From Streptomyces sp. NRRL S-455 (lineage in GTDB: Bacteria > Actinomycetota > Actinomycetes > Streptomycetales > Streptomycetaceae), in contig NZ_JOCT01000011.1 in NCBI RefSeq assembly GCF_000717875.1, positions 434,001 to 498,000 of the forward strand: DNA of 64,000 nt. Direction: 5' to 3'. The translations under genes and the position numbers were made by a program. Each line of letters opens with the position of its first letter. The stretch's first letter is position 1. The notes under the pieces were generated by a model. That model was not told where the DNA came from. It saw only the letters and a list, made by a program, of their open reading frames with translations, and made no database searches. Below are positions 1-64,000 of the stretch, one piece after another.

Positions 1-1
1 C

Positions 2-397
2 AACCTTGACCCGTTCGAAGAGGCCGTTTCGCTCAGCGAGGCTGCCGGGGGCCGGATCACGTCTTGGGTTACCGGCGCTGCCACTGCCCTTGAGATTGCG
101 AAGCTCAAGGATGCGACCGGTTCCAACAAGGCGCTTCTAAACCCGGACCTGACCGCTGATGGTCGGCGTACCATTCTTGGCCGCCCGATCATCGTCAGCC
201 CGCACGTTCCGGCGGATGTGGTCTACGGAATCAGCAAGGACGATTTCCTTGTGGTCACCCGTGAGGACACGCGCCTTGACGTTGACCGTTCGGCTTACTT
301 CTCGTCTGACCGTGTGGGCGTGCGAGGCACCATGCGGGTTGCTTTCGGCATGCCTGTTGCTGGTGCTCACGTCCGCATCACGAATGCTTCGTCGTAA
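2..397 (+). CDS. Phage major capsid protein, HK97 fold (C-terminal part)
   Basis: The frame is open from the window edge and encodes the last 131 residues. It resembles the C-terminus of HK97-family capsid proteins (Phage_capsid): a segment on local sequence placement ending in NPDL, then LGRPIIVSPHVP, then a P-domain-like stretch with 'ISKDDFLVVTREDTRLDV', an aromatic 'SAYFSSDRVGVRGTMRVAF' strand and a short hydrophobic end. Such proteins build the icosahedral head shell. The N-terminal delta domain and any upstream protease or portal genes are off-window. A strong terminator hairpin follows 20 bases after the stop, so this gene seems to end its transcription unit, which is unusual for a tailed phage where connector and tail genes normally follow. 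Confidence 0.8.
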   Translation, partial: NLDPFEEAVSLSEAAGGRITSWVTGAATALEIAKLKDATGSNKALLNPDLTADGRRTILGRPIIVSPHVPADVVYGISKDDFLVVTREDTRLDVDRSAYFSSDRVGVRGTMRVAFGMPVAGAHVRITNASS

Positions 398-416
398 TGG
401 CGTAGCCACCTGATCT

Positions 417-469
417 AGCCCGGTCTCTCCTTTCCCCGCTGGGGTTCGTGTCGGAGGAGAGACCGGGCT
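417..469 (+). terminator. Intrinsic terminator after capsid gene
   Basis: Perfect 15-bp arms AGCCCGGTCTCTCCT (417-431) and AGGAGAGACCGGGCT (455-469) with a 23-base loop, directly downstream of the capsid stop and followed by ATTCCTGT. Confidence 0.8.
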
Positions 470-624
470 ATTCCTGTATCCATGGCCGTTCGCTCCTGCA
501 AGATCACACCCCGAGCCGGCGAAAATGGCCACATTCTCTGACCTGCCCTTATCTCGCACAGCGACGTTGCTACCCCCTGTGCTGGTGCTAACCCACCACA
601 TCCGGAAATCCGTAGGTGCCCCCT

Positions 625-1068
625 ATGCCATATCGCCCCCGGCGTCCCTGCCCTGTCGTACCCAACTGCCCTAACTCCATAGGCGGCAAGGAACGGGCCT
701 GCCCCGATCATGTGCACATGCTGACTGCCCGACGCGCTGAGAAGGGGACCAGCGCATACGGGAAGGATTGGCCGCGCAAGCGTGAGTCATTCCTTTACAC
801 GAATGCATGGTGTGTGTTGTGTGGTCAGCCTTCGAAGGTTGCCGACCATTACCCGCTGAGCCGCAAGGAGTTGGTTAAGCGTGGCGTCACTGATCCGAAC
901 GCGCATGAGCACCTAAGAGCCCTTTGTGTGCGCTGCCATAACCGTGAGACCGGCCGTAACCAGGCTGGTGGTGTAGTCGCTGAGAGGCGGAGACAGTCAC
1001 AGGCTCAGCGTGAATGGCAGCACTGGACAGAGAAGCGCGACGCTGAGGCCGAAGAGCCGCCGTTCTGA
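625..1068 (+). CDS. HNH endonuclease
   Basis: The 147-residue product has a zinc-finger-type HNH fold: WCVLCG (first CxxC), VADHYPLSRKE (the catalytic DH), and LRALCVRCHNRETG (second CxxC plus the final H). This is the arrangement of phage HNH nucleases that sit near terminase or head genes and assist DNA packaging or cleave DNA at cos-like sites. The ATG at 625 was preferred; a GTG at 616 in frame is possible. The C-terminal quarter is charged and probably flexible. It lies alone between the capsid terminator and a convergent membrane-protein gene. Its role in packaging here is an inference, because no terminase gene is visible. Confidence 0.85.
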   Translation: MPYRPRRPCPVVPNCPNSIGGKERACPDHVHMLTARRAEKGTSAYGKDWPRKRESFLYTNAWCVLCGQPSKVADHYPLSRKELVKRGVTDPNAHEHLRALCVRCHNRETGRNQAGGVVAERRRQSQAQREWQHWTEKRDAEAEEPPF

Positions 1069-1143
1069 TGCCTGCCCCTGGGGGGTGACCCCCTCCGGGC
1101 CTGACAGAAGCGCGGCAGGGAGGCAAAAAGTTGGCGCCGCAGC

Positions 1144-1902
1144 TTAAGGCGTTTGCGCGGTGTCGTTATCAGCGTCAGGAACTGCCCTAGACGCGTGCTC
1201 GCTGGCCTCGTCCATCTGTAGTTCAAGCTCATAGATTCGCGAAGTCACAATTCCCGACACTATGGCCTGGACGAGAATGGCGTTAGCATCCCGCAACGCA
1301 CGTAGGCCGTTGTCGTACAGAATTGCGGATGCTATGAGGCCAAAAAGGAACCATGGCGACCACGTCACAGCCGACACAATCCAGAGGCTGGCTGAAAATA
1401 AGGCCATGTTGAAGCGGAATTCAGCTTCCGAGTCGAGCCGATCATTTTCCAGGTAGACGTCTGCGTGACTCGCGGTCAGGCGCATACGGACTTCTGGAAA
1501 CTCTCCCATGATTGCCCTGGCTAATACGCTGACGGTTTCAACGTCGTCGTGCAACCCGCGCTCTTGTAGCGCTGTCATCGAGAATCTGGCTAGCTGCTTG
1601 AATTCCCCTGGCGTAACAGGCATAAATATCGAACGTCTGAAAAGGGCACCAATAAAGACAGCTTGCCCGGTCGTTAGCTTCAAAATGTCACCCAGGAGAT
1701 AAAGAGCGAAAGCAACGACCGCAGTTACAATGGGCTTCCCTGCTAGCTCTCCGAGCGAATATACGCGGCGCAAAACTCCATGCGCTTCGCCAGGCGAAGG
1801 TATTTCACCTCCGATTGCCAGCCAAATCTGAAACGCCAGCAACGCACCGACAGCGAACGGCGTGCGGAAATGGCGAAGCCCTGGAAGCAGACTTGTAAGC
1901 AT
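1144..1902 (-). CDS. Membrane protein of unknown function
   Basis: I do not recognise a family. The 252-residue product has hydrophobic stretches at about residues 15-32, 58-78 and 165-190, with a hydrophilic central part (about 80-160) and a polar, acidic C-terminus. The central part lies between helices two and three. The gene converges on the HNH gene and lies downstream of the XRE regulator, separated from it by a hairpin. Codon use is less GC-biased than in the chromosomal genes, in keeping with the element. A superinfection or membrane-acting accessory role is possible but nothing in the sequence shows it. Confidence 0.6.
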   Translation of the reverse strand: MLTSLLPGLRHFRTPFAVGALLAFQIWLAIGGEIPSPGEAHGVLRRVYSLGELAGKPIVTAVVAFALYLLGDILKLTTGQAVFIGALFRRSIFMPVTPGEFKQLARFSMTALQERGLHDDVETVSVLARAIMGEFPEVRMRLTASHADVYLENDRLDSEAEFRFNMALFSASLWIVSAVTWSPWFLFGLIASAILYDNGLRALRDANAILVQAIVSGIVTSRIYELELQMDEASEHASRAVPDADNDTAQTP

Positions 1903-1944
1903 GGTCCGAGGATTCCCTTCGTGAATGCGCCCTGTACGCGAGCC

Positions 1945-1986
1945 AGCCCCTTACTCGCTGCCTTTCCTGGCGGCTAGTGAGGGGCT
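1945..1986 (-). terminator. Hairpin downstream of the XRE regulator gene
   Basis: Arms AGCCCCT (1945-1951) and AGGGGCT (1980-1986), extended inward by a few more imperfect pairs, lie just past the regulator stop. There is no clear U-tract on either strand. Confidence 0.5.
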
Positions 1987-1996
1987 CTTCGTGGTT

Positions 1997-3205
1997 CTAG
2001 GCCGCCGGGTGCTCAGCGAGCAGGGCGGCCACTTCCGGCACTTCCGCATACTCCTGCAACCGGCCGAGGATGACCCGAACCCGTTCCGCCACCCTTTCTG
2101 ACGGTGTGTCAGCTCCTAGGGAAATGACCCGTTCGGCTACTGCGGCTGCCTCTTCTGGTTCGTTGGCATCGGCTAGCGCGACGGCAAGCCAAGACAGGTA
2201 CAGCGCTAGTTCCCGGGTATGCGTGGCGTCGTAGCCGCCGAGGACTTCCCGTAGCAACGGAACAGCGCGTAAGGGTCGGTGCAGCTCTGTGTAGACGCGG
2301 GATTCCATGATCCTGAGTTCGCCAGCGCTCACCCAATACAGGAACGCCGGGGATTCTGCCCCAGGGGTGTCTTCACTGAGCGCCTGCCCGGCTTCCCCCA
2401 GCGCCCTCATGGCCGGTTGCGCTTCACCGGCTTTCGTATGCGCCCACGCCACACGGTCCAGATACAGCGCACGGGCTTTCGGGGGAGCATCTGGGCCAGC
2501 GTCATTCAAGGCCGCTTGTGCCAGCGTCACACCTTCGCCTTCCCGCCCATTGTTGCTCATCTGGTAGGCGAGTGACCCGGCAATGTGCCCGGCAAGGGTG
2601 TGGTCTTCTGCCTGCCGTGCTGCACTGAGTCCTAGCCGGTAGATTCGCTCAGCTTCGTCATGTTGCCCGGCGTCACTGGCAATCCATCCTGCAATCTGCG
2701 CCAACTCCCCGATTTGCCGGAGGAGTTGTTTACCCACTTCGCTGGTGTAGGTGTTCTCTCGATAGACCTTGACCGCACGCCGGAGATCACGGAGGGCAGG
2801 GCGGATTAGGTCGCCACCAGCCAGCACGTCATCAGCCAGCCTGAGCCCGTGTACGCGCTGGCGTAGGTCATCCACGTCCCCCCTGCCAATACGCCGCCCT
2901 GTGCGGTCACTCAGAGGCTCTAGGGGGTCCTCGGCGGGCAGGAAGTCAGCGAGCGTCGGTAACGGAGGCTCAGGGGCCGTCAGGGGCGTTCTGAGCACAT
3001 CCATGGACACACCTAGGGCGGCGGCAATGGACGGCAGCCATTCGCGGGGAGTGCGCTTGCCTGTCTCCCATCGGCTGACTTCCTGCCGTCCGACCGGATC
3101 ACCCTGCACTCGTGCCGCCTTGCAGACCTCATGCGCTAGGCGTGCCTGACTCCAGCCGCGCTCTTCGCGTAGCCGTCTGATGTTGGCCCCGATGCTGCTG
3201 CCCAT
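1997..3205 (-). CDS. XRE-family regulator with TPR-like C-terminus
   Basis: The N-terminus is a Cro/CI-type helix-turn-helix: IGANIRRLREERGWSQARLAHEVC followed by RQEVSRWETGKRTP at residues 5-60. The remaining ~320 residues are alpha-helical with repeating Ala/Leu/Glu-rich pairs (for example around DEAERIYRLGLSAARQ and AEPAMRALGEAGQAL-like helices), the pattern of TPR-containing Streptomyces regulators. The ATG at 3205 was chosen because the helix-turn-helix starts right after it; an upstream extension to 3328 would be non-conserved. It is divergent from the small-gene operon at 3306, so it probably controls that operon and possibly the element. A peptide-sensing role is a family-based guess. 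Confidence 0.75.
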   Translation of the reverse strand: MGSSIGANIRRLREERGWSQARLAHEVCKAARVQGDPVGRQEVSRWETGKRTPREWLPSIAAALGVSMDVLRTPLTAPEPPLPTLADFLPAEDPLEPLSDRTGRRIGRGDVDDLRQRVHGLRLADDVLAGGDLIRPALRDLRRAVKVYRENTYTSEVGKQLLRQIGELAQIAGWIASDAGQHDEAERIYRLGLSAARQAEDHTLAGHIAGSLAYQMSNNGREGEGVTLAQAALNDAGPDAPPKARALYLDRVAWAHTKAGEAQPAMRALGEAGQALSEDTPGAESPAFLYWVSAGELRIMESRVYTELHRPLRAVPLLREVLGGYDATHTRELALYLSWLAVALADANEPEEAAAVAERVISLGADTPSERVAERVRVILGRLQEYAEVPEVAALLAEHPAA

Positions 3206-3305
3206 GCGTCCATTCTGGCCGACAGTTGGCCTACAGGGGGCCGCTAGTCGCTGATCAATACCCGAAGGAGTCTGGGACGCCGGACAGATGACGTGAGGGG
3301 ACGGC

Positions 3306-3485
3306 ATGGCAACGAGCACAGCGACCAACTCTGAGGCGGATTACGTGACCTACGCGCCTGATGGGTCTACGTGCGCCGACTGCAAGCGGAAGATCAAGCG
3401 GCTTGAGCCCTGCCGTCGGTCGACCATTGAGCAGAAGTCGAGTTCCGCCGTTGCCGTTTACCGGCATTTCGAGTGCCCCCGATGA
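3306..3485 (+). CDS. Small Cys-motif protein, 59 residues
   Basis: First of four tightly overlapping small genes in the element. The product has a CADC motif (residues 23-26), a third cysteine in LEPC and a fourth near the C-terminus (HFECPR), a possible zinc-ribbon layout. The ATG at 3306 lies 100 bases from the divergent regulator start. Its stop overlaps the next ATG as ATGA, indicating translational coupling. I recognise no family. Confidence 0.6.
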   Translation: MATSTATNSEADYVTYAPDGSTCADCKRKIKRLEPCRRSTIEQKSSSAVAVYRHFECPR

Positions 3486-3718
3486 CGGCACCAGCAAAGC
3501 GCACCAGTGTCCGTGTGAGCGCCTTACCGGCCCCAGAGCTAGTCAGTCTCATGGACGACCCGGCAGGGCCATACGCGGGCTCTCCTGACGGCTGGTGGAC
3601 GACGTACGGAGGGGCCTTGGACTCAGCTTCCGGCGTTGTGTACTTCCCGCCTGCCGCTGACCTTCCCGCGTGCCCTTTCCCGTGTTCTGCCTGCCGTGCC
3701 AAAGGGAGGCAGGGTTGA
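3482..3718 (+). CDS. Small unknown protein with C-terminal Cys cluster, 78 residues
   Basis: The ATG at 3482 overlaps the previous stop (ATGA). The middle is rich in Gly, Trp, Tyr and Pro (GSPDGWWTTYGGALD). The C-terminus carries ACPFPCSAC, a CxxxCxxC cluster that could bind metal. The next gene starts inside the stop codon. Function unknown. Confidence 0.6.
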   Translation: MTAPAKRTSVRVSALPAPELVSLMDDPAGPYAGSPDGWWTTYGGALDSASGVVYFPPAADLPACPFPCSACRAKGRQG

Positions 3719-3921
3719 AAGACATTGACCGCTGGTTGCGGGAACCCCGAAGTGGGCCGGTTGACCCTGAAAGGTGTGTGGTGTGCGCGTCCCTCCGGGG
3801 CAGTGTCCGGGCTGCCGCCCGCAACATGGATTTGCCGTCAGTTGCGGCGACAGTGGCGGCCATGGAAGTACACAAGGAATTCGCACATCAGAACCGGGTG
3901 AAGGAGTCTCAGCCCGTATGA
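3715..3921 (+). CDS. Small unknown protein with TTG start, 68 residues
   Basis: I chose a TTG at 3715 because it overlaps the preceding stop (TTGA) and has a strong ribosome-binding site, GGGAGG, 6 bases upstream. The product starts with an acidic/aromatic helix, has one CVVC motif (about residues 21-24), then an Ala-rich helix. An upstream in-frame ATG at 3670 would overlap the previous gene much more. Function unknown. Confidence 0.55.
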   Translation: MKDIDRWLREPRSGPVDPERCVVCASLRGSVRAAARNMDLPSVAATVAAMEVHKEFAHQNRVKESQPV

Positions 3922-4010
3922 GTCCGTTACGTCGCGCGCTGGCTGTGGCTGCATGGCTCGCATGGGTGGCCGTTGTGGCGCTCATAGTTGCCCGGGGAAT
4001 AGCAACCTAG
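3918..4010 (+). CDS. 30-residue single-helix membrane miniprotein
   Basis: ATG at 3918 overlaps the previous stop (ATGA). The peptide has a basic start (MSPLRRAL) followed by one hydrophobic helix (AVAAWLAWVAVVALIVA) and a short tail. AAGGAG lies upstream. It is the last gene of the four-gene operon; a terminator follows 40 bases later. Coupling to upstream genes supports translation. Function unknown. Confidence 0.5.
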   Translation: MSPLRRALAVAAWLAWVAVVALIVARGIAT

Positions 4011-4050
4011 GTTCCTCACTGTCGGCACAGCACCCTGGCAGTGAGGTTAA

Positions 4051-4094
4051 GGACTCCGTCCGTGCGTCTTCCGCGTGGCGTACGGACGGAGTCC
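4051..4094. terminator. Terminator between convergent element genes
   Basis: Perfect 13-bp arms GGACTCCGTCCGT (4051-4063) and ACGGACGGAGTCC (4082-4094). It lies between the end of the plus-strand small operon and the end of the minus-strand gene at 4105, so it may serve both. Confidence 0.75.
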
Positions 4095-4104
4095 GTTGCT
4101 GTTC

Positions 4105-4425
4105 TCAGTGCTGGCCCAGAACGGAACGCAAGGCGTCTTCCAGTGCCCTTGCAGCCGGATTGTTAAGCCGTTCCCCGCGTAGCTCCGCGACTTCGGCCAC
4201 GTCCTTTACAGCGCCAGCCAACTTCGCCACCAGGGCGCACAGTTCCTCGCGTGTGGCTTCCGGCCGCTGGGACATAGTCAGCGCGTACGCAGCATCGTTG
4301 CGCGCCGTGCTGATGATGTGGGTTTCCGTCCGGTCTGCGATTACGTCCACGCCTTCCCCTGGTGCCGCGTACTCCGCGCTGCCTCCGGGGCCGGTCCATG
4401 GCAGGCGACGCATAGACTCACTCAT
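4105..4425 (-). CDS. Unknown 106-residue protein next to the element boundary
   Basis: The product is soluble with a mixed N-terminal half (AEYAAPGEGVDVIADRTETHIIST) and a helical C-terminal half with hydrophobic heptads (EELCALVAKLAGAVKDVAEVAEL). The ATG at 4425 is the first in frame. It is the last gene before the junction with comEC. Its position next to the attachment site would suit an excisionase-like protein, but I see no helix-turn-helix, so I leave it unnamed. Confidence 0.5.
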   Translation of the reverse strand: MSESMRRLPWTGPGGSAEYAAPGEGVDVIADRTETHIISTARNDAAYALTMSQRPEATREELCALVAKLAGAVKDVAEVAELRGERLNNPAARALEDALRSVLGQH

Positions 4426-4599
4426 GCCGACTCCATCCAGTCGGTAAGCCCCGGTGCGGAAGCTCTCACCCTTCCCGCCGGGGCACTGTTGTTACGCGCT
4501 CAGGCTACGTCGCAGCACCCTTCTGAAGGCACCCAACTCCCGGTATTCGGGCCGTACTTCCATCAATTCGTTATCGCGCTGACCAGGGCAGACGTGGTA

Positions 4600-4640
4600 G
4601 AACTACTAGTCCCGACCCTTCGGGTTGTCCTCACCGCAGG
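4600..4640. other. Probable attachment site (element/comEC junction)
   Basis: ComEC coding sequence matches the family up to the codons for GEDNP (minus strand ending near 4622) and is then replaced by KGRD and a stop at 4606-4608. The junction includes a small palindrome GTAGAACTAC (4597-4606 region). The crossover core is probably within CCCGACCCTTCGGGTTGTCC. The site on the left side is outside the window, so the exact core cannot be fixed. Confidence 0.55.
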
Positions 4641-7080
4641 AGATGAGGGCCAGCCGCGGGTCCGCCCGGCGCATCAGGCCGGGGTCCTGGTAGGCCGAGC
4701 CGTGGTGGGCGACCTTCAGCACGTCCACGCTCTGCAGCGCTCCGGCCGCCGGCGATCGGGCCAGCGCCCGCTGGGCCGGGGGTTCCAGGTCCCCGAGGAG
4801 CAGCAGACGCAGTCCGGCCGAGCGGACCAGCATGGCGACACTGGCGTCGTTCGGCCCCTCCGGCTCCTGGTGTGCCGGGAGCACGTGTGGATGCGCGCCC
4901 GGTGGAGCGTTCGGGGGCGGGCTCGCCGGCACGCTCGGGGGCGGCCACACCACTTGCCAGGACAGTTCCCCCGTGCGCCGCCGGTCCCCGGCGGCGGCCC
5001 GTGTCACGGGGACCCGCCGGGCCGCCGCCTGTCTTCGGACGAACGCGGCCTGGTCGGCGGGCTCTTCGAAGCCGGTGGTCTCGATCGCGCCCACGGCCCG
5101 CCCGCGCAGCACACCGGGCAGCCCCGCCACGTGATCGGCGTGGAAGTGGGTGAGCACGACCAGCGGGACTCTGGTGATGCCGAGGGAGCGCAGGCAGTGG
5201 TCGACGAGCTGCGGATCGGGCCCCGCGTCCACCACCACACCGGCGCCCTCGCCCGCCGCGAGCACCATGGCGTCGCCCTGCCCCACGTCGCACATCACCA
5301 GCCGCCAGCCCGGCGGCGGCCAGCCCGTGATCACCCGGGTCAGCGGTGGCGGCTGCACCACGGCCAGCGTCAGCAGGAGCACGGACACCCCGCACCACCA
5401 GGGGTGCCGGAGCAGCCGTCGTCCCACGAGCAGCACGATCAGGGTCACGGCCGCGAGGAGCGCCGCACCCGCCCAGCTGCCCGGCCAGTCCACTCCCGCG
5501 CCCGGCAGCGCCGCCCCCGTGCGGGCGACCGTCGCGAGCCACTCGGCGGGCCAGTGCGCGCACCACGCCATCGCCTTGGCCACCGGCATCCCGACCGGTG
5601 CGGCGGCCAGCGCCGCGAAGCCCAGAACCGTGGCCGGCGCGATCGCGAATTCCGCGATCAGGTTGCACGGCACCGCCACCAGGCTCACCCGCGCCGACAG
5701 CACGGCGACGATCGGCGCGCACAGGGCCTGCGCGGCGGCGGCCGCGCCCAGCGCCTCGGCGAGCCGTGGCGGCACGCCGCGCCGCCGGAGCCCGGCGCTC
5801 CAGCGCGGGGCGAGGGTCAGCAGGGCGCCGGTGGCCACCACGGAGAGCAGAAACCCGTAGCTCCGCGCCAGCCACGGGTCGTACAGCACCAGCAGCAGGA
5901 CCGCCGTCGCCAGCGCCGGGATCAGTGATCTGCGGCGGCCGGTCGCCAGGGCGAGCAGCGCGACGGCTCCGCAGGCAGCGGCCCGCAGCACGCTGGGGTC
6001 CGGTCTGCACACGACGACGAACCCCAGTGAGAGCACGCCCCCGAGCACCGCGGTGGCCCGCAGGGAGATTCCGAGGCGCGGTGCGAGGCCCCGCCGCTCG
6101 GCGTGCTGTGCCAGGCCGGGCGGCCCGAGCAGCAGGGCGAGCAGGATCGTGAAGTTCGCCCCGGACACGGCCAGCGTGTGGGTGAGGTCGGTCTCCCGGA
6201 AAGCCTGCTCCAGTTCCGGGGTGATCCGCGAGGTGTCCCCCACGACGAGCCCCGGCAGCAGTGCCCGGGCGTCCGCCGGCAGACCGTCGGTCGCCTCCCG
6301 CAGCCCGGTCCGCAGCCGCCCGGCGAGGCGCTGTGCGTCCGACGGCTCCCCCACGACCTCCGGTTCGGTCTCGCCCCTCACGCGCAGCACGGCGGCGACC
6401 CGGTCATCGCCCGTCATCGCGGGCGCCAGCCGCGCGCTGACCCGCAGCCGCGTCGACGGCAGCAGCGCGAGCCACGGCGAGCGCACGGTCTCATCGGCGG
6501 CAGGTCGCCCGCCTCCGCCGTCCCGCCCGGGTGATCCAACGTCGACGATCATCAGTACGGGCGTCCGCGTCCGCTCCGTCGGGCCCCCCGTCTCGTGGAC
6601 GCGCCGCACATCGGCACGGATCAGTACGGCGGTGGGAGCGACGTGAGCGCCCCGGACCCTTGGCCGGGTGAGCCGGGGATCGGAGGTGAGCTCGACCTCG
6701 GCGGCCACGGTCGCGTACCCCCGCGCCAGGCCGGGCACGGTCCCTCGCCGCAGGTCCGCCCCGTGCAGCCCGGCCGAGGCGGCGGCCGCGGAGACGGAGA
6801 GCAGCACGGCGGCGGCCGACGCCCGCGACCAGGACGCCCACCCTGCCCGCCGGGCCAGCGGCAGCAGACCGACCGCGGCCAGGCATCCGGCCACGATGCC
6901 CACGACCCATCCCGGTGGCGCGTCCAGCACCAGCGCTGCGGTGCCCCAGGCCGCCAGGGCCGGTGGGACCAGCCGCAGGTCCGTGGGGCCCTCCTGTCGC
7001 GGGCGGGCGGTGCCGAGCCGTGTCCCCGAGGAGGCGTGTACGGCTGACCGGGTGGGTGCGTGCTCAGGCGCGCCGCTCAT
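4606..7080 (-). CDS. comEC: ComEC/Rec2 DNA-uptake channel, C-terminus truncated
   Basis: Inner-membrane channel that passes single-stranded DNA in transformation. The 824-residue frame has N-terminal helices, the OB/DUF4131-like region, the Competence domain (TLAVSGANFTILLALLLG near residue 300 and following helices), and a C-terminal metallo-beta-lactamase-like domain with DVGQGDAMVL, THFHADH, GDLEPPAQ and KVAHHGS. Family members continue after ISCGEDNP with YGHP and 30-50 more residues; here it reads KGRD-stop. The missing part contains a conserved His, so nuclease-like activity is probably lost or altered. The ATG overlaps the comEA stop (ATGA). The truncation coincides with the junction to the phage-like element. 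Confidence 0.9.
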   Translation of the reverse strand: MSGAPEHAPTRSAVHASSGTRLGTARPRQEGPTDLRLVPPALAAWGTAALVLDAPPGWVVGIVAGCLAAVGLLPLARRAGWASWSRASAAAVLLSVSAAAASAGLHGADLRRGTVPGLARGYATVAAEVELTSDPRLTRPRVRGAHVAPTAVLIRADVRRVHETGGPTERTRTPVLMIVDVGSPGRDGGGGRPAADETVRSPWLALLPSTRLRVSARLAPAMTGDDRVAAVLRVRGETEPEVVGEPSDAQRLAGRLRTGLREATDGLPADARALLPGLVVGDTSRITPELEQAFRETDLTHTLAVSGANFTILLALLLGPPGLAQHAERRGLAPRLGISLRATAVLGGVLSLGFVVVCRPDPSVLRAAACGAVALLALATGRRRSLIPALATAVLLLVLYDPWLARSYGFLLSVVATGALLTLAPRWSAGLRRRGVPPRLAEALGAAAAAQALCAPIVAVLSARVSLVAVPCNLIAEFAIAPATVLGFAALAAAPVGMPVAKAMAWCAHWPAEWLATVARTGAALPGAGVDWPGSWAGAALLAAVTLIVLLVGRRLLRHPWWCGVSVLLLTLAVVQPPPLTRVITGWPPPGWRLVMCDVGQGDAMVLAAGEGAGVVVDAGPDPQLVDHCLRSLGITRVPLVVLTHFHADHVAGLPGVLRGRAVGAIETTGFEEPADQAAFVRRQAAARRVPVTRAAAGDRRRTGELSWQVVWPPPSVPASPPPNAPPGAHPHVLPAHQEPEGPNDASVAMLVRSAGLRLLLLGDLEPPAQRALARSPAAGALQSVDVLKVAHHGSAYQDPGLMRRADPRLALISCGEDNPKGRD

Positions 7081-8159
7081 GGCCGTACGAGATTCCGCAG
7101 GTCGGCGAAGCGGCGGTCGCCGATGCCGTTCACCTCGCGCAGCTCGTCCACGGAACGGAACCCGCCGTGCTGCGTGCGGTAGTCGATGATGTGCTGCGCG
7201 AGCACGGGACCGACACCGGGCAAGGTGTCGAGCTGGTCGGCGGTGGCGGTGTTGAGGGAGACCGGGGCGGCGCGGCCGGCGCCGCCCGCCGCGCCGCCGG
7301 CCGTGCCTCCGGGGGCTGTGCCGCCGGCCCCCGTGCCCGCGGCGGGAGCCGGTGCCCCGACGATCACCTGCTCACCGTCCACGAGGAAGCGGGCGCGGTT
7401 GAGGCCGTCGGTGTTCGTGCCGGGCTTCACCCCGCCCGCCGCGCGCAGGGCGTCCGTCACACGGGAGCCGGCCGGGAGCCGGTGGACCCCGGGTTCCCGG
7501 ACCTTGCCGCCCACGTCCACGACGATCTCGGCCGTCGCTGTCGCACCCGCCGCCTTCGCCGCCCCGGCGGGTGCCCCCGGTCCCCGCTCCTCCGCGGCCG
7601 GCCCGGTCTGCCCCCGCTCCTCCTCGTACGGTACGGCCGCTCGAACCACCTCGGGTGGTCGCACGGACTGGGTCCGCCCGGCCCAGAAGTGCTGCACGGC
7701 GAACAGGGCGGCGACGCAGAGCACCACGGTCAGCGCGAGCACGCTCCGGCGCTCCAGGCCGCACCTCGCCTGCAACCACAGCGGCATGCGCTCCCGCAGT
7801 GCGAGTCCGGCCCGCCCCCGCCAGGCGCCAGCGGCGGTGCGGCCGTCCCCGCCGTCGGCCGCGGCGTCCGTCCCGCCGTCCGTCCCGGCCCGGGACGGGA
7901 CGGGCCCGGCCACGTCGGCGTGTCGCTCCCCGCCCGGCGGGCCATGGCCCGACTCCCGCCGTTCCCCGGCGGGTTCGGCATGCCCGCCGAACAGCACCTG
8001 TGCGCGTCGCCGGAATTCCTCCGCCGAGGCATCACGGTGCCGCGCCCGGCCCCGTGCGGCAGGCCGGTGACGGCGGTGCCGGACTCGGCCGTCGGACGCC
8101 GGTCCACGGCCCGGGCCGCTGGTCGCAGTCGCTGTGCGTGAACGTGATCGAAGTGCCAT
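7077..8159 (-). CDS. comEA: ComEA-like DNA-binding protein
   Basis: A 360-residue protein with an Arg-rich cytoplasmic N-terminus, one transmembrane helix (SVLALTVVLCVAALFAV, about residue 150), an SLBB/beta-grasp domain (EIVVDVGGKVREPGVHRLPAGSRV...), a Gly/Ala linker and a C-terminal double helix-hairpin-helix (LNTATADQLDTLPGVGPVLA, VDELREVNGIGDRRFADLR). ComEA binds double-stranded DNA outside the membrane and passes it to ComEC. It starts at ATG 8159, and its stop overlaps the comEC start. The long basic N-terminal extension is typical of Streptomyces rather than Bacillus forms. Competence has not been shown for most streptomycetes, so its actual role is open. Confidence 0.9.
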   Translation of the reverse strand: MALRSRSRTATATSGPGRGPASDGRVRHRRHRPAARGRARHRDASAEEFRRRAQVLFGGHAEPAGERRESGHGPPGGERHADVAGPVPSRAGTDGGTDAAADGGDGRTAAGAWRGRAGLALRERMPLWLQARCGLERRSVLALTVVLCVAALFAVQHFWAGRTQSVRPPEVVRAAVPYEEERGQTGPAAEERGPGAPAGAAKAAGATATAEIVVDVGGKVREPGVHRLPAGSRVTDALRAAGGVKPGTNTDGLNRARFLVDGEQVIVGAPAPAAGTGAGGTAPGGTAGGAAGGAGRAAPVSLNTATADQLDTLPGVGPVLAQHIIDYRTQHGGFRSVDELREVNGIGDRRFADLRNLVRP

Positions 8160-8279
8160 GCGACGAGGATCGGTCACATCGGCACAGTCGCGATGATCTT
8201 GTTCAATTCCCGGGGACAACGCCCCACTTGTGGATAACTCACCCACCCGCACGGGTGAGCGGAACCCACGGTGACCCGT

Positions 8280-9125
8280 TCACCGAAGCGAAACCACCAC
8301 GCCCAGCAGCCCGGGCCCCGTGTGCGCTCCGATCACCGCACCGACCTCGCTGACATGCAGATCGGCCAGCCCTGACACCCGTGTCCGCAACCGGTCGGCG
8401 AGCGCCGACGCCCGGTCCGGGGCGGCGAGATGGTGGACGGCGACATCGGCCTGCGCGCCGGCCGCCCGGTCCGCCGCGATCTCCTCGAGGCGGGCGATGG
8501 CCTTCGACGCGGTCCGCACCTTCTCCAGCGGTTCGATACGGCCGTCGGCCAGTTGCAGCAACGGCTTCACCGCGAGCGCCGAGCCCAGCAGGGCCTGCGC
8601 GGCACCGATGCGGCCGCCCCGCCGCAGGTAGTCGAGGGTGTCGACGTAGAAGTAGGCGGACGTGCCCGCGGCCCGCTTCTCCGCGGCCGAGACGGCCTCG
8701 TCCACGGTTCCGCCCGCCTGCGCGGTCTGTGCCGCGGCGAGCGCGCAGAAGCCGAGCGCCATCGCGATCATGCCGGTGTCCACCACCCGCACCGGCACCG
8801 GAGCCTGCCGCGCGGCTGCCACGGCCGCGTCGTAGGTACCGGAGAGCTCGGCGGAGAGATGGAGGGAGACGATGCCGGTGGCACCGGACTCGGCGACCTT
8901 GCGGTACGTCTCCTCGAAGACGGCGGGACTGGGCCGCGAGGTCGTCACCGGGCGCCGCTTCTGCAAAGCCTGGGCGAGCGCGCGGGTCGAGATCTCGGTG
9001 CCTTCTTCCAGTGCCCGGTCGCCGAGGACCACGGTCAGAGGTACCGCGGTGATGCCGTGGCGCTCCATCGTCCGGGCCGGCAGGTAGGCCGTTGAATCGG
9101 TGACGATCGCGACATGGCGGGACAT
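8280..9125 (-). CDS. DegV family fatty-acid-binding protein
   Basis: 281 residues with the DegV pattern: HVAIVTDSTAYLP at the N-terminus, PVTTSRPSPAVF (the loop and Ser that contact the fatty-acid carboxylate), SLHLSAELSGTYDAA, VVDTGMIAMALGF, VDTLDYLRRGGRIG and KPLLQLADGRIEPLEKVRT. Family members bind a single fatty acid; in Firmicutes the FakB proteins present it to a fatty acid kinase. No kinase is present in this window. The start at MSRHVAIV (9125) matches the fold; an upstream ATG adds ten unsupported residues. It is transcribed toward comEA but about 120 bases separate them. Confidence 0.9.
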   Translation of the reverse strand: MSRHVAIVTDSTAYLPARTMERHGITAVPLTVVLGDRALEEGTEISTRALAQALQKRRPVTTSRPSPAVFEETYRKVAESGATGIVSLHLSAELSGTYDAAVAAARQAPVPVRVVDTGMIAMALGFCALAAAQTAQAGGTVDEAVSAAEKRAAGTSAYFYVDTLDYLRRGGRIGAAQALLGSALAVKPLLQLADGRIEPLEKVRTASKAIARLEEIAADRAAGAQADVAVHHLAAPDRASALADRLRTRVSGLADLHVSEVGAVIGAHTGPGLLGVVVSLR

Positions 9126-9197
9126 GAGCTGGAGGTTACCTGCCGTAGCGCGCATGCGGCAGCCCGACCCCGGTGCCCTCGGCCGCGAGTGGCCGGA

Positions 9198-9929
9198 TCA
9201 AGTGGTGCTCTCGGGGCGGGGCTTCTTCTGCCAGGGGTAGGTCGGGCGCTGCCCCGGAGGGGTGATGGCGGGCCGTGCCGGCTCCTCGGCAGGGCTCGAC
9301 CGCGGAGTCTCCGGCCAGGTCTGCCCGGCCGTGGCGGCATCGGCGGCGGGGGCCTCGGGCCACGGCGGCGAGACCGGCTGGGACTCTGTCGTCCAGTGCC
9401 GCAGCGCGCCGGCCTCCATGTCGATCTGGGCGCTGAGCGTGTCCAGGTCGTCCCCTGCGAAGCGGCGGGCGCGGTCGCGGGCCGCCCAGCGCAGCGCGTC
9501 GGCCGACTCCGTGATGCGCTCGGTGCGTTCGCGCAGCTCGGGCAGCCGCTCGGACAGTGCCGCCCGGTTCGGCTCGGACTCGAGGCGCTTCAGCTCGCCG
9601 TCCAGCTCGTGTCCGTGCGCGCTGAGCCGTTCGAACAGGCCGATGGACTCCTTCAGGGACTCGTCCTCGGCGACGGCGGCGTGCAGCGCCTCCTGGGTGG
9701 CACGCATGGAGGTGCGCAGCTTCAGCCGGAGCTGGGCGAGTTCGCCCGCGGCGCCGGGCTGGGCGAAGGACTTGGCGCGCAGGGTGTGGTCCTCGACGGT
9801 GCGGCGGGCCTGGGTGATGCCGCGGTCCACGCCGCGCTTGGCGGCACCGACCACCTTCACGGTCGCGTAGGCGCCGAGCACCACGAAGAGGACGACGAGC
9901 AGAGCGAATACTGCGATCACTGCTTCCAC
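9198..9929 (-). CDS. Membrane-anchored coiled-coil protein of unknown function
   Basis: 243 residues. GTG at 9929 has an excellent ribosome-binding site (GGAGGAG) and gives an N-terminal transmembrane helix (VIAVFALLVVLFVVLGAYATV). It is followed by about 160 residues of charged helices (DRGITQARRTVEDHTLRA through ITESADALRWAARDRARR) and a Pro-rich tail ending TYPWQKKPRPEST. This layout, common next to comEA/leuS in Streptomyces, suggests a cytoplasmic coiled coil on the membrane. No catalytic motif is visible and I do not know its role. Confidence 0.75.
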   Translation of the reverse strand: MEAVIAVFALLVVLFVVLGAYATVKVVGAAKRGVDRGITQARRTVEDHTLRAKSFAQPGAAGELAQLRLKLRTSMRATQEALHAAVAEDESLKESIGLFERLSAHGHELDGELKRLESEPNRAALSERLPELRERTERITESADALRWAARDRARRFAGDDLDTLSAQIDMEAGALRHWTTESQPVSPPWPEAPAADAATAGQTWPETPRSSPAEEPARPAITPPGQRPTYPWQKKPRPESTT

Positions 9930-10099
9930 CGGCTCCTCCTCAGGGCGTCTCGGTCCACCCCATGTCACTCTCCACGGTAAACGCAACAGGCAGGCCCGGA
10001 GTTCCAGAAAAACCCCGAACCTGCCCGTAGTGGTACCACTAGGGGATCACTGGGGGGCCACCAGGTGTCACCCTGATGGCTGCCCGCGGGTTCCGGTGC

Positions 10100-12982
10100 T
10101 TACGCCGGGACGATGTTCACCAGCTTCGGCGCCCGCACGATCACCTTCCGGATCCCGGCCCCGCCCAGCGCGGCGACGACCTTCTCGTCGGCGAGCGCGA
10201 CCTTCTCCAGCTCCTCGTCGGAGATGGACGGCGAGACCTCCAGCCGCGCCTTGACCTTGCCCTTGATCTGCACGACGCAGGTCACGGTCTCGTCGACCAC
10301 GTACGCCGGGTCGGCCACCGGGAAGTCCTGGTGCACCACCGAGTCCTCGTGCCCCAGCCTGCGCCACAGCTCCTCGGAGATGTGCGGGGCCAGCGGCGCG
10401 ATCATCAGCACCAGCGGCTCGGCCACGGAGCGCGGCACCGCCGCTCCCGCCTTGGTCAGGTGGTTGTTCAGCTCGGTGACCTTGGCGATGGCGGTGTTGA
10501 ACCGCATGCCCTCCAGGTCACCGCGCACCCCGTCGATCGCCTTGTGCAGGGCGCGCAGCGTCTCCTCGTCCGGCTCTGCGTCGACGACGGTCACCTCGCC
10601 GGTCGCCTCGTCGACGATGTTCCGCCACAGCCGCTGCAGCAGCCGGAACTGGCCGACCACCGCGCGCGTGTCCCACGGCCGGGAGACGTCCAGCGGGCCC
10701 ATCGCCATCTCGTACAGGCGCAGCGTGTCGGCGCCGTACTCGGCGCAGATCTCGTCCGGAGTGACGGCGTTCTTCAGGGACTTGCCCATCTTGCCCAGCA
10801 GGCGGGAGACCTTCTCGCCCTGGTAGTAGTAGGCGCCGTCGCGCTCCTCCACCTCGGAGGCCGGCACCGCGATGCCCCGGCTGTCGCGGTACACGTAGGC
10901 CTGGATCATGCCCTGGTTGTACAGCTTGTGGAACGGCTCGGCCGAGGAGACGTGCCCCAGGTCGAACAGCACCTTGGACCAGAAGCGCGCGTACAGCAGG
11001 TGCAGCACGGCGTGCTCGGCCCCGCCGACGTACAGGTCGACACCGCCGTGCGGCATGCCCTCGCGCGGGCCCATCCAGTACTGCTCGATCTCCGGGTCGA
11101 CCAGCTTCTCGCCGTTGTGCGGGTCCAGGTAGCGCAGTTCGTACCAGCAGGAACCGGCCCAGTTGGGCATGGTGTTGGTCTCGCGGCGGTACTTCTTCGG
11201 CCCGTCGCCCAGGTCCAGCGTCACGTTGACCCAGTCCTCGTTGCGGGACAGCGGCGTCTCGGGCTGGGTGTCGGCGTCGTCCGGGTCGAAGGTGCGCGGC
11301 GAGTAGTCCTCGACCTCGGGCAGTTCCAGCGGCAGCATCGACTCGGGCAGCGCGTGGGCGATGCCGTCCTCGTCGTAGACGATCGGGAAGGGCTCGCCCC
11401 AGTAGCGCTGGCGGCTGAACAGCCAGTCGCGCAGGCGGAAGTTGACGGTGCCTTCGCCGAAGCCCTTGGTCTCCAGCCATTCGGTCATGCGCGCCTTGGC
11501 CTCGGCGACGTCCAGGCCGTCCAGGCTGACCTCGTCGTTCGACGAGTTGATGATCTTCGCGTCGTGGGACGAGAAGGCGCTGTCCCAGGTGGCGGTGTCC
11601 GTGCCGCGGTCGTCGGTCGGCTCGACGATGCAGTGGATCGGCAGCTCGAAGGCGCGGGCGAACTCGAAGTCGCGCTGGTCACCGGCCGGGACGGCCATGA
11701 TCGCGCCGGTGCCGTAGCCCATCAGCACGTAGTCGGCGATGAAGACCGGGACCTGCTCGCCGTTGGCCGGGTTGGTCGCGTAGGCGCCGATGAAGACGCC
11801 GGTCTTGTCCTTGGCCTCGGCCTGGCGTTCGACGTCGGACTTGGACGCGGCCTGGGCGCGGTAGGCGGCGACGGCCTCGGCGGGGGTCGCGTGACCGCCG
11901 GTCCAGATGTCGTGGGTGCCCTCGGGCCAGGCGGTCGGGGTGAACTTCTCGACCAGCGGGTGCTCGGGCGCCAGCACCACGTAGGTGGCGCCGAACAGGG
12001 TGTCCGGGCGGGTGGTGAAGACGGTGATGCGTTCGCCGTCGATGGGGAAGTCGACGCGGGCGCCCTCGGAGCGGCCGATCCAGTTGCGCTGCTGCAGCTT
12101 GATGGCCTCGGGCCAGTCCAGCTCCTCCAGGTCCTCCAGCAGCCGGTCGGCGTAGGCCGTGATGCGCATGTTCCACTGGCGCAGCTTGGCCTTGAAGACC
12201 GGGAAGTTGCCGCGCTCGGAGCGACCCTCGGCGGTGACCTCCTCGTTGGCCAGCACGGTGCCCAGCCCGGGGCACCAGTTGACCGGCGCGTCGGAGGCGT
12301 AGGCCAGCCGGAACTCGCCCAGGACGTCGGCCTTCTCGGCGGCGGTCAGCTCGCTCCACGCGCGCGTGTGGCCCGGCACGGGCCGCTCACCCGACTCGAA
12401 CAGACTGACCAGTTCGGAGATCGGGCGGGCCTTCTTCGCCTGGTGGTCGTACCAGGAGTTGAAGATCTGCAGGAAGATCCACTGGGTCCACTTGTAGTAG
12501 TCCGGGTCGATCGTGGCGAACGACCGGCGCTTGTCGTGGCCCAGGCCCAGCCGGCGCAGCTGGGCCTTCATGTTCTCCATGTTGGCCTCGGTGGACACGC
12601 GCGGGTGCGTGCCGGTCTGCACCGCGTACTGCTCGGCGGGCAGGCCGAAGGCGTCGAAGCCCAGGGTGTGCAGGACGTTGTGGCCGGTCATCCGCTGGAA
12701 GCGGGCGAACACGTCGGTGGCGATGTAACCCAGGGGGTGGCCGACGTGCAGGCCCGCGCCCGAGGGGTACGGGAACATGTCCATGATGAACTTCTTGGGC
12801 CTCGCGGCGGCCGCCGGGTCGCCCGCCAGGTCACCCTTCGGGTTGGGCGCGGCGTAGGTGCCGTCGGCGTCCCAGAAGTCCTGCCAGCGTGCCTCGATGT
12901 CGGCTGCCATGGCGGCCGTGTAGCGGTGCGGCGCGGCATCCGCGGACACGCCTGCGGCGGCAGCGGGGTTCGTCTCGCTCAT
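10100..12982 (-). CDS. leuS: Leucyl-tRNA synthetase
   Basis: Charges tRNA-Leu. The 960-residue class I enzyme shows the HIGH-type motif as [10 protein letters not shown] after [14 protein letters not shown], the connective editing (CP1) domain including [20 protein letters not shown] and [17 protein letters not shown], the KMSKS-type loop as [11 protein letters not shown], and the C-terminal anticodon-binding and tRNA-binding domains ([17 protein letters not shown]). The ATG at 12982 has GAGG five bases upstream. A 120-base leader holds a Leu-rich peptide and a terminator, so expression is probably controlled by charged tRNA-Leu supply. Confidence 0.97.
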
Positions 12983-13030
12983 GATCCTCAAAGCTCCATC
13001 GATCGTCTCTGCCTGCGGCTGTGGTTCGAG

Positions 13031-13060
13031 AAACGAAAAATCCCCTCGCACAGGAGGGGA
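13031..13060 (-). terminator. Attenuator terminator in the leuS leader
   Basis: On the minus strand the arms TCCCCTC and GAGGGGA (13060-13054 and 13047-13041) close a 6-base loop and are followed by TTTTTCGTTT, a clear factor-independent terminator. It ends 49 bases before the leuS start, so it would block leuS unless antitermination occurs. Confidence 0.85.
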
Positions 13061-13061
13061 C

Positions 13062-13117
13062 GCCGCGCCGATTCCGGCCACTCGACTCGTCCGGTGGCCG
13101 GGACTGATCAGCGCGGC
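13062..13117 (-). promoter_or_regulatory. leuS leader RNA hairpins
   Basis: Two nested pairings lie between the leader peptide and the terminator. CCGGCCAC (13101-13094) pairs with GTGGCCGG (13081-13074). The codons for the peptide's last Pro-Arg (GCCGCGC, 13117-13111) pair with GCGCGGC (13068-13062), right before the terminator stem. A ribosome position-dependent switch is plausible; I could not resolve one clear antiterminator helix. Confidence 0.55.
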
Positions 13118-13146
13118 CCGCTAAGCAGAAGGCGTACGGCACGCAT
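13108..13146 (-). CDS. leuS leader peptide with Leu-Leu-Leu
   Basis: A 12-codon frame, [12 protein letters not shown], ends 125 bases before leuS. Codons 6-8 are CTT CTG CTT, three adjacent leucines, two of them using CTT, a rare codon in such a GC-rich genome. There is no ribosome-binding site, and TACCCT lies 7 bases upstream of the ATG, so it may be a leaderless transcript with the ATG at or near the start of the RNA. Ribosome stalling at the Leu codons when charged tRNA-Leu is scarce would link leucine supply to the downstream terminator, as in classical amino-acid attenuation. Confidence 0.7.
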
Positions 13147-13335
13147 GGCGTTAGGGTACCGCAGGCCCTCAGCGCGCCGCGAGGCGCTTCCGGAGGGCCG
13201 CCCGGTACCCGAAAAGCTGAACCATGGTCAAAGGTTACTTCGCGTAATAGTCACTAAGGGACATCACAACAAGCACATTGTCTCTTGATAACAACGCAAT
13301 AACTCAAACCTCGTACCCATCGGTATGGCTCCGCT

Positions 13336-13341
13336 TAGAGT
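13336..13341 (+). promoter_or_regulatory. Candidate -10 element TAGAGT
   Basis: TAGAGT matches the vegetative Streptomyces -10 pattern and lies about 45 bases before the 21-codon frame at 13385. No good -35 was found. The surrounding 13210-13330 stretch is unusually AT-rich and separates the divergent leuS and cytochrome-like genes. Confidence 0.4.
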
Positions 13342-13384
13342 GCGGAAGCGGGACCGCTTTCCCGAACCGCTCGGAGTTGCCCCC

Positions 13385-13450
13385 ATGAACCCTCATCGCA
13401 GTCACAGCCCGCTACCCCCGGTCACCGGGACGTGGGGAGGCCGGTCGTGA
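13385..13450 (+). CDS. 21-residue upstream frame coupled to the next gene
   Basis: ATG at 13385 has GGAG 8 bases upstream. The frame encodes MNPHRSHSPLPPVTGTWG plus GRS and its stop overlaps the GTG start of the membrane protein (GTGA at 13447-13450). The overlap suggests translational coupling. Whether the peptide itself matters is unknown. Confidence 0.4.
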   Translation: MNPHRSHSPLPPVTGTWGGRS

Positions 13451-14757
13451 ACCCCTACGACTCCACGGCCGACGACTCGTTCGCCGAGTTCCTCAACTTC
13501 GGTGCCGGCGTGCTGTCCCTCGTATGCCTCTCCTGTTCGGTGATCTGGGGGCTGGTCGCCCAGGACCGGATCCTCCTCGACGCCCGCAGGCGCATCATGG
13601 CGCAGGCCGTGCACCGGACCATGGCGGTCGCCTCGATCGTCTTCCTGCTGGTGCACATCGGCGTGAAGCTGGCTCTGGACCACACCACCTGGGTGGCCGC
13701 CGTGGTCCCCTTCGGGCTGCTCCTCACCGACGACGAGATGGTCACGGGCCGGGGCTTCCTGATCGGCCTCGGCACCGTGGCCAGCATGCTCATGATCTTC
13801 GTGGGCGTCACGGGTGTGCTGCGCAACCGTTTCGCGTCCCCCGCGCCCGTCGCCGCCCGCTGGCGGGCCATGCACATGCTGGCTTATCCGGCCTGGTGCG
13901 CCGCGCTGATCCACGGACTCTACGCGGGTCGCGCGGCCAAGCCGATCTTCATCATCCTGTACGGCCTGTCCCTGGTCGGAGTGACCGGAGCCCTCGCCCT
14001 GCGCGCCGCTCCGCGCCAGGTCAAGCGCAAGGTCGCCGACAAACTCACCGGGCTCCTCGGCACCGGGGAGAACCAGGCCCTCAGGGACCTGGAGGAGAGC
14101 CGCTCCCGGGCCGGCTTCGGCTTCGGCTCGGGCTCCGGATCCGGCTCCGGATCCGGCTCCGGCTCCGGATCCAGCTTGCCCGGATACGAGGGCCGGGGAG
14201 CTGCCGCGGGCGCCACGGCGTCCCCGTCGGGGCCGCTGTTCGAGAAGGCGGAACGCGCCACGGCCAAGGAACCCGCGGGCGGCTTCGCGGCCGCCTACCG
14301 GGCCGTCTCGGGCCCTGCCCAGGACCAAGCCTTCGCGCCGGGGCCGACCACCCGCACGGAGCTGCCGCTGGACATGCAGCCGACCCAGACCATCCCGACC
14401 GTGGACGGCCCCTCCAGCACCTCGGGCAACTGGCCGATCCCGTCCCCGCCGCCGGTCGGCGAGGCCCCGCCGTCGGCCTACGACCCGCTTCAGGACACGG
14501 GCTTCAACATCCCGCCCTACAACCCCCTGCAGGACACCGGACAAAGCATCCCGGCCTATGGCAATCCAGGCGCTTCCGGCTATGGATCGAGTGACGTGTA
14601 CGACACGAGTGAGACGAACGCCGTCTACGACACGTACTACCCGAACGACACGTACAACAGCGGTCCCGCCACTGAAACAACGCCCGGTGCGTCCTACGAC
14701 TTCGACGCACCGGGATCGGGCGAACCTTGGAACACGCCTTCCGGAGGCTTTAAGTGA
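13447..14757 (+). CDS. Membrane protein with putative b-type haem ligands
   Basis: 436 residues. The first 190 hold about five transmembrane helices (roughly 17-37, 54-76, 82-93, 103-125, 142-160, 165-186). Histidines at about 56 and 70 (AVHRTM, LLVHIG) and 143 and 156 (AMHMLAY, LIHGLYA) lie 13-14 residues apart in two helices, the ligand spacing of ferric-reductase-like and cytochrome-b-like proteins. The rest is a long cytoplasmic low-complexity tail with a Gly-Ser run, Pro-rich blocks and repeated YDTSETNAVYDTYYPNDTYN-like Tyr/Asp/Thr. GTG 13447 has GGGAGG 7 bases upstream. Its stop overlaps the start of the NuoF-like gene (GTGA), so the two products probably form one electron-transfer unit. 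Confidence 0.7.
   Translation: MNPYDSTADDSFAEFLNFGAGVLSLVCLSCSVIWGLVAQDRILLDARRRIMAQAVHRTMAVASIVFLLVHIGVKLALDHTTWVAAVVPFGLLLTDDEMVTGRGFLIGLGTVASMLMIFVGVTGVLRNRFASPAPVAARWRAMHMLAYPAWCAALIHGLYAGRAAKPIFIILYGLSLVGVTGALALRAAPRQVKRKVADKLTGLLGTGENQALRDLEESRSRAGFGFGSGSGSGSGSGSGSGSSLPGYEGRGAAAGATASPSGPLFEKAERATAKEPAGGFAAAYRAVSGPAQDQAFAPGPTTRTELPLDMQPTQTIPTVDGPSSTSGNWPIPSPPPVGEAPPSAYDPLQDTGFNIPPYNPLQDTGQSIPAYGNPGASGYGSSDVYDTSETNAVYDTYYPNDTYNSGPATETTPGASYDFDAPGSGEPWNTPSGGFK
14131..14172 (+). repeat. 12-bp tandem repeat encoding a Gly-Ser linker
   Basis: GGCTCCGGATCC occurs at 14131, 14143 and 14161, with a half unit at 14155. It encodes a GSGS run in the membrane protein tail. In-frame units mean slippage would change only linker length. 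Confidence 0.85.
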
Positions 14758-16370
14758 ACGAGGCTTTGCCTGACGTACCCGAAGTCCGAGTCGTCGGCCT
14801 TCCCCAGCTCACGTCGGGCTTCGACCTTGTCGATCGGCTCGATCTGCCCATGCACCTGAAGGTGCACGGGCCGCTCGAGCCGATGGGCGGCGAGCAGCTC
14901 GCGCAACTCGCCGAACGCATCAACCTGAAGGGCCGCGGCGGCGCGGGCTTCCCCTTCCACAAGAAGCTGCGCTCCGTCGCCGAGTCAGCGATCAAGCGCG
15001 GCGTCCGGCCGGTGGTCGTCGTCAACGGAAGTGAGGACGAGCCGGCCTGCCGCAAGGACACGGTGATGATCAACCGTGCCCCGCACCTGATCCTGGACGG
15101 CGCGCTGCTGTGCGCCGAGGCGCTGGGTGCCCGCACGCTCGTGGTGGGGGTCACCCGTGAGTCCACACAGCGCTCCATGGAGGCGGCGCTGGCCGAGCGC
15201 GGCCTCAACAACGGCCGCAGATCGGCCCTGCGTGCCCGCGTGCAGCGCAACCCGGTCCGGATGGTCACCGGTGCCGCCGCTTCGCTGATCCGCTCCATCG
15301 ACGGCGGCCCGGCCGTCCCGCCGGGCCGCAAGGTCAGCGCCTCGCAGAACGGCGTCGGCGGCGCGCCCACGCTGCTGTCCAACGCCGAGACCTTCGCCCA
15401 GCTGGCCATCGCCGCCCGCATCGGCCCGGAGCGCTACGGCAACACCGGCCTGTACGACGAGCCGGGCACCGTCATGCTGACGGTGTCCGGGGCGGTCGCC
15501 CGACCCATGGTCGTCGAGGTCCCGACGGGCGTGCCGCTGCGCTACGTCCTGCAGCTCGCCGGTGCGCCGCCGGTGCCGCAGGGTGTGCTCACCGGCGGCT
15601 ACCACGGCAAGTGGATCGACGCGGCGACGGTGAACGAGGCGATCGTCTCCCGCAACTCCCTTGACGCCGTGGGCGGCGCGCTGGGCGCCGGCGCGATCCT
15701 GCCGATCAGTCAGGACACGTGCCCGCTGGGCGAGTCGCTGCGGGTCGCCCAGTGGCTGGCCGAGGAGAGCGCCGGCCAGTGCGGCCCCTGCTACCTCGGC
15801 CTGCCGGCCGCCGCGCGCGGCATGGAGGACATCCTCAACGGCGGCGGGCCGGCCGCCCTGGAGGCGCTCAAGCAGGTCGCCAAGAACGTGAAGCGGCGCG
15901 GCGCGTGCTCGCACCCGGACGGCTCCGCGATGTTCCTGGAGTCGACCATCAAGGCGTTCACGGACGACCTGGCCGCCCATGTCCTCGGAAACGGCTGCGG
16001 ACGGCGCGTGGAGGGCGTTCTGCCGCTCTTCGAGGGCGGCAGGGCCCCTACGGGCATCCCGGGCGGCGGCGAGTCCGAGGAGGACGGCCCCAGCCGTCAG
16101 AAGATCTTCGTGGACTGGACCCTGTGCCGTGGCCACGGCCTGTGCGCGGACCTTCTCCCCGAGGTGTTCCAGCTCGGCGCGGACGGCTTCCCGACCGTGG
16201 CTCAGGCGAAGGTGCCGCGGTACGCCGAGGACAAGGCTCTACGCGCGGTGCGCCGCTGCCCGGCACTGGCGCTGCGCATCGAGGAGGACACCCGCGCCCA
16301 GGGCGGCGGGTCGTCCCGTAACCTCCCGGTCCTCTCCCAGGGCCGCGGCCGCCGCGCTCTCGGCCGCTGA
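14754..16370 (+). CDS. NuoF-like flavoprotein fused to a 3Fe-4S-type ferredoxin
   Basis: 538 residues. Residues 60-67 (GRGGAGFP) and 91-99 (NGSEDEPAC) match the NADH- and FMN-binding segments of NuoF. An SLBB region follows. The 4Fe-4S site is altered: family members read ESCGxCxPC, here ESAGQCGPC (about 338-345), with a further Cys in RGACSHP (about 383), so one ligand is Ala. The C-terminal 70 residues are a P450-type ferredoxin (CRGHGLC...EVFQLG...RRCPALA). GGAGG lies 7 bases before the GTG, which overlaps the previous stop. It probably passes electrons from a nicotinamide donor to or from the membrane partner; donor and acceptor are not shown. A terminator follows. Confidence 0.8.
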   Translation: MNEALPDVPEVRVVGLPQLTSGFDLVDRLDLPMHLKVHGPLEPMGGEQLAQLAERINLKGRGGAGFPFHKKLRSVAESAIKRGVRPVVVVNGSEDEPACRKDTVMINRAPHLILDGALLCAEALGARTLVVGVTRESTQRSMEAALAERGLNNGRRSALRARVQRNPVRMVTGAAASLIRSIDGGPAVPPGRKVSASQNGVGGAPTLLSNAETFAQLAIAARIGPERYGNTGLYDEPGTVMLTVSGAVARPMVVEVPTGVPLRYVLQLAGAPPVPQGVLTGGYHGKWIDAATVNEAIVSRNSLDAVGGALGAGAILPISQDTCPLGESLRVAQWLAEESAGQCGPCYLGLPAAARGMEDILNGGGPAALEALKQVAKNVKRRGACSHPDGSAMFLESTIKAFTDDLAAHVLGNGCGRRVEGVLPLFEGGRAPTGIPGGGESEEDGPSRQKIFVDWTLCRGHGLCADLLPEVFQLGADGFPTVAQAKVPRYAEDKALRAVRRCPALALRIEEDTRAQGGGSSRNLPVLSQGRGRRALGR

Positions 16371-16376
16371 ACGGAC

Positions 16377-16411
16377 GTACGGCGGGCTTCCCTCGGGGGA
16401 GCCCGCCGTAC
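16377..16411 (+). terminator. Terminator after the NuoF-like gene
   Basis: Perfect 12-bp arms GTACGGCGGGCT (16377-16388) and AGCCCGCCGTAC (16400-16411), six bases after the stop codon. Confidence 0.75.
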
Positions 16412-16426
16412 GCATACGGACAACAA

Positions 16427-16460
16427 GAAGGCGGGCCATCCGATCGGATGACCCGCCTTC
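16427..16460 (-). terminator. Terminator of the first tRNA-Ala gene
   Basis: Arms GAAGGCGGG and CCCGCCTTC (16427-16435, 16452-16460) plus an inner CATCCG/CGGATG stem. On the minus strand it follows the tRNA by 10 bases and is followed by TTGTTGT. Confidence 0.8.
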
Positions 16461-16470
16461 TCATCTTCTG

Positions 16471-16543
16471 TGGAGCTAAGGAGAATTGAACTCCTGACCT
16501 CCTGCATGCCATGCAGGCGCTCTACCAACTGAGCTATAGCCCC
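16471..16543 (-). tRNA. tRNA-Ala (anticodon GGC), copy 1
   Basis: 73 bases on the minus strand. Acceptor GGGGCTA/TAGCTCC with discriminator A, D arm GCTC-AGTTGGTA-GAGC, anticodon stem CCTGC/GCAGG with loop ATGGCAT (anticodon GGC, reads GCC), and T arm AGGAG-TTCAATT-CTCCT. CCA is not encoded. It is identical to copy 2 at 17261. Confidence 0.97.
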
Positions 16544-16648
16544 TTGCGTCCCTCCGGGTTTCCCCGGCGGCGACGCCAACATTACTGGTCCATCGGGCCC
16601 AACACCAAATCGGTTTCGCCTTGCCGGAAATGCCCGTTATGCCGGGCC

Positions 16649-16882
16649 TCAGGCCGTGACGAACGAGTAGAACCGCTTGAGCGTGCAGTGCTCCTCGAGA
16701 AGCCGGCCGTAGATCGGCTCGCCCTCCAGCTCGCGGTACGTCTCGATCGGGTCGCCTTTTATGATCAGCGCCCGTGCGCACTCCTCGCACCAGTACTGGT
16801 AGTCGGGATTGATCGGTTCCATGTCGCGGACGATCGGCGTCCCGCTGCCGCACCAGTCGCACTTCCGCCTGTGTGCACCCAT
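16649..16882 (-). CDS. Small four-Cys protein, 77 residues
   Basis: Between the two tRNA-Ala genes. It has CDWC near residue 8 and CEEC near residue 32, a treble-clef or zinc-ribbon-like spacing, around an aromatic stretch PINPDYQYW, then a helical C-terminus ending FYSFVTA. It starts three bases after the stop of the next small zinc-ribbon gene, so the two are one operon. I recognise no named family; RNA or protein binding would fit but is not shown. Confidence 0.7.
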   Translation of the reverse strand: MGAHRRKCDWCGSGTPIVRDMEPINPDYQYWCEECARALIIKGDPIETYRELEGEPIYGRLLEEHCTLKRFYSFVTA

Positions 16883-16885
16883 CGA

Positions 16886-17059
16886 TCAGCTCCAGCTGTG
16901 GCCGCAGGCCGTGCACACGTAGGAAATCCCGCCGTTGTCGCCGAGCATCTGGGCCACGTGCCCGGAACCGCAGGAAGGGCAGCTGAGCCGGGTGGACATG
17001 TTCCGTGTCACCGATGCTCCGAGGAGGTGGTCGACCTCCTCGAGGATGCTCGCAGGCAT
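16886..17059 (-). CDS. Small zinc-ribbon protein, 57 residues
   Basis: ATG at 17059 has GGAGG 7 bases upstream. After a short helical N-terminus (ASILEEVDHLLGA) comes a classical ribbon: LSCPSCGSGHVAQ...YVCTACGHSWS, two CxxC pairs about 20 residues apart. It is the first gene of the two-gene operon between the tRNA-Ala copies. An upstream in-frame GTG would add 21 unsupported residues. Function unknown. Confidence 0.75.
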   Translation of the reverse strand: MPASILEEVDHLLGASVTRNMSTRLSCPSCGSGHVAQMLGDNGGISYVCTACGHSWS

Positions 17060-17221
17060 CGCTACTCCTCCCGTCGGGCCGCGCCCCCTTCCGGCCGTTT
17101 GATTCTGCCACGGCCGGACCAATACGGTCAGCGACGCCTCAGCACCAGTCCGGACACGGCAGGCGTCGCGACCGTAGAGGTATACGCCTCAGCAGGCCCG
17201 ACCGACTCAACCGGGGGGCAC

Positions 17222-17253
17222 GAAAAATCCCGCCCCCTGGACGGGAACGGGAT
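17222..17253 (-). terminator. Terminator of the second tRNA-Ala gene
   Basis: On the minus strand ATCCCG...CGGGAT with inner pairs is followed by TTTTT, eight bases past the tRNA 3' end. Confidence 0.85.
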
Positions 17254-17260
17254 CTTGACG

Positions 17261-17333
17261 TGGAGCTAAGGAGAATTGAACTCCTGACCTCCTGCATGCC
17301 ATGCAGGCGCTCTACCAACTGAGCTATAGCCCC
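17261..17333 (-). tRNA. tRNA-Ala (anticodon GGC), copy 2
   Basis: Identical over all 73 bases to the copy at 16471, with the same flanking base on each side, but with a different terminator. It lies between the histidine phosphatase gene and the zinc-ribbon operon. Confidence 0.97.
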
Positions 17334-17432
17334 TTGCGCCACGCGGCGGAGCCGCATGGTGTCTCGCCCCGCTCGGGCGGGGCGAACAAGAAGAACTTTA
17401 GCCTGCGACCTGCCGGAAAGTGAAATCCGGGG

Positions 17433-18098
17433 TCAGTCGTCGTCGCCGAGCACCGGCTCCGGCAGGGTGCCGGCGTTGTGCTCCAGCAGCCGCCAGCCGC
17501 GGGCGCCTTCGCCGAGGACGGACCAGCAGCAGTTGGAGAGGCCGCCGAGGCTCTCCCAGTGGTGGGGCTCCAGGCCGAGCAGACGGCCGATGGTGGTGCG
17601 GATGGTGCCGCCGTGGCTGACCACGACGAGCGTGCCGTCCTCGGGGAGCTTCTCGGCGTGCCGCAGCACGACGGGGGCGGCGCGGCCGGCGACCTCGGTC
17701 TCCAGTTCGCCGCCGCCGCGGCGGACCGGCTCGCCGCGCTTCCACGCGGCGTACTCCTCGCCGTGCCGGGCGATGATCTCGTCGTGCGTCAGGCCCTGCC
17801 AGACGCCCGCGTAGGTCTCGCGCAGCCCTTCGTCGTGGGTCACGTCGAGACCGGTGAGCACGGCGAGCTCGGCGGCCGTGTTCGCGGCCCGCCGCAGGTC
17901 GGACGCGACGATCGCGTCCGGCTTAAGGGCGACCAGCAGCCGGGCGGCGCGGCGGGCCTGGGCGACGCCGGTCTCGGTGAGTTCGACGTCCGTGGTGCCC
18001 TGGAAGCGGCGCTCCACGTTCCACGAGGTCTGGCCGTGCCGCCACAGGATGACGCGGCGGCCCCGGCCGGGCCTGCCGGCCTCACTGAAGGCGCTCAC
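17433..18098 (-). CDS. Histidine phosphatase (GpgP/phosphoglycerate mutase-like)
   Basis: 221 residues. The catalytic VILWRHGQTSWN (phosphorylated His), SDLRRAANTAAEL, GLRETYAGVWQGLT and VVVSHGGTIRT motifs are all present, so it is an active histidine phosphatase. GTG 18098 overlaps the rsfS stop (GTGA). In M. tuberculosis, from memory, the gene in the same position next to rsfS and nadD is GpgP, a glucosyl-3-phosphoglycerate phosphatase; orthology here is inferred from position and motifs only. A generic phosphoglycerate-mutase-type phosphatase is the alternative. A GC-rich hairpin (TCGCCCCG/CGGGGCGA) lies about 50 bases past the stop. Confidence 0.85.
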   Translation of the reverse strand: MSAFSEAGRPGRGRRVILWRHGQTSWNVERRFQGTTDVELTETGVAQARRAARLLVALKPDAIVASDLRRAANTAAELAVLTGLDVTHDEGLRETYAGVWQGLTHDEIIARHGEEYAAWKRGEPVRRGGGELETEVAGRAAPVVLRHAEKLPEDGTLVVVSHGGTIRTTIGRLLGLEPHHWESLGGLSNCCWSVLGEGARGWRLLEHNAGTLPEPVLGDDD

Positions 18099-18541
18099 CG
18101 CCAGTCTCCGTCCAGCTCCGCCGCCTCCTCGGCCGCCCGCACCTTGGCGTGCTCCTCGGCCTTGCCCCGGGTGGCCCTGGCGTCCTCGGGCAGCTCGAGC
18201 TCCGGGCAGTCCTTCCACAGCCGCTCCAGGGCGTAGAAGACGCGCTCCTCGCTGTGCTGGACGTGGACGACGATGTCGACGTAGTCGAGCAGCACCCAGC
18301 GGGCCTCACGGTCGCCCTCGCGGCGCACCGGCTTGGCGCCGAGTTCCTTCTGGAGGCGCTCCTCGATCTCGTCGACGATCGCCTTGACCTGCCGGTCGTT
18401 GGGCGCGGAGGCCAGCAGGAAGGCGTCGGTGATGGACAGCACGTCGCTGACGTCGTAGGCGACGACGTCGTGCGCCAGCTTGTCGGCGGCCGCCTGGGCG
18501 GCGGTGTTGATCAGCTCCTGGGAGCGGTCGGTCACGGTCAC
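18095..18541 (-). CDS. rsfS: Ribosomal silencing factor RsfS
   Basis: 148 residues with the RsfS/Iojap fold: DVSDVLSITDAFLLASAPNDRQVKAI, then RREGDREARWVLLDYVDIVVHVQ and FYALERLW. RsfS binds ribosomal protein L14 and blocks subunit joining when nutrients are scarce. The frame starts at GTG 18541 and overlaps the phosphatase start. An acidic, helical C-terminal extension follows the core. A terminator separates it from the upstream LCP gene. Confidence 0.93.
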   Translation of the reverse strand: MTVTDRSQELINTAAQAAADKLAHDVVAYDVSDVLSITDAFLLASAPNDRQVKAIVDEIEERLQKELGAKPVRREGDREARWVLLDYVDIVVHVQHSEERVFYALERLWKDCPELELPEDARATRGKAEEHAKVRAAEEAAELDGDWR

Positions 18542-18599
18542 TACAAGGCTTTCCGTCGGCGGTCACTTGCCACCAAGGGTCTCACGGACCGCCTGGAGC

Positions 18600-18631
18600 C
18601 CCCCACGCGATTACGGAGATCGCGTGAGGGG
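18600..18631 (-). terminator. Terminator between the LCP gene and rsfS
   Basis: CACGCGAT/ATCGCGTG stem extended by CCCC/GGGG with one bulged A, 5 bases past the LCP stop on the minus strand. It is followed by GGCTCCAGG rather than a U-tract. Confidence 0.6.
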
Positions 18632-18635
18632 TCGG

Positions 18636-20360
18636 CTACTGGTCGGACGACGGCTTGTAGTCCTGGCCGAGGACCACCGTGACATCGGCGCTCGCCGAGG
18701 TCTTGCCCTTCGTGACGGAGCCGGGGGGCAGGCCCAGGGTCTTGGCGACCTCGGTGGCGTTGGCCTTGTCGGCGGCGTCGGCGTAGACGACCTTCGAGGT
18801 GGCCCGGGCGCCCGCCGTTCCGCCCTCCAGGAAGGTGAAGCCGCCGTTGAGGAGCACCACGCGGGCCTTCTCGGTGTTGTCCTTGGCGCCGGTGGCGTTC
18901 TGCACGGAGACACTGACGGCGGCGTCCTTGTCGGGGCTCTTGGCGGTGCCGCCGAGGACGTTCTTGACGATCCCCGCACTGGCCTGGGCGCTGAGCGTGC
19001 CGTCGCCCTGGACGGGCAGCAGGTCCGTCTTGTAGTCGCCGCCCTTGGCTAGGTCGGAGAGCCCGGCGAGGAAGGTGCCGAGATCCTTGTCCGTCAGGGA
19101 CGGGTCGAGGATCTGTTGCAGCGTCTGGATCGTGGTCGTCGCGCCCTGCGGGTCGGAGGACAGCTTGCGCAGGAGGCTTTGCATGACCTGCCCGAAGCGC
19201 TCCAGCTGGGCGTTCTGGGCCTCGCCGGGGGCGCGGTAAGTGGCGTAGGCGACGGCCATCTTGCCGCTGAGGGTCTGGTCCTGGCCCTTGTTGACCAGGG
19301 GGGCCGCGCCCTTCTTCTTGGCGGCGGGGTCGGGGACGTCGGTGTCGGTGTCGGCCTCGATGTTGCCGACGAGGTCGACGAGGTTCTGCAGGTAGGGGGT
19401 GTCCAGGCGCCAGGTGCCCTGGATGTCGGTGCCGAGGACCGAGTCGAGCGCGTCGCGGGTGCCGTCGGAGCCGTCTTCGTCGACCGACTTGGCGAGCGTC
19501 GTGGTGGTGCCGTCGTCGCTGGTCAGAGCGAGGGAGTTGGGCACGAGGACGGTGGTGCCCCGCTTGGTGGTGGTGTTGTCGACGAGGAGGGCCGTGGAGG
19601 TGTCACCGCCCTTGGTGTCGTGCAGGTGGACGACGATCACGTCGCGCTTCTGGGCACCGGTGGCCGTCGTGGTGCCGGTTTCCGAGTCGTCGGAGGACAG
19701 ACCGGGCAGCTTCCCCGCGTACCCGAGGTAGCCGATGCCGCCGACCGCGGCGAGCGCGAGGACGACGACCAGGGCGACGATCCGGCTGCGGGCGCGGCGC
19801 CGGGCTTCCTCGCGGCGCTCGGTGCGGTTCTCGGTGAACTTCAGCCAGTCGATGACGTCTTCGGAGTTGTCGTCGGGCTCCTCGACGAAGGCGAACTGCT
19901 CGGTGCGGTAGTCCGGTTCGGACCGGTCCCGGACTTCCTCGTCGGCCGGGCCGGCCTGCTGCGGGATGTGCGCGGTCTGTTCGGCGACGCGGGGCTGCTG
20001 GGCCGTGCCGGAGCCGGGCGCGCTCTGCCCCGTCTGCCCGTAGGGGTCGTGGGTCGGGGCACCGCCGTGGTGCGGGCCGGTGGCGTAGGGGTCGTAGGCG
20101 CCGTAGGAGGGTGCGGACTGCTGCTGGCCGTGGCCGTAGCCGTAGGAGGGCGGGGGCTGCTGCCCGGTCTGGGCGTACGGGTCGTAGCCGTAGCCCTGTT
20201 CGTACTGCTGGTGGTGCTGGGCGTACGGGTCGTACGTCTGCTGCTGGGTCTGCTGCCCCTCGACCTGCCGGTAGACAGGCCTGCCGTACTCGTCGTAGCC
20301 GACGAGCTGGTACTGGTCGGCGCCGTGGTCCGCGGCCCCCGCGTCGTATCGGTCGTTCAC
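18636..20360 (-). CDS. LytR-CpsA-Psr family cell-wall polymer ligase
   Basis: 574 residues. The first ~180 are disordered and rich in Gln, Tyr, Pro and Gly with repeated YDPYAQ/YDPYAT. One transmembrane helix follows (IVALVVVLALAAVGGIGYLGY), then the extracellular LCP domain (RDVIVVHLHDTKGGDTSTALL, DALDSVLGTDIQGTW, YATYRAPGEAQNAQLERFGQ) and a C-terminal LytR_C domain (VVLLNGGFTFLEGGTAGARA...). LCP proteins attach teichoic acid or other glycopolymers to peptidoglycan. The GTG start at 20360 was chosen because the conserved part begins there. The polyol-phosphate cluster at 28-36 kb makes a cell-wall polymer substrate plausible. Confidence 0.88.
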   Translation of the reverse strand: MNDRYDAGAADHGADQYQLVGYDEYGRPVYRQVEGQQTQQQTYDPYAQHHQQYEQGYGYDPYAQTGQQPPPSYGYGHGQQQSAPSYGAYDPYATGPHHGGAPTHDPYGQTGQSAPGSGTAQQPRVAEQTAHIPQQAGPADEEVRDRSEPDYRTEQFAFVEEPDDNSEDVIDWLKFTENRTERREEARRRARSRIVALVVVLALAAVGGIGYLGYAGKLPGLSSDDSETGTTTATGAQKRDVIVVHLHDTKGGDTSTALLVDNTTTKRGTTVLVPNSLALTSDDGTTTTLAKSVDEDGSDGTRDALDSVLGTDIQGTWRLDTPYLQNLVDLVGNIEADTDTDVPDPAAKKKGAAPLVNKGQDQTLSGKMAVAYATYRAPGEAQNAQLERFGQVMQSLLRKLSSDPQGATTTIQTLQQILDPSLTDKDLGTFLAGLSDLAKGGDYKTDLLPVQGDGTLSAQASAGIVKNVLGGTAKSPDKDAAVSVSVQNATGAKDNTEKARVVLLNGGFTFLEGGTAGARATSKVVYADAADKANATEVAKTLGLPPGSVTKGKTSASADVTVVLGQDYKPSSDQ

Positions 20361-20376
20361 CGGTGCCCCTCTCGGC

Positions 20377-21105
20377 TCACTCGCCGCGGTACAGCTCGCG
20401 CTTGTCGATATACCGCACGACTCCGTCCGGCACCAGGTACCAGATGGGATCGCCATGGGCGACTCTCGCGCGGCAGTCCGTGGAGGAAATGGCGAGGGCG
20501 GGAACCTCGACGAGCGAGACGCCGCCCTCCGGCAGTCCTGCGTCGTCCAGGTGGTGGCCCGGCCGGGTGGCCCCGATGAAGTGCGCCAGGGAGAACAGTT
20601 CCGCGCTGTCCCGCCAGGTGAGGATCTGGGCGAGGGCGTCGGCGCCGGTGATGAAGAACAGGTCCGTGTCCGGGTTGAGTGCGCGCAGGTCTCGCAGGGT
20701 GTCCACGGTGTAGGTGGGGCCGCCGCGGTCGATGTCGATGCGGCTCACGGAGAACTGCGGGTTCTCGGCGGTCGCGATGACCGTCATCAGGTAGCGGTCC
20801 TCGGCCGGGGAGACGCTGCGGTGGCTCTTCTGCCAGGGCTGGCCGGTGGGGACGAAGACCACCTCGTCGAGCTGGAACGCCGCGGCGACCTCGCTGGCCG
20901 CCACCAGGTGCCCGTGGTGGATCGGGTCGAAGGTGCCGCCCATGACGCCGAGGCGGCGCCTGCCGGGCTGCGACGGGCTCTTGCCGGGGCCGTCGATCTG
21001 GCGGGCCACCGCGGCGGCACGGCGGGGCTCCGAGTGTCGCTCGGTGCCGCTCGCCGTGTCCGGTGCCGGGTCGTGCGGCGTCTCGTTCGCCGGACCGGTC
21101 GGCAT
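20377..21105 (-). CDS. nadD: Nicotinate-nucleotide adenylyltransferase
   Basis: Makes deamido-NAD from nicotinate mononucleotide and ATP. The 242-residue product has the nucleotidyltransferase signature [21 protein letters not shown], then [27 protein letters not shown] and a late [15 protein letters not shown] (the ISSTxxR motif). The ATG at 21105 has GGGAG 8 bases upstream; ATG 21120 is also possible. The ~45-residue N-terminal extension is polar and probably disordered. It lies 16 bases upstream of the LCP gene and is likely co-transcribed. Confidence 0.95.
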
Positions 21106-21205
21106 GTCCTGCTCTCCCATGCGTGCAGACCCTACCGGCCCTTGCTGAGCGCTCCGGCCGCCCCGTGGGTCTCGGGGGCATCCGGCGCGGGGCGCCCTGC
21201 CGGGC

Positions 21206-21370
21206 TCAGCGGTCGCGGTTGAAGCGCGTGGTGATCCACAGCATGAGCAGCAGGATGAAGAGGGCGGCGCCACCGGTGAGGTAAGGGCTGAGGCTCTCGT
21301 GGTTTCCGCCGTGCTCCTCGCCCTCGGCGGCGAGGGTGACCAACTGGGCAGCGGTGCTGTGGAAGCTCAT
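21206..21370 (-). CDS. 54-residue single-helix membrane protein
   Basis: Reads [20 protein letters not shown], then a short polar stretch, one hydrophobic helix ([19 protein letters not shown]) and a basic end RFNRDR. The orientation predicts an outside N-terminus and inside C-terminus. It lies 100 bases upstream of nadD on the same strand and may be in its operon. The codon use is typical of the genome. I recognise no function. Confidence 0.6.
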
Positions 21371-21535
21371 CTTCGGCAGGACCTATCGCGTGTGGGCGGG
21401 ATAAAGACGTCGGCTCATGGTAAGCGGGCGCCTCGACGGCGATCACGCCGACTCCGCCTGTTCGTCCCGCGGGCGAGGGTGGGTGCCGCCACCCGGCCCG
21501 GTCCCGAGAACCCGGCGGGGAACCTTCCCGGTGCC

Positions 21536-21697
21536 TCAGTCGTCCTTCCGTCTGTAGCCACGCAGCAGGAACCACCCGGTCAGCACACAGCCCACGATCA
21601 TCACGATGAGAACGATCCGGAGCATCCCCGGCCCCCCTTGCCGGTCGGCGGCGGTCGCGGCCTCGACGAGCCAGGCTGCTGCCCGATGGTGCTCCAT
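21536..21697 (-). CDS. 53-residue single-helix membrane protein
   Basis: ATG at 21697 has AAGGAG nine bases upstream. The first 24 residues are soluble (MEHHRAAAWLVEAATAADRQ), followed by one helix (LRIVLIVMIVGCVLTGWFLL) and a basic end RGYRRKDD. An internal ATG at 21625 would give the helix alone, also with a Shine-Dalgarno-like AAGGGGG. It has no known family and lies between the 54-residue gene and the divergent M48 peptidase. Confidence 0.5.
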   Translation of the reverse strand: MEHHRAAAWLVEAATAADRQGGPGMLRIVLIVMIVGCVLTGWFLLRGYRRKDD

Positions 21698-21807
21698 GAC
21701 GGTGGTCTCCTTCGCTGTACTGCCCGACCACCGTATCCCCGCCTAGGCTGGACTCCGCCTCGGGGAAGCAAGGGGCCGCAAAGGTCACACAGAGCATGGG
21801 GGAAGAC

Positions 21808-22932
21808 ATGTCCGACGGCCACGAGCACACCGGGCACGAGCGCGTGCCCAGCAGGCAGCGCAGGCGCTTCCCCGGAATCTCCTCGCGCGCCTACGAGCAC
21901 CCGGCCGACCGTTCCGCCCTGGTGGCGCTGCGCAAGCTGAGCGGGTTCGACACGGTGTTCAAGGCGCTCAGCGGCCTGCTGCCCGAGCGCAGTCTCCGCC
22001 TGCTGTTCCTGTCCGACTCGGTGCGGGTCTCGGACCAGCAGTTCTCCCATCTGAACGTGATGCTGCGGGACGCCTGCTACATCCTGGACCTGGAGAAGGT
22101 CCCGCCGATGTACGTCAATCAGGACCCGCAGCCGAACGCGATGTGCATCGGGCTGGACGAGCCGATCATCGTCGTCACCACCGGTCTCGTCGAGCTGCTC
22201 GACGAGGAGGAGATGCGGGCGGTCGTCGGCCATGAGGTGGGGCACGCGCTGTCCGGGCACTCCGTCTACCGGACCATCCTGCTGTTCCTGACCAGCCTCG
22301 CGGTCCGGGTCGCCTGGATTCCGCTGGGCAACCTGGCGATCATGGCGATCGTGACCGGGCTGCGCGAGTGGTTCCGCAAGTCGGAGCTGTCCGCGGACCG
22401 GGCCGGCCTGCTGGTCGGGCAGGACCTCCAGGCGTCCATGCGGGGTCTGATGAAGATCGCGGGCGGCAACCACCTGCACGAGATGAACGTGGACGCGTTC
22501 CTGGAGCAGGCCGAGGAGTACGAGGCCGGTGGCGACCTGCGCGACTCCGTGCTGAAGATCCTCAACGTGCTGCCGCGCTCGCACCCGTTCACCACCGTGC
22601 GTGCGGCCGAGCTGAAGAAGTGGGCCGAGTCGCGGGACTACCAGCGGATCATGGACGGCCACTACCCGCGGCGCGACGAGGACGGGGACACCTCGGTGCG
22701 GGACTCGTGGCGGGAGTCGGCGAACCACTACAGCACCCATGTGAAGAGCTCCAAGGACCCGCTGATGAAGCTGGTCAGCGACCTCGCGGGCGGCGCCGGC
22801 GACCTGGGCGACCGGGTCCGCCGCGGCTTCGGCGGCTTCACCAACCCGTCCCCGAAGCCGCCCGGGGGCACTCGGGGGCCGGGCACGCCGGACCCGTCGG
22901 GGGACGACCAGCCGCCGCGCGACGACAGCTGA
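21808..22932 (+). CDS. M48 family zinc metallopeptidase
   Basis: 374 residues. The zinc site is VVGHEVGHALSGHS (HExxH) with a downstream ELSADRAGLL (the third-ligand Glu motif ExxxD). Unlike HtpX there are no strong transmembrane helices at the N-terminus; a moderate hydrophobic stretch follows the active site (TILLFLTSLAVRVAWIPLGNLAIMAIVTG). The C-terminus is Pro/Gly-rich. The start at MSDGHEHTG (21808) has GGGGGAAG upstream; ATG 21796 is an in-frame alternative. Family members degrade membrane or misfolded proteins; the substrate here is unknown. It converges on the gene at 22965. Confidence 0.88.
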   Translation: MSDGHEHTGHERVPSRQRRRFPGISSRAYEHPADRSALVALRKLSGFDTVFKALSGLLPERSLRLLFLSDSVRVSDQQFSHLNVMLRDACYILDLEKVPPMYVNQDPQPNAMCIGLDEPIIVVTTGLVELLDEEEMRAVVGHEVGHALSGHSVYRTILLFLTSLAVRVAWIPLGNLAIMAIVTGLREWFRKSELSADRAGLLVGQDLQASMRGLMKIAGGNHLHEMNVDAFLEQAEEYEAGGDLRDSVLKILNVLPRSHPFTTVRAAELKKWAESRDYQRIMDGHYPRRDEDGDTSVRDSWRESANHYSTHVKSSKDPLMKLVSDLAGGAGDLGDRVRRGFGGFTNPSPKPPGGTRGPGTPDPSGDDQPPRDDS

Positions 22933-22964
22933 CCAGGGCCCGCACCCGCCCGTGAGGTCCCGCC

Positions 22965-24032
22965 TCACACCTTCGGCTGCGCGCTGGTCGCCAGCGAGCC
23001 GCACAGGGCCGTGGCGCTGCCGGTGGCGTAGGGGTCCGTGCCGGCGGGGCCGCCTTCCTTGGCCGTCTGGCCGGCGAGGAGGGGACGCAGGTGGTGCGTG
23101 GAGTCCTCCGCGCAGGAAAGCGGGCCGGCCTGCACGTAGGAGACGACGAGCTGGGCCTGGTGCAGGCGCAGATCCTCGCGGTCGAAGCGGAAGTGCAGTT
23201 CGCGCCGGACGGTGAACAGGGACACCTCGGCCTTGTCGTCTGCCCCCGTCGGCCGCAGGGCGTACACGAACGTGTGGTCTGCGGTGACTTCGAGCGTGGA
23301 CGCGTCGGCCTCGGCGGCCTGCAGCGTGCCCTGCACCCGTACATGGCGGTCGGCGAGTTCGGCGCGGGAGGGGTCGAAGCGGACGAGCCAGCCGGTGGGC
23401 GCGTGGCGTCCGTCCGCTGTGGGGCGGGCGAAGCTCTGGTCGAACTGGTCCAGTTGGTCGGAGTCGAGCAGGACCCGTACGGCACGCACCTCACCGCCGG
23501 TGAGGACCTCCGGGTCGAGGGCGGACCGGACGATGTAGTCCTTGGCGGTGGTCAGCGCGGTCACGACCTGGCTGTCCGAGAAGTGCTCGGTGCGCCGCGA
23601 GGCGGGCAGCGGTACGCCCTCCGAGCCCGACTCGAACTGCGCGGCGGGGCTGCGCTCGTACAGATAGGCCGTGTCGGCCGTGCCGGGCACCTTGCCCTGG
23701 GGGGCGAGCGGGATGACCGTCATCCGCAGGGGCTCGGCGGTCTCCCTGGCTGTGGGGGTCTGGGAGGGGTGCCGGACGCCCATGTAGATCGCGGTGCCGA
23801 AGGCGATGGCGATCAGCAGGACCAGTACCAGCGCCTGCCGGGACAGGCCCCGGCGCACGGGGGGACGGCGGCGCACGGCGGGCGCGTGGTCGTCGATGCG
23901 CTCCTGGGCGGAGAACTCCTGGAGGCGGGCAGCACGGACGAACGACTCGTCGAAGACGACGGATCGGTACTCGTCCTCGCCACCTCCGGGAGCGCCCTCG
24001 GGCCCCTCGGGTGGGTCTGCAGGCCCGCCCAT
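22965..24032 (-). CDS. Membrane-anchored protein with SVVFDESFVRAA motif
   Basis: 355 residues. The cytoplasmic N-terminus has EYRSVVFDESFVRAARLQEF, then a basic stretch, one transmembrane helix (ALVLVLLIAIAFGTAIYMGV, about residues 67-87) and a long extracellular domain of about 260 residues with two Cys near the end (SCAED, ALCGS). The N-terminal motif also occurs in the next gene. The extracellular part is mixed alpha/beta and unrecognised. The gene is 89 bases downstream of its paralogue on the same strand, so they may form an operon. Confidence 0.75.
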   Translation of the reverse strand: MGGPADPPEGPEGAPGGGEDEYRSVVFDESFVRAARLQEFSAQERIDDHAPAVRRRPPVRRGLSRQALVLVLLIAIAFGTAIYMGVRHPSQTPTARETAEPLRMTVIPLAPQGKVPGTADTAYLYERSPAAQFESGSEGVPLPASRRTEHFSDSQVVTALTTAKDYIVRSALDPEVLTGGEVRAVRVLLDSDQLDQFDQSFARPTADGRHAPTGWLVRFDPSRAELADRHVRVQGTLQAAEADASTLEVTADHTFVYALRPTGADDKAEVSLFTVRRELHFRFDREDLRLHQAQLVVSYVQAGPLSCAEDSTHHLRPLLAGQTAKEGGPAGTDPYATGSATALCGSLATSAQPKV

Positions 24033-24121
24033 ATCTTCAGGGTAGGTCGCCGGAAGCTCGGGTAAACGCCCTGCTCCGCCACAAGTTCTGACAGGTTCTC
24101 ACCAACACCGTCGGGTTCCGG

Positions 24122-24679
24122 TCAGGGGTTGCGCGGGATCACCGAGATGGCAGGCTGGGAGTGGTCGGCGGAGGCGGAGGGGGTCACTCCGTTGCCCTGC
24201 TCCAGCCCGGTCGAGGCTGGTGGCGGAGCGGGTTCCTCCCGGGTGGAGTTCGCGCCCCGGTAGACCGCCGTGAAGGCCAGCGCGACCATGCCGACCCCCA
24301 TCACGATGGCGAGCACCCAGGCGACGGGGCGGTGCCAGCGGACCTGTTTGGCGTACGGGCCCGTGCCGTAGTGATCCTCGAGGATGTCGGGGTCGTCGAA
24401 CTCGTCCAGGCCGGGATCATGGCCGAATTCGCCGTACCCGTCGTCGTAACGCTCGCCTCCGGGGTGGGCCCGGCGCGCCTCCGCCTCGGAGGCCTCGGCT
24501 CTGGCCTGTGCCGCGGCCAGAAGGCGCTCCACGGCGGTCGGCTCGTGCACCACGGCCGCGCGTACGAAGGCCTCGTCGAAGACCACGGAGGCGAACTCTT
24601 CGTCCGACACCCCGCGGTCGTGGTCGTCGTCGGGCTCCCGGCCGTCCGGAAACGGCGTGCCCCCCACGTCCTCCGGCAC
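24122..24679 (-). CDS. Membrane protein with SVVFDEAFVRAA motif
   Basis: 185 residues. It shares FASVVFDEAFVRAA (about residues 29-42) with the neighbour at 22965. A charged helix (ERLLAAAQARAEASEAEARR), an acidic Tyr/Gly stretch, one transmembrane helix (PVAWVLAIVMGVGMVALAFTAVYRG) and a Pro/Ser-rich tail follow. The short extracellular tail contrasts with the large domain of the neighbour. No enzyme motif is seen. Confidence 0.75.
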   Translation of the reverse strand: MPEDVGGTPFPDGREPDDDHDRGVSDEEFASVVFDEAFVRAAVVHEPTAVERLLAAAQARAEASEAEARRAHPGGERYDDGYGEFGHDPGLDEFDDPDILEDHYGTGPYAKQVRWHRPVAWVLAIVMGVGMVALAFTAVYRGANSTREEPAPPPASTGLEQGNGVTPSASADHSQPAISVIPRNP

Positions 24680-24858
24680 GGTTCCAGAGTAGACCTGGGG
24701 GGTCTTCTTGGGCAGACGGTATGGAAATTCATCCGCCGGTTGAGACGACGTTCACGGGGCCCGGCACGGCGCACACCCGGCGGGTACACGCCTGCCGCGC
24801 CCACCGGCGCCCGCACGGTCATGCGCCGCCCCGCATAGCCCCTTAGGCCATACGTGGC

Positions 24859-26145
24859 TCAGCGCCGCACGTGCCCGTCCCCGGTCACGATGTACTTCGT
24901 GCTGGTCAGCTCGGGAAGGCCCATCGGGCCGCGGGCGTGCAGCTTCTGGGTGGAGATGCCGATCTCGGCGCCGAAGCCGAACTGCCCGCCGTCGGTGAAG
25001 CGGGTGGAGGTGTTGACCGCGACCGTGGTCGAGTCGACCAGCTGGGTGAAGCGGCGGGCGGCCTGCTGGGAGGTCGTGACGATGGCCTCGGTGTGGCCGG
25101 AGGTCCACAGCCTGATGTGCTCGACCGCCTTGTCCAGCGAGTCGACCACGGCCGCGGCGATGTCGTACGACAGGTACTCGGTCTCCCAGTCCTCGGCCGT
25201 GGCCTCCACGACGGTGGCCTTGGAGTCCTTGGCGTGGGCCTGCACGCGCTCGTCGGCGTGCACGGTGACCCCGGCCTCGGCGAGGGCGTCCAGGGCGCGG
25301 GGCAGGAACTCGGCGGCGATGTCCTGGTGGACCAGGAGGGTCTCGGCGGCGTTGCAGACGCCGACCCGCTGGGCCTTGGAGTTGATCAGGATCTCGACGG
25401 CCATGTCGAGGTCGGCCTGGGCGTCGACGTAGACGTGGCAGTTGCCGGTGCCGGTCTCGATGACCGGGACGGTGGACTCCTGGACCACCGTGTTGATCAG
25501 GGAGGCACCGCCGCGCGGGATGAGCACGTCGACCAGGCCGCGGGCGCGCATCAGCTCGCGCACGCTGTCGCGGCTCTCACCGGGCACGAGCTGGATGGCG
25601 TCGGCGGGCAGCCCGGCCCCGCCCACGGCGTCGCGCAGGACGCGCACCAGGGCGGTGTTCGACCGGAACGCCGAGGAGGAGCCGCGCAGCAGGACGGCGT
25701 TGCCGGACTTCAGGCAGAGGGCGGCGGCGTCGACGGTGACGTTCGGCCGGCCCTCGTAGATGATCCCGACGACGCCGAGCGGCACCCGGACCTGGCGCAG
25801 GTCGATGCCGTTGGGCAGCGTGGAGCCGCGCACGACCTCGCCGACCGGGTCGGGCAGGGCGGCGACGTCGCGCACGTCGGAGGCGATGGCGCGGACCCGC
25901 TCGGGGGTGAGCGTGAGCCGGTCGATCATGCCCTCGCTGATGCCGGCCTCGCGGGCCCTGGCGACGTCCTCGGCGTTGGCCTCGACGATCTCGCTCGTAC
26001 GGACCTCCAGGGCGTCGGCGATGGCGAGCAGCGCGTCGTCCTTGTCGGCCCGCGGCAGCGGAGCGAGGCTCGCGGCGGCGGCCTTGGCCCGGTAGGCAGC
26101 CTGCGTGACCGGGGTCATGGAGTCGTACGGAGAGAGCGTGGTCAT
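24859..26145 (-). CDS. proA: Gamma-glutamyl phosphate reductase
   Basis: Second step of proline synthesis: reduces glutamyl phosphate to the semialdehyde with NADPH. The 428-residue aldehyde-dehydrogenase-type protein shows [49 protein letters not shown], and [15 protein letters not shown], with the catalytic Cys in [30 protein letters not shown] closes the active site. The ATG at 26145 gives a normal length. A 72-base gap and one small gene separate it from proB. Confidence 0.97.
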
Positions 26146-26217
26146 GAGGGAAGGGTAGTCCGCCGGGCCGGGCCGTTCATCGCTCGTTCCACACCCCGAG
26201 ACACTTCCTGGACCAGG

Positions 26218-26685
26218 TCAGAACGGATGAACTCCGACCGGGGACGCCGGCCGCGGACCGTTGCCCTCGGCGATGCGCTGGTGGTAGGTCGCGCGGTCGA
26301 TGACCTCCAGGCCGACGATCTCCCAGGGCGGCAGCCCGGCGGTCTGCCGGTGCTCGCCCCACAGGCGCAGGGCGACGGCGGCCGCGTCGTGCAGGTCGCG
26401 GGCCTCCTCCCAGTAGCGGATCTCCGCGTGGTCGACGGCGTATCGGCTGGTCAGCAGGAAAGGGTGGTCGTGGGCGAGCTGTTCCAGGGCGCGCCGGACC
26501 TCCTCGAGCGGGGCCTCCTTGCCGGACACGCTGAGGGTGACGTGCCACAGGCGTGGGGTGTCCGCCGGCTCCTCGCCCCGGAACCGGTCCCCGGCCGCCA
26601 CGCTGGCCAGGGCGCGCTCCTCGCCGGCCGCGCGGGAGCCGGCACCACCACGGGACGCGGCGGCCCCTTGGCGTACTGGTCTCAC
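26218..26685 (-). CDS. Conserved-looking unknown protein between proA and proB
   Basis: 155 residues from GTG 26685 with AAAGGAGG upstream. After a poorly structured ~45-residue N-terminus comes a compact alpha/beta domain: LWHVTLSVSGKEAPLEEVRRAL, HPFLLTSRYAVDHAEIRYWEEA, LHDAAAVALRLWGEHR, LPPWEIVGLEVIDRATYHQR. The helix-strand-strand-helix order resembles a small ferredoxin-like fold, as in 4-oxalocrotonate-like or ACT-like domains, but I cannot assign it. Its place inside the proline genes suggests co-transcription only. Confidence 0.7.
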   Translation of the reverse strand: MRPVRQGAAASRGGAGSRAAGEERALASVAAGDRFRGEEPADTPRLWHVTLSVSGKEAPLEEVRRALEQLAHDHPFLLTSRYAVDHAEIRYWEEARDLHDAAAVALRLWGEHRQTAGLPPWEIVGLEVIDRATYHQRIAEGNGPRPASPVGVHPF

Positions 26686-26735
26686 GACGGCCTCCTTTGC
26701 ACAGTGGCGCTGCTGCGGAAACGTCCCCGAGGGGA

Positions 26736-26757
26736 CCCGGGGGGATACGCCCCCGGG
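26736..26757 (-). terminator. GC-rich hairpin between proB and the small unknown gene
   Basis: CCCGGGGG (26736-26743) and CCCCCGGG (26750-26757) with a 6-base loop, in the 150-base gap. No U-tract. Confidence 0.4.
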
Positions 26758-26802
26758 ACAAAGTTGAGCAGGCCGCAGGAGATCGCGTGGTGGTTTTGCG
26801 GA

Positions 26803-26828
26803 ACGTCCACCACCGGGGGCGGACGTTT
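26803..26828 (-). terminator. Hairpin after proB
   Basis: AACGTCC (26803-26809) and GGACGTT (26822-26828), eight bases past the proB stop. An alternative GGTGGT/ACCACC pairing overlaps it. Confidence 0.5.
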
Positions 26829-26835
26829 CGACCCC

Positions 26836-28017
26836 TTACGGGTGCAGAACCACCAGGTCGTCCCTGTGTACGACCTCGCGTTCGTACGCGGGCCCGAGAT
26901 CGCGGGCCAGTTCCCGGGTCGAGCGGCCGATCAGCCGGGGGATCTCCTTGGCGTCGAAGTTGACGAGCCCGCGGGCCACCGCCTGTCCCGTGCCGTCCCG
27001 CAGCTCGACCGGGTCACCGGCGCTGAACTCGCCCTCGACGGCGGCGATACCGGCCGGCAGCAGCGACTTGCGGCGCTCCACGACGGCCTGCACGGCACCG
27101 TCGTCCAGGGTGAGCGCGCCCTGCGGGGTGGAGGCGTGCTGGAGCCACAGCAGCCGGTCGGCGGAGCGCTTGCCGGTGGGGTGGAAGTAGGTGCCGGTGT
27201 CCTGGCCGGTCAAGGCGTCGGCCGCGTGGATGGCGCTGGTGAGGACCACGGGGACACCGGCGGCGGCCGCGATCCGGGCGGCCTCGACCTTGGTGACCAT
27301 GCCGCCGGTGCCGACGCCGGCCCTGCCCGCGCTGCCGATCTCGACATGCGCGAGGTCGGACGGGTCGCGGACCTCGGCGATGCGGGAGGTGCCGGGCCTG
27401 CCGGGGTCACCGTCGTAGACGCCGTCCACGTCGGACAGCAGGACCAGCAGGTCGGCGCGGACGAGGTGGGCGACGAGGGCGGCGAGGCGGTCGTTGTCGC
27501 CGAAGCGGATCTCGTCCGTGGCGACGGTGTCGTTCTCGTTGACGATCGGGAAGGCGCCCATCGCGAGCAGCTTGTCGAGCGTGCGGGAGGCGTTGCGGTG
27601 GTGGGCGCGGCGGCTCATGTCGTCGGAGGTCAGCAGCACCTGGCCGACGCGGACGCCGTAGCGGGCGAAGGAGGCGGTGTAGCGGGCGACCAGCAGGCCC
27701 TGGCCGACGCTGGCGGCGGCCTGCTGCCGGGCCAGGTCCCTGGGGCGGCGGCGCAGGCCCAGCGGGGCGAGCCCGGCGGCGATGGCACCGGAGGAGACCA
27801 GGACGATCTCGCGCTCCCCACCGCCCACCCGTCTCCCGCCACCACTCTCAACGGAGGCCCTACGGGCCGCCCCCTGGTTCCGGACCTTTGCCAGCACGTC
27901 GACCAGCGCGTCCACGCGGTCCGCGTCCAGGCCGCCCGAAGCGGTGGTCAGCGACGAGGACCCGACCTTGACGACGATCCTGCGGGCCTCGCCCACGCCC
28001 TGCCTTGCCCCTGCCAC
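26836..28017 (-). CDS. proB: Glutamate 5-kinase
   Basis: First step of proline synthesis: phosphorylates glutamate with ATP. 393 residues: amino-acid-kinase domain (RRIVVKVGSSSLTT, IVLVSSGAIAAGLAPLGL, FPIVNENDTVATDEIRFGDND, LLVLLSDVDGVYDGDP, GTGGMVTKVEAARIA) and a C-terminal PUA domain (KSLLPAGIAAVEGEFSAGDPVELRD, VARGLVNFDAKEIPRL). Between LAKVRNQ and EREIVLVSSG there is an extra Gly/Arg-rich stretch of about 20 residues (GAARRASVESGGGRRVGGG) that most family members lack. The start gives the expected N-terminus. In many actinobacteria proB follows obg; here about 13 kb separate them. Confidence 0.96.
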   Translation of the reverse strand: MAGARQGVGEARRIVVKVGSSSLTTASGGLDADRVDALVDVLAKVRNQGAARRASVESGGGRRVGGGEREIVLVSSGAIAAGLAPLGLRRRPRDLARQQAAASVGQGLLVARYTASFARYGVRVGQVLLTSDDMSRRAHHRNASRTLDKLLAMGAFPIVNENDTVATDEIRFGDNDRLAALVAHLVRADLLVLLSDVDGVYDGDPGRPGTSRIAEVRDPSDLAHVEIGSAGRAGVGTGGMVTKVEAARIAAAAGVPVVLTSAIHAADALTGQDTGTYFHPTGKRSADRLLWLQHASTPQGALTLDDGAVQAVVERRKSLLPAGIAAVEGEFSAGDPVELRDGTGQAVARGLVNFDAKEIPRLIGRSTRELARDLGPAYEREVVHRDDLVVLHP

Positions 28018-28321
28018 GTCGCCGCCCGTCCCTCACGTCGTTCCGGTCCCTCACCTGGAAATCTACGGGACGCGCGGGTACGGCGCGGAGCCGGTCCACG
28101 CTACGGACGGTGCGGGAAGCTTCACACGACGGCGGGCGCCCCGCATTTCAGTCCCGGCCCGCCCCCACGACAGGAAGGTGATATTCCGCTACGGTCCCAC
28201 GACACAGCGGGACGGCAGCCGCCCGCTCCGCTCCCCCGACACATGCGTGTCGTCCTGACGTCGCCGCGCGTTAACCCGGACGGCCGACCTGCGCCGACCC
28301 GACGCTCCTGGAGTGACCGCA
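28018..28321. other. 304-base intergenic region
   Basis: Divergent promoter region between proB (minus) and the TagF-like gene (plus). I see no convincing gene. A GATATT near 28190 could be a -10 for the plus strand. Nothing else stands out. Confidence 0.5.
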
Positions 28322-30373
28322 GTGCCCGTACCTCTCCCCCGCCCACCGGCCCTGCTGAAGGGGCTGGTCACCGTCGTCCTGGCCGCCGCGTTCGCCGCTC
28401 AGGCGGTCGCGGCGCTGCTGCCCCACGTACCGCTGCTGCTCGCCGCGACCGCCGTCTCCCTGGCCACCGAGGGTGTCCTGCACCGGTGGCAGCGCGGGGT
28501 GCTGGCGCTGTTCGCCAAGTCGCACGCGGACATCACCGTGCGGCACGTCCTGCGGGACCTGCTGCTGGTCGTCGGCCTGCTGCGGCTCGGCGAGCAGGAC
28601 CGGGAGACGGTGTACACGCCGCTGGTCGCCGGGCTGCTCGCCTTCTACGCGCTGCACTGCGCCATCCAGGCGGTCTCCGTGCTGGTACGCCGTACCCGCA
28701 CCCTGCCGGTGGTGACCCGGAACATCGACGCCTCGGCGCTGCGGCTCTCCCCGGCCCCGTCCGCGCTGCTGCGCCGCCCCGGCCACCGGCTGCTGGTGTT
28801 CGGCCTGCCGGCGACGGCCGGGCTGCTGGCCGCCGCGACGGGCGACGAGCCGGTGCACGCGGCCGCCGGCATCGCGCTCTCCCTGGCCCTGTCGCTGACC
28901 GGCCTCGGCGCGCTGCTGTTCCGGCTGCTGCCGGGACGCCGTCCGGCCGGCGAGCAGGAGGTGCTCGACTGGTTCGACGCGTGGCTGGCCGCGTACCGGC
29001 CGACCGTCGGCCTGTACTTCTCCGGCGGCTCCTCCTCGGCCTACCAGGCGAACATGTGGCTGGAGCCGCTCGCCCGGACCGACGGCCGGCCGGTGATCGT
29101 GCTGCGCGAGCGGTTCATGGTGCAGAAGATCGCGGCGACGGACATCCCGATCGTGTGCCTGCCGAAGGTGTCGACACTGATGCGACTGGAGCACTCCACG
29201 CTCCAGGCCCTCATCCACCCGTCGAACTCCGGCAAGACCTCCCAGGTGCTGCGCATCCCCACCATCAGGCACACCTTCGTCAACCACGGCGAGAGCGACA
29301 AGCTGTCCTCGTGCAACCCGTACGCGAAGGCGTACGACGAGGTGTGGGTGGCCGGTCCCGCCGCACGCGAGCGGTACGCACTGGCCGAGGTGGGCGTCGA
29401 GGACAAGGACGTCGTGGAGACGGGCCGCCCGCAGCTGGACGGCGTGCTCCCCCGCACGGGCCCGCCGACCGGGAAGCACACGACCGTCCTCTACGCGCCG
29501 ACCTGGGAGGGCTGGGACGGCAACCCCGGCAACACGTCGGTGATCGCGGCCGGTGAGAACCTGGTGCGGGCGCTGCTCGCGGACCCGGGTGTGCGGCTGC
29601 TGTACAAGCCGCATCCGCTGACCGGGTCGGTGGACCCGCGCGCGGGCGCGGCCGACCTGCGCGTCCGGGAGCTGATCCGGGCGGCCAACCGGGAGCGGAC
29701 GGGGGCGCGCCCCGCGTGCGGTGCGGAACTCGCGCGGTGCGCGCAGGAGCTGGACCGCCTCACCAGGGCCGGCTTCCGGGCCGGGGCCGACACGGTGGAG
29801 CGGATGATGCTGCAGTCGGCGCCGGAGCCGGGCCGGGCCGAAGCGGTGCGGCGGGCGACGGCCGCGTGGGAGGAGGCGTACTGGGCCTCGCTGCCGGAGG
29901 GAGAGCACCAGGTCATCACGGACGTCCGGCCGGCGCTGTACTCCTGCTTCAACGTGGCCGACCTGCTGATCAGTGACGTGTCGAGCGTGATCAGCGATTT
30001 CCTGGCGAGCGAGAAACCGTACGCCGTGGCGAACACCAGCGGGCTGTCCGAGGAGGACTTCCGCGCGGCGTTCCCGACGGTGGCGGCGGCGACCGTGCTG
30101 ACACCCGACGCGGCCGGGATCCCCGCCTTGCTGGAGACGGTCCGGCACCCGGAGAAGGACGAACTGGCCGCCGTACGCGCCGAGCTGAAGCTGCGCCTGC
30201 TGGGCCCGGCCGATCCGCCGTCCCAGCAGCGCTTCAACGAGGCGGTGCGGGCACTGTGCGAGAAGGCCCGGGAGCACCGGTCCCGGGCGGCGGAACGGCT
30301 CACGGCGGAGCGGCCGGCCGCGGAGCTGCCCGGCCAGCGCACCGAGACCGCGGTTCCCACCGCGCCGCGCTGA
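28322..30373 (+). CDS. TagF-like polyol-phosphate polymerase with N-terminal membrane helices
   Basis: 683 residues. About six hydrophobic segments fill residues 1-215. The C-terminal half is a CDP-glycerol glycerophosphotransferase (Glyphos_transf) fold: YFSGGSSSAYQANMWLEPL, IRHTFVNHGESDKL, VLYAPTWEGWDGNPGNTS, LLYKPHPLTGS and LLISDVSSVISDFLASEKPYAV. Such enzymes polymerise glycerol- or ribitol-phosphate from CDP-activated precursors. GTG 28322 has GGAG 8 bases upstream; GTG 28313 is possible. It is about as long as, and clearly paralogous to, the gene at 31841 on the other strand. Confidence 0.82.
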   Translation: MPVPLPRPPALLKGLVTVVLAAAFAAQAVAALLPHVPLLLAATAVSLATEGVLHRWQRGVLALFAKSHADITVRHVLRDLLLVVGLLRLGEQDRETVYTPLVAGLLAFYALHCAIQAVSVLVRRTRTLPVVTRNIDASALRLSPAPSALLRRPGHRLLVFGLPATAGLLAAATGDEPVHAAAGIALSLALSLTGLGALLFRLLPGRRPAGEQEVLDWFDAWLAAYRPTVGLYFSGGSSSAYQANMWLEPLARTDGRPVIVLRERFMVQKIAATDIPIVCLPKVSTLMRLEHSTLQALIHPSNSGKTSQVLRIPTIRHTFVNHGESDKLSSCNPYAKAYDEVWVAGPAARERYALAEVGVEDKDVVETGRPQLDGVLPRTGPPTGKHTTVLYAPTWEGWDGNPGNTSVIAAGENLVRALLADPGVRLLYKPHPLTGSVDPRAGAADLRVRELIRAANRERTGARPACGAELARCAQELDRLTRAGFRAGADTVERMMLQSAPEPGRAEAVRRATAAWEEAYWASLPEGEHQVITDVRPALYSCFNVADLLISDVSSVISDFLASEKPYAVANTSGLSEEDFRAAFPTVAAATVLTPDAAGIPALLETVRHPEKDELAAVRAELKLRLLGPADPPSQQRFNEAVRALCEKAREHRSRAAERLTAERPAAELPGQRTETAVPTAPR

Positions 30374-30427
30374 GCGGCGGTACGGCGAGCGGCGCGGGGG
30401 CGTGCGAAAGCAGGCCCCCGCGTCGGT

Positions 30428-31630
30428 TCACGCCGCCGCCCGTACCTCCCGGGACGTCAGCACCCGCCGCGCCTTGCGCACCGCCCGGCGGACGAACGTG
30501 TCGACACCGCCCTCGCGGTAGCCCGGGAAGGCGCGGGCCTCGCGGGGCCCGGCGAGGTAGACCGAGTCGGGGACGCCCGCGGCGCGGTCGCGGAAGTGCG
30601 GGTAGGCCAGGTAGACGCGCCGGCCCTTCTTCTCCAGGAGGGCCGCCGCCTGCTTCTTGGCCTTGACGAACTTCACGACCTCGACGAGGAGTTCGGGACG
30701 CTGCTCGGCCACCAGGTGCAGCCGCAGCCGCTCGTGGACCTTCAGACGCCGGGCGACGCCCTCCGTCCAGTGGGCGTCCATGAGGGGCTTGGCCAGCTCG
30801 AACTTGTGCCGGCGTATCTCCTCGCTGTCCGTGAGGTACTTGGGCCCGAACTGCGGCAGCAGCGTCACCAGGAAGGGCCGGACCATCAGCTGGTCGCGGC
30901 GGTCGCCCGCCGGAACGAGTTCGGCGATGAGGTTCATCAGGGCCCGCGCGGAGTCGAAGCGCAGGGTGTAACTGCCGCTCTTGGTCACGTGCTTGCCGTC
31001 GTCCCGGCCGACCAGGTAGTAGCAGGTGTGGTCGGCCACCACGGAGACACCGTCCGCCCGCAGGTACGCCTCCATGGTGAACAGCGCGTCCTCGCCGGTG
31101 AACAGCGACTCGTCGAACCGCATGCCGTGCCGGTCGAGCAGCGCCCGGCGGAACAGCTTCTGCGCGCTGAGCGTGAACTTGATGTTGGAGGAGAACACGT
31201 CCGTGCGCTCCAGCGTCCTGCCCCACATGGACTTCGGCGCGGAGCGGTTGACACCCTCGACCTTGCCGAGGACGACGTCCGTGCCGGCGCGGTCGGCCAT
31301 GGCGACCATACGTTCCAGGGCCTCCGGGCCCAGCCGGTCGTCGGCGTCGAGGAAGAAGACGTAGCGACCCGTGGCCTTGGCAAGGCCGACGTTGCGCGGG
31401 CCGCTCGGGCCGCCCGAGTTCTCCTGACGGATCACCAGGACGCGCATCGGAGCGCGCTCGGCGAACTCCTCCAGGTACTCGCCCGTCCCGTCCGTCGATC
31501 CGTCGTCCACCGCGATGACCTCGATGCGCTCCGGACCGATGGTCTGTGCCTCGACGGACGAGAGGCATTCGGTCAGGTACGGCATCGCTTCGTACGCCCC
31601 GATGACCACACTCACATCAGGTTGCGCCAC
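30428..31630 (-). CDS. Family 2 glycosyltransferase
   Basis: 400 residues. The GT-A fold is clear: VSVVIGAYEAMPYLTECLSS, VIAVDDGSTDGTGEYL, SGGPSGPRNVGLAKATGRYVFFLDADD (the DxD metal site) and FDESLFTGEDALFTMEAYL. The C-terminal 180 residues are basic and helical. GTG 31630 has AGGGGG 9 bases upstream and places the start at the beta-strand; an upstream TTG is weak. It likely decorates or primes the polyol-phosphate polymer; donor sugar and acceptor cannot be read from sequence. It converges on the TagF-like gene at 28322. Confidence 0.88.
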   Translation of the reverse strand: MAQPDVSVVIGAYEAMPYLTECLSSVEAQTIGPERIEVIAVDDGSTDGTGEYLEEFAERAPMRVLVIRQENSGGPSGPRNVGLAKATGRYVFFLDADDRLGPEALERMVAMADRAGTDVVLGKVEGVNRSAPKSMWGRTLERTDVFSSNIKFTLSAQKLFRRALLDRHGMRFDESLFTGEDALFTMEAYLRADGVSVVADHTCYYLVGRDDGKHVTKSGSYTLRFDSARALMNLIAELVPAGDRRDQLMVRPFLVTLLPQFGPKYLTDSEEIRRHKFELAKPLMDAHWTEGVARRLKVHERLRLHLVAEQRPELLVEVVKFVKAKKQAAALLEKKGRRVYLAYPHFRDRAAGVPDSVYLAGPREARAFPGYREGGVDTFVRRAVRKARRVLTSREVRAAA

Positions 31631-31782
31631 GGCACGTTTCCCCCTATTCAATGGGATATTCCCCCTGTATCTCCTCTTTCGCTAACTGGAAGACGGGTGA
31701 TCAGGGCAAGCGGTTGCCTCGATCACCCGTGTCAGTGAGTTACGTCACATGGTGAACCGGCGTGAATCGGGAAGACGAAAGG

Positions 31783-31820
31783 GCTCGGCCCCCGAGGAAT
31801 ACGCGCCTCGGGGGCCGAGC
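31783..31820 (-). terminator. Terminator after the second TagF-like gene
   Basis: Perfect 15-bp arms GCTCGGCCCCCGAGG (31783-31797) and CCTCGGGGGCCGAGC (31806-31820), followed on the minus strand by CTTTCGTCTTC. Confidence 0.85.
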
Positions 31821-31840
31821 TCTCAGTACCGCTCGGTACT

Positions 31841-33970
31841 TCAGCCCGTGCCGACACCGTCCGTGTCGCCCGCCGCGGACAGCCGCTGCCCGGGCACCGC
31901 GTTCGCCAGGGTCTCGGCGGCGGCCGCAGCGAGCCGTGACTCCTGGCCGAGGTTGCGGGTCTCGGCCTTGAGCGCGAGGTTCGCGACGGCGGTGTTGAAC
32001 TGGACGAGGGAGGTCGGCTCGTCCGGGCCCAGCAGGTACTGCTTGAGCTCCTTGCGGTCCTCGGCCAGCGGATCGGCGGCCGGGTCGCGCACCGCGGCGA
32101 GCAGCTCACCCAGCTCGGTCGCGCTGTTGGACAGGATCACCGCGGCACGCACCGCCGTGTTGTTCCGCTTGAACTCCTCAACACCCACGCCGGCGGAGTC
32201 GGTGACCGCGTACGGCTTGCCGCTCGCGATGAAGTCCGAGACCACGCTGGAGATGTCGGACACCATCGCGTCGGAGACGTTGAAGCAGTCGTACAGACGC
32301 GGCTGCGCGCCGGTGATGACGCGGTGCTCCCAGGACGGGAAGGCACGCCAGTAGGCGTCGTGCCACTCGGCACGCAGCCGGGCGACCTCCTCGTGCTTCG
32401 CGACGTCGACCAGTCCGTCACGGGTGGCCTCGGCCTCGTCACGCCGTTCGCCGCCGGAGCCGGACAGCTCGGCGAGCCGGGCCTCGATCCGGGCCAGTTC
32501 GGCCTTGGCGTCCGCCTGGGCGGCCGTGTCGGCGACGAAGCGCGGGTCGATGGCTCGCTCGGCGGCCGCCTTCCTGACCAGGGCGGCGATGCGCTGGTGG
32601 GCGGCCTTGGCGTCCTTGCTGACGTTGCCGGTGAACGGGTGCGGCTTGTACAGGACGCGGACCGGCGGGTCGGCCGTGATCAGCCTCTGCACGATGTTCT
32701 CGCCGGCCAGCACGATGGAGGTGTTGCCCGGGTTGCCGTCCCAGCCCTCCCAGGTGGGGGCGTACAGGACCGTCGGGCAGCGTCCATCGGCGGCTCCGCC
32801 GCGGGGGCCCTCGGGCACGCCCTGCCAGGTCTGGATCGGGGCGAGCTGCGGACGGCCGACCTCGACGATGTCGTCGTCGCGGACACCGACGTCGGCGATG
32901 GCGTACCGGTCGCGGCCCGCGCGGCCGGCGGTCCACACCTCGTCGTAGACCTTGCTGTACGGGTTGACGCTGGCGAGCTTGTCGCTGTCGCCGTGGCCGA
33001 TGAAGACGTGCTTCATGGTGGGCACGCGCAGCATGTGGATGTTCTTGCCGACGTTCGCCGCGTAGAGCGCGACGCGCACGGTGGACAGGTCCATGTTCAT
33101 CAGGTGCACCCCTCCGGGCACGCAGATGACGGGGACCGTGGTGGGCGCCAGATTGTTCAGGATGGCCCGCTCACGCAGGATGATCAGCGGCTTGGAGTCC
33201 AGGTTCTCCATGGTGTCCAGCCACATGTTGACCTGGTACGCGGAGTCCTTCGAGCCGGAGAAGTACAGGACCGTCTCCGGCTGGTACTCGCCCAGCCAGT
33301 CGTCGACGGCCGCCAGGACCCTCTCGGCCTTCGGCGGGATCCTCCGGCCGCGCACGTACGGCACCAGCGCCAGCACGTACACGGTGCTGAGCACGACCGT
33401 GATGCCGATGCCGACGAAGCCGACGAGGGCCGACTTGACCTGGGCGGCGAGCAGGATGCCGGCGACCGCCGCGAGGTCGAGGTGCAGCATCTTCTCGGCG
33501 GACCGGTGCAGCAGCTTGCGCGGCGGGGCGTCCGGGATCCGGATGCGGGACTTGAGGTCGACGTTGCGAGTGGCGACCGGCATGCGGCGGCGGTTGCGGA
33601 TGAGCTGGACCAGCGCGCCGTGCGGGGCCTGCAGACCGTAGAAGGCGATGAAGCAGGCGATCGCCCCGTAGTAGATCAGGTTGTCCGCGAGGGACAGCCG
33701 GGCCAGCAGCAGGACGAGCAGCAGCTGCCGGATCAGGAAGCGGATCGACAGGCCGGCCCGGACCTTGCCGAGGCGGTTGATCAGGTAGCTGCCCTTGCGG
33801 TGCAGATAGTGGTCCGCCAGGTACGTCACGGCGGCCGCTGCCGCGAAGGCGGGGACGCTCGGGACGAGCGCGGCCAGCATGAGGGCGGGGAAGCCCGCCA
33901 TCATGAGGACCGCCGCGGCCAGCTCGGCCGCGCTGCCCACCCGGGCGACGCGAATAGCGGTGGATATCAC
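31841..33970 (-). CDS. TagF-like polyol-phosphate polymerase, second copy
   Basis: 709 residues with GTG start. N-terminal helices fill about residues 10-220, then the Glyphos_transf domain: YFSGSKDSAYQVNMWLDTM, MKHVFIGHGDSDKLASVNPYS, VLYAPTWEGWDGNPGNTS, VLYKPHPFTGNV and YDCFNVSDAMVSDISSVVSDFIASGKPYAV. A charged coiled-coil insertion (about 480-560) is longer than in the copy at 28322. It is transcribed downstream of the CDP-ribitol synthase, separated from it by a 169-base gap with a long hairpin. Likely it makes a poly(ribitol-phosphate)-type chain. Confidence 0.85.
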   Translation of the reverse strand: MISTAIRVARVGSAAELAAAVLMMAGFPALMLAALVPSVPAFAAAAAVTYLADHYLHRKGSYLINRLGKVRAGLSIRFLIRQLLLVLLLARLSLADNLIYYGAIACFIAFYGLQAPHGALVQLIRNRRRMPVATRNVDLKSRIRIPDAPPRKLLHRSAEKMLHLDLAAVAGILLAAQVKSALVGFVGIGITVVLSTVYVLALVPYVRGRRIPPKAERVLAAVDDWLGEYQPETVLYFSGSKDSAYQVNMWLDTMENLDSKPLIILRERAILNNLAPTTVPVICVPGGVHLMNMDLSTVRVALYAANVGKNIHMLRVPTMKHVFIGHGDSDKLASVNPYSKVYDEVWTAGRAGRDRYAIADVGVRDDDIVEVGRPQLAPIQTWQGVPEGPRGGAADGRCPTVLYAPTWEGWDGNPGNTSIVLAGENIVQRLITADPPVRVLYKPHPFTGNVSKDAKAAHQRIAALVRKAAAERAIDPRFVADTAAQADAKAELARIEARLAELSGSGGERRDEAEATRDGLVDVAKHEEVARLRAEWHDAYWRAFPSWEHRVITGAQPRLYDCFNVSDAMVSDISSVVSDFIASGKPYAVTDSAGVGVEEFKRNNTAVRAAVILSNSATELGELLAAVRDPAADPLAEDRKELKQYLLGPDEPTSLVQFNTAVANLALKAETRNLGQESRLAAAAAETLANAVPGQRLSAAGDTDGVGTG

Positions 33971-34049
33971 GGAGAAACCTGCTCTTGGGAGGGGTGTGCC
34001 GGTCTTGTTCGCAAATGCGGCTGGTCTGTGAATATTTACGAGGGTATGG

Positions 34050-34113
34050 ATTCAGGCCCCTGCGAACACTCCTGTTGTCGAACCTGTTAACAGGAGGGCG
34101 CAGAGGCCTGAAT
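34050..34113 (-). terminator. Long hairpin between the CDP-ribitol synthase and TagF-like genes
   Basis: Outer arms ATTCAGGCC (34050-34058) and GGCCTGAAT (34105-34113) with inner CTGCG/CGCAG and a nested CTCCTGTT/AACAGGAG stem. There is no clear U-tract, so it could be an RNA-processing or attenuating structure as well as a terminator. Confidence 0.6.
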
Positions 34114-34139
34114 TACTGAAGTCTATTTGGCGCCAATTA

Positions 34140-35636
34140 TTACACGCCGTCCTGCCGGTCCAGCACCGTGGCCAGCGCCTGCTCGAAGCCGGAGGCCCGG
34201 GCCGCGCCGGCGGTCGGGTCCTGCTGGCGGACGTCGATGACGTGGCCGGTCAGCTCGGACAGCAGCACGTCGAGCGAGGTGCGGGCCACGGCCTCGGAGG
34301 ACAGCAGCGAGCCGGACGGCTCCTGGCCGAAGGCCTTGGTGCGCATGGGGGTGGCCGTGCGCTCGGGGTTGATGCAGTTGACGCGGACGCCGTCGCCGGC
34401 CCACTCGTCGGACAGCGCCTGGGTGAGGTTCACCATGGCGGCCTTGGTGGAGGAGTACAGGCTGTACTCGGCGCGACCGCGCGTGTAGCTGCTGGACGTG
34501 TACAGCAGCAACTGGCCCTTCGTCTCGGACAGGTACTTGTACGACGACCGGGCGATCTGCACCGGGGCCAGGTAGTTGACCTTCAGCGCCTCCTCGATGG
34601 TGGCGTTGTCGGTCTCGGCGAGCTTGCCTATGCGCAGCACGCCCGCGGTGTTCACCACGTAGTCGATGCGGCCGGTCTCGGCGTACGCCTTGGACAGCGC
34701 GTCGTCGACCTCCTCGGGGTTCTCCACGTGGGTGCCGGTGGTGGAACGGCCGAGGGCGTAGACCTTGGCGCCGTAGGACTCGGCGAGCTCGGCGATGTCC
34801 TTGCCGATGCCGTAGGAGCCGCCGAAGACGACCATCGTCTTGCCGGTGAGGAGCTCGCGGTAGGCCTCCTCGCCGTTCTGCTCGGGCGCGGCCGTGGAGG
34901 CGAGCTGGAAGAGCTTGTCGGCGATGAAGACGTCGACGGGCTGGGTGACCTTCATGTTGTACTCGTCACCCGCGACGACGTGGATCGGCACGTCCGGCAG
35001 GTACTTGAGCACGACCGAGCAGTCGTCGGTGGCCTGGAAGTTGGGGTCGCCGGCGGCGACCTCGTAGGCCCGCTTGATCGTGGACAGCTTGAACGCCTGC
35101 GGGGTCTGGCCGCGGCGCAGCCGGGAGCGGTCCGGGATCTCGGTGATGAACTCGCCGTCCTCGCCGTGCGTGCGCGTGACGATGATGGTGTCCGCGGACG
35201 GGATGGCGACGTCGACGGCCTGGTAGCGCTCCAGCGCCACGACGCAGTCGTCGATGACGCGCTGCGACAGCAGGGGGCGCACGGCGTCGTGGAAGAGGAC
35301 GTTGGCGTCCTCGCCCTCGGCCAGGCCCTCGCCCAGCGCGGCGATGGCGCGCTCGGTGGTCTCGTTCCGCGTGGAGCCGCCCTCGATGATCTTCGAGACC
35401 TTCTTGAAGCCGGCCTTGGCGACGATCTTCTCGACGTCGGGCACGTAGCCCTGCGCCATCAGCACGATGATGTCGTCGATCGAGTCCGCGTTCTCGAAAG
35501 TGGTCAGCGTGTGCTCGATGACTGCCTTGCCGGCGATCTTCAGCAGCTGCTTGGGGATCGACAGACCCACCCGCTGACCGGTGCCACCGGCCAGGATCAC
35601 TGCGGTGGTACGGGGCTTGGCTATGTGCTGGGACAC
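34140..35636 (-). CDS. Bifunctional CDP-ribitol synthase (cytidylyltransferase-reductase)
   Basis: 498 residues. Residues 1-235 are an IspD-like cytidylyltransferase (VILAGGTGQRVGLSIPKQLLKI, HDAVRPLLSQRVIDD, RGQTPQAFKLSTIKRAY, ATDDCSVVLKYL). Residues 255-470 are a short-chain reductase (VVFGGSYGIGKDIAELA, VVNTAGVLRIG, and the catalytic YSSTK). This fusion order is that of Haemophilus Bcs1/Acs1, which reduces ribulose-5-phosphate and couples the ribitol-5-phosphate to CTP. GTG 35636 is the only start that fits. The neighbouring TagF-like genes fit use of CDP-ribitol in a wall polymer. Confidence 0.9.
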   Translation of the reverse strand: MSQHIAKPRTTAVILAGGTGQRVGLSIPKQLLKIAGKAVIEHTLTTFENADSIDDIIVLMAQGYVPDVEKIVAKAGFKKVSKIIEGGSTRNETTERAIAALGEGLAEGEDANVLFHDAVRPLLSQRVIDDCVVALERYQAVDVAIPSADTIIVTRTHGEDGEFITEIPDRSRLRRGQTPQAFKLSTIKRAYEVAAGDPNFQATDDCSVVLKYLPDVPIHVVAGDEYNMKVTQPVDVFIADKLFQLASTAAPEQNGEEAYRELLTGKTMVVFGGSYGIGKDIAELAESYGAKVYALGRSTTGTHVENPEEVDDALSKAYAETGRIDYVVNTAGVLRIGKLAETDNATIEEALKVNYLAPVQIARSSYKYLSETKGQLLLYTSSSYTRGRAEYSLYSSTKAAMVNLTQALSDEWAGDGVRVNCINPERTATPMRTKAFGQEPSGSLLSSEAVARTSLDVLLSELTGHVIDVRQQDPTAGAARASGFEQALATVLDRQDGV

Positions 35637-36149
35637 AGGTGACCTACCTTGGGGCGACAGGGAACCTGGAAATGGTCCCACTTGTGGTTACCGCTGTGCA
35701 AGGTGAGCGACCTCCGCCGCATATGTGCGCGCAACCTGTCATTCACCTCCCACTCCTGGCGATGGGTGAGACGGCTGTGCGGGCCTCCGGGAAATGCGCT
35801 GTGAGTAACTCCACAGAAGCTCAGCGACGTCGGAGACGCTCAAGACAGCGGTGACCGAGGACCTTCGCGAGTTCCTTGGACGATGTCTGGTGCACGGTAC
35901 GCGCTTTGACGGTACCGCCCGCAGCGGCGAGTGCCGCGTACGGTGCGCGAGTGGCACGGTGTGCCGATCTTCACGTCTCCGGGCGCCGGACTGCACGCGT
36001 TCTTCATATGCGTGACCGCGCCGCCCGGGGCGAGTCGCGAATACGGCTCGCCGGGCGGCTCATTGCCGCGGAATTCCTTGTTGCGATTCCGCAGCTTTTC
36101 GGTCTCGGCGAGGGCAAGGGACTTTTCACCGTGTCCAGGACCGGCTGGA
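35637..36149. other. Intergenic region, no gene recognised
   Basis: 513 bases upstream of the CDP-ribitol synthase and downstream of phoD. I see short open frames on both strands but none with a ribosome-binding site plus recognisable protein. The stretch is moderately GC-rich with few AT-rich patches. It may hold the promoter and leader of the synthase. Confidence 0.5.
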
Positions 36150-36191
36150 AGAACCGAAAAGAGCCCGGGAACCCGATGGGTCCCAGGCTCT
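36150..36191 (-). terminator. Terminator after phoD
   Basis: Nested arms AGAGCC/GGCTCT, GGGA/TCCC and CCC/GGG between 36160 and 36191, followed on the minus strand by TTTTCGGTTCTTCC. Confidence 0.85.
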
Positions 36192-36213
36192 CACACCGGT
36201 CGCTCGTGGACGG

Positions 36214-37764
36214 TCAGACGACCTCGACGCCCGGTCGGCCCGCCTCGACCCTCAGCTTGGCCAGCGTGCTCGGCGTCGCCGTGGGCTGCCGCACGGTGTC
36301 GACGACGCGCACCTGTGCGTCGATGCCGTCCCTGCGGACGTCGAAGAGGTGGTAGCCGCGGTGTGCGTCGAGCAGCTTCCAGTGCGGGTTGTCCGGGCGC
36401 CGCGGGTCCCACTCCCTGCGGAAGGCCGCCTGGTCCTGGTCGCCGTTGCTGGAGATGGAGGTGCCGACGAACTCGGCGCCGACGACCGCGGAGTCCGGGT
36501 CGGCGTAGTCCTCCTTGAGGTCGCTGATCATCGTCAGATGCCGGTCGCCGGAGAGCACGACCGGGTTGCGGACCTGCTTGAACTCCTCCAGGAACCGGTT
36601 GCGTTCGGCCTGGTAGCCGTCCCAGGCGTCGTAGAACCAGAGCTTGCCCTCGCCGACCTTGAGGTCGGTCTCCGCCATCGTGATCTGGGAGGCGATGAGG
36701 TTCCAGCGGGCCGGCGAGTCCTGCAGCGAGTTCAGCAGCCACCGCTTCTGCTGCGCCCCCAGCATGGTCAGCGACGGGTCCTGGGCGCCTTCCTGACTGG
36801 TGGCCTGGTCGCTGCGGTACTGCCGGGTGTCCAGGACGTTGAGCCGGGCCAGACGGCCGAACTCCAGGCGGCGGTACATCCGGATGTGAGGGCCGTTCGG
36901 CACGGCGGTGGCACGGACCGGCATGTGCTCGTAGAACGCCTGGTAGGCAGCGGTCAGCCGGGCCACGAAGGCGTCGTGCGGCTGCTTGTCCGGATCCTGC
37001 GGGATCTCCCCGGCGAAGTCGTTGTCCACTTCGTGGTCGTCGAAGGTCACCACGAAGGGGGCGTGGGCGTGCATCGCCGCGAGGTCCGGGTCGGTGCGGT
37101 ACTGGGCGTACCGGTTGCGGTACTGGGCGAGGCTGAACGGCTCACCGGTGCCCTCGTGCCGCCGCAGGGCCGTCGCCGAGGGCGTCGACTCGTAGATGTA
37201 GTCACCGACGAAGACGACGACGTCCGGGTCCTGGTCGAGCATGTCCGCGTATGGCGTGAAATAGCCGTGCTGCCAGTTCTGACAGGAGGCGAGGGCCATG
37301 CGCAGGGAGCCACCGGAACTGGAGGTGTGGGGCGCGGTGCGGGTGCGGCCGACGGGCGAGAGCTGGCCGCTGGTGCGGAAGCGGTACCAGTAGACACGGT
37401 CCGGACGCAGTCCGCGTACATCCACGTGAACGCTGTGTCCGTACTCGGGCCGGGCCTGGGCGGTGCCGCGTCGGACGAGCTTTCTGAACCGGCTGTCCTC
37501 CGCGAGCTGCCATTCCACCGGTACCACCCGGTCGGGCATGCCACCGCCGTTCAGCGGGTCCGGGGCGAGCCGGGTCCACAGTACGACGCCGTCCGGCAGC
37601 GGGTCGCCGGAGGCGACGCCGAGGCTGAACACCCCGTCGGGCAGCGGCGTCTCAGCCGCGTGCGCGGCGGCCGGAAGCCACAGCTGGGCGGAGGCCGCGG
37701 CGCCGAGCACGGCGGCGCCGGCGGTCAGGAAGCGGCGTCGGTCGGGGGAAACTGCTCCGGTCAT
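36214..37764 (-). CDS. phoD: PhoD-like alkaline phosphatase/phosphodiesterase, Tat-exported
   Basis: 516 residues. A twin-arginine signal is present (DRRRFLTAGAAVLGAAASA, cut near AHAAE). An N-terminal fibronectin-like PhoD_N domain (SLGVASGDPLPDGVVLWTRLAP) precedes the catalytic PhoD domain: LASCQNWQHGYFTPY, VVFVGDYIYEST, VVTFDDHEVDNDF, NVLDTRQYRSDQ, NPVVLSGDRHLTMISDL. The Asp, Cys, His and Asn ligands of the Ca/Fe centre are all visible. PhoD enzymes hydrolyse phosphodiesters, and the Bacillus founder enzyme degrades teichoic acid. The closeness to the polyol-phosphate genes suggests wall polymer turnover, not only phosphate scavenging. Confidence 0.93.
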   Translation of the reverse strand: MTGAVSPDRRRFLTAGAAVLGAAASAQLWLPAAAHAAETPLPDGVFSLGVASGDPLPDGVVLWTRLAPDPLNGGGMPDRVVPVEWQLAEDSRFRKLVRRGTAQARPEYGHSVHVDVRGLRPDRVYWYRFRTSGQLSPVGRTRTAPHTSSSGGSLRMALASCQNWQHGYFTPYADMLDQDPDVVVFVGDYIYESTPSATALRRHEGTGEPFSLAQYRNRYAQYRTDPDLAAMHAHAPFVVTFDDHEVDNDFAGEIPQDPDKQPHDAFVARLTAAYQAFYEHMPVRATAVPNGPHIRMYRRLEFGRLARLNVLDTRQYRSDQATSQEGAQDPSLTMLGAQQKRWLLNSLQDSPARWNLIASQITMAETDLKVGEGKLWFYDAWDGYQAERNRFLEEFKQVRNPVVLSGDRHLTMISDLKEDYADPDSAVVGAEFVGTSISSNGDQDQAAFRREWDPRRPDNPHWKLLDAHRGYHLFDVRRDGIDAQVRVVDTVRQPTATPSTLAKLRVEAGRPGVEVV

Positions 37765-37878
37765 CGGGTGACTCCCTTACCTCGCTGGCCACTTGGACTC
37801 TGGGAAGCTTCACGTTCGCGGGCGGTCCGCCCGCTGAACGCCGGGGTTCACGTACATGACAACTAAGCAGACAAAAGA

Positions 37879-37923
37879 AGACTCGCCGCCAGCGCTGGAA
37901 CAAGCCGTTGCCGGGGCGAGTCT
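37879..37923 (-). terminator. Terminator after the FG-GAP gene pair
   Basis: AGACTCGCC (37879-37887) and GGCGAGTCT (37915-37923), followed on the minus strand by TCTTTTGTCT, ten bases past the stop. Confidence 0.8.
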
Positions 37924-37932
37924 GACAGATGA

Positions 37933-39444
37933 TCAGTAAGCGAAGCCGGTGCCGAGACGGGCTCCCGTGGCGGTCGTGCCGAGGAGCGTGTTGCCGAAGG
38001 TCGTGGTGCCGTTGGGGCTCACGACGGTCGTCGGGCCGGACCTGAAGTACCAGACGGACCCGGCGTTGCCGTTCTCCCCCGGCGCGCCCGCGGCCAGGTC
38101 GGCCAGGCCGTCCTGGTCGGCGTCGGCGAGGTGGACGGCCTTTCCGAACGCGTCGAGCTTCTCCGCGGAGCCGGGCACGTTGGGCGTGTTCTGCGTGACC
38201 GCCTGGGCGCCGGCGCCGGTGAGCCCGGCCTTGGTGCCGCGCAGCACGACGACCGCGCCGGCGTCGGACACCGTGCCCAGGTCCTCACCGGGCAGACCGG
38301 TCACCACGTCCGGGTGGCCGTCGCCGTCCACGTCGGCGACCTGGACGTCCGTCCCGAAGCCGTCGCCCCGCTCGGCGGAACCGGGCACGCCGGGGCTGTC
38401 CTGGTTGAGGTGCGTGGCCCTGGTGCCGTCGGCCCCCTCGGCACCGCCCGGTATCCAGGTGACCCGGCCGCCCTTGGCGGTGGGGGTGTCGAGGTCGCTG
38501 TCGTACCCGGTGACGGCCCGGCCGACCACGATGTCGTCGAAGCCGTCCTGGTCGATGTCCCCGATGTCGAGGTTCTCGCCGCCCTGGAGCCGGTAGCCGT
38601 CGCTGCCCTGCACGGTGGTGTACGGGGCCAGACCCTGCTCGCCGCCCAGCCAGTACACGACCCGCCGGGCGTCGAACTCGTCGCCGTCGTTCTGGGTGGC
38701 GGCGACGTCGGTGACACCGTCGCCGTTGAGGTCACCGGTGGCCAGGTCGAGGACGCGGGTGTCGAACTCGTCCCGCACGATCTGCTCGCCGTGGCCGGAG
38801 GAACCGTCGCGGGAGAACGGGCCGTTCACGACCCGCAGATTGAACTGGTTCTCCACGGTCACCAGATCCTCGGCACCGTCGCCGTTCACGTCGCCGACGG
38901 TCAGGCGCCCTTGCCCGCCGAGCCCGTCGTAGGCCTTCCCGGTGGCCAGGGCGGCACCGCCGGACAGGCCCTTCGCACCGCCCCACAGGACTTCTGCCAG
39001 CCCGGACTCGGCGCCTCCGTCGGCCGTGTCCTCGCCGCCCACGCCGACGACCAGGTCCGCGTAACCGTCGCGGTCGAGGTCGGCGGTGGTGAGCGCGCCG
39101 CCGAACCCGTCGTCCACCTCGGGGCTGCCGGGCACACCGGCCGTGCTCTGGCTGACGACCTGCCGCGTCGTCACGTTCAGCCCGTTCTTCGAGCCGTAGA
39201 CCACGGCGACGTATCCGGCACCCTTCTTGCCATCGACGGTCGCGGCCGGGGCGGCCACCGCGAGGTCGGCGTAGCCGTCGCCGTTGAAGTCGTCGTGCAG
39301 ACGCTTGGCGCTGGGCGTGGTGGCGGTCGTGGCCGAGGTCACGGCGCCGGCGCCGGGTATCGCCAGGGCGCCGGCGACGAGGGTGACGCCGGTGGCGACG
39401 ACGAGACGTCCGCGCGGGGAACGCCGGTGGGAACGCGAGGTCAT
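37933..39444 (-). CDS. Secreted seven-repeat FG-GAP (integrin-like) propeller protein
   Basis: 503 residues. A Sec-type signal (RRSPRGRLVVATGVTLVAGA LAIPGAGA) precedes seven DxNxDG-type blades: DFNGDGYADLAVAAP, DLDRDGYADLVVGVG, DVNGDGAEDLVTV, DLNGDGVTDVAATQ, DIDQDGFDDIVVGRA, DVDGDGHPDVVTGLP and DADQDGLADLAAGAP. Each carries a calcium-binding loop. The fold is a seven-bladed beta-propeller. ATG 39444 has AGGA 6 bases upstream. There is no catalytic motif. Family members bind surfaces or sugars; target unknown. It is 83 bases downstream of a close paralogue. Confidence 0.9.
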   Translation of the reverse strand: MTSRSHRRSPRGRLVVATGVTLVAGALAIPGAGAVTSATTATTPSAKRLHDDFNGDGYADLAVAAPAATVDGKKGAGYVAVVYGSKNGLNVTTRQVVSQSTAGVPGSPEVDDGFGGALTTADLDRDGYADLVVGVGGEDTADGGAESGLAEVLWGGAKGLSGGAALATGKAYDGLGGQGRLTVGDVNGDGAEDLVTVENQFNLRVVNGPFSRDGSSGHGEQIVRDEFDTRVLDLATGDLNGDGVTDVAATQNDGDEFDARRVVYWLGGEQGLAPYTTVQGSDGYRLQGGENLDIGDIDQDGFDDIVVGRAVTGYDSDLDTPTAKGGRVTWIPGGAEGADGTRATHLNQDSPGVPGSAERGDGFGTDVQVADVDGDGHPDVVTGLPGEDLGTVSDAGAVVVLRGTKAGLTGAGAQAVTQNTPNVPGSAEKLDAFGKAVHLADADQDGLADLAAGAPGENGNAGSVWYFRSGPTTVVSPNGTTTFGNTLLGTTATGARLGTGFAY

Positions 39445-39527
39445 GTGATTCCTGTCGTGAAAAGAGCTGTTCAGCGTGTGAAGCCCGTACCGAGGGTGCC
39501 TGTGGGGCCGGTTGTCGCGGTCGGGGG

Positions 39528-40979
39528 TCAGCGCGGGAAGGTGCCGAGGTGGGATCCGTCGGGCATGGCCATGCCGAGGGCACGGGGACCGAAGGAGAAG
39601 GAGCCCTTGGCCGTGACGCCGTCGGAACCGGACCGGAACACCCATACGGCACCGGCGACCGCGTCCTCCTCGGTCGCCGCCACGACCGGCTCCGCCCGGC
39701 CGTCGCCGTTGCCGTCGACGAGGTGGACGTTGCCCCCGAAGAGGTCCCCGCTCTCGGCGGTGCCGGGCACATCGGCGCTGTTCTGGCTGAGCACCTTGGT
39801 GCCGGCGCCGGTCGGCCCGTTCGCCCCGCCCGGTACGACGGCGAAGGTGCCGGCGTCCGCCAGCCCGCCGAAGTCCTCGTGGGGGATACCGGCGAGCACG
39901 TCCCCGTACCCGTCGCCGTCGACGTCCCCGACCGACAGCGCGGCGCCGAAGTCGTCGGTGCTCTCCTGCACGCCCGGCACGCCGGGGGTGTCCTGGGTGA
40001 TCACCTGGGGCGCCGCGGCGGCCGGGCCGCTCTGGGTGCCGTAGACGATCCGCAGGGCGTGGCCGCCCATGACGAGGTCGGCCCGGCGGTCGCCATTGAG
40101 GTCGCCGAGGGCCAGGGTGGCGTTCTGCGGGTCGAGGTGTTCGCCCTGCCCGTCCTTCAGGATGACGGGCGGCTGCAGGCCGTCGCGGCTGCCGCGCACG
40201 TAGTTGAGGTAGTAGCCGTACTCGTGATCGTCGTCCCAGTCGTACGCGCGGGACATCGTGACGAGGTCGGTGATGCCGTCGCCGTCCGTGTCCCCGGCCA
40301 CCGTGGCGAGCTCGTACATGTCGCCGTCGATGAGCGGCGCACCGCTCTGGGTGGAGGCGGGCACACCGTCACGTCCGAAAGGCCCGAACCGCACGGGCCC
40401 GAATCCCGCGAGGTCCTGGTGCCCGTCGCCGTTGAAGTCACCGGCGGCGAACTTACCGGCCTGCCACGAACCGCTGCCGACGGCGGGCAGCACCTTGCCG
40501 GAGGTGAAGCCGCCGGGCCCGCCCCACAGCACGGTGTGGTTGCCGTTGCGCGCGTTGCCGCCCTGCACCCACGACTCGCCGGAGGCCTCGACGACCAGAT
40601 CGGTGAACCCGTCCCCGTCCAGATCGGCCACGGTGAGCCGGGACCCGAAGTGGTCGTACGCCTCAGGGGCCCCGGGAACGCCGGTGGAGGCCTGGGTGTA
40701 CACCTTCCTGGAACCGGCGTTCAGCCCGTTCGCGCCCCCGTACAGCACGGCGACATACCCGGCCTGGTGCACGCCGTTCACGGCTCCGTCGGGCGCGGCG
40801 ACGGCCAGGTCCTGGTATCCGTCCCCGTTGAAGTCCTGCCGCAGCCCCGAAGGAGCGGACGGCTCCGCATGGGCGGCGGGCAGCGCACCACCGATCGCGG
40901 CGAGAAGCGCCGTGGCGACGACCAGGGCACGCCGTGTTCCGGGCGGAACGGGCTTGGCGGGCTGGAGGGACAGGGTCAC
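39528..40979 (-). CDS. Secreted seven-repeat FG-GAP propeller protein, upstream copy
   Basis: 483 residues from GTG 40979 with GGAG 5 bases upstream. The signal (RRALVVATALLAAIGGALPAAHA) is followed by seven blades: DFNGDGYQDLAVAAP, DLDGDGFTDLVVEAS, DFNGDGHQDLAGF, DTDGDGITDLVTM, DLNGDRRADLVMGG, DVDGDGYGDVLAGIP and DGNGDGRAEPVVAAT. The last loop is degenerate. It matches the neighbour at 37933 over its whole length, so the pair arose by tandem duplication. Both products are predicted outside the cell. Confidence 0.9.
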   Translation of the reverse strand: MTLSLQPAKPVPPGTRRALVVATALLAAIGGALPAAHAEPSAPSGLRQDFNGDGYQDLAVAAPDGAVNGVHQAGYVAVLYGGANGLNAGSRKVYTQASTGVPGAPEAYDHFGSRLTVADLDGDGFTDLVVEASGESWVQGGNARNGNHTVLWGGPGGFTSGKVLPAVGSGSWQAGKFAAGDFNGDGHQDLAGFGPVRFGPFGRDGVPASTQSGAPLIDGDMYELATVAGDTDGDGITDLVTMSRAYDWDDDHEYGYYLNYVRGSRDGLQPPVILKDGQGEHLDPQNATLALGDLNGDRRADLVMGGHALRIVYGTQSGPAAAAPQVITQDTPGVPGVQESTDDFGAALSVGDVDGDGYGDVLAGIPHEDFGGLADAGTFAVVPGGANGPTGAGTKVLSQNSADVPGTAESGDLFGGNVHLVDGNGDGRAEPVVAATEEDAVAGAVWVFRSGSDGVTAKGSFSFGPRALGMAMPDGSHLGTFPR

Positions 40980-41134
40980 GTCGACTCCGGGAATCCGAGA
41001 GGCAGTTGACCGCGCAGAGGAACAAGATCCTCATCCGCGTTGCCCAGTACGACTCCCGGGGCAACCGGTTGGTTGCCCTCACTTACCCCAGGACTTCACC
41101 GACCGTTAACACCGGCCCGGGGATCCGGCGCCGG

Positions 41135-42571
41135 TCAGAACGGCTCGAAGTCGTCGTACTCGCGCTCCGCCTCGTCCCGCTCGGCCTGCCGGTCCCTGCG
41201 GCGCTGTGCGGCCGGCCGCGTGCCCTCGAAGCGGTGGTCCTCGCCACGCCGGCCGAGCATCTCGGCCCCGGCCGTCAGTGACGGCTCCCAGTCGAAGACG
41301 ACCGCGTTCTCCTCGGGGCCGATGGCGACGCCGTCGCCACCCCGGGCGCCCGCCTTGACCAGCTCCTCCTCGACTCCGAGCCGGTTGAGCCGGTCCGCCA
41401 GGTAGCCGACCGCCTCGTCGTTGTTGAAGTCGGTCTGCCGCACCCAGCGCTCGGGCTTCTCGCCGCGCACCCGGAACAGGCCGTCGGCCTCGCGCGTCAC
41501 GGTGAAGCCCGTGTCGTCCACGGCCTTGGGCCGGATCACGATCCGCGTGGCCTCTTCCTTCGGCTTGGCCGCCCGCGCCTTCGCGACGAGCTCACCGAGC
41601 GCGAACGACAGCTCCTTGAGCCCCATGTGCGCCACGGCCGACACCTCGAACACGCGGTAGCCGCGCTCCTCCAGGTCCGGCCGCACCATCTCGGCCAGGT
41701 CCTTGCCGTCCGGTACGTCGATCTTGTTCAGGACGACGATGCGCGGACGGTTGTCGAGGCCGCCGTACTGGCGCAGCTCCTCCTCGATGATGTCGAGGTC
41801 GGAGACCGGGTCGCGGTCGGACTCCAGCGTGGCGGTGTCCAGGACGTGCACGAGCACGCTGCACCGCTCCACGTGCCGCAGGAACTCCAGCCCCAGGCCC
41901 TTGCCCTGGCTGGCCCCCGGGATCAGCCCGGGCACGTCGGCGATCGTGTACACGGTCGAACCGGCCGTGACGACGCCGAGGTTGGGCACGAGGGTGGTGA
42001 AGGGGTAGTCGGCGATCTTCGGCTTGGCGGCGCTCAGCACGGAGATCAGCGACGACTTGCCGGCGCTCGGGTATCCGACGAGCGCCACGTCGGCGACCGT
42101 CTTCAGCTCCAGGACGATGTCCCGCAGGTCCCCCGGCTCGCCGAGCAGCGCGAATCCGGGCGCCTTGCGCCGCGCGGACGCCAGGGCCGCGTTGCCGAGC
42201 CCGCCCCGGCCGCCCTGCGCCGCGACGAAGGACGTGCCGTGGCCGACCAGGTCCGCGAGGACGTTGCCCGCCTTGTCCAGCACGACCGTGCCGTCCGGCA
42301 CCGGCAGGACCAGGTCCTGGCCGTCCTTGCCGAAGCGGTTGCCGCCCTCGCCGGGCTTGCCGTTGGTGGCCTTGCGGTGCGGGGAGTGGTGGTAGTCGAG
42401 GAGCGTGGTGACGGACTGGTCGACGGTGAGGATCACGTCCCCGCCGCGACCGCCGTTGCCGCCGTCAGGGCCGCCCAGCGGCTTGAACTTCTCACGGTGA
42501 ACGGAGGCACAGCCGTGTCCTCCGTTACCCGCGGCGACATGGAGCTCGACGCGGTCCACGAAGGTGGTCAT
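41135..42571 (-). CDS. obgE: Obg GTPase
   Basis: 478 residues. N-terminal Gly-rich Obg fold ([54 protein letters not shown]), GTPase domain ([31 protein letters not shown] as switch [10 protein letters not shown]) and a C-terminal OCT domain plus a charged tail. Obg acts on 50S ribosome assembly and in Streptomyces affects aerial mycelium formation. It is downstream of rpmA, separated by a hairpin. In most actinobacteria proB comes next; here the wall-polymer and FG-GAP block lies between. Confidence 0.97.
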
Positions 42572-42632
42572 GGTGGGTGCCTCCAGAAGTACGTACGAGA
42601 TTTACTTGTTCAACACGTGTGCAACAAGCGAA

Positions 42633-42672
42633 AGGCGGACCCGCCTTCCCGCCCGGGAAGTGAGGTCCGCCT
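42633..42672 (-). terminator. Hairpin between rpmA and obg
   Basis: AGGCGGACC (42633-42641) and GGTCCGCCT (42664-42672), 16 bases past the rpmA stop. It is followed by TTTCGCTTGTTG on the minus strand, so obg may depend on read-through or its own promoter. Confidence 0.65.
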
Positions 42673-42687
42673 CGCGAAAGTGTCCGA

Positions 42688-42942
42688 TCAGGCGACCGGA
42701 ACGATGTTCACGACCTTGCGGCCACGGTGGGTGCCGAACTGCACCGAACCGGCCTCCAGCGCGAACAGCGTGTCGTCGCCGCCACGGCCGACGCCCGCGC
42801 CCGGGTGGAAGTGGGTGCCGCGCTGACGGACCAGGATCTCACCAGCGTTCACGACCTGACCGCCGAAGCGCTTCACGCCGAGCCGCTGGGCATTGGAGTC
42901 GCGACCGTTCCGGGTGGACGATGCGCCCTTCTTGTGTGCCAT
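42688..42942 (-). CDS. rpmA: 50S ribosomal protein L27
   Basis: 84 residues with the diagnostic [29 protein letters not shown] start, including the conserved [21 protein letters not shown] segment that approaches the peptidyl-transferase centre. It starts 15 bases after the rplU stop and is translated with it. Confidence 0.98.
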
Positions 42943-42956
42943 TTCTCCTCAGTCCC

Positions 42957-43277
42957 TTACTTCGCAGCCGTGGGGATCTCGGTGACCTTGATCGCCGTGT
43001 ACTGCTGGCGGTGGCCCTGGCGACGGCGGTAACCGGTCTTGTTCTTGTAGCGCAGAATGTCGATCTTCTGGCCCTTGTGGTGGTCCACGACCTCGGCCTG
43101 GACCTTGATGCCGGCCAGCACCCACGGGTCGCTGGTCACGGCGTCGCCGTCGACAACGAGCAGGGTCGAGAGCTCGACCGTGTCGCCAACCTTGGCAGTG
43201 GAAATCTTGTCAACCTCAACGATGTCGCCGACAGCAACCTTGTGCTGGCGACCACCGCTGCGCACGATGGCGTACAC
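42957..43277 (-). CDS. rplU: 50S ribosomal protein L21
   Basis: 106 residues from GTG 43277: [20 protein letters not shown] at the N-terminus and [22 protein letters not shown] at the C-terminus, as in L21. The upstream in-frame extension to 43361 is not conserved, so I did not include it. The upstream region is a structured leader. Confidence 0.97.
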
Positions 43278-43350
43278 GCGGAACTCACTCTCTCGCTCGG
43301 GAAACGGCACCCCCGCAGGCCAGCCACCCACGAGAGCACGCGGGCGACCT

Positions 43351-43377
43351 CTCCCGGTCACAGCCCGTGTCCGGGAG
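43351..43377 (-). promoter_or_regulatory. Hairpin in the rplU leader
   Basis: CTCCCGG/CCGGGAG with an inner CAC/GTG stem, about 75 bases upstream of the rplU start. It is a candidate L21 leader structure; I do not recognise a described RNA family. Confidence 0.4.
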
Positions 43378-43484
43378 GATGAGGTTTACGGGGATGTGGC
43401 GGGCCTGACGACACGCCGACGGTCAAGGTTACGGGGCCGTGGCCGAGGGGGTCAAACCGGGCCCATTGCCGGGCTCCTTCGGGG

Positions 43485-44078
43485 TCAGGAACCCAGGCTC
43501 TCCCGATACGCCACGCACGCCTCGTACGAGGGCAGCAGGCCCTGCTCCCGGGCCTCGGCGAGGGTGGGCGCCTGCTCGTCCTTGGCGGAGAGCAGCGGGG
43601 TGATGTCCGCGGGCCAGTCGATGCCCAGGGCCGGGTCGAGCGGCTGGATGCCGTGCTCCCGCTCGGGGGCGTAGCCCTCCGAGCAGAGGTACACCACGGT
43701 GGCGTCGTCGGTCAGCGCCATGAAGGCGTGGCCGAGCCCCTCGGAGAGGTAGACCGCGTGGTGGTCCCGGTCGTCCAGGCGGACGGCCTCCCACTGGCCG
43801 AAGGTGGGCGAGCCGGTCCGGATGTCCACGACCACGTCGAGCACCGCGCCGCGCACGCACTTGACGTACTTGGCCTGGCTGGGCGGCACGTCCGCGAAGT
43901 GGATACCGCGCAGGGTGCCGCGGCTCGAGACGGACATGTTGGCCTGGGCCAGCTTCAGCGGGTGGCCGACCGTCTCGGTGAAGAGCGGTGCCTTGAACCA
44001 CTCGTGGAAGCTGCCCCGGCTGTCGGGGAAGACCTTCGGCTCGTGCACCCAGGCGCCGGAGATGGAAAGGGGCCGCAT
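43485..44078 (-). CDS. dTDP-4-dehydrorhamnose 3,5-epimerase-type protein
   Basis: 197 residues. RmlC-type cupin: FPDSRGSFHEWF, GTLRGIHFADVPPSQAKYV, RGAVLDVVVDIRTGSPTFG, EGLGHAFMALTDDATVVYL, REHGIQPLDPALGIDWP. The FADVPPSQAKYV loop instead of the HYQ...QGKLV of RmlC is that of antibiotic deoxysugar epimerases such as EvaD and NovW. The active-site pair appears as H (IHFADV, with the Arg of LRGIH) and Tyr of VYLCSEGY. ATG 44078 has GAGG upstream. It is transcribed after rmlA and rmlB, with no rmlD reductase in the window. Confidence 0.85.
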   Translation of the reverse strand: MRPLSISGAWVHEPKVFPDSRGSFHEWFKAPLFTETVGHPLKLAQANMSVSSRGTLRGIHFADVPPSQAKYVKCVRGAVLDVVVDIRTGSPTFGQWEAVRLDDRDHHAVYLSEGLGHAFMALTDDATVVYLCSEGYAPEREHGIQPLDPALGIDWPADITPLLSAKDEQAPTLAEAREQGLLPSYEACVAYRESLGS

Positions 44079-44197
44079 CACATGTCCTCAGCTCTTCTTC
44101 GGCTCTTCTTCAGCTCTGGTTCTTGCCCGCCATCGCTTGTCCAGCGGCAGCGTAGCCGTCACGGTACGGCCCTCGACAACGGCGTCGGCGGGACGGG

Positions 44198-45214
44198 TCA
44201 CTTCAGCGCCGCGCGCTCCTTCAGCGGCTCCCACCAGGCGCGGTTGTCCCGGTACCACTGCACGGTCTCCGCGAGGCCCGCACGGAAGTCCTTGCGCGGC
44301 TCGTAGCCGAGTTCCTGGCGGATCTTGGTGCAGTCGACCGAGTAGCGGCGGTCGTGGCCCTTGCGGTCCTGGACGTACTCGACGCTGGTCTCCCAGTCGG
44401 CGCCGCACGCCTCGAGGAGCAGTTCGGTGAGCTCCTTGTTGGACAGCTCGGTGCCGCCGCCGATGTTGTAGATCTCGCCGGGGCGGCCCTTGGTGCGGAC
44501 CAGTTCGATGCCCTGGACGTGGTCGTCGATGTGCAGCCAGTCGCGCACGTTGCCGCCGTCGCCGTACAGCGGGACCTTCTTGCCGTCGAGGAGGTTGGTG
44601 ACGAAGAGCGGGATGACCTTCTCGGGGAAGTGGTGGTGCCCGTAGTTGTTGGAGCAGCGGGTGACGCGGACGTCCAGGCCGTGGGTGCGGTGGTAGGACA
44701 GCGCGATCAGGTCGCTGGAGGCCTTCGCCGAGGAGTAGGGCGAGTTGGGCTGAAGCGGGTGGGTCTCGGGCCAGGAGCCCTCGTCGATGGAGCCGTAGAC
44801 CTCGTCGGTGGAGATGTGCACGAAGGTCTTGATGCCGGAGCGGTGCGCCGCGTCGACGAGCGTGTGGGTGCCGACCACGTTGGTGCGGACGAACTCCGCG
44901 CCGCCGTCGATGGACCGGTCGACGTGCGACTCGGCGGCGAAGTGCACCACCTGGTCGTGCTCGGCCATCAGCTCGCCGACCAGTCCGGGGTCGCAGATGT
45001 CGCCCTGCACGAAGGCGAAGCCGGGGTGCTCGCGCACCTCGTCGAGGTTGGCCGGGTTGCCCGCGTAGGTCAGCTTGTCCAGGACGGTGACCGTGACGTC
45101 TCCGGGGCCCTGGGGGCCGAGCAGCGTACGGACGTAGTGCGAGCCGATGAAGCCGGCGCCGCCGGTGACCAGGATCCGGATCGGGCGGGCGGGAGAAGGG
45201 GCGGAGGCGGTCAT
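44198..45214 (-). CDS. rmlB: dTDP-glucose 4,6-dehydratase
   Basis: 338 residues. Extended SDR: ILVTGGAGFIGSHYVRTLL, HFAAESHVDRSIDGG, ISTDEVYGSIDEG and the catalytic YSSAKASSDLI (YxxxK). NNYGHHHFPEKVIP and YNIGGGTELSNKEL follow. It makes dTDP-4-keto-6-deoxyglucose. Its ATG overlaps the stop of the thymidylyltransferase gene by 4 bases, so the two are coupled. Confidence 0.96.
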   Translation of the reverse strand: MTASAPSPARPIRILVTGGAGFIGSHYVRTLLGPQGPGDVTVTVLDKLTYAGNPANLDEVREHPGFAFVQGDICDPGLVGELMAEHDQVVHFAAESHVDRSIDGGAEFVRTNVVGTHTLVDAAHRSGIKTFVHISTDEVYGSIDEGSWPETHPLQPNSPYSSAKASSDLIALSYHRTHGLDVRVTRCSNNYGHHHFPEKVIPLFVTNLLDGKKVPLYGDGGNVRDWLHIDDHVQGIELVRTKGRPGEIYNIGGGTELSNKELTELLLEACGADWETSVEYVQDRKGHDRRYSVDCTKIRQELGYEPRKDFRAGLAETVQWYRDNRAWWEPLKERAALK

Positions 45215-46278
45215 GAGGAGATCTGCACCTTGCTGTGATCACCGAGCACGAGCCGGTGGGCCTTGGGATTACGGGGGGCGGGGGTGACTTCGACGTCGCG
45301 TCCGATGAGCGAGGCCTCCACCCGGCGTACACCGGTGACGGACGAGCCGCGCAGCACGATCGAGTACTCGATCTCGCTGTCCTCGATCCGGCAGTCCTCG
45401 GAGACGGACGTGAAGGGTCCGATGTACGCGTTGTCGACCACGGAACCGGCACCGACGATCGCGGGCCCGACGATCCGGCTGCCACTGACGCGGGCGCCCT
45501 CCTCGATGCGCACCCGGCCGATGATCTCGCTGTCCTCGTCCACCGTGCCCGCGTTCATCGGCTGCACGGTCTCCAGGACGGACCGGTTGACCTCCAGCAT
45601 GTCGGTGACGTTGCCGGTGTCCTTCCAGTAGCCGGAGATGACGGTGGAGCGGACGTCGCGCTTGTGGTCGATCAGCCACTGGATGGCGTGGGTGATCTCC
45701 AGCTCGCCGCGCCATGAGGGTTCGATGGAGCGGACGCCCTCGTGGATGGCCGCGGTGAAGAGGTAGACGCCGACGAGGGCGAGGTCGCTCTTGGGCTGCT
45801 TCGGCTTCTCCTCCAGCCCGACCACCCGGCCGTCGCCGTCCAGTTCGGCGACGCCGAAGGAGGTGGGGTCGGGGACCCTGGTCAGCAGGATCTGCGCGTC
45901 GGGCCGCTCGGCGCGGAACTCCTCCACCAGGCCGGTGATACCACCGACGACGAAATTGTCGCCGAGGTACATGACGAAGTCGTCGTCGCCGAGGAATTCC
46001 TGGGCGATGAGCACGGCGTGGGCGAGGCCCAGCGGTGCTTCCTGCGGGATGTAGGTGACGTCGATCCCGAACCGGGAACCGTCGCCCACCGCCTCGCGGA
46101 TCTCGTCCGCGGTGTCGCCGACGACGATGCCGACCTCGTTGATGCCGGCTTCGGCGATCGCCTCCAACCCGTAGAAGAGCACGGGCTTGTTGGCGACGGG
46201 TACCAGCTGTTTGGCGGATGTGTGGGTGATCGGACGGAGGCGGGTGCCCGCTCCCCCGGAGAGCACTAGAGCCTTCAC
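45211..46278 (-). CDS. rmlA: Glucose-1-phosphate thymidylyltransferase (long form)
   Basis: 355 residues. KALVLSGGAGTRLRPITHTSAKQLVPVANKP is the nucleotide-binding start, followed by VMYLGDNFV and GLEEKPKQPKSDLALVGVYLF. The C-terminal part is a left-handed beta-helix with repeating hexads (SEIIGRVRIEEGARVSGSRIVGPAIVGAGSVV). This long form is common in antibiotic deoxysugar clusters. The ATG at 46278 lies after an AT-rich leader. It opens the A-B-epimerase operon. Confidence 0.95.
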   Translation of the reverse strand: MKALVLSGGAGTRLRPITHTSAKQLVPVANKPVLFYGLEAIAEAGINEVGIVVGDTADEIREAVGDGSRFGIDVTYIPQEAPLGLAHAVLIAQEFLGDDDFVMYLGDNFVVGGITGLVEEFRAERPDAQILLTRVPDPTSFGVAELDGDGRVVGLEEKPKQPKSDLALVGVYLFTAAIHEGVRSIEPSWRGELEITHAIQWLIDHKRDVRSTVISGYWKDTGNVTDMLEVNRSVLETVQPMNAGTVDEDSEIIGRVRIEEGARVSGSRIVGPAIVGAGSVVDNAYIGPFTSVSEDCRIEDSEIEYSIVLRGSSVTGVRRVEASLIGRDVEVTPAPRNPKAHRLVLGDHSKVQISS

Positions 46279-46331
46279 TTAAGTCCCGTTTTTACATTAA
46301 TTTGTTTAATTTGCGATCAGTCTCGACTCGC

Positions 46332-46337
46332 ATCATA
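46332..46337 (-). promoter_or_regulatory. Candidate -10 of the rmlA operon
   Basis: TATGAT on the minus strand, about 54 bases before the rmlA start, followed by an AT-rich leader (AAATTAAACAAATTAATG) that is exceptional in this genome. The -35 is poor. Confidence 0.4.
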
Positions 46338-46379
46338 ACCGTATGACCAGGTATCGATTCACCTGTTGTTCAGACAAAC

Positions 46380-46413
46380 GATCCGCCCCCGGTCGTCGGA
46401 CCGGGGGCGGATC
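46380..46413. terminator. Terminator between rne and rmlA
   Basis: Perfect 15-bp arms GATCCGCCCCCGGTC (46380-46394) and GACCGGGGGCGGATC (46399-46413), downstream of the rne stop. GTTTGTCTG follows on the minus strand. Confidence 0.85.
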
Positions 46414-46438
46414 ACTTTTCTCCGTCGGGTGTGAGGCG

Positions 46439-49400
46439 TCAGCCCTCGTCGGCCGGGCTCGAGACGGACGGGACCGGCTGCTGCTCGGCCGCCGCGGTCT
46501 TCTTGGACGCCGCCTTCTTGGCGGTCGTCTTCTTCGCGGTGGTCTTCTTCGCAGCCGTCTTCTTGGCCGTCGTCGTCTTCTTGGCCGCCGTCTTCTTGGT
46601 GGCGGCCTTCTTCGCCGTGGCCTTCTTGGCGGTCTTGCGGGCGGCCTTCTTGGCCGGAGCCGGCTCCTCGGCAGCCTCACTCGCCTCGACGGCCGGGGCC
46701 TCGTCCGCGGCGGTCGTCGCGACGACGACCACGGCCGCGTCCTCGGACGCCGTGGGCGCGGCGGTCTTGCGCACCGCACGACGCCGCGGGCGGGCCGGGG
46801 CGGCGCTCTCGGCGGGCGCCTCGGCCACCACCGCCTGCTCGGCCGGCGCCTCGGACTTCGGCTCCTCGGGCTCGGCCGCCGTCTCGGAGACCGTCACCAC
46901 GGCCGCCTCGGCCCCCGCCGGCGAACCGGCCGGAGCGGTCACCTTGCGGGTGGCCCGCCGCCGGGTGCGGCCCTTCGGTGCGGCTTCCTCGGCGGGCGCG
47001 GCCTGCGCGGCCTCGACCACCGGGTCCTCGACGGCCATCGGCTCGGCCTGCGCCTCGGCGGCCGTCTCGGGCCGCACCGGACGGGCGACCTCCTGCTCGG
47101 CGGTCACGTCCTGAGCCGTCGGCACCTCCGCCTCGGCCCGCGCGGACTTGTCCTGGTCGGCCTTGACCGGCTCGGCCGTCCTGGCGGCGTCGCCGCCACG
47201 CGGAGCGCCCGCCGGGGCCGACGCCCGCCGGCTCGCCCGGCGCCGGGACCGACCGCGGGTGGCCGCGGCCTCCGCCTCGGCGGCGCTGCTGTACAGCTCC
47301 TCGTCGGGCTCGAAGGCCGGCGCGGGCAGCGCGACCGGGTCGGCGACCTCGGCGACGACCTCCGCCTCGGTCTCCGCCTCCTCCTCGGCGGTCTCGGCGA
47401 TGTCGGCGATGTCGACGGCGGCCTCGTGCACGTGCGGCTGCTCGGCCGCACCGGCACGGGCGCGCTTCTTGCGCTTGCCGCCGCCTCCGGCCGAGGTCGG
47501 CTGCTCCATGTGCACGATGACTCCGCGCCCGTTGCAGTGGACACAGGTCTCGGAGAAGGACTCCAGCAGCCCCTGACCGACCCGCTTGCGAGTCATCTGC
47601 ACGAGCCCCAGCGAGGTCACCTCGGCGACCTGGTGCTTCGTACGGTCCCGGCCGAGGCACTCCAGCAGGCGCCGCAGCACCAGGTCCCGGTTGGACTCCA
47701 GCACCATGTCGATGAAGTCGATGACGATGATGCCGCCGAGGTCGCGCAGCCGCAGCTGGCGCACGATCTCCTCGGCCGCCTCCAGGTTGTTCCTGGTGAC
47801 GGTCTCCTCGAGGTTGCCGCCCTGGCCGGTGAACTTTCCGGTGTTGACGTCGACGACGACCATCGCCTCGGTCCGGTCGATCACCAGCGAGCCGCCGCTG
47901 GGCAGCCACACCTTGCGGTCGAGGGCCTTGGCGAGCTGCTCGTCGATCCGGTACGTGGCGAAGACGTCGACCTCGGAGGTCCACTTCTGCAGCCGCTCGG
48001 CGAGGTCGGGCGCGACGTGCGAGACGTACCCGTGGATCGTCGACCACGCCTCGTCACCGCTGACGACGACCTTGGAGAAGTCCTCGTTGAAGATGTCGCG
48101 CACGACCCGGACGGTCATGTCCGGCTCGCCGTAGAGCAGCGTCGGCGCGTTGCCGTTCTTGGCCTTCTTCTGGATGTCCTCCCACTGCTGCTGCAGCCGC
48201 TCGACGTCCCGGCGCAGCTCGTCCTCGCTCGCGCCCTCGGCGGCGGTGCGCACGATGACGCCCGCGTCCTCCGGGACGATCTTCTTGAGGATGGTCTTCA
48301 GCCGCGACCGCTCGGTGTCGGGCAGCTTGCGGCTGATGCCGGTCATCGAACCCTCGGGCACGTACACGAGGTAGCGGCCCGGCAGGGAGACCTGGCTGGT
48401 CAGGCGGGCGCCCTTGTGCCCGATGGGGTCCTTCGTCACCTGGACGAGCACGGACTGCCCGGACTTCAGGGCGGACTCGATGCGCCGCGGCCCGTTGGCC
48501 ATGCCCAGCGCCTCGAAGTTGACCTCACCGGCGTAGAGGACGGCGTTGCGGCCCTTGCCGATGTCGATGAAGGCGGCCTCCATCGACGGCAGCACGTTCT
48601 GCACCTTGCCGAGGTAGACGTTGCCGACGTAGGACGTCGACTGCTCCTTGTTGACGTAGTGCTCGACGAGCACGTTGTCCTCGAGGACGCCGATCTGCGT
48701 GCGGTCGCCGTGCTGGCGGACGACCATCACGCGCTCGACGGCCTCGCGCCGGGCGAGGAACTCGGCCTCGGTGATGATCGGGACGCGCCGGCGGCCCTGC
48801 TCGCGGCCTTCCCGGCGGCGCTGCTTCTTGGCTTCCAGACGGGTCGAGCCCTTGATGGACTGCACCTCGTCGGAGGGCTCGGTCCCCTTTTCCCGCTGGG
48901 GGCGGGGCTCACGGACCTTGACGACCGTGCGCTCCGGGTCGTCCTCGGAGGGCTCGCCGTCGGCCGCGCTGTCACCGGCACGGCGCCGGCGGCGACGACG
49001 CCGGCGGCTGCTGCTGGAGCCACCCCCGCCGGCCGACTCGTCCCGGTCGCCGTCCTCGGAGTCCTCCCGGTCCTCCTCGGTCTGCTCGGCGGTGTCCTCG
49101 GCGTCCTGTGCGGCGGCCTGCTCGGTGTCGGCGTCGGTGCCCTCGCCGTCGATGTCGGTCTCGGCGGACTCACCACGCCGGCGCCGACGACCGCCCCGGC
49201 GACGGCGACGCCGCGAGCCGGACCCCTCGGACTCGTCCTGCTCGTCGCCCTCGGCGGAATCCTCGGCCTCGTCCGCCTCGTCGACGGTGGTCTCCGCGGC
49301 GGGGGTCTCGGCGGCCCGGGCCTCGGACTCGTCGGCGGAGCCCCGGCGGCGGCGCCGACGACGCGGCGCGCCGGACTGCTCCTCGGCCGGGCCCTCGGCC

Positions 49401-50590
49401 ATGGCGGACTCCTCCGCCTCCTCGGGCTCCTCGGTCCCGGCCGCCTCGGCGGCGGCCGCGGCAGCGGCCCGCTCCGGTGTCTGGAACTGGGGCTCGGTGA
49501 ACACGGGCGCCTGGAACACGGCGACGGCGGGCCGCGCCGGACGGGCCGGTGACTCGTCCTCACCGGCGGCCGCGCCGGCGGATCCCTTCGAGGCCTTCGC
49601 GGCCCGCGCGGGCTCGGCGAAGCCGCCGGCGGCCCGGCGGACGGCCCGGCGACGGCGACGCGGAGCGGCCTCCTCGGCCGGCTCACCGGCCTGGGCGGGG
49701 GCGGCCCCTTCAGCGGGGGCCTCGGGGGCGGATGCCTCAGTGGCAGAAACCTCGGGGGCAGCGGGCTCGGCGGCCGCGGGGGCCTTCGTCTCCTCTGCGG
49801 ACACAGGGGACGCGGACGTGGACGCGGCGGCAGCCTCGCCGGGGGCGGCGGTCTCCTCCGCGCTGACAGCCGCGGGCGCCCCCGTGGGCGCGGACACCCG
49901 ACGCGTGGCACGCCGCCGGGCCCGACGCGGAGCGGCCTCCTCGGCGGCCTCGGCTCCTTCGGCGGCATCGGCCGCGGAGGGCTCGGAAGCACTCGGCACC
50001 GGGGCCGCCGCCGTCTCGCTCGTCACGGTCTCGCTCGTCACCGTCTCGCTCGCCTCCGCCGCAGCCGCGGCAGGCGTGGCCACGCTGCGCGTCGCGCGAC
50101 GCCGGGTGCGCCGGGGAGCGGCGTCCTCGGACACCTGGGCGGGTGCGGCGGACGCGGGGGCCTCGGCCTGCTCCGAAGCCTCGGAGGCGGCAGGGGCGGC
50201 GGCGGTCACCGGCACCACGGTCTCGGCGGTCTCCGCGGACTCCGGGGCCCCGGCGGGCGCGGAAGCACGGCGAACCGCACGGCGCCGCTTACGACCGGCG
50301 GGCGCGGCGTCCTCACCGGGCTCGCTGCTCTCGGCAGGTACGGAAGTCTCCTCCGCCACAGTGGTGGTCTCCTCCGCAGCGGCTTCCTCGATGTCCTCGA
50401 GGTCCTCGGGATCCGCGACCGGTATGGCCGGCGTGACGGTCTCCACCGGAGCGTCGGGGGAGGCACCGGCGGGGGGACCCGCCGGGCGGGACGCGGCACG
50501 GCGCCGCCGACGGGGCGGCAGGGTGTCGCTCGGGGTGTTGTTCTCTTCGGAGCCCGGGGTGGACTCTGTGGGTTCGGTCGGTTCGAGCAT
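46439..50590 (-). CDS. rne: RNase E/G family endoribonuclease with repeated Arg-rich flanks
   Basis: 1383 residues. The catalytic core (about residues 625-1020) shows the S1 domain ([27 protein letters not shown]), DNase-I-like metal Asp ([21 protein letters not shown]) and the zinc-link CVHC. An Arg-rich block of type RRRA-T/V-RR-x-APAGAP occurs four times before the core and three times after it, in long Ala/Glu/Pro-rich linkers. The last ~70 residues are AKK/TAKK repeats like histone H1. The S. coelicolor homologue (RNase ES) has a similar layout. It degrades and processes RNA and may gather other RNA-decay proteins. The rfb/rml genes, not rplU, lie downstream. Confidence 0.92.
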
Positions 50591-50725
50591 GCGGGCTTTT
50601 CTCCCGTCGGGCTCCCGGGCGCCGCACCTGGTCCGGCTTGTGCCGGTGACGTCCGCGGCTCGCGCTGTGCGCGTCGCCGCCGTCCGGGGCGCGGGCGCCG
50701 CACGGGAGCTTTCCGTGTCCTGTCT

Positions 50726-50762
50726 CGCCGGTTCCGTACACCTATTGCGTACGGCCTGGCGA
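50726..50762 (-). promoter_or_regulatory. Hairpin in the rne leader
   Basis: Outer CGCC/GGCG and inner CCGTAC/GTACGG stems about 140 bases upstream of rne, between the TIGR03936 gene and rne on the minus strand. It may be a leader element or a terminator of the upstream gene. No U-tract is seen. Confidence 0.4.
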
Positions 50763-50850
50763 AAGTCTTCTGGTCGGTGCGCTACCCGACCCAGGTGGCT
50801 CCCGAGTCCGAGGGCGGCGCTACGACGTCCGTCCTTACGCGGAACCTTCC

Positions 50851-51633
50851 TTACGCCGGCGCCGTCGCGGCGGCAGGCGGTTCGGCCGTTGAGCGGGCCT
50901 CCGCTGCCTCGCGGTCGGGCGCGAGCGGGTCGGTCACCGTGCCGGTCTCTTCATCGAACAGCCCCTGCGCCAGCCTGGTCACCGCTGCGGGGACCGGCGG
51001 CGCCAGGTCGGCCACGGCGCGGAGACCGGACAGGACGTCGTCGGGTCGTACGGCAGGCGTCACGTGCCGAACAACCAGCCGCAGTATCGCACAGGGCTGG
51101 TCGGTCGGCCTATCAGCCTGCGAACTGTGCGTTTCCGCGAGATCGCGGATCTCCAGGCTCACGACGGCGGAGCGGGCGTCGAAAGTACGGACCCCGTTCT
51201 TGGCGAGGCGCTGGACCTCGACGGTCTCGGCCGCGTTGAAGGCGTCCGCCGCACGGCGGGCCTCCTCCTGCGGCACGCCGTCCAGCCGCAGCTCCCACAC
51301 GGAAGCCGTGAGCCGGTCGGCGAGGCCCGAGGTGCGGGCCTCGACCGCCTCGATGATGTCGAGCCCGGCGGGCAGCGACTCGTCGAGAAGGATCCTGAGC
51401 TGCTCCGGGTCGCGCGGCGCGGTGAGCGCGATCTCCAGGTACTCCGCCTCACTGCCCGTGCCGGTGGGTGCGGCATTGGCGTACGACACCTTCGGGTGCG
51501 GTGTGAAGCCCGCCGAGTAGGCCATCGGCACCTCGGCACGGCGCAACGCACGCTCGAAGGCGCGCTGGAAGTCACGGTGGCTGGTGAACCGGAGGCGGCC
51601 GCGCTTGGTGTAGCGCAGTCGGATGCGCTGCAC
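50851..51633 (-). CDS. TIGR03936 family radical-SAM-associated protein
   Basis: 260 residues from GTG 51633. The N-terminal IRLRYTKRGRLRFTSHRDFQRAFERALRRAEVPMAYSAGFTPHPKVSYANA is the family hallmark (DUF2344). The rest of the domain is alpha/beta with a mixed C-terminus rich in Ala and Glu. In many bacteria this domain is adjacent or fused to the TIGR03960 radical SAM protein; here the partner is at 55150. The joint function is unknown to me. It is upstream of rne. Confidence 0.88.
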   Translation of the reverse strand: MQRIRLRYTKRGRLRFTSHRDFQRAFERALRRAEVPMAYSAGFTPHPKVSYANAAPTGTGSEAEYLEIALTAPRDPEQLRILLDESLPAGLDIIEAVEARTSGLADRLTASVWELRLDGVPQEEARRAADAFNAAETVEVQRLAKNGVRTFDARSAVVSLEIRDLAETHSSQADRPTDQPCAILRLVVRHVTPAVRPDDVLSGLRAVADLAPPVPAAVTRLAQGLFDEETGTVTDPLAPDREAAEARSTAEPPAAATAPA

Positions 51634-51681
51634 CGCGGGTGCGGGCGGCGGGCCTTCGGGCTGTCGCTTGCCCAGTGTCGT

Positions 51682-52854
51682 TCAGTCCTTCGTGAGAGCG
51701 GTCGTACTGCTACCAAGAGTACGTGCCTCGCGGCCCGAAGGTTCCCTCAGGTCGACGGGCCGCGGCTGCCGCGGCTCCCCGAAGAGCATCCGCCGGACGT
51801 CGGCACGCGCCTGCCGCACGGACTCCCGGGCGGACGTGAGCGCCTGCCGGGTGGCCCGTCCCACACTGCGGGCGGCCTCGGCGGCGGGCCGCAGGACCGC
51901 GTCCCGCACCACGTGCCCGACCGGCGTCAGCACACTGCGGTACACCCACCGCACCGGCTCGACGAAGATCCACCGGAAGAGGGTGCCGAGGAACCGTCCA
52001 GCGGCGCGCGAGATGTGCCCGGCGACGCGCCACGCGTGGCCGAAGGCGTCCCACACCTCCCGCCCGATGACGGCGAGGACCCGCCCGACCGGCGTGAGGA
52101 CCCACCGCCAGACGGCGAGCGCGGGCAGGACGAACAGGATCCGGGCGATCCAGTACAGGGCCGTCCCGACGCCGGTGACGATCATGCTCACCAGCCGGAC
52201 GAGCCCCTTGCCGCACCAGGCGATCGCACGGCCCACGGGCGCGAGGACCCACGTGTACAGCCACACGGCGGGCACGACGAGGAGGTGCTTCACGAGCCAC
52301 GCCAGGGCCGTGTACACGCCGGTGCCGAGGGCCGCGAGCAGCGCACCGAGCCCGTTCACAACCCACATCGCGGCGTGCCCCACCGGCGTGAGCACCCGCC
52401 TGTACACCCAGCCGAGCGCGGCCCCGACGCCCCCACCGACCCACGCGATCGCGTGTCCCACCGGCGTCAGTACGAACCGGTACAGCCACACCAGAGGTAC
52501 GACGACGAGGACGTTGCCGAGCCACCCCAGCGCCTTGGCCACCGGCACGACGACATACCGCCACAGCCCCACGAACGGCCAGACGAACAGCGCCCTTCCG
52601 AGCCACAGCAACGCCCTTCCGAGCGGCCGGAACAGCACGTCGTTCAGGAACCGCCCGGCCACGACGAGCGCGTCCCACACGATCCGCACGGGGACGACCA
52701 GCACGAGCACGATGATCCGCACCGGGATCCGGATCGCGACGACGAGGCATCCCTCGGGCGCCCCCGGCTCCCGCCGAACGGGCGGCTCAGTCTGATGCTC
52801 GCGCAGATCGACCCGCGCCTCGGAACCCTCGCGGGTCGGCTTCTCGAGATCCAT
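51682..52854 (-). CDS. Membrane protein with ~25-residue PVG repeats
   Basis: 390 residues. A repeating unit with the core VLxPVG-x4-A-x-W recurs at about residues 103, 128, 154, 203, 252 and 308, with a more distant VLFRPLG at about 73-79. Spacings are about 25 or 49 residues, so the unit is about 25 long. Each unit pairs a Trp/Tyr/Arg stretch (WLYRFVLTPVGHAIAW) with a hydrophobic Val/Leu stretch. The segment 38-320 is strongly hydrophobic and basic, with Arg in place of acidic residues. The C-terminal 70 residues are basic and soluble. I recognise no family. Confidence 0.75.
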   Translation of the reverse strand: MDLEKPTREGSEARVDLREHQTEPPVRREPGAPEGCLVVAIRIPVRIIVLVLVVPVRIVWDALVVAGRFLNDVLFRPLGRALLWLGRALFVWPFVGLWRYVVVPVAKALGWLGNVLVVVPLVWLYRFVLTPVGHAIAWVGGGVGAALGWVYRRVLTPVGHAAMWVVNGLGALLAALGTGVYTALAWLVKHLLVVPAVWLYTWVLAPVGRAIAWCGKGLVRLVSMIVTGVGTALYWIARILFVLPALAVWRWVLTPVGRVLAVIGREVWDAFGHAWRVAGHISRAAGRFLGTLFRWIFVEPVRWVYRSVLTPVGHVVRDAVLRPAAEAARSVGRATRQALTSARESVRQARADVRRMLFGEPRQPRPVDLREPSGREARTLGSSTTALTKD

Positions 52855-52905
52855 ACCGACGTAGACGCCTCAACGCCCCGTCCGGATCCGGCACCGCACA
52901 GTCCA

Positions 52906-53136
52906 TCAGGACATTGTCCCGTCAGCGGCACCGTCGGCCTCCCAGCGCAGCAGGTCCCCCGGCTGGCATTCGAGTACCTCGCAGAGGGCGGCGAGGGTCG
53001 AGAAACGGACCGCCTTGGCGCGGCCGTTCTTGAGGACCGCGAGGTTGGCGGGGGTGATGCCGACGCGCTCCGCGAGCTCACCCACGGACATCTTCCGCTT
53101 GGCGAGCATCACGTCGATGTCGACGGCGATCGGCAT
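52906..53136 (-). CDS. Short XRE-family regulator (YozG-like)
   Basis: 76 residues: MPIAVDIDVMLAKRKMSVGE, then LAERVGITPANLAVLKNGRA, a helix-turn-helix, then VRFSTLAALCEVLECQPGDLLRW. The ATG at 53136 shares one base with the stop of the upstream DUF2975 gene (TGATG), so translation is coupled. Short XRE proteins of this type regularly sit next to DUF2975 membrane proteins. The palindrome upstream of the pair may be its operator. Confidence 0.9.
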   Translation of the reverse strand: MPIAVDIDVMLAKRKMSVGELAERVGITPANLAVLKNGRAKAVRFSTLAALCEVLECQPGDLLRWEADGAADGTMS

Positions 53137-53633
53137 CAGATGACCTCTTCCAGCTCGGCCTCCATCTGGGCCGCCTCGATGTCCCGTGCGACGGCCTGCG
53201 CGAGCAGCATCCGCAGTACGAGCACGACCAGCGCGACGCCCAGCACGGCCACGACGACCCCGCACAGCAGCAGCACCACCCCGGGGGCGACGGCCTCGCC
53301 CGGGGCGAGAACGACCGCCAGCGCGAAGACCAGCAGTGCGGCGGCCACGAACGCGCCGATCACGATGTGCACGTACCGGAAGGCGGCGGTGGAGAACACG
53401 GTCCCACGGCGCACCATCGTCACCAGACGCCACACACAGACCACGACGACCTGGGCCGTCACGACACCCAGGACCGTGACCACGAGGATCGGGGTGCGGA
53501 GATACGCGTACTCGGGCCTGAGGCCGTTCATGTCGATGGCCAGCAGCGGCACCATGACCGCCTGCACGAACAACGACCCGGCGAGCAGCACCACGAGCAC
53601 CACGCGCAACGCCATCACGGCCAGCTTCCCCAT
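53136..53633 (-). CDS. DUF2975 membrane protein
   Basis: 165 residues. About four transmembrane helices: LRVVLVVLLAGSLFVQAVMV, PILVVTVLGVVTAQVVVVCVW, VIGAFVAAALLVFALAVVLA and LLLCGVVVAVLGVALVVLVL. The segment between helices two and three has the family's GTVFSTAAFRYVH. ATG 53633 has GGGAG 6 bases upstream; a longer frame upstream is unsupported. Partner XRE regulator follows. Role unknown; such pairs are seen in many bacteria. Confidence 0.88.
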   Translation of the reverse strand: MGKLAVMALRVVLVVLLAGSLFVQAVMVPLLAIDMNGLRPEYAYLRTPILVVTVLGVVTAQVVVVCVWRLVTMVRRGTVFSTAAFRYVHIVIGAFVAAALLVFALAVVLAPGEAVAPGVVLLLCGVVVAVLGVALVVLVLRMLLAQAVARDIEAAQMEAELEEVI

Positions 53634-53665
53634 CACCACTCCCTCGATCGAATCACGATGGAAAT

Positions 53666-53682
53666 CTATCGACTTTCGATAG
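53666..53682 (-). promoter_or_regulatory. Palindromic operator candidate upstream of the DUF2975 pair
   Basis: CTATCGACTTTCGATAG, two perfect 7-base arms around CTT, lies 33 bases upstream of the DUF2975 start, in the likely promoter. Confidence 0.6.
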
Positions 53683-53847
53683 GTGACGCAACGGTTCGCT
53701 CGCCGGAGACGCAACGAGCCGCATGCCGGAGACGCAAAGGGGCAGAAGCAGACGACACCATCAGCCCGCCGCCGCGCACGGTTCACGAGCCGCACGTGAC
53801 ACCGTGGACGGGAGGAACGCCGAGCGCCCGAGCCGAGGAGGACGACA

Positions 53848-54537
53848 GTGGACTGGCGCGCATTCGCACGGCAGCTGGCCTCCACGGCCCGGTACCTGGC
53901 GGCTCAGGACTCGGTCGACGCCACCCTCGAGCGCATCACACACTCGGCCACGGAACTGGTCGCGGGCTGCGACGCGGCCGGCATCCTCCTGCTGCACGGC
54001 AAGAAAGTGGAGACAATCGCGCCCACCCACCCCCTGGTCACCGAGAGCGACCGCCTCCAGGAGCACCTCGCCGAAGGTCCCTGCTTCGACGCGGCACGCA
54101 GCGACACCGGGGAGCGGGTGTTCCGCATCTCCGACTTCACCCACGAGGTGCCACGCTGGCCCCAGTACGCCTCCCGGGCCAAGGAACTGGGCGTCGGCAG
54201 CATGATGGGCTTCCTGCTCTACACCGACGACGAGGAGCTCGGCGCGCTCAACCTCTACTCCGGCAGCCCCGGGGCATTCACAGAGGACAGCGAGACCGCC
54301 GGCTGGCTACTGGCCTCGCACGCCGCCATCGCCTTCTCCAGCGCCCGCAGCCACGCCCAGCTCCAGCAGGCCCTGCAGACCCGCCACCAGATCGGCGAAG
54401 CCATGGGCATCCTCATGGGCAGCCACGACCTCACCGAGAAACAGGCGTTCGACGTGCTGCGCCGCTTCTCCCAGGACAACAACATCAAACTCCGCGAGGT
54501 CGCCCGCCGGGTCTGCGAACACGGCCACCTGACCTGA
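53848..54537 (+). CDS. GAF-ANTAR regulator
   Basis: 229 residues from GTG 53848, with AGGAGG 7 bases upstream. GAF domain about residues 20-160 (ATELVAGCDAAGILLLHG, HLAEGPCFDAARS, SMMGFLLYTDDEELGALNLYS). ANTAR RNA-binding domain about residues 170-225 (LQTRHQIGEAMGILMGSH... TEKQAFDVLRRFSQDNNIKLREVARRV). ANTAR domains bind RNA hairpins and block termination; the target and ligand here are unknown. No ANTAR target hairpin pair was identified. Confidence 0.9.
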   Translation: MDWRAFARQLASTARYLAAQDSVDATLERITHSATELVAGCDAAGILLLHGKKVETIAPTHPLVTESDRLQEHLAEGPCFDAARSDTGERVFRISDFTHEVPRWPQYASRAKELGVGSMMGFLLYTDDEELGALNLYSGSPGAFTEDSETAGWLLASHAAIAFSSARSHAQLQQALQTRHQIGEAMGILMGSHDLTEKQAFDVLRRFSQDNNIKLREVARRVCEHGHLT

Positions 54538-54542
54538 CGGCT

Positions 54543-54569
54543 CCCCCAGCACATATTCCGAACTGGGGG
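54543..54569 (+). terminator. Hairpin after the GAF-ANTAR gene
   Basis: CCCCCAG (54543-54549) and CTGGGGG (54563-54569), five bases past the stop, without a U-tract. Confidence 0.45.
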
Positions 54570-54722
54570 AACCTGGCCGAGCCGGCCCCCCGGGGGGAGC
54601 GTCACCGACCCCGCCTGTCTCCACGAGTCCCCCCGAGGACGAACCGCTCACATCTCATCGCGGGTGACCGCTCGGCGACGAACGACGCAATGCTCGCGAG
54701 GACCCGGGCCATTGAAATTTCA

Positions 54723-55104
54723 GGCATTAGCCGACGGCAGCGTTCGGCGGTGTCGACGTGATCGTCTTCAGCGCCGGTCGAACGGCGGCAGCACGGAGGT
54801 CACGAAGGCTGTCGACGGCGACGGAGTCGCGAAGCCGATCGAGGCGGCTCGCCTGGCCGGTGTCGAACGCTTCGCACTGGTCTCAGTGCTCCCGGAGTCA
54901 TGGCGGGAACGCGACCTCGGCGAGGACGTCGAGTACTACTTCACCGTGAAGCAGGCCGCAGACATCACGCTCAGCCCCCGTATCGGTCGGCAGATCCTCG
55001 AACTCGACACGGGTTCACCCCCGATCGAAGAGGCGGTCCGCACGAACGTCCGCCAGGACATCCATCACCCGACTTCGCGGAGACCTTCTCACACGGTCCA
55101 GTGA
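54723..55104 (+). pseudogene. Remnant of an NAD(P)-binding (SDR) protein
   Basis: Two frames together read like one protein. FGGVDVIVFSAG (54744-54779) is in one frame; NGGSTEVTKAVDGDGVAKPIEAARLAGVERFALVSVLPESWRERDLGEDVEYYFTVKQAAD is in the next, so there is a frameshift near 54780-54790. After AADITLS (about 54975) it jumps to RIGRQILELDTGSPPIEEAV, the family's C-terminus, so about 35-40 residues are missing. The N-terminal nucleotide-binding Gly motif is absent. The fragment lies between the GAF-ANTAR gene and the radical SAM gene. Confidence 0.7.
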
Positions 55105-55149
55105 CGCGGGCAGCCGCCTCCCCGAGTGGTATGGGGAGGCGGCTTCGCC

Positions 55150-57114
<1,965 letters not shown>

Positions 57115-57202
57115 GTCGCGCACCTTCGTGAGCTGGACTGAACTGACAGGGGTGACCATCCAGACTAACGCGACCTCGGGGCGCCTCCGTACGCCCGGAA
57201 GG

Positions 57203-58708
57203 TCACAGGGCCGCGCCGCGGTCCTTGATCCCGGCCCAGAAGGCGGGCAGCTCGGCCTCCACGCGGGTGGCCCGCTGCTCCTCGCGTTCATGGAGCAGGC
57301 CGTAGGTGAAGGTGTCCTCCCCGGCGGCGTGGGCGACGGCCGACAGTTCGCGGAGGGTCTGCCGGGCCATCACGCTGTCCTGGTGTTCGCCGAGCAGGTT
57401 CTGGAGGGACTTCATGGACTTGACCAGGGTCTTGGCCGGCTTGCCGAGGACCGGCCGGGCCGCCTCGGCCGCGTAGCGGGTGCGCTTGGCCTTCTTGCGG
57501 GCCTCGTGCAGGGCGACGTCCCGGTCGGTGCCGGGCCGCTGTTCCTGTCCCTGCTGGACCAGCTTGGTGACCTTGCGGAAGTCCCTCTTCACGGCCTCGG
57601 TGATCGTCTTGCCGGGCTTCCTGGCGGCTGCCTTCCGCAGCGGCGGGTCGGCGATCAGCGCGTCCAGGGTGTCGAGCAGGGTGAGGTAGCGGCGGGAGTC
57701 CAGGACGCCGATGAGCCGGCCGCGTGCTCCGTGGTGTTCGGCGCTCGACCAGGTCTGCAGCCGCTCCTTGACCGGGCCGCGGACCAGGTCGTCGGGCACT
57801 TCGTCGAGGGCGGTGGTCAGCCGCTCGGTCAGCACCTCACGGTCCCGGTCCCGGCCGAGCTCAGCGGCCAGCCACTTCAGCTCGTCGGCGATGGGATCGG
57901 TGACGGTCCGGTCGAGGACGTTGCCGAACGATTTGAAGGTGCTGCGCAGCCTGCGGGTGGCCACGCGCATGCTGTGCACGGAGTCCTCGGCGTCCCGGCG
58001 GACGGCCGGGTCGAGTTCGACGATCGCGTCGCGCTGGGTGCGCGCATACGCGAGCACGTGGTCTCCGGCGGTCCGGGGCTCCGCGGCGGGGTCGGGGGCA
58101 CACCCTCTTCCCGGCGCCGTTTCGGCGAGGGCCCGTGCCAGCTTGGACGGCGACTTGGACGGCCGTACGCCCGCTTTGCGCAGCCGTTTGTCCACCTTGC
58201 CGAGGAAGGCCGGGTCTCCCTCGTCGGCGAGCTCCACCTCGATCTCGGTCCACTGGGCCGCGCCGCCTCCGGGCGTGAGCCGCTCCGCGTGCACGCTGTC
58301 GACGCTGACCTCGGCGAGCAGCCTGCCGTCGGCGTCGACGAGGTGGCGTACGTCGCGGTCGGAGCGCAGCCGGACGAGGGGCAGCAGCTCGCGGTCGCGG
58401 ACGCGGGAGCGGACCAGCCCGGCGAGGATGTCCGGGAGGGTGTCGGACAGGGGGGCGTGGATCTCGTCGCGGATGCCAGGGGCGACCGGGAACTTGAGGT
58501 GCCAGCCCGCGTCGGAGCCGCCGGTGCGGCGGCGCAGGGTGACGGACGATGTGGCGAGGCGTTCGTCGGCGGTGTCGTAGTAGGTGGCGTCGAGGTGTGA
58601 GACGCCCTTGTCGAGGACGGCCGCGACCCCGGTGACACCGGTCAGGTCGGGAAGCCCGCTGCCCTCGGATTCGTACTTCCGCTCGATCTCGCGCTTGGTG
58701 TCCGCCAT
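57203..58708 (-). CDS. CYTH-CHAD domain protein
   Basis: 501 residues. The CYTH domain (about 1-190) starts with the signature EIERKYE (ExExK) and continues with YYDTADERLATSSVTLRRRTGG and WTEIEVEL. The CHAD domain (about 215-495) has the helical His-rich motifs VHSMRVATRRLRSTFKSF and LHEARKKAKRTRYAAEAA. CYTH domains act on triphosphates; CHAD binds polyphosphate. A polyphosphate-related role is likely, enzymatic or structural. It lies between the radical SAM gene and rodA. Confidence 0.93.
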   Translation of the reverse strand: MADTKREIERKYESEGSGLPDLTGVTGVAAVLDKGVSHLDATYYDTADERLATSSVTLRRRTGGSDAGWHLKFPVAPGIRDEIHAPLSDTLPDILAGLVRSRVRDRELLPLVRLRSDRDVRHLVDADGRLLAEVSVDSVHAERLTPGGGAAQWTEIEVELADEGDPAFLGKVDKRLRKAGVRPSKSPSKLARALAETAPGRGCAPDPAAEPRTAGDHVLAYARTQRDAIVELDPAVRRDAEDSVHSMRVATRRLRSTFKSFGNVLDRTVTDPIADELKWLAAELGRDRDREVLTERLTTALDEVPDDLVRGPVKERLQTWSSAEHHGARGRLIGVLDSRRYLTLLDTLDALIADPPLRKAAARKPGKTITEAVKRDFRKVTKLVQQGQEQRPGTDRDVALHEARKKAKRTRYAAEAARPVLGKPAKTLVKSMKSLQNLLGEHQDSVMARQTLRELSAVAHAAGEDTFTYGLLHEREEQRATRVEAELPAFWAGIKDRGAAL

Positions 58709-58763
58709 GAACCGAATCTAGTCGGCGTGGGGGCGGGGCGGCAGAGGGCGCCCCGCCCCGTGT

Positions 58764-59966
58764 TCAAGCCGACATCGGGCGTTGCACCCGGATCGACTGC
58801 AACAGGCCGACCGCTATCCACACGGCGAACATCGATGAGCCGCCGTACGACACGAACGGCAGCGGCAGGCCGGTGACCGGCATGATGCCGAGGGTCATGC
58901 CGATGTTCTCGAACGTCTGGAAGGCGAACCAGGCGACGATGCCGGCGGCCACGACCGTGCCGTACAGGTCGGTGGTCTCGCGGGCGATACGGCAGGCGCG
59001 CCACAGGACGATGCCGAGCAGAAGGATGATCAGGCCGCCGCCGAGGAAGCCCAGCTCCTCCCCCGCCACGGTGAAGACGAAGTCCGTCTGCTGTTCGGGC
59101 ACGAACTGGCCGGTGGTCTGCGAGCCGTGGAAGAGGCCGGAGCCGGTCAGGCCGCCGGAGCCGATGGCGATGCGGGCCTGGTTGGTGTTGTAGCCGACGC
59201 CGGCCGGGTCGAGTTCGGGGTTGGCGAAGGCGGCGAAGCGGTTGATCTGGTAGTCGTCGAGCACTCCGAGCTGCCAGACGGCGATCGCGCCGGCCGCGCC
59301 GGCGCCGAGCAGGCCGAACACCCAGCGGTTGGAGGCTCCGGAGGCGAGCAGTACGCCGAGCACGATGATGACCATGACCATGACCGATCCGAGGTCGGGC
59401 ATGAGCATCACGATGACCATGGGCACGGCGGCCAGGCCCAGGGCCTGCATCACGGTGCGGTGGTCGGGGTACTGCCTGTCTCCGGCGTCGACCCGGGCCG
59501 CCAGCAGCATCGCCATGCCCAGGATGATCGTGACCTTGACGAACTCGGAGGGCTGGAGGGAGAAGCCGCCGGGGAGCTTGATCCACGAGTGGGCGCCGTT
59601 GATCGTGGAGCCGAGCGGGGTGAGCACCAGCAGGATCAGCAGGAGAGAGACGCCGTACAGGACTGGCACGGCGGTGCGCAGGCCGCGGTGGCCGAGCCAG
59701 ATGGTGCCGGCCATCAGGGCGAGGCCGATGCCGGTGTTGAGCAGGTGCCGGACGAGGAAGAAGTACGGGTCGCCCTGGTTGAGCTCCGTGCGGTTGCGGG
59801 TCGCCGAGTAGACGAGGAGCGTGCCGAGCAGCGACAGGGCCGTCGCCGACAGCAGGATCGGCCAGTCGAGCCGCCGCGCCACGGAGTCGCGGGCGAGGAG
59901 CCGGGTCCAGCCGGAGCGCTCGGGGCCGTAGCCGGATACCTGGAAGCTGTTCACACCGCCGGTCAT
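58764..59966 (-). CDS. rodA: SEDS peptidoglycan polymerase RodA
   Basis: 400 residues with ten or so transmembrane helices. SEDS hallmarks: INGAHSWIKLPGGFSLQPSEFVK, LMPDLGSVMVMV (catalytic Asp), and MPVTGLPLPFVSYGGSSM at the C-terminus. It polymerises lipid II with the class B PBP encoded just upstream. Its ATG overlaps the mrdA stop by 4 bases. The equivalent gene in S. coelicolor is called sfr and is linked to spore wall synthesis. Confidence 0.95.
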   Translation of the reverse strand: MTGGVNSFQVSGYGPERSGWTRLLARDSVARRLDWPILLSATALSLLGTLLVYSATRNRTELNQGDPYFFLVRHLLNTGIGLALMAGTIWLGHRGLRTAVPVLYGVSLLLILLVLTPLGSTINGAHSWIKLPGGFSLQPSEFVKVTIILGMAMLLAARVDAGDRQYPDHRTVMQALGLAAVPMVIVMLMPDLGSVMVMVIIVLGVLLASGASNRWVFGLLGAGAAGAIAVWQLGVLDDYQINRFAAFANPELDPAGVGYNTNQARIAIGSGGLTGSGLFHGSQTTGQFVPEQQTDFVFTVAGEELGFLGGGLIILLLGIVLWRACRIARETTDLYGTVVAAGIVAWFAFQTFENIGMTLGIMPVTGLPLPFVSYGGSSMFAVWIAVGLLQSIRVQRPMSA

Positions 59967-62203
59967 GTCGGCAACCTCCGGCTTCCCTGCCGGCGCCTTC
60001 GGGTGTCACGGTTCTCGGGTGACGGCGGGGCGGACGTCGCCGGCTGGAGCGGGTCGGCCGGGGCGTTCGGGTCCTTCTTCTTCGCCTGCTGGTCCTTGGC
60101 CGGGTCCTTGGAGATCTTCGGGGTGGTGATGGTGCCGTCCGTCTTGACCTTCGGCAGGGCCTTCTGCGGGGTGGGCAGCAGGGCCTTCTTGGAGTCGATC
60201 TTGCCGTCCTCGGAGACGCCGTACAGCGCGTTGTAGATGTTGCGGACGGCGGGGCCCGAGGCGCCGGAGCCGGTGCCGCCCTGGGAGATCGTCATGACGA
60301 TCGAGTAGTCCTTGGTGTACGTGGCGAACCAGGAGGTGGTCTGCTTGCCGTAGACCTCGGCGGTACCCGTCTTGGCGTGCATCGGGATCTTGTCCTGCGG
60401 CCAGCCGCCGAAGCGCCAGGCGGCCGTACCGCGGGTGGCGACTCCCGCGAGGGCTTCGTCTATCTCGTTGCGGAGCTTCTGCGTCATCGGCAGCTTGCCG
60501 TGCGCCTTGGGCTTGATCGGTGTGATCGTCTTGCCGTCGGCGCTGATGACGGCCTTGCCGACGGACGGGGTGTACATCGTGCCGCCGTTGGAGATGGCTC
60601 CGTAGATGGTGGCCATCTGGATGGGCGTCACGAGCGTGTCGCCCTGGCCGATGGAGTAGTTGACGGAGTCACCGGCGCGCATGCGGTTGCCTTCGAGGCA
60701 GTTCTCGTAGGCGATCTTCTCCGCGTAGCTGCCGTCGCGCTTGCCGGTGCGGCACCAGGCGTCCTTGTTGGCCTTCCAGTAGTCGAGCTTCCACTTGCGG
60801 TCGGGGACGCGGCCGGTGACCTCGTTGGGCAGGTCGATGCCGGTCTCCTTGCCGAGGCCGAACTGGTGGGCCGTCTTGTAGAACCAGTCGTCGGCGTTCT
60901 TCTTGGGCTTGGTGCCGCCGTCGCGCTTCCACTCCTCGTGGGAGAGGCGGTAGAAGACGGTGTCGCAGGAGACCTCCAGGGCGCGGCCGAGGCTGATCGG
61001 GCCGTATCCCTTGGACTCGAAGTTCTTGAAGACCTGGCCGCCGATCGAGTAGGAGCTGGAGCACTGGTAGGGGCCGTCGAAGGAGTAGCCCGCGTTGACC
61101 GCGGCGGCGGTCGGGATGACCTTGAAGATGGAGCCGGGTGCCGACTGGCCCTGGATCGCGCGGTTGAGCAGCGGGTAGTTGGAGCTCTTGCCGGTGAGCC
61201 GGGCGTAGTCCTTGGCGGAGATGCCGCCGACCCAGGCGTTGGGGTCGTAGTCCGGGTTGGACGCCATGGCGACGACCCGGCCGGTCTTGGCCTCCATCAC
61301 CACGACGGCGCCGGAGTCGGCCTTGTAGTTGGTGCCGGTGTTGCGGTCGTGCTGTTTGCGGGCTTCCTTCATGGCCTCGTTCAGCTGGTACTCGGCGATC
61401 CGCTGGACGCGGGCGTCGATGCTGGTGACGAGGTTGTCGCCGGGGTGGGCGGGGTCCGCCTCGGCCTGGCCGATGACGCGGCCGAGGTTGTCGACCTCGT
61501 AGCGGGTGACGCCGGCCTTGCCGCGCAGCTGCTTGTCGTACTCGCGCTCGAGGCCCGAGCGGCCGACCTGGTCGGAGCGCAGGAACGGCGAGTCGGTGTC
61601 CTGCGCCTGCTTGATCTCCTCGTCGGTGACCGGCGAGAGGTAGCCGAGGACCTGGGCGGTGTTGGCCTTGCCCGGGCTCGGATAGCGGCGCACGGCCTGC
61701 GGCTCGGCGGTGATGCCCGGGAAGTCCTCGGCGCGCTCGCGGATCTGCAGGGCCTGCTTGGCGGTGGCCTCGTCGGTGATGGGGATGGGCTGGTACGGCG
61801 AGCCGTTCCAGCAGGGCTGGGGGGTCTCCGCGTCGCACAGCCGGACCTTCGCCATGACCTCCTTGGGGGTCATGCCCAGCACTCCGGCGAGTTTGGTCAG
61901 GACCTCCTTGCCGTCGTCCTTCATCTTCAGGAGGTCGGTGCGGGAGGCGGAGACGACCAGCCGGGTCTCGTTGTCGGCGAGGGCCACGCCGCGTGCGTCC
62001 AGGATGGATCCGCGGACGGCCGGCTGGACGACCTGCTGGACGTGGTTCCCGGAGGCTTCCTTGGCGTAGGCAGCGCCCTCACGGATCTGCAGGTACCACA
62101 GGCGTCCGCCGAGGGTGAGCAGGAGGGAGAGGACGAGGACCTGGATGACGACGAGCCGGATCTGGACCCGTGTGTTGCGGCCGGTCTCGGGAATGTTGGT
62201 CAC
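59963..62203 (-). CDS. mrdA: Penicillin-binding protein 2 (class B transpeptidase)
   Basis: 746 residues. One N-terminal transmembrane helix (VQIRLVVIQVLVLSLLLTLG), a dimerisation domain (RGSILDARGVALADNETRLVV), and the transpeptidase domain with SAPGSIFKV (SxxK), SVNYSIGQGD (SxN) and HAKTGTAEVYG (KTG). GTG 62203 has GGGGAGG 8 bases upstream; a further upstream frame is open but not conserved. The C-terminus is Lys/Pro-rich. Pairs with RodA to insert peptidoglycan. Confidence 0.95.
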   Translation of the reverse strand: MTNIPETGRNTRVQIRLVVIQVLVLSLLLTLGGRLWYLQIREGAAYAKEASGNHVQQVVQPAVRGSILDARGVALADNETRLVVSASRTDLLKMKDDGKEVLTKLAGVLGMTPKEVMAKVRLCDAETPQPCWNGSPYQPIPITDEATAKQALQIRERAEDFPGITAEPQAVRRYPSPGKANTAQVLGYLSPVTDEEIKQAQDTDSPFLRSDQVGRSGLEREYDKQLRGKAGVTRYEVDNLGRVIGQAEADPAHPGDNLVTSIDARVQRIAEYQLNEAMKEARKQHDRNTGTNYKADSGAVVVMEAKTGRVVAMASNPDYDPNAWVGGISAKDYARLTGKSSNYPLLNRAIQGQSAPGSIFKVIPTAAAVNAGYSFDGPYQCSSSYSIGGQVFKNFESKGYGPISLGRALEVSCDTVFYRLSHEEWKRDGGTKPKKNADDWFYKTAHQFGLGKETGIDLPNEVTGRVPDRKWKLDYWKANKDAWCRTGKRDGSYAEKIAYENCLEGNRMRAGDSVNYSIGQGDTLVTPIQMATIYGAISNGGTMYTPSVGKAVISADGKTITPIKPKAHGKLPMTQKLRNEIDEALAGVATRGTAAWRFGGWPQDKIPMHAKTGTAEVYGKQTTSWFATYTKDYSIVMTISQGGTGSGASGPAVRNIYNALYGVSEDGKIDSKKALLPTPQKALPKVKTDGTITTPKISKDPAKDQQAKKKDPNAPADPLQPATSAPPSPENRDTRRRRQGSRRLPT

Positions 62204-62351
62204 TGCGGCTGCCTCCCCCTCTCCATGCGCGTACGGATGTGCGAATACGGCGGTCTGTCCGGACACGTGTGTGCGGTGACGAGTGAGGAACGACGGGCCC
62301 ACGCGCCCACGTTCCTACGGGACCGCCCCGTTCGGGTGAACTTCGCTGCCC

Positions 62352-63020
62352 TCACAGCCGCTTGACCCCCTTGATGCGCCCGGCCCGTGCCATCCGCGCC
62401 CGGGCTGCCCGCAGCCCGTTGCGCTGGCTGCCGATCCTCAGGCCGGTGCCACCGGAGAGCCAGCCGGAGGAGATGTCCGTGGCCTTGGCGGCGGCCGACG
62501 TGGACTCGGCGAGCGGATCGTTCTCGGCGCGCCGGGCCAGCGCCATCACCGCCGGCACCACGAACGGGGCGAGCAGCAGGTCGTACAGGGCGGCCGTGAA
62601 CAGCAGGCTGCCCAGGCCGACATGGCGGGCGGCGGTGTCACCGACGAGGGCCCCCACCCCGGCGTACAGGAGGGTGGTGCCGAGGGCGGCGGCGACCACC
62701 ACGACCATGGGGCCGGTGGCTGACTTCAGCCGGCCTGTCTCGGGCTTCACCAGGCCCGCGAGGTAGCCGATGAGGCACAGCACGAGGGCGTACCGTCCGG
62801 CCGCGTGATCCGCGGGCGGTGCCAGGTCGGCGAGCAGGCCCGCGCCGAAGCCGATGAGGGCGCCGCCGACGTGCCCGTACACCAGGGCGAAACCGAGGAC
62901 GGTGAGCAGCATCAAATCGGGCACGGCGCCCGGCAGGTGCAGTCGGGCGAGGACGCTCACCTGGATCACCAGGGCGACGACGACCAGGGTGGAGGAGAGC
63001 AGGATCCGGTTGACGCGCAT
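62352..63020 (-). CDS. mreD: Rod-shape membrane protein MreD
   Basis: 222 residues with about five or six hydrophobic helices, starting MRVNRILLSSTLVVVALVIQ, with the family's LLTVLGFALVYGHVGGALIGFGAGLLADL. A basic C-terminal tail (LRIGSQRNGLRAARARMARAG) follows. It links MreC to the elongation machinery. ATG 63020 lies 13 bases after the mreC stop. Confidence 0.93.
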   Translation of the reverse strand: MRVNRILLSSTLVVVALVIQVSVLARLHLPGAVPDLMLLTVLGFALVYGHVGGALIGFGAGLLADLAPPADHAAGRYALVLCLIGYLAGLVKPETGRLKSATGPMVVVVAAALGTTLLYAGVGALVGDTAARHVGLGSLLFTAALYDLLLAPFVVPAVMALARRAENDPLAESTSAAAKATDISSGWLSGGTGLRIGSQRNGLRAARARMARAGRIKGVKRL

Positions 63021-63033
63021 GAGGTGACAGCTC

Positions 63034-63981
63034 CTACTGCTCTTGCTGGTTCTGGCCGTCTGCGGGTGCCCCGGCGGACGGTGTCACGGTCACCGTCACC
63101 GTGGGCCGGGGGGTGGGCTTCGGCTTGGCCGGGAGCACCGTGTCGCGCGGGTCCTTCTCCGGGGCCTTGACGACGACGCCGACGATGTCGAGCTTGGTGA
63201 AGCCGGCGTACGGCGTGACGTACAGCGTGCGGGTCAGGCCGCCGCCGGAGGGGTCGACGCGGGAGACGACGCCGACGGGCACGCCGGGCACGAACGGCCG
63301 GTCGGCCTGCGAGCCGAAGGTGACGAGCCGGTCGCCCTTCTTCACCTCCGCCTTGCCGTTGAGGAGTTCCACGCGCAGCGGGCGGTCGCCCTGCCCCGAG
63401 GCGAAGCCGAGCTCGTCGCTGTTCTCCATCCGGGTGCCGACCGTGAAGTCGGGGTCGCTGGCGAGCAGGACCGTGGCGGTGTCGGGCCCGACGGTGGTGA
63501 CGCGGCCGACGAGCCCGTCCCCGTTCAGGACGGTCATGTCGCGTTTGATGCCGTCGCGCGCGCCGACGTCGATGGTGATGGTCCAGGAGAAGCCCTGCGC
63601 GGCCCCTATGGCGATGACCTGCGCGCCCTTGATGCCGTACTGGCCCTGGCCCGCGACCTTCAGCATCTTGTCGAGTTGTTTGAGGCGGCTGCGGCTGCGG
63701 TCGTCACTGCCGAGCCGGGCCTTCAGGGCCGCGTTCTCCTCTTCCAGCACGGCGAGCCGGTCGTGCCGCTCGCCGGAGTCGCGGATGGCGGAGACCGCGT
63801 TGCCGACCGGGTCGACCGCGGCCGAGACACCGCTCTCGATCGGGCCGAAGACCGTCGCCGCGGCCTGCCGGGCACCGTCGACCGGTGAGTCCTCCCCACC
63901 GCGGATGTCCACCGTGATCAACGCGAACGCGATGGCGATCAGCAGCACCAGGAGCAGCCGGCTCTCTCGTGTGTCCCTCAC
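63034..63981 (-). CDS. mreC: Rod-shape-determining protein MreC
   Basis: 315 residues from GTG 63981. N-terminal helix (RLLLVLLIAIAFALITV), a coiled coil (RLAVLEEENAALKARLG) and the beta-rich MreC domain (VIAIGAAQGFSWTITIDVGARDGI, NGDGLVGRVTTVGPDTATVLL, PFVPGVPVGVVSRV). The C-terminus is Pro/Thr-rich. In Streptomyces MreC is needed for spore wall thickness. mreB is expected just upstream, outside the window. Confidence 0.95.
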   Translation of the reverse strand: MRDTRESRLLLVLLIAIAFALITVDIRGGEDSPVDGARQAAATVFGPIESGVSAAVDPVGNAVSAIRDSGERHDRLAVLEEENAALKARLGSDDRSRSRLKQLDKMLKVAGQGQYGIKGAQVIAIGAAQGFSWTITIDVGARDGIKRDMTVLNGDGLVGRVTTVGPDTATVLLASDPDFTVGTRMENSDELGFASGQGDRPLRVELLNGKAEVKKGDRLVTFGSQADRPFVPGVPVGVVSRVDPSGGGLTRTLYVTPYAGFTKLDIVGVVVKAPEKDPRDTVLPAKPKPTPRPTVTVTVTPSAGAPADGQNQQEQ

Positions 63982-64000
63982 GTGCGGCGGCCGTGCCCTT

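What the first reader, a model, noticed from the sequence alone, without database searches (positions are those of the whole stretch)
4400..4700. comEC split by an integrated element
The ComEC frame matches the family through ISCGEDNP and is then replaced by KGRD and a stop, next to a lower-GC phage-like region. The lost part includes the conserved (Y)GHP motif and the last strand and helix of the metallo-beta-lactamase domain. This resembles Listeria, where a prophage sits in comK and excision restores competence. In a streptomycete, a DNA-uptake gene that could be switched by excision would be new to me.
Basis: partly seen in the sequence, partly recalled or inferred. Interest (0 to 1): 0.7.

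Follow-up and report, generated by a model that had tools for sequence, protein, structure and literature searches.

The report
Small phage-satellite-like element splits comEC
A 9.4-kilobase phage-related element has inserted itself precisely into the DNA-uptake gene comEC of a Streptomyces; related small elements sit at the same codon in four other Streptomyces species, and a full-size prophage with a related integration system lies elsewhere in the same genome.

Summary
comEC (window 4606-7080, minus) is intact to ...ISCGEDN, then reads PKGRD-stop. The missing 43 codons lie 9,388 bp away, 4.77 kb left of the window, beside the usual neighbour gene. Joined at a shared GTT, the pieces read one intact comEC. 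The insert is not a 40-kb prophage but a small element: large serine integrase at one end, a conserved 106-aa gene at the other; capsid, scaffold-like and HNH genes and an NsdA-like regulator between. Four other Streptomyces species carry 9.1-10.6 kb relatives at the same codon, with differing cargo. Sister elements occur as apparently circular 9.0 and 9.5 kb IMG/VR contigs. The integrase/106-aa module also occurs in 41-kb temperate phages (Vashvirus) and in a Vashvirus-like prophage elsewhere in this genome. That prophage holds the genome's only detected Gp3-type directionality factor; none was detected in six small elements. Best reading: a phage-satellite-like element that breaks comEC when integrated, its excision probably gated by a helper phage's directionality factor. 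A physiological competence switch like Listeria comK is possible but unshown; to my knowledge natural competence is not established in Streptomyces.

The parts
1..4623 (.). Right half of the integrated element (whole element G000:C11:429236-438623, 9,388 bp core to core; the other 4,765 bp lie left of the window)
   Evidence: Junctions located by comparison with relatives; GC 0.616 against 0.695 and 0.724 in the flanks
4592..4656 (+). attR: element P arm (4592-4623), 3-bp core GTT (4624-4626), comEC B arm (4627-4656)
   Evidence: reconstructed attP arms form an imperfect dyad scoring above the maximum of 500 shuffles in 5 of 5 elements
4624..7080 (-). comEC 5' part, 819 codons to the Asn (AAC) of GEDN; the open frame continues to 4606 through five element-encoded codons PKGRD and a stop
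7077..8252 (-). comEA-like gene (SLBB and helix-hairpin-helix), upstream of comEC in the same direction
   Evidence: Pfam HHH_3 6.3e-20, SLBB 4.2e-9
4105..4425 (-). 106-aa protein (s106) beside the attachment site; homologues beside it in the other 4 comEC elements, in G305 and in phages Euratis, Vash and Samora; function unknown
   Evidence: AlphaFold2 model mean pLDDT 72.6, three helices; no Pfam, PHROG or NCBIfam match
1997..3328 (-). HTH + TPR regulator of the NsdA-like family (true start probably downstream of the listed TTG)
   Evidence: NCBIfam NF053720 6.2e-76; Pfam HTH_31 5.6e-10; phrog_10886 7.3e-53
1144..1902 (-). 252-aa protein, hydrophobic stretches by eye, no family match
616..1068 (+). 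HNH endonuclease, 95% identical to one in the comEC element of G048; weak match also to a PHROG labelled terminase small subunit (2.2e-5)
   Evidence: phrog_589 2.4e-15
2..397 (+). 3' part of the HK97-type major capsid protein gene (whole gene G000:C11:433561-434397)
   Evidence: Pfam Phage_capsid 1.8e-28 for the whole gene; phrog_10 1.1e-31
3306..3921 (+). Three small overlapping ORFs (3306-3485, 3473-3718, 3670-3921), unassigned
   Evidence: the last two scanned with Pfam only, no match; the first not scanned

Best explanation
A capsid-encoding, phage-satellite-like element of 9,388 bp integrated by its own large serine integrase at the Asn codon of the GEDN-(T/P)YGHP motif of comEC. While integrated it cuts off the last 43 residues of ComEC (last part of the metallo-beta-lactamase domain with YGHP), supplies a stop after five codons, and separates comEC from its downstream gene, so ComEC nuclease function, and any transformation that depends on it, is predicted to be lost. 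Excision would rejoin comEC exactly. Large serine integrases need a directionality factor to excise (general knowledge), and no Gp3-like one was detected in the element, so excision is inferred to be triggered mainly by a related temperate phage, such as the Vashvirus-like prophage in the same genome, whose integrase is of the same family and which carries a Gp3-like factor. Shown by sequence: split gene, junctions, in-frame join, recurrence, shared integration module, resident prophage. Inferred: loss of function, mobility, helper dependence, helper-gated excision.
For: Missing 3' piece beside the N-acetyltransferase neighbour, with 94.9% identity over 8 kb to S. djakartensis. In-frame empty-site join in 5 of 5 comEC elements. 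Integrase: Resolvase, Recombinase and Zn_ribbon domains, phrog_95 4.6e-82. The integrase lies beside a comEC tail in 5 of the 30 integrase loci returned and examined, i.e. in at least 5 of 392 Streptomyces genomes; sizes 9,388, 9,106, 10,567, 10,123 and 9,383 bp. s106 beside the comEC 5' piece in 5 of 5. The 8 strong s106 hits (E<1e-25, of matches in 109 of 392 genomes) each pair with this integrase clade: 6 at 6.9-8.3 kb and 2 at 39.7-40.5 kb apart, i.e. satellite and phage sizes; weaker s106 matches were not examined. The C12 prophage of this genome matches 32 of the 39 Euratis proteins tried (of 58 CDS), with terminase, portal, capsid, tail, lysin, RDF (82%), integrase (87%) and s106 (91%). 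Gp3-like RDF: 1 in G000, in that prophage; 1 in G263 on another contig, 21 kb from a related integrase; 0 found in G101, G048, G207 and G305. No gp27 homologue in 6 of 6 small elements (tblastn E<=1e-3). Apparently circular 9.0 and 9.5 kb sisters with s106-attP-int joined, capsid and small-terminase-like genes. G263's element has small-terminase-like and capsid-like fragments. Nearest capsid relatives among phage records: 10.9-11.1 kb Mycolicibacterium aichiense records (31-32%).
Against: No reads, no excision, particle or transfer data. Not all family members encode a recognised capsid: G101 has a primase-like gene, G048 a methyltransferase and regulator, G207 a regulator and a methyltransferase look-alike by eye, so 'capsid-encoding' fits G000, weakly G263 (2.6e-5, at the Pfam cut-off), and the two circles. 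In the G000 element no small terminase was recognised beyond a weak match of the HNH protein (2.2e-5). Gp3-like RDFs are only one kind; s106 or the 69-aa ORF after int could be the RDF, which would make excision helper-independent. Of the 5 comEC-element carriers, 3 have no Gp3-like RDF in their assemblies, and in the 4 other than G000 no close Vashvirus-type large terminase was found, only 33-42% partial matches in G048 and G263, so a resident helper is not required for maintenance. The resident prophage's capsid is not a detectable relative of the element's. The two circles have a GATC attP centre, so no free form of the comEC type itself was found.
Confidence: 0.72

Rival explanations
1. 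Decayed prophage: a former 40-kb Vashvirus-like prophage in comEC that lost most of its genome and is now stuck; comEC is a fixed pseudogene.
For: No terminase large subunit, portal, tail or lysis gene recognised in the G000 element. In G101 the comEC 5' part is broken by a frame change and a TAG, as expected of a gene no longer maintained (or of assembly error). G263 has a second insertion in comEC.
Against: Five comEC elements fall in a narrow size range with int and s106 kept at the two ends and different middles; their integrase frames have no stops; 9.0 and 9.5 kb apparently circular sisters exist; the truncated comEC of G000, G048 and G207 has dN/dS within the 5-95% range of intact pairs, though G000 and G048 near its top.
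Confidence: 0.15
2. Regulated competence switch (active lysogeny, like the Listeria comK prophage or SpyCIM1 in mutL): the element excises under a host signal and restores ComEC-dependent DNA uptake without killing the cell.
For: Precise in-frame restoration; comEC sequence still constrained; precedent for an island as a gene switch, SpyCIM1 (PMC4689407, start of abstract in a search listing; PMC3430984, abstract).
Against: No excision data; no Gp3-like RDF detected in the element; in-frame restoration is automatic for any site-specific integrase; comEC/comEA deletion had no effect on L-form DNA uptake and walled Kitasatospora cells showed no uptake (PMC9500057, passages); found in only 5 of 392 genomes.
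Confidence: 0.1
3. Anti-curing insertion: the comEC site is favoured because breaking DNA uptake protects the element from removal by transformation, as proposed for streptococcal, Listeria and other competence-gene insertions.
For: Five species at one comEC codon; a different 10.5-kb insertion in comEC of G263 and a further interruption in G056; general hypothesis and examples in PMC4774983 (passages) and PMC12637031 (passages).
Against: Near integrase relatives sit in ada/alkA and in a glyoxalase-type gene, not competence genes; the integrase tree shows comEC users closely related rather than convergent from afar; transformation is not established in Streptomyces (recalled).
Confidence: 0.15
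4. Assembly artefact: the element was joined to comEC wrongly.
For: G000 is a 120-contig draft.
Against: Both junctions lie inside one 520-kb contig and are reproduced at the same codon in four other genomes, two of them on contigs of 9.3 and 9.9 Mb (G101, G207).
Confidence: 0.01

Closest known systems
SpyCI / SpyCIM1 chromosomal islands in mutL of Streptococcus pyogenes (PMC4689407, PMC3430984; abstracts)
   Same: Small phage-like island in a conserved host gene; excision restores the gene
   Different: There excision with growth state is measured and the site is the 5' end of mutL; here the 3' end of comEC, a large serine integrase, and no excision data
Streptococcus pyogenes prophages Phi1207.3 and Phi10394.4 in comEC (PMC4260502, passages)
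   Same: Phage integrated in the comEC coding sequence; Phi1207.3 has serine-family resolvases
   Different: 52-59 kb prophages, GA target dinucleotide, paired resolvases in Phi1207.3, in Firmicutes; here a 9.4-kb element with one large serine integrase in an actinomycete
Listeria comK prophage (A118 type recalled; comK insertion mentioned in PMC4774983, passages)
   Same: Integrated element splits a competence gene; serine integrase (recalled)
   Different: Full phage with demonstrated regulated excision (recalled); here a satellite-like element and a structural uptake gene
Capsid-forming PICIs and Streptomyces satellites MulchRoom and MiniFlayer (PMC10690885, passages)
   Same: Small satellites that bring their own capsid gene and HNH genes
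   Different: Those encode terminase, portal and connectors; in the G000 element only capsid and scaffold-like head genes were recognised. Mulch/Flayer use virulent helpers and MulchRoom a tyrosine integrase
Mycolicibacterium aichiense 10.9-11.1 kb phage records (GenBank OR387110-OR387121; gene table of Alyssa1 seen)
   Same: Similar size; nearest capsid protein (31-32%); Alyssa1 has a serine integrase and an HTH gene
   Different: Alyssa1 also has terminase, head-tail and tape measure genes; their integrase matches are under 60% identity
Streptomyces phages Euratis and Vash (Vashvirus), Samora and Lilbooboo (about 41 kb)
   Same: Integrase 64-66% identical; s106 54-56% in the three examined, same order around attP
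   Different: Full-size phages with head, tail and lysis genes; the Vashvirus-like prophage of G000 sits in ada/alkA (G057's at matching flanks) and both carry a Gp3-like RDF

Membership tests
Large serine integrase element | Resolvase + Recombinase + zinc-ribbon domains | tested here: met
   Pfam PF00239, PF07508, PF13408
Large serine integrase element | Short identical core at attL/attR, attP with imperfect dyad, precise rejoining of the host gene | tested here: met
   GTT core and in-frame join in 5 of 5; gapped dyad score above 500 shuffles in 5 of 5
Capsid-forming PICI | Own major capsid gene | tested here: met
   PF05065 1.8e-28
Capsid-forming PICI | Own terminase subunits, portal, protease, connectors | tested here: not met
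   None recognised in the ten ORFs scanned (only a 2.2e-5 match of the HNH protein to a terminase-small PHROG) nor by tblastn with 39 of 58 Euratis proteins; definition as in PMC10690885 (passages). Not filed as a cf-PICI
Phage satellite (general) | Small integrating element lacking the virion genes needed to propagate alone | tested here: met
   9,388 bp; no terminase large subunit, portal, tail or lysis gene recognised
Phage satellite (general) | Mobilised by a helper phage | not testable with these tools
   Only indirect: shared integration module and resident Vashvirus-like prophage
Vashvirus-like prophage | Terminase, portal, capsid and tail genes of the genus | tested here: not met
   Only int and s106 of 39 Euratis proteins match in the C11 element; the C12 prophage matches 32 of 39
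Gene switch by excision (active lysogeny) | Regulated excision restoring the gene in living cells | not testable with these tools
   Restoration on paper only

The most novel reading that the evidence does not exclude
A helper-gated comEC: the satellite-like element lacks a directionality factor of its own, and the Gp3-like factor of a Vashvirus-like prophage or infecting phage acts on its integrase, so that comEC is rejoined only when that phage is active, linking phage induction to a DNA-uptake gene in a genus in which natural competence is unproven.
Probability: 0.22. Interest if true: 0.78.

Novelty: new variant of a known kind. Interest (0 to 1): 0.56.

Why it matters
It gives five natural comEC disruptions with junctions that would rejoin in frame, in a genus where a comEC-type domain was found in 144 of 150 genomes but whose use of it is, to my knowledge, unknown. 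Comparing occupied, excised and empty states would test directly what ComEC does in Streptomyces. It also pairs a small capsid-encoding element with a full-size phage of the same integration family in one genome, offering a tractable satellite-helper system and a case of serine integrases shared, with change of target, between phages and satellites.

Tried and rejected
An ordinary full prophage was rejected on size and content. Natural absence of the comEC 3' end in relatives was rejected (79 of 80 intact, 1 contig end). In the 150-genome sample 144 had a match; among the rows listed, G000, G101 and G048 stop at residues 202-205 of the 252-residue query, i.e. at the site, and the list was cut, so this is no full count. 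G056 stops earlier (residue 190): its comEC breaks off within the AHHGS motif into other sequence, so at least one loss has another cause. G119 was checked and keeps YGHP.

Judging by dN/dS was inconclusive: G000 0.206 against nearest intact L008 (61 control pairs at dS 0.1-0.3: median 0.154, 5-95% 0.101-0.212); G207 0.153 (242 pairs at dS 0.3-0.45: median 0.191, 0.134-0.252); G048 0.212 (17 pairs at dS 0.8-1.2: median 0.175, 0.132-0.216). G101 and G263 were not included.

A viral-contig scan with the capsid protein found no relative, and the element's DNA matches only short stretches of three phage records. One clade for comEC-targeting integrases was not recovered: three label changes by parsimony, at least two forced; G263's integrase groups with the Vashvirus ones at 100/98 support, the other four with the 40-kb contig's at only 88/93. 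The YGHP histidine as a metal ligand was not confirmed: the ComEC paper's tested residues H725 and S728 fall, by my counting on the PDB sequence, in the HHGS motif, which the truncated protein keeps. No fold search was run with the s106 model. An ungapped dyad count was weak (12 of 28 in four elements, 20 of 28 in one); the gapped comparison replaced it.
Full report
The window is G000:C11:434001-498000 of an 8.23-Mb draft genome. comEC relatives put it in Streptomyces; the best matches kept include S. djakartensis and S. violaceus at 88%. The ComEC query finds one place in the genome. The ComEC frame ends ISCGEDNPKGRD*. Pfam shows the competence domain and a metallo-beta-lactamase domain cut short.

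The other end. Taking 95 kb of the contig, C11:345001-440000, and searching with the tails of three intact relatives found the missing piece at C11:429107-429238. It is followed by the arylamine N-acetyltransferase gene (PF00797 1e-68), within 8 kb of DNA 94.9% identical to S. djakartensis downstream of its comEC. The two junctions share a GTT (AAC, the Asn codon of GEDN) and lie 9,388 bp apart. Joining them gives ...ISCGEDNTYGHPAPGTVDALRAGG...RVARD-stop, 819 + 43 codons. The element's right junction is at window 4624-4626.

What the element holds (window coordinate = L002 coordinate minus 14000). A large serine integrase beginning about 40 bp from the left core (L002 9280-10980); a 69-aa ORF; a phrog_4160 protein (unknown function, HNH-like by eye); a scaffold-like protein (phrog_4708 7.8e-9); an HK97-type major capsid protein; an HNH endonuclease; a 252-aa protein without family match; an NsdA-like HTH/TPR regulator; small ORFs; and the 106-aa s106 gene by the right end. 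No large terminase, portal, tail or lysis gene was recognised in the ten ORFs scanned or with 39 of 58 Euratis proteins. Reconstructed attP arms are an imperfect inverted repeat in 5 of 5 comEC elements, each scoring above the maximum of 500 shuffles.

Recurrence. The integrase was searched in 392 Streptomyces genomes: 84 had a match at E <= 1e-30, and loci were returned for 30. All 30 loci were examined. In five (G000, G101, G048, G207, G263) the integrase adjoins a comEC tail; the other matches' flanks were not examined, so five is a minimum. All five are inserted at the same codon, are 9,106-10,567 bp, have s106 at the comEC 5' end, and would rejoin comEC in frame. Their middles differ: a D5-type primase in G101; a methyltransferase and HTH regulator in G048, and look-alikes in G207 (regulator 66% identical to Euratis gp52; methyltransferase by eye); HNH, a capsid match at the cut-off and a small-terminase-like fragment in G263. 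A sixth relative, G305, lies between two glyoxalase-domain pieces and so apparently splits such a gene instead.

Link to full phages. Among 50,697 phage records the closest integrases, 64-66%, are those of the 41-kb Streptomyces phages Euratis, Samora, Vash and Lilbooboo. The three examined carry an s106 homologue just across attP. s106 was searched in 392 genomes: 109 had a match at E <= 1e-5, and eight hits were strong (E < 1e-25). These eight each pair with this integrase clade, six at 6.9-8.3 kb and two at 39.7-40.5 kb; weaker hits were not examined. One of the long pairs is in G000 itself, on contig C12: a Euratis-like prophage matching 32 of 39 Euratis proteins tried, in an ada/alkA gene. 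It has an 82% match to Euratis gp27, a Gp3-like recombination directionality factor (PF18897 1.3e-16). A search with that family finds one copy in G000, in this prophage; one in G263, on a contig with a related integrase and a 33% terminase match; one in G057; and none in G101, G048, G207 and G305. None of the six small elements has a gp27 homologue. Against a resident helper in every carrier: no close Vashvirus-type terminase was found in G101, G048, G207, G263 or G305.

Free forms. Four IMG/VR contigs carry relatives of the integrase. One of 9,014 bp has an exact 127-bp terminal repeat; one of 9,540 bp has a 126-bp repeat that reaches its right end and starts 11 bases in from its left. Both look like circular molecules, and hold s106-attP-int joined, a capsid gene (3e-23 and 1.5e-17) and a small-terminase-like gene (1.2e-15 and 9.7e-15). 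Their attP centre reads GATC, like the G305 type, so they are sisters of the comEC type and not the same. A 40-kb contig has an integrase 80% identical to ours, with another attP centre.

The integrase tree (27 rows) places four comEC integrases and the 40-kb contig's together (88/93), and G263's with the Vashvirus ones (100/98). comEC targeting is therefore either ancestral to both with later target changes, or arose more than once.

Function. [quoted passage not shown] pneumophila and, less strongly, B. subtilis (PMC12455585, section 21 and passages). The element removes the end of that domain, with YGHP, but leaves the region with the HHGS motif. Loss of activity is inferred. Whether Streptomyces uses ComEC for DNA uptake is open; the nearest experiment seen is in Kitasatospora L-forms (PMC9500057, passages).

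In print. Searches of open-licence PMC papers: serine integrase + comEC + Streptomyces, 0; prophage + comEC + integrated, 62, of which 20 listings were seen, none on Streptomyces by title; Streptomyces + prophage + comEC, 8, none on this by title or start of abstract; phage satellite + competence gene + natural transformation, 1, not on this by the start of its abstract; Vashvirus, 1 taxonomy paper; satellite + Mycolicibacterium aichiense + phage, 0. Subscription papers are not covered. Elements in competence genes generally, including comEC in streptococci, are known (PMC4774983, PMC12637031, PMC4260502, passages).

Verdict. A real, recurrent, precise insertion of a small satellite-like element in Streptomyces comEC. 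The competence-switch idea remains a hypothesis; helper-gated excision is the version that best fits the gene content.

Noticed in passing
G000:C12 about 157,500-200,200 (loci L141-L143): Vashvirus-like prophage (32 of 39 Euratis proteins matched) splitting an ada/alkA DNA-repair gene in the same genome; a similar one in G057 (L144-L146) with matching flanks.
   Followed up: partly
L134:1321-11842 (G263): A second, different insertion of about 10.5 kb in the same comEC, at about residue 646, with TGTCTCATGAGA near both ends; six ORFs scanned with Pfam gave one match (DUF6551), five scanned with NCBIfam none.
   Followed up: partly
L152 (G056:C4:134000-136500): comEC breaks off within AHHGS, before the element's site, into other sequence; cause not determined.
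   Followed up: partly
L150 and L151 (IMG/VR contigs): Apparently circular 9.0 and 9.5 kb elements with integrase, capsid and small-terminase-like genes: free relatives of the window element.
   Followed up: partly
L130:10836-13327 (G101): comEC 5' part carries a frame change and an in-frame TAG, a sign of decay after insertion or of assembly error.
   Followed up: no
window 16470-16543 and 17260-17333: Two tRNA-Ala (ggc) genes on the minus strand, 0.8 kb apart.
   Followed up: no
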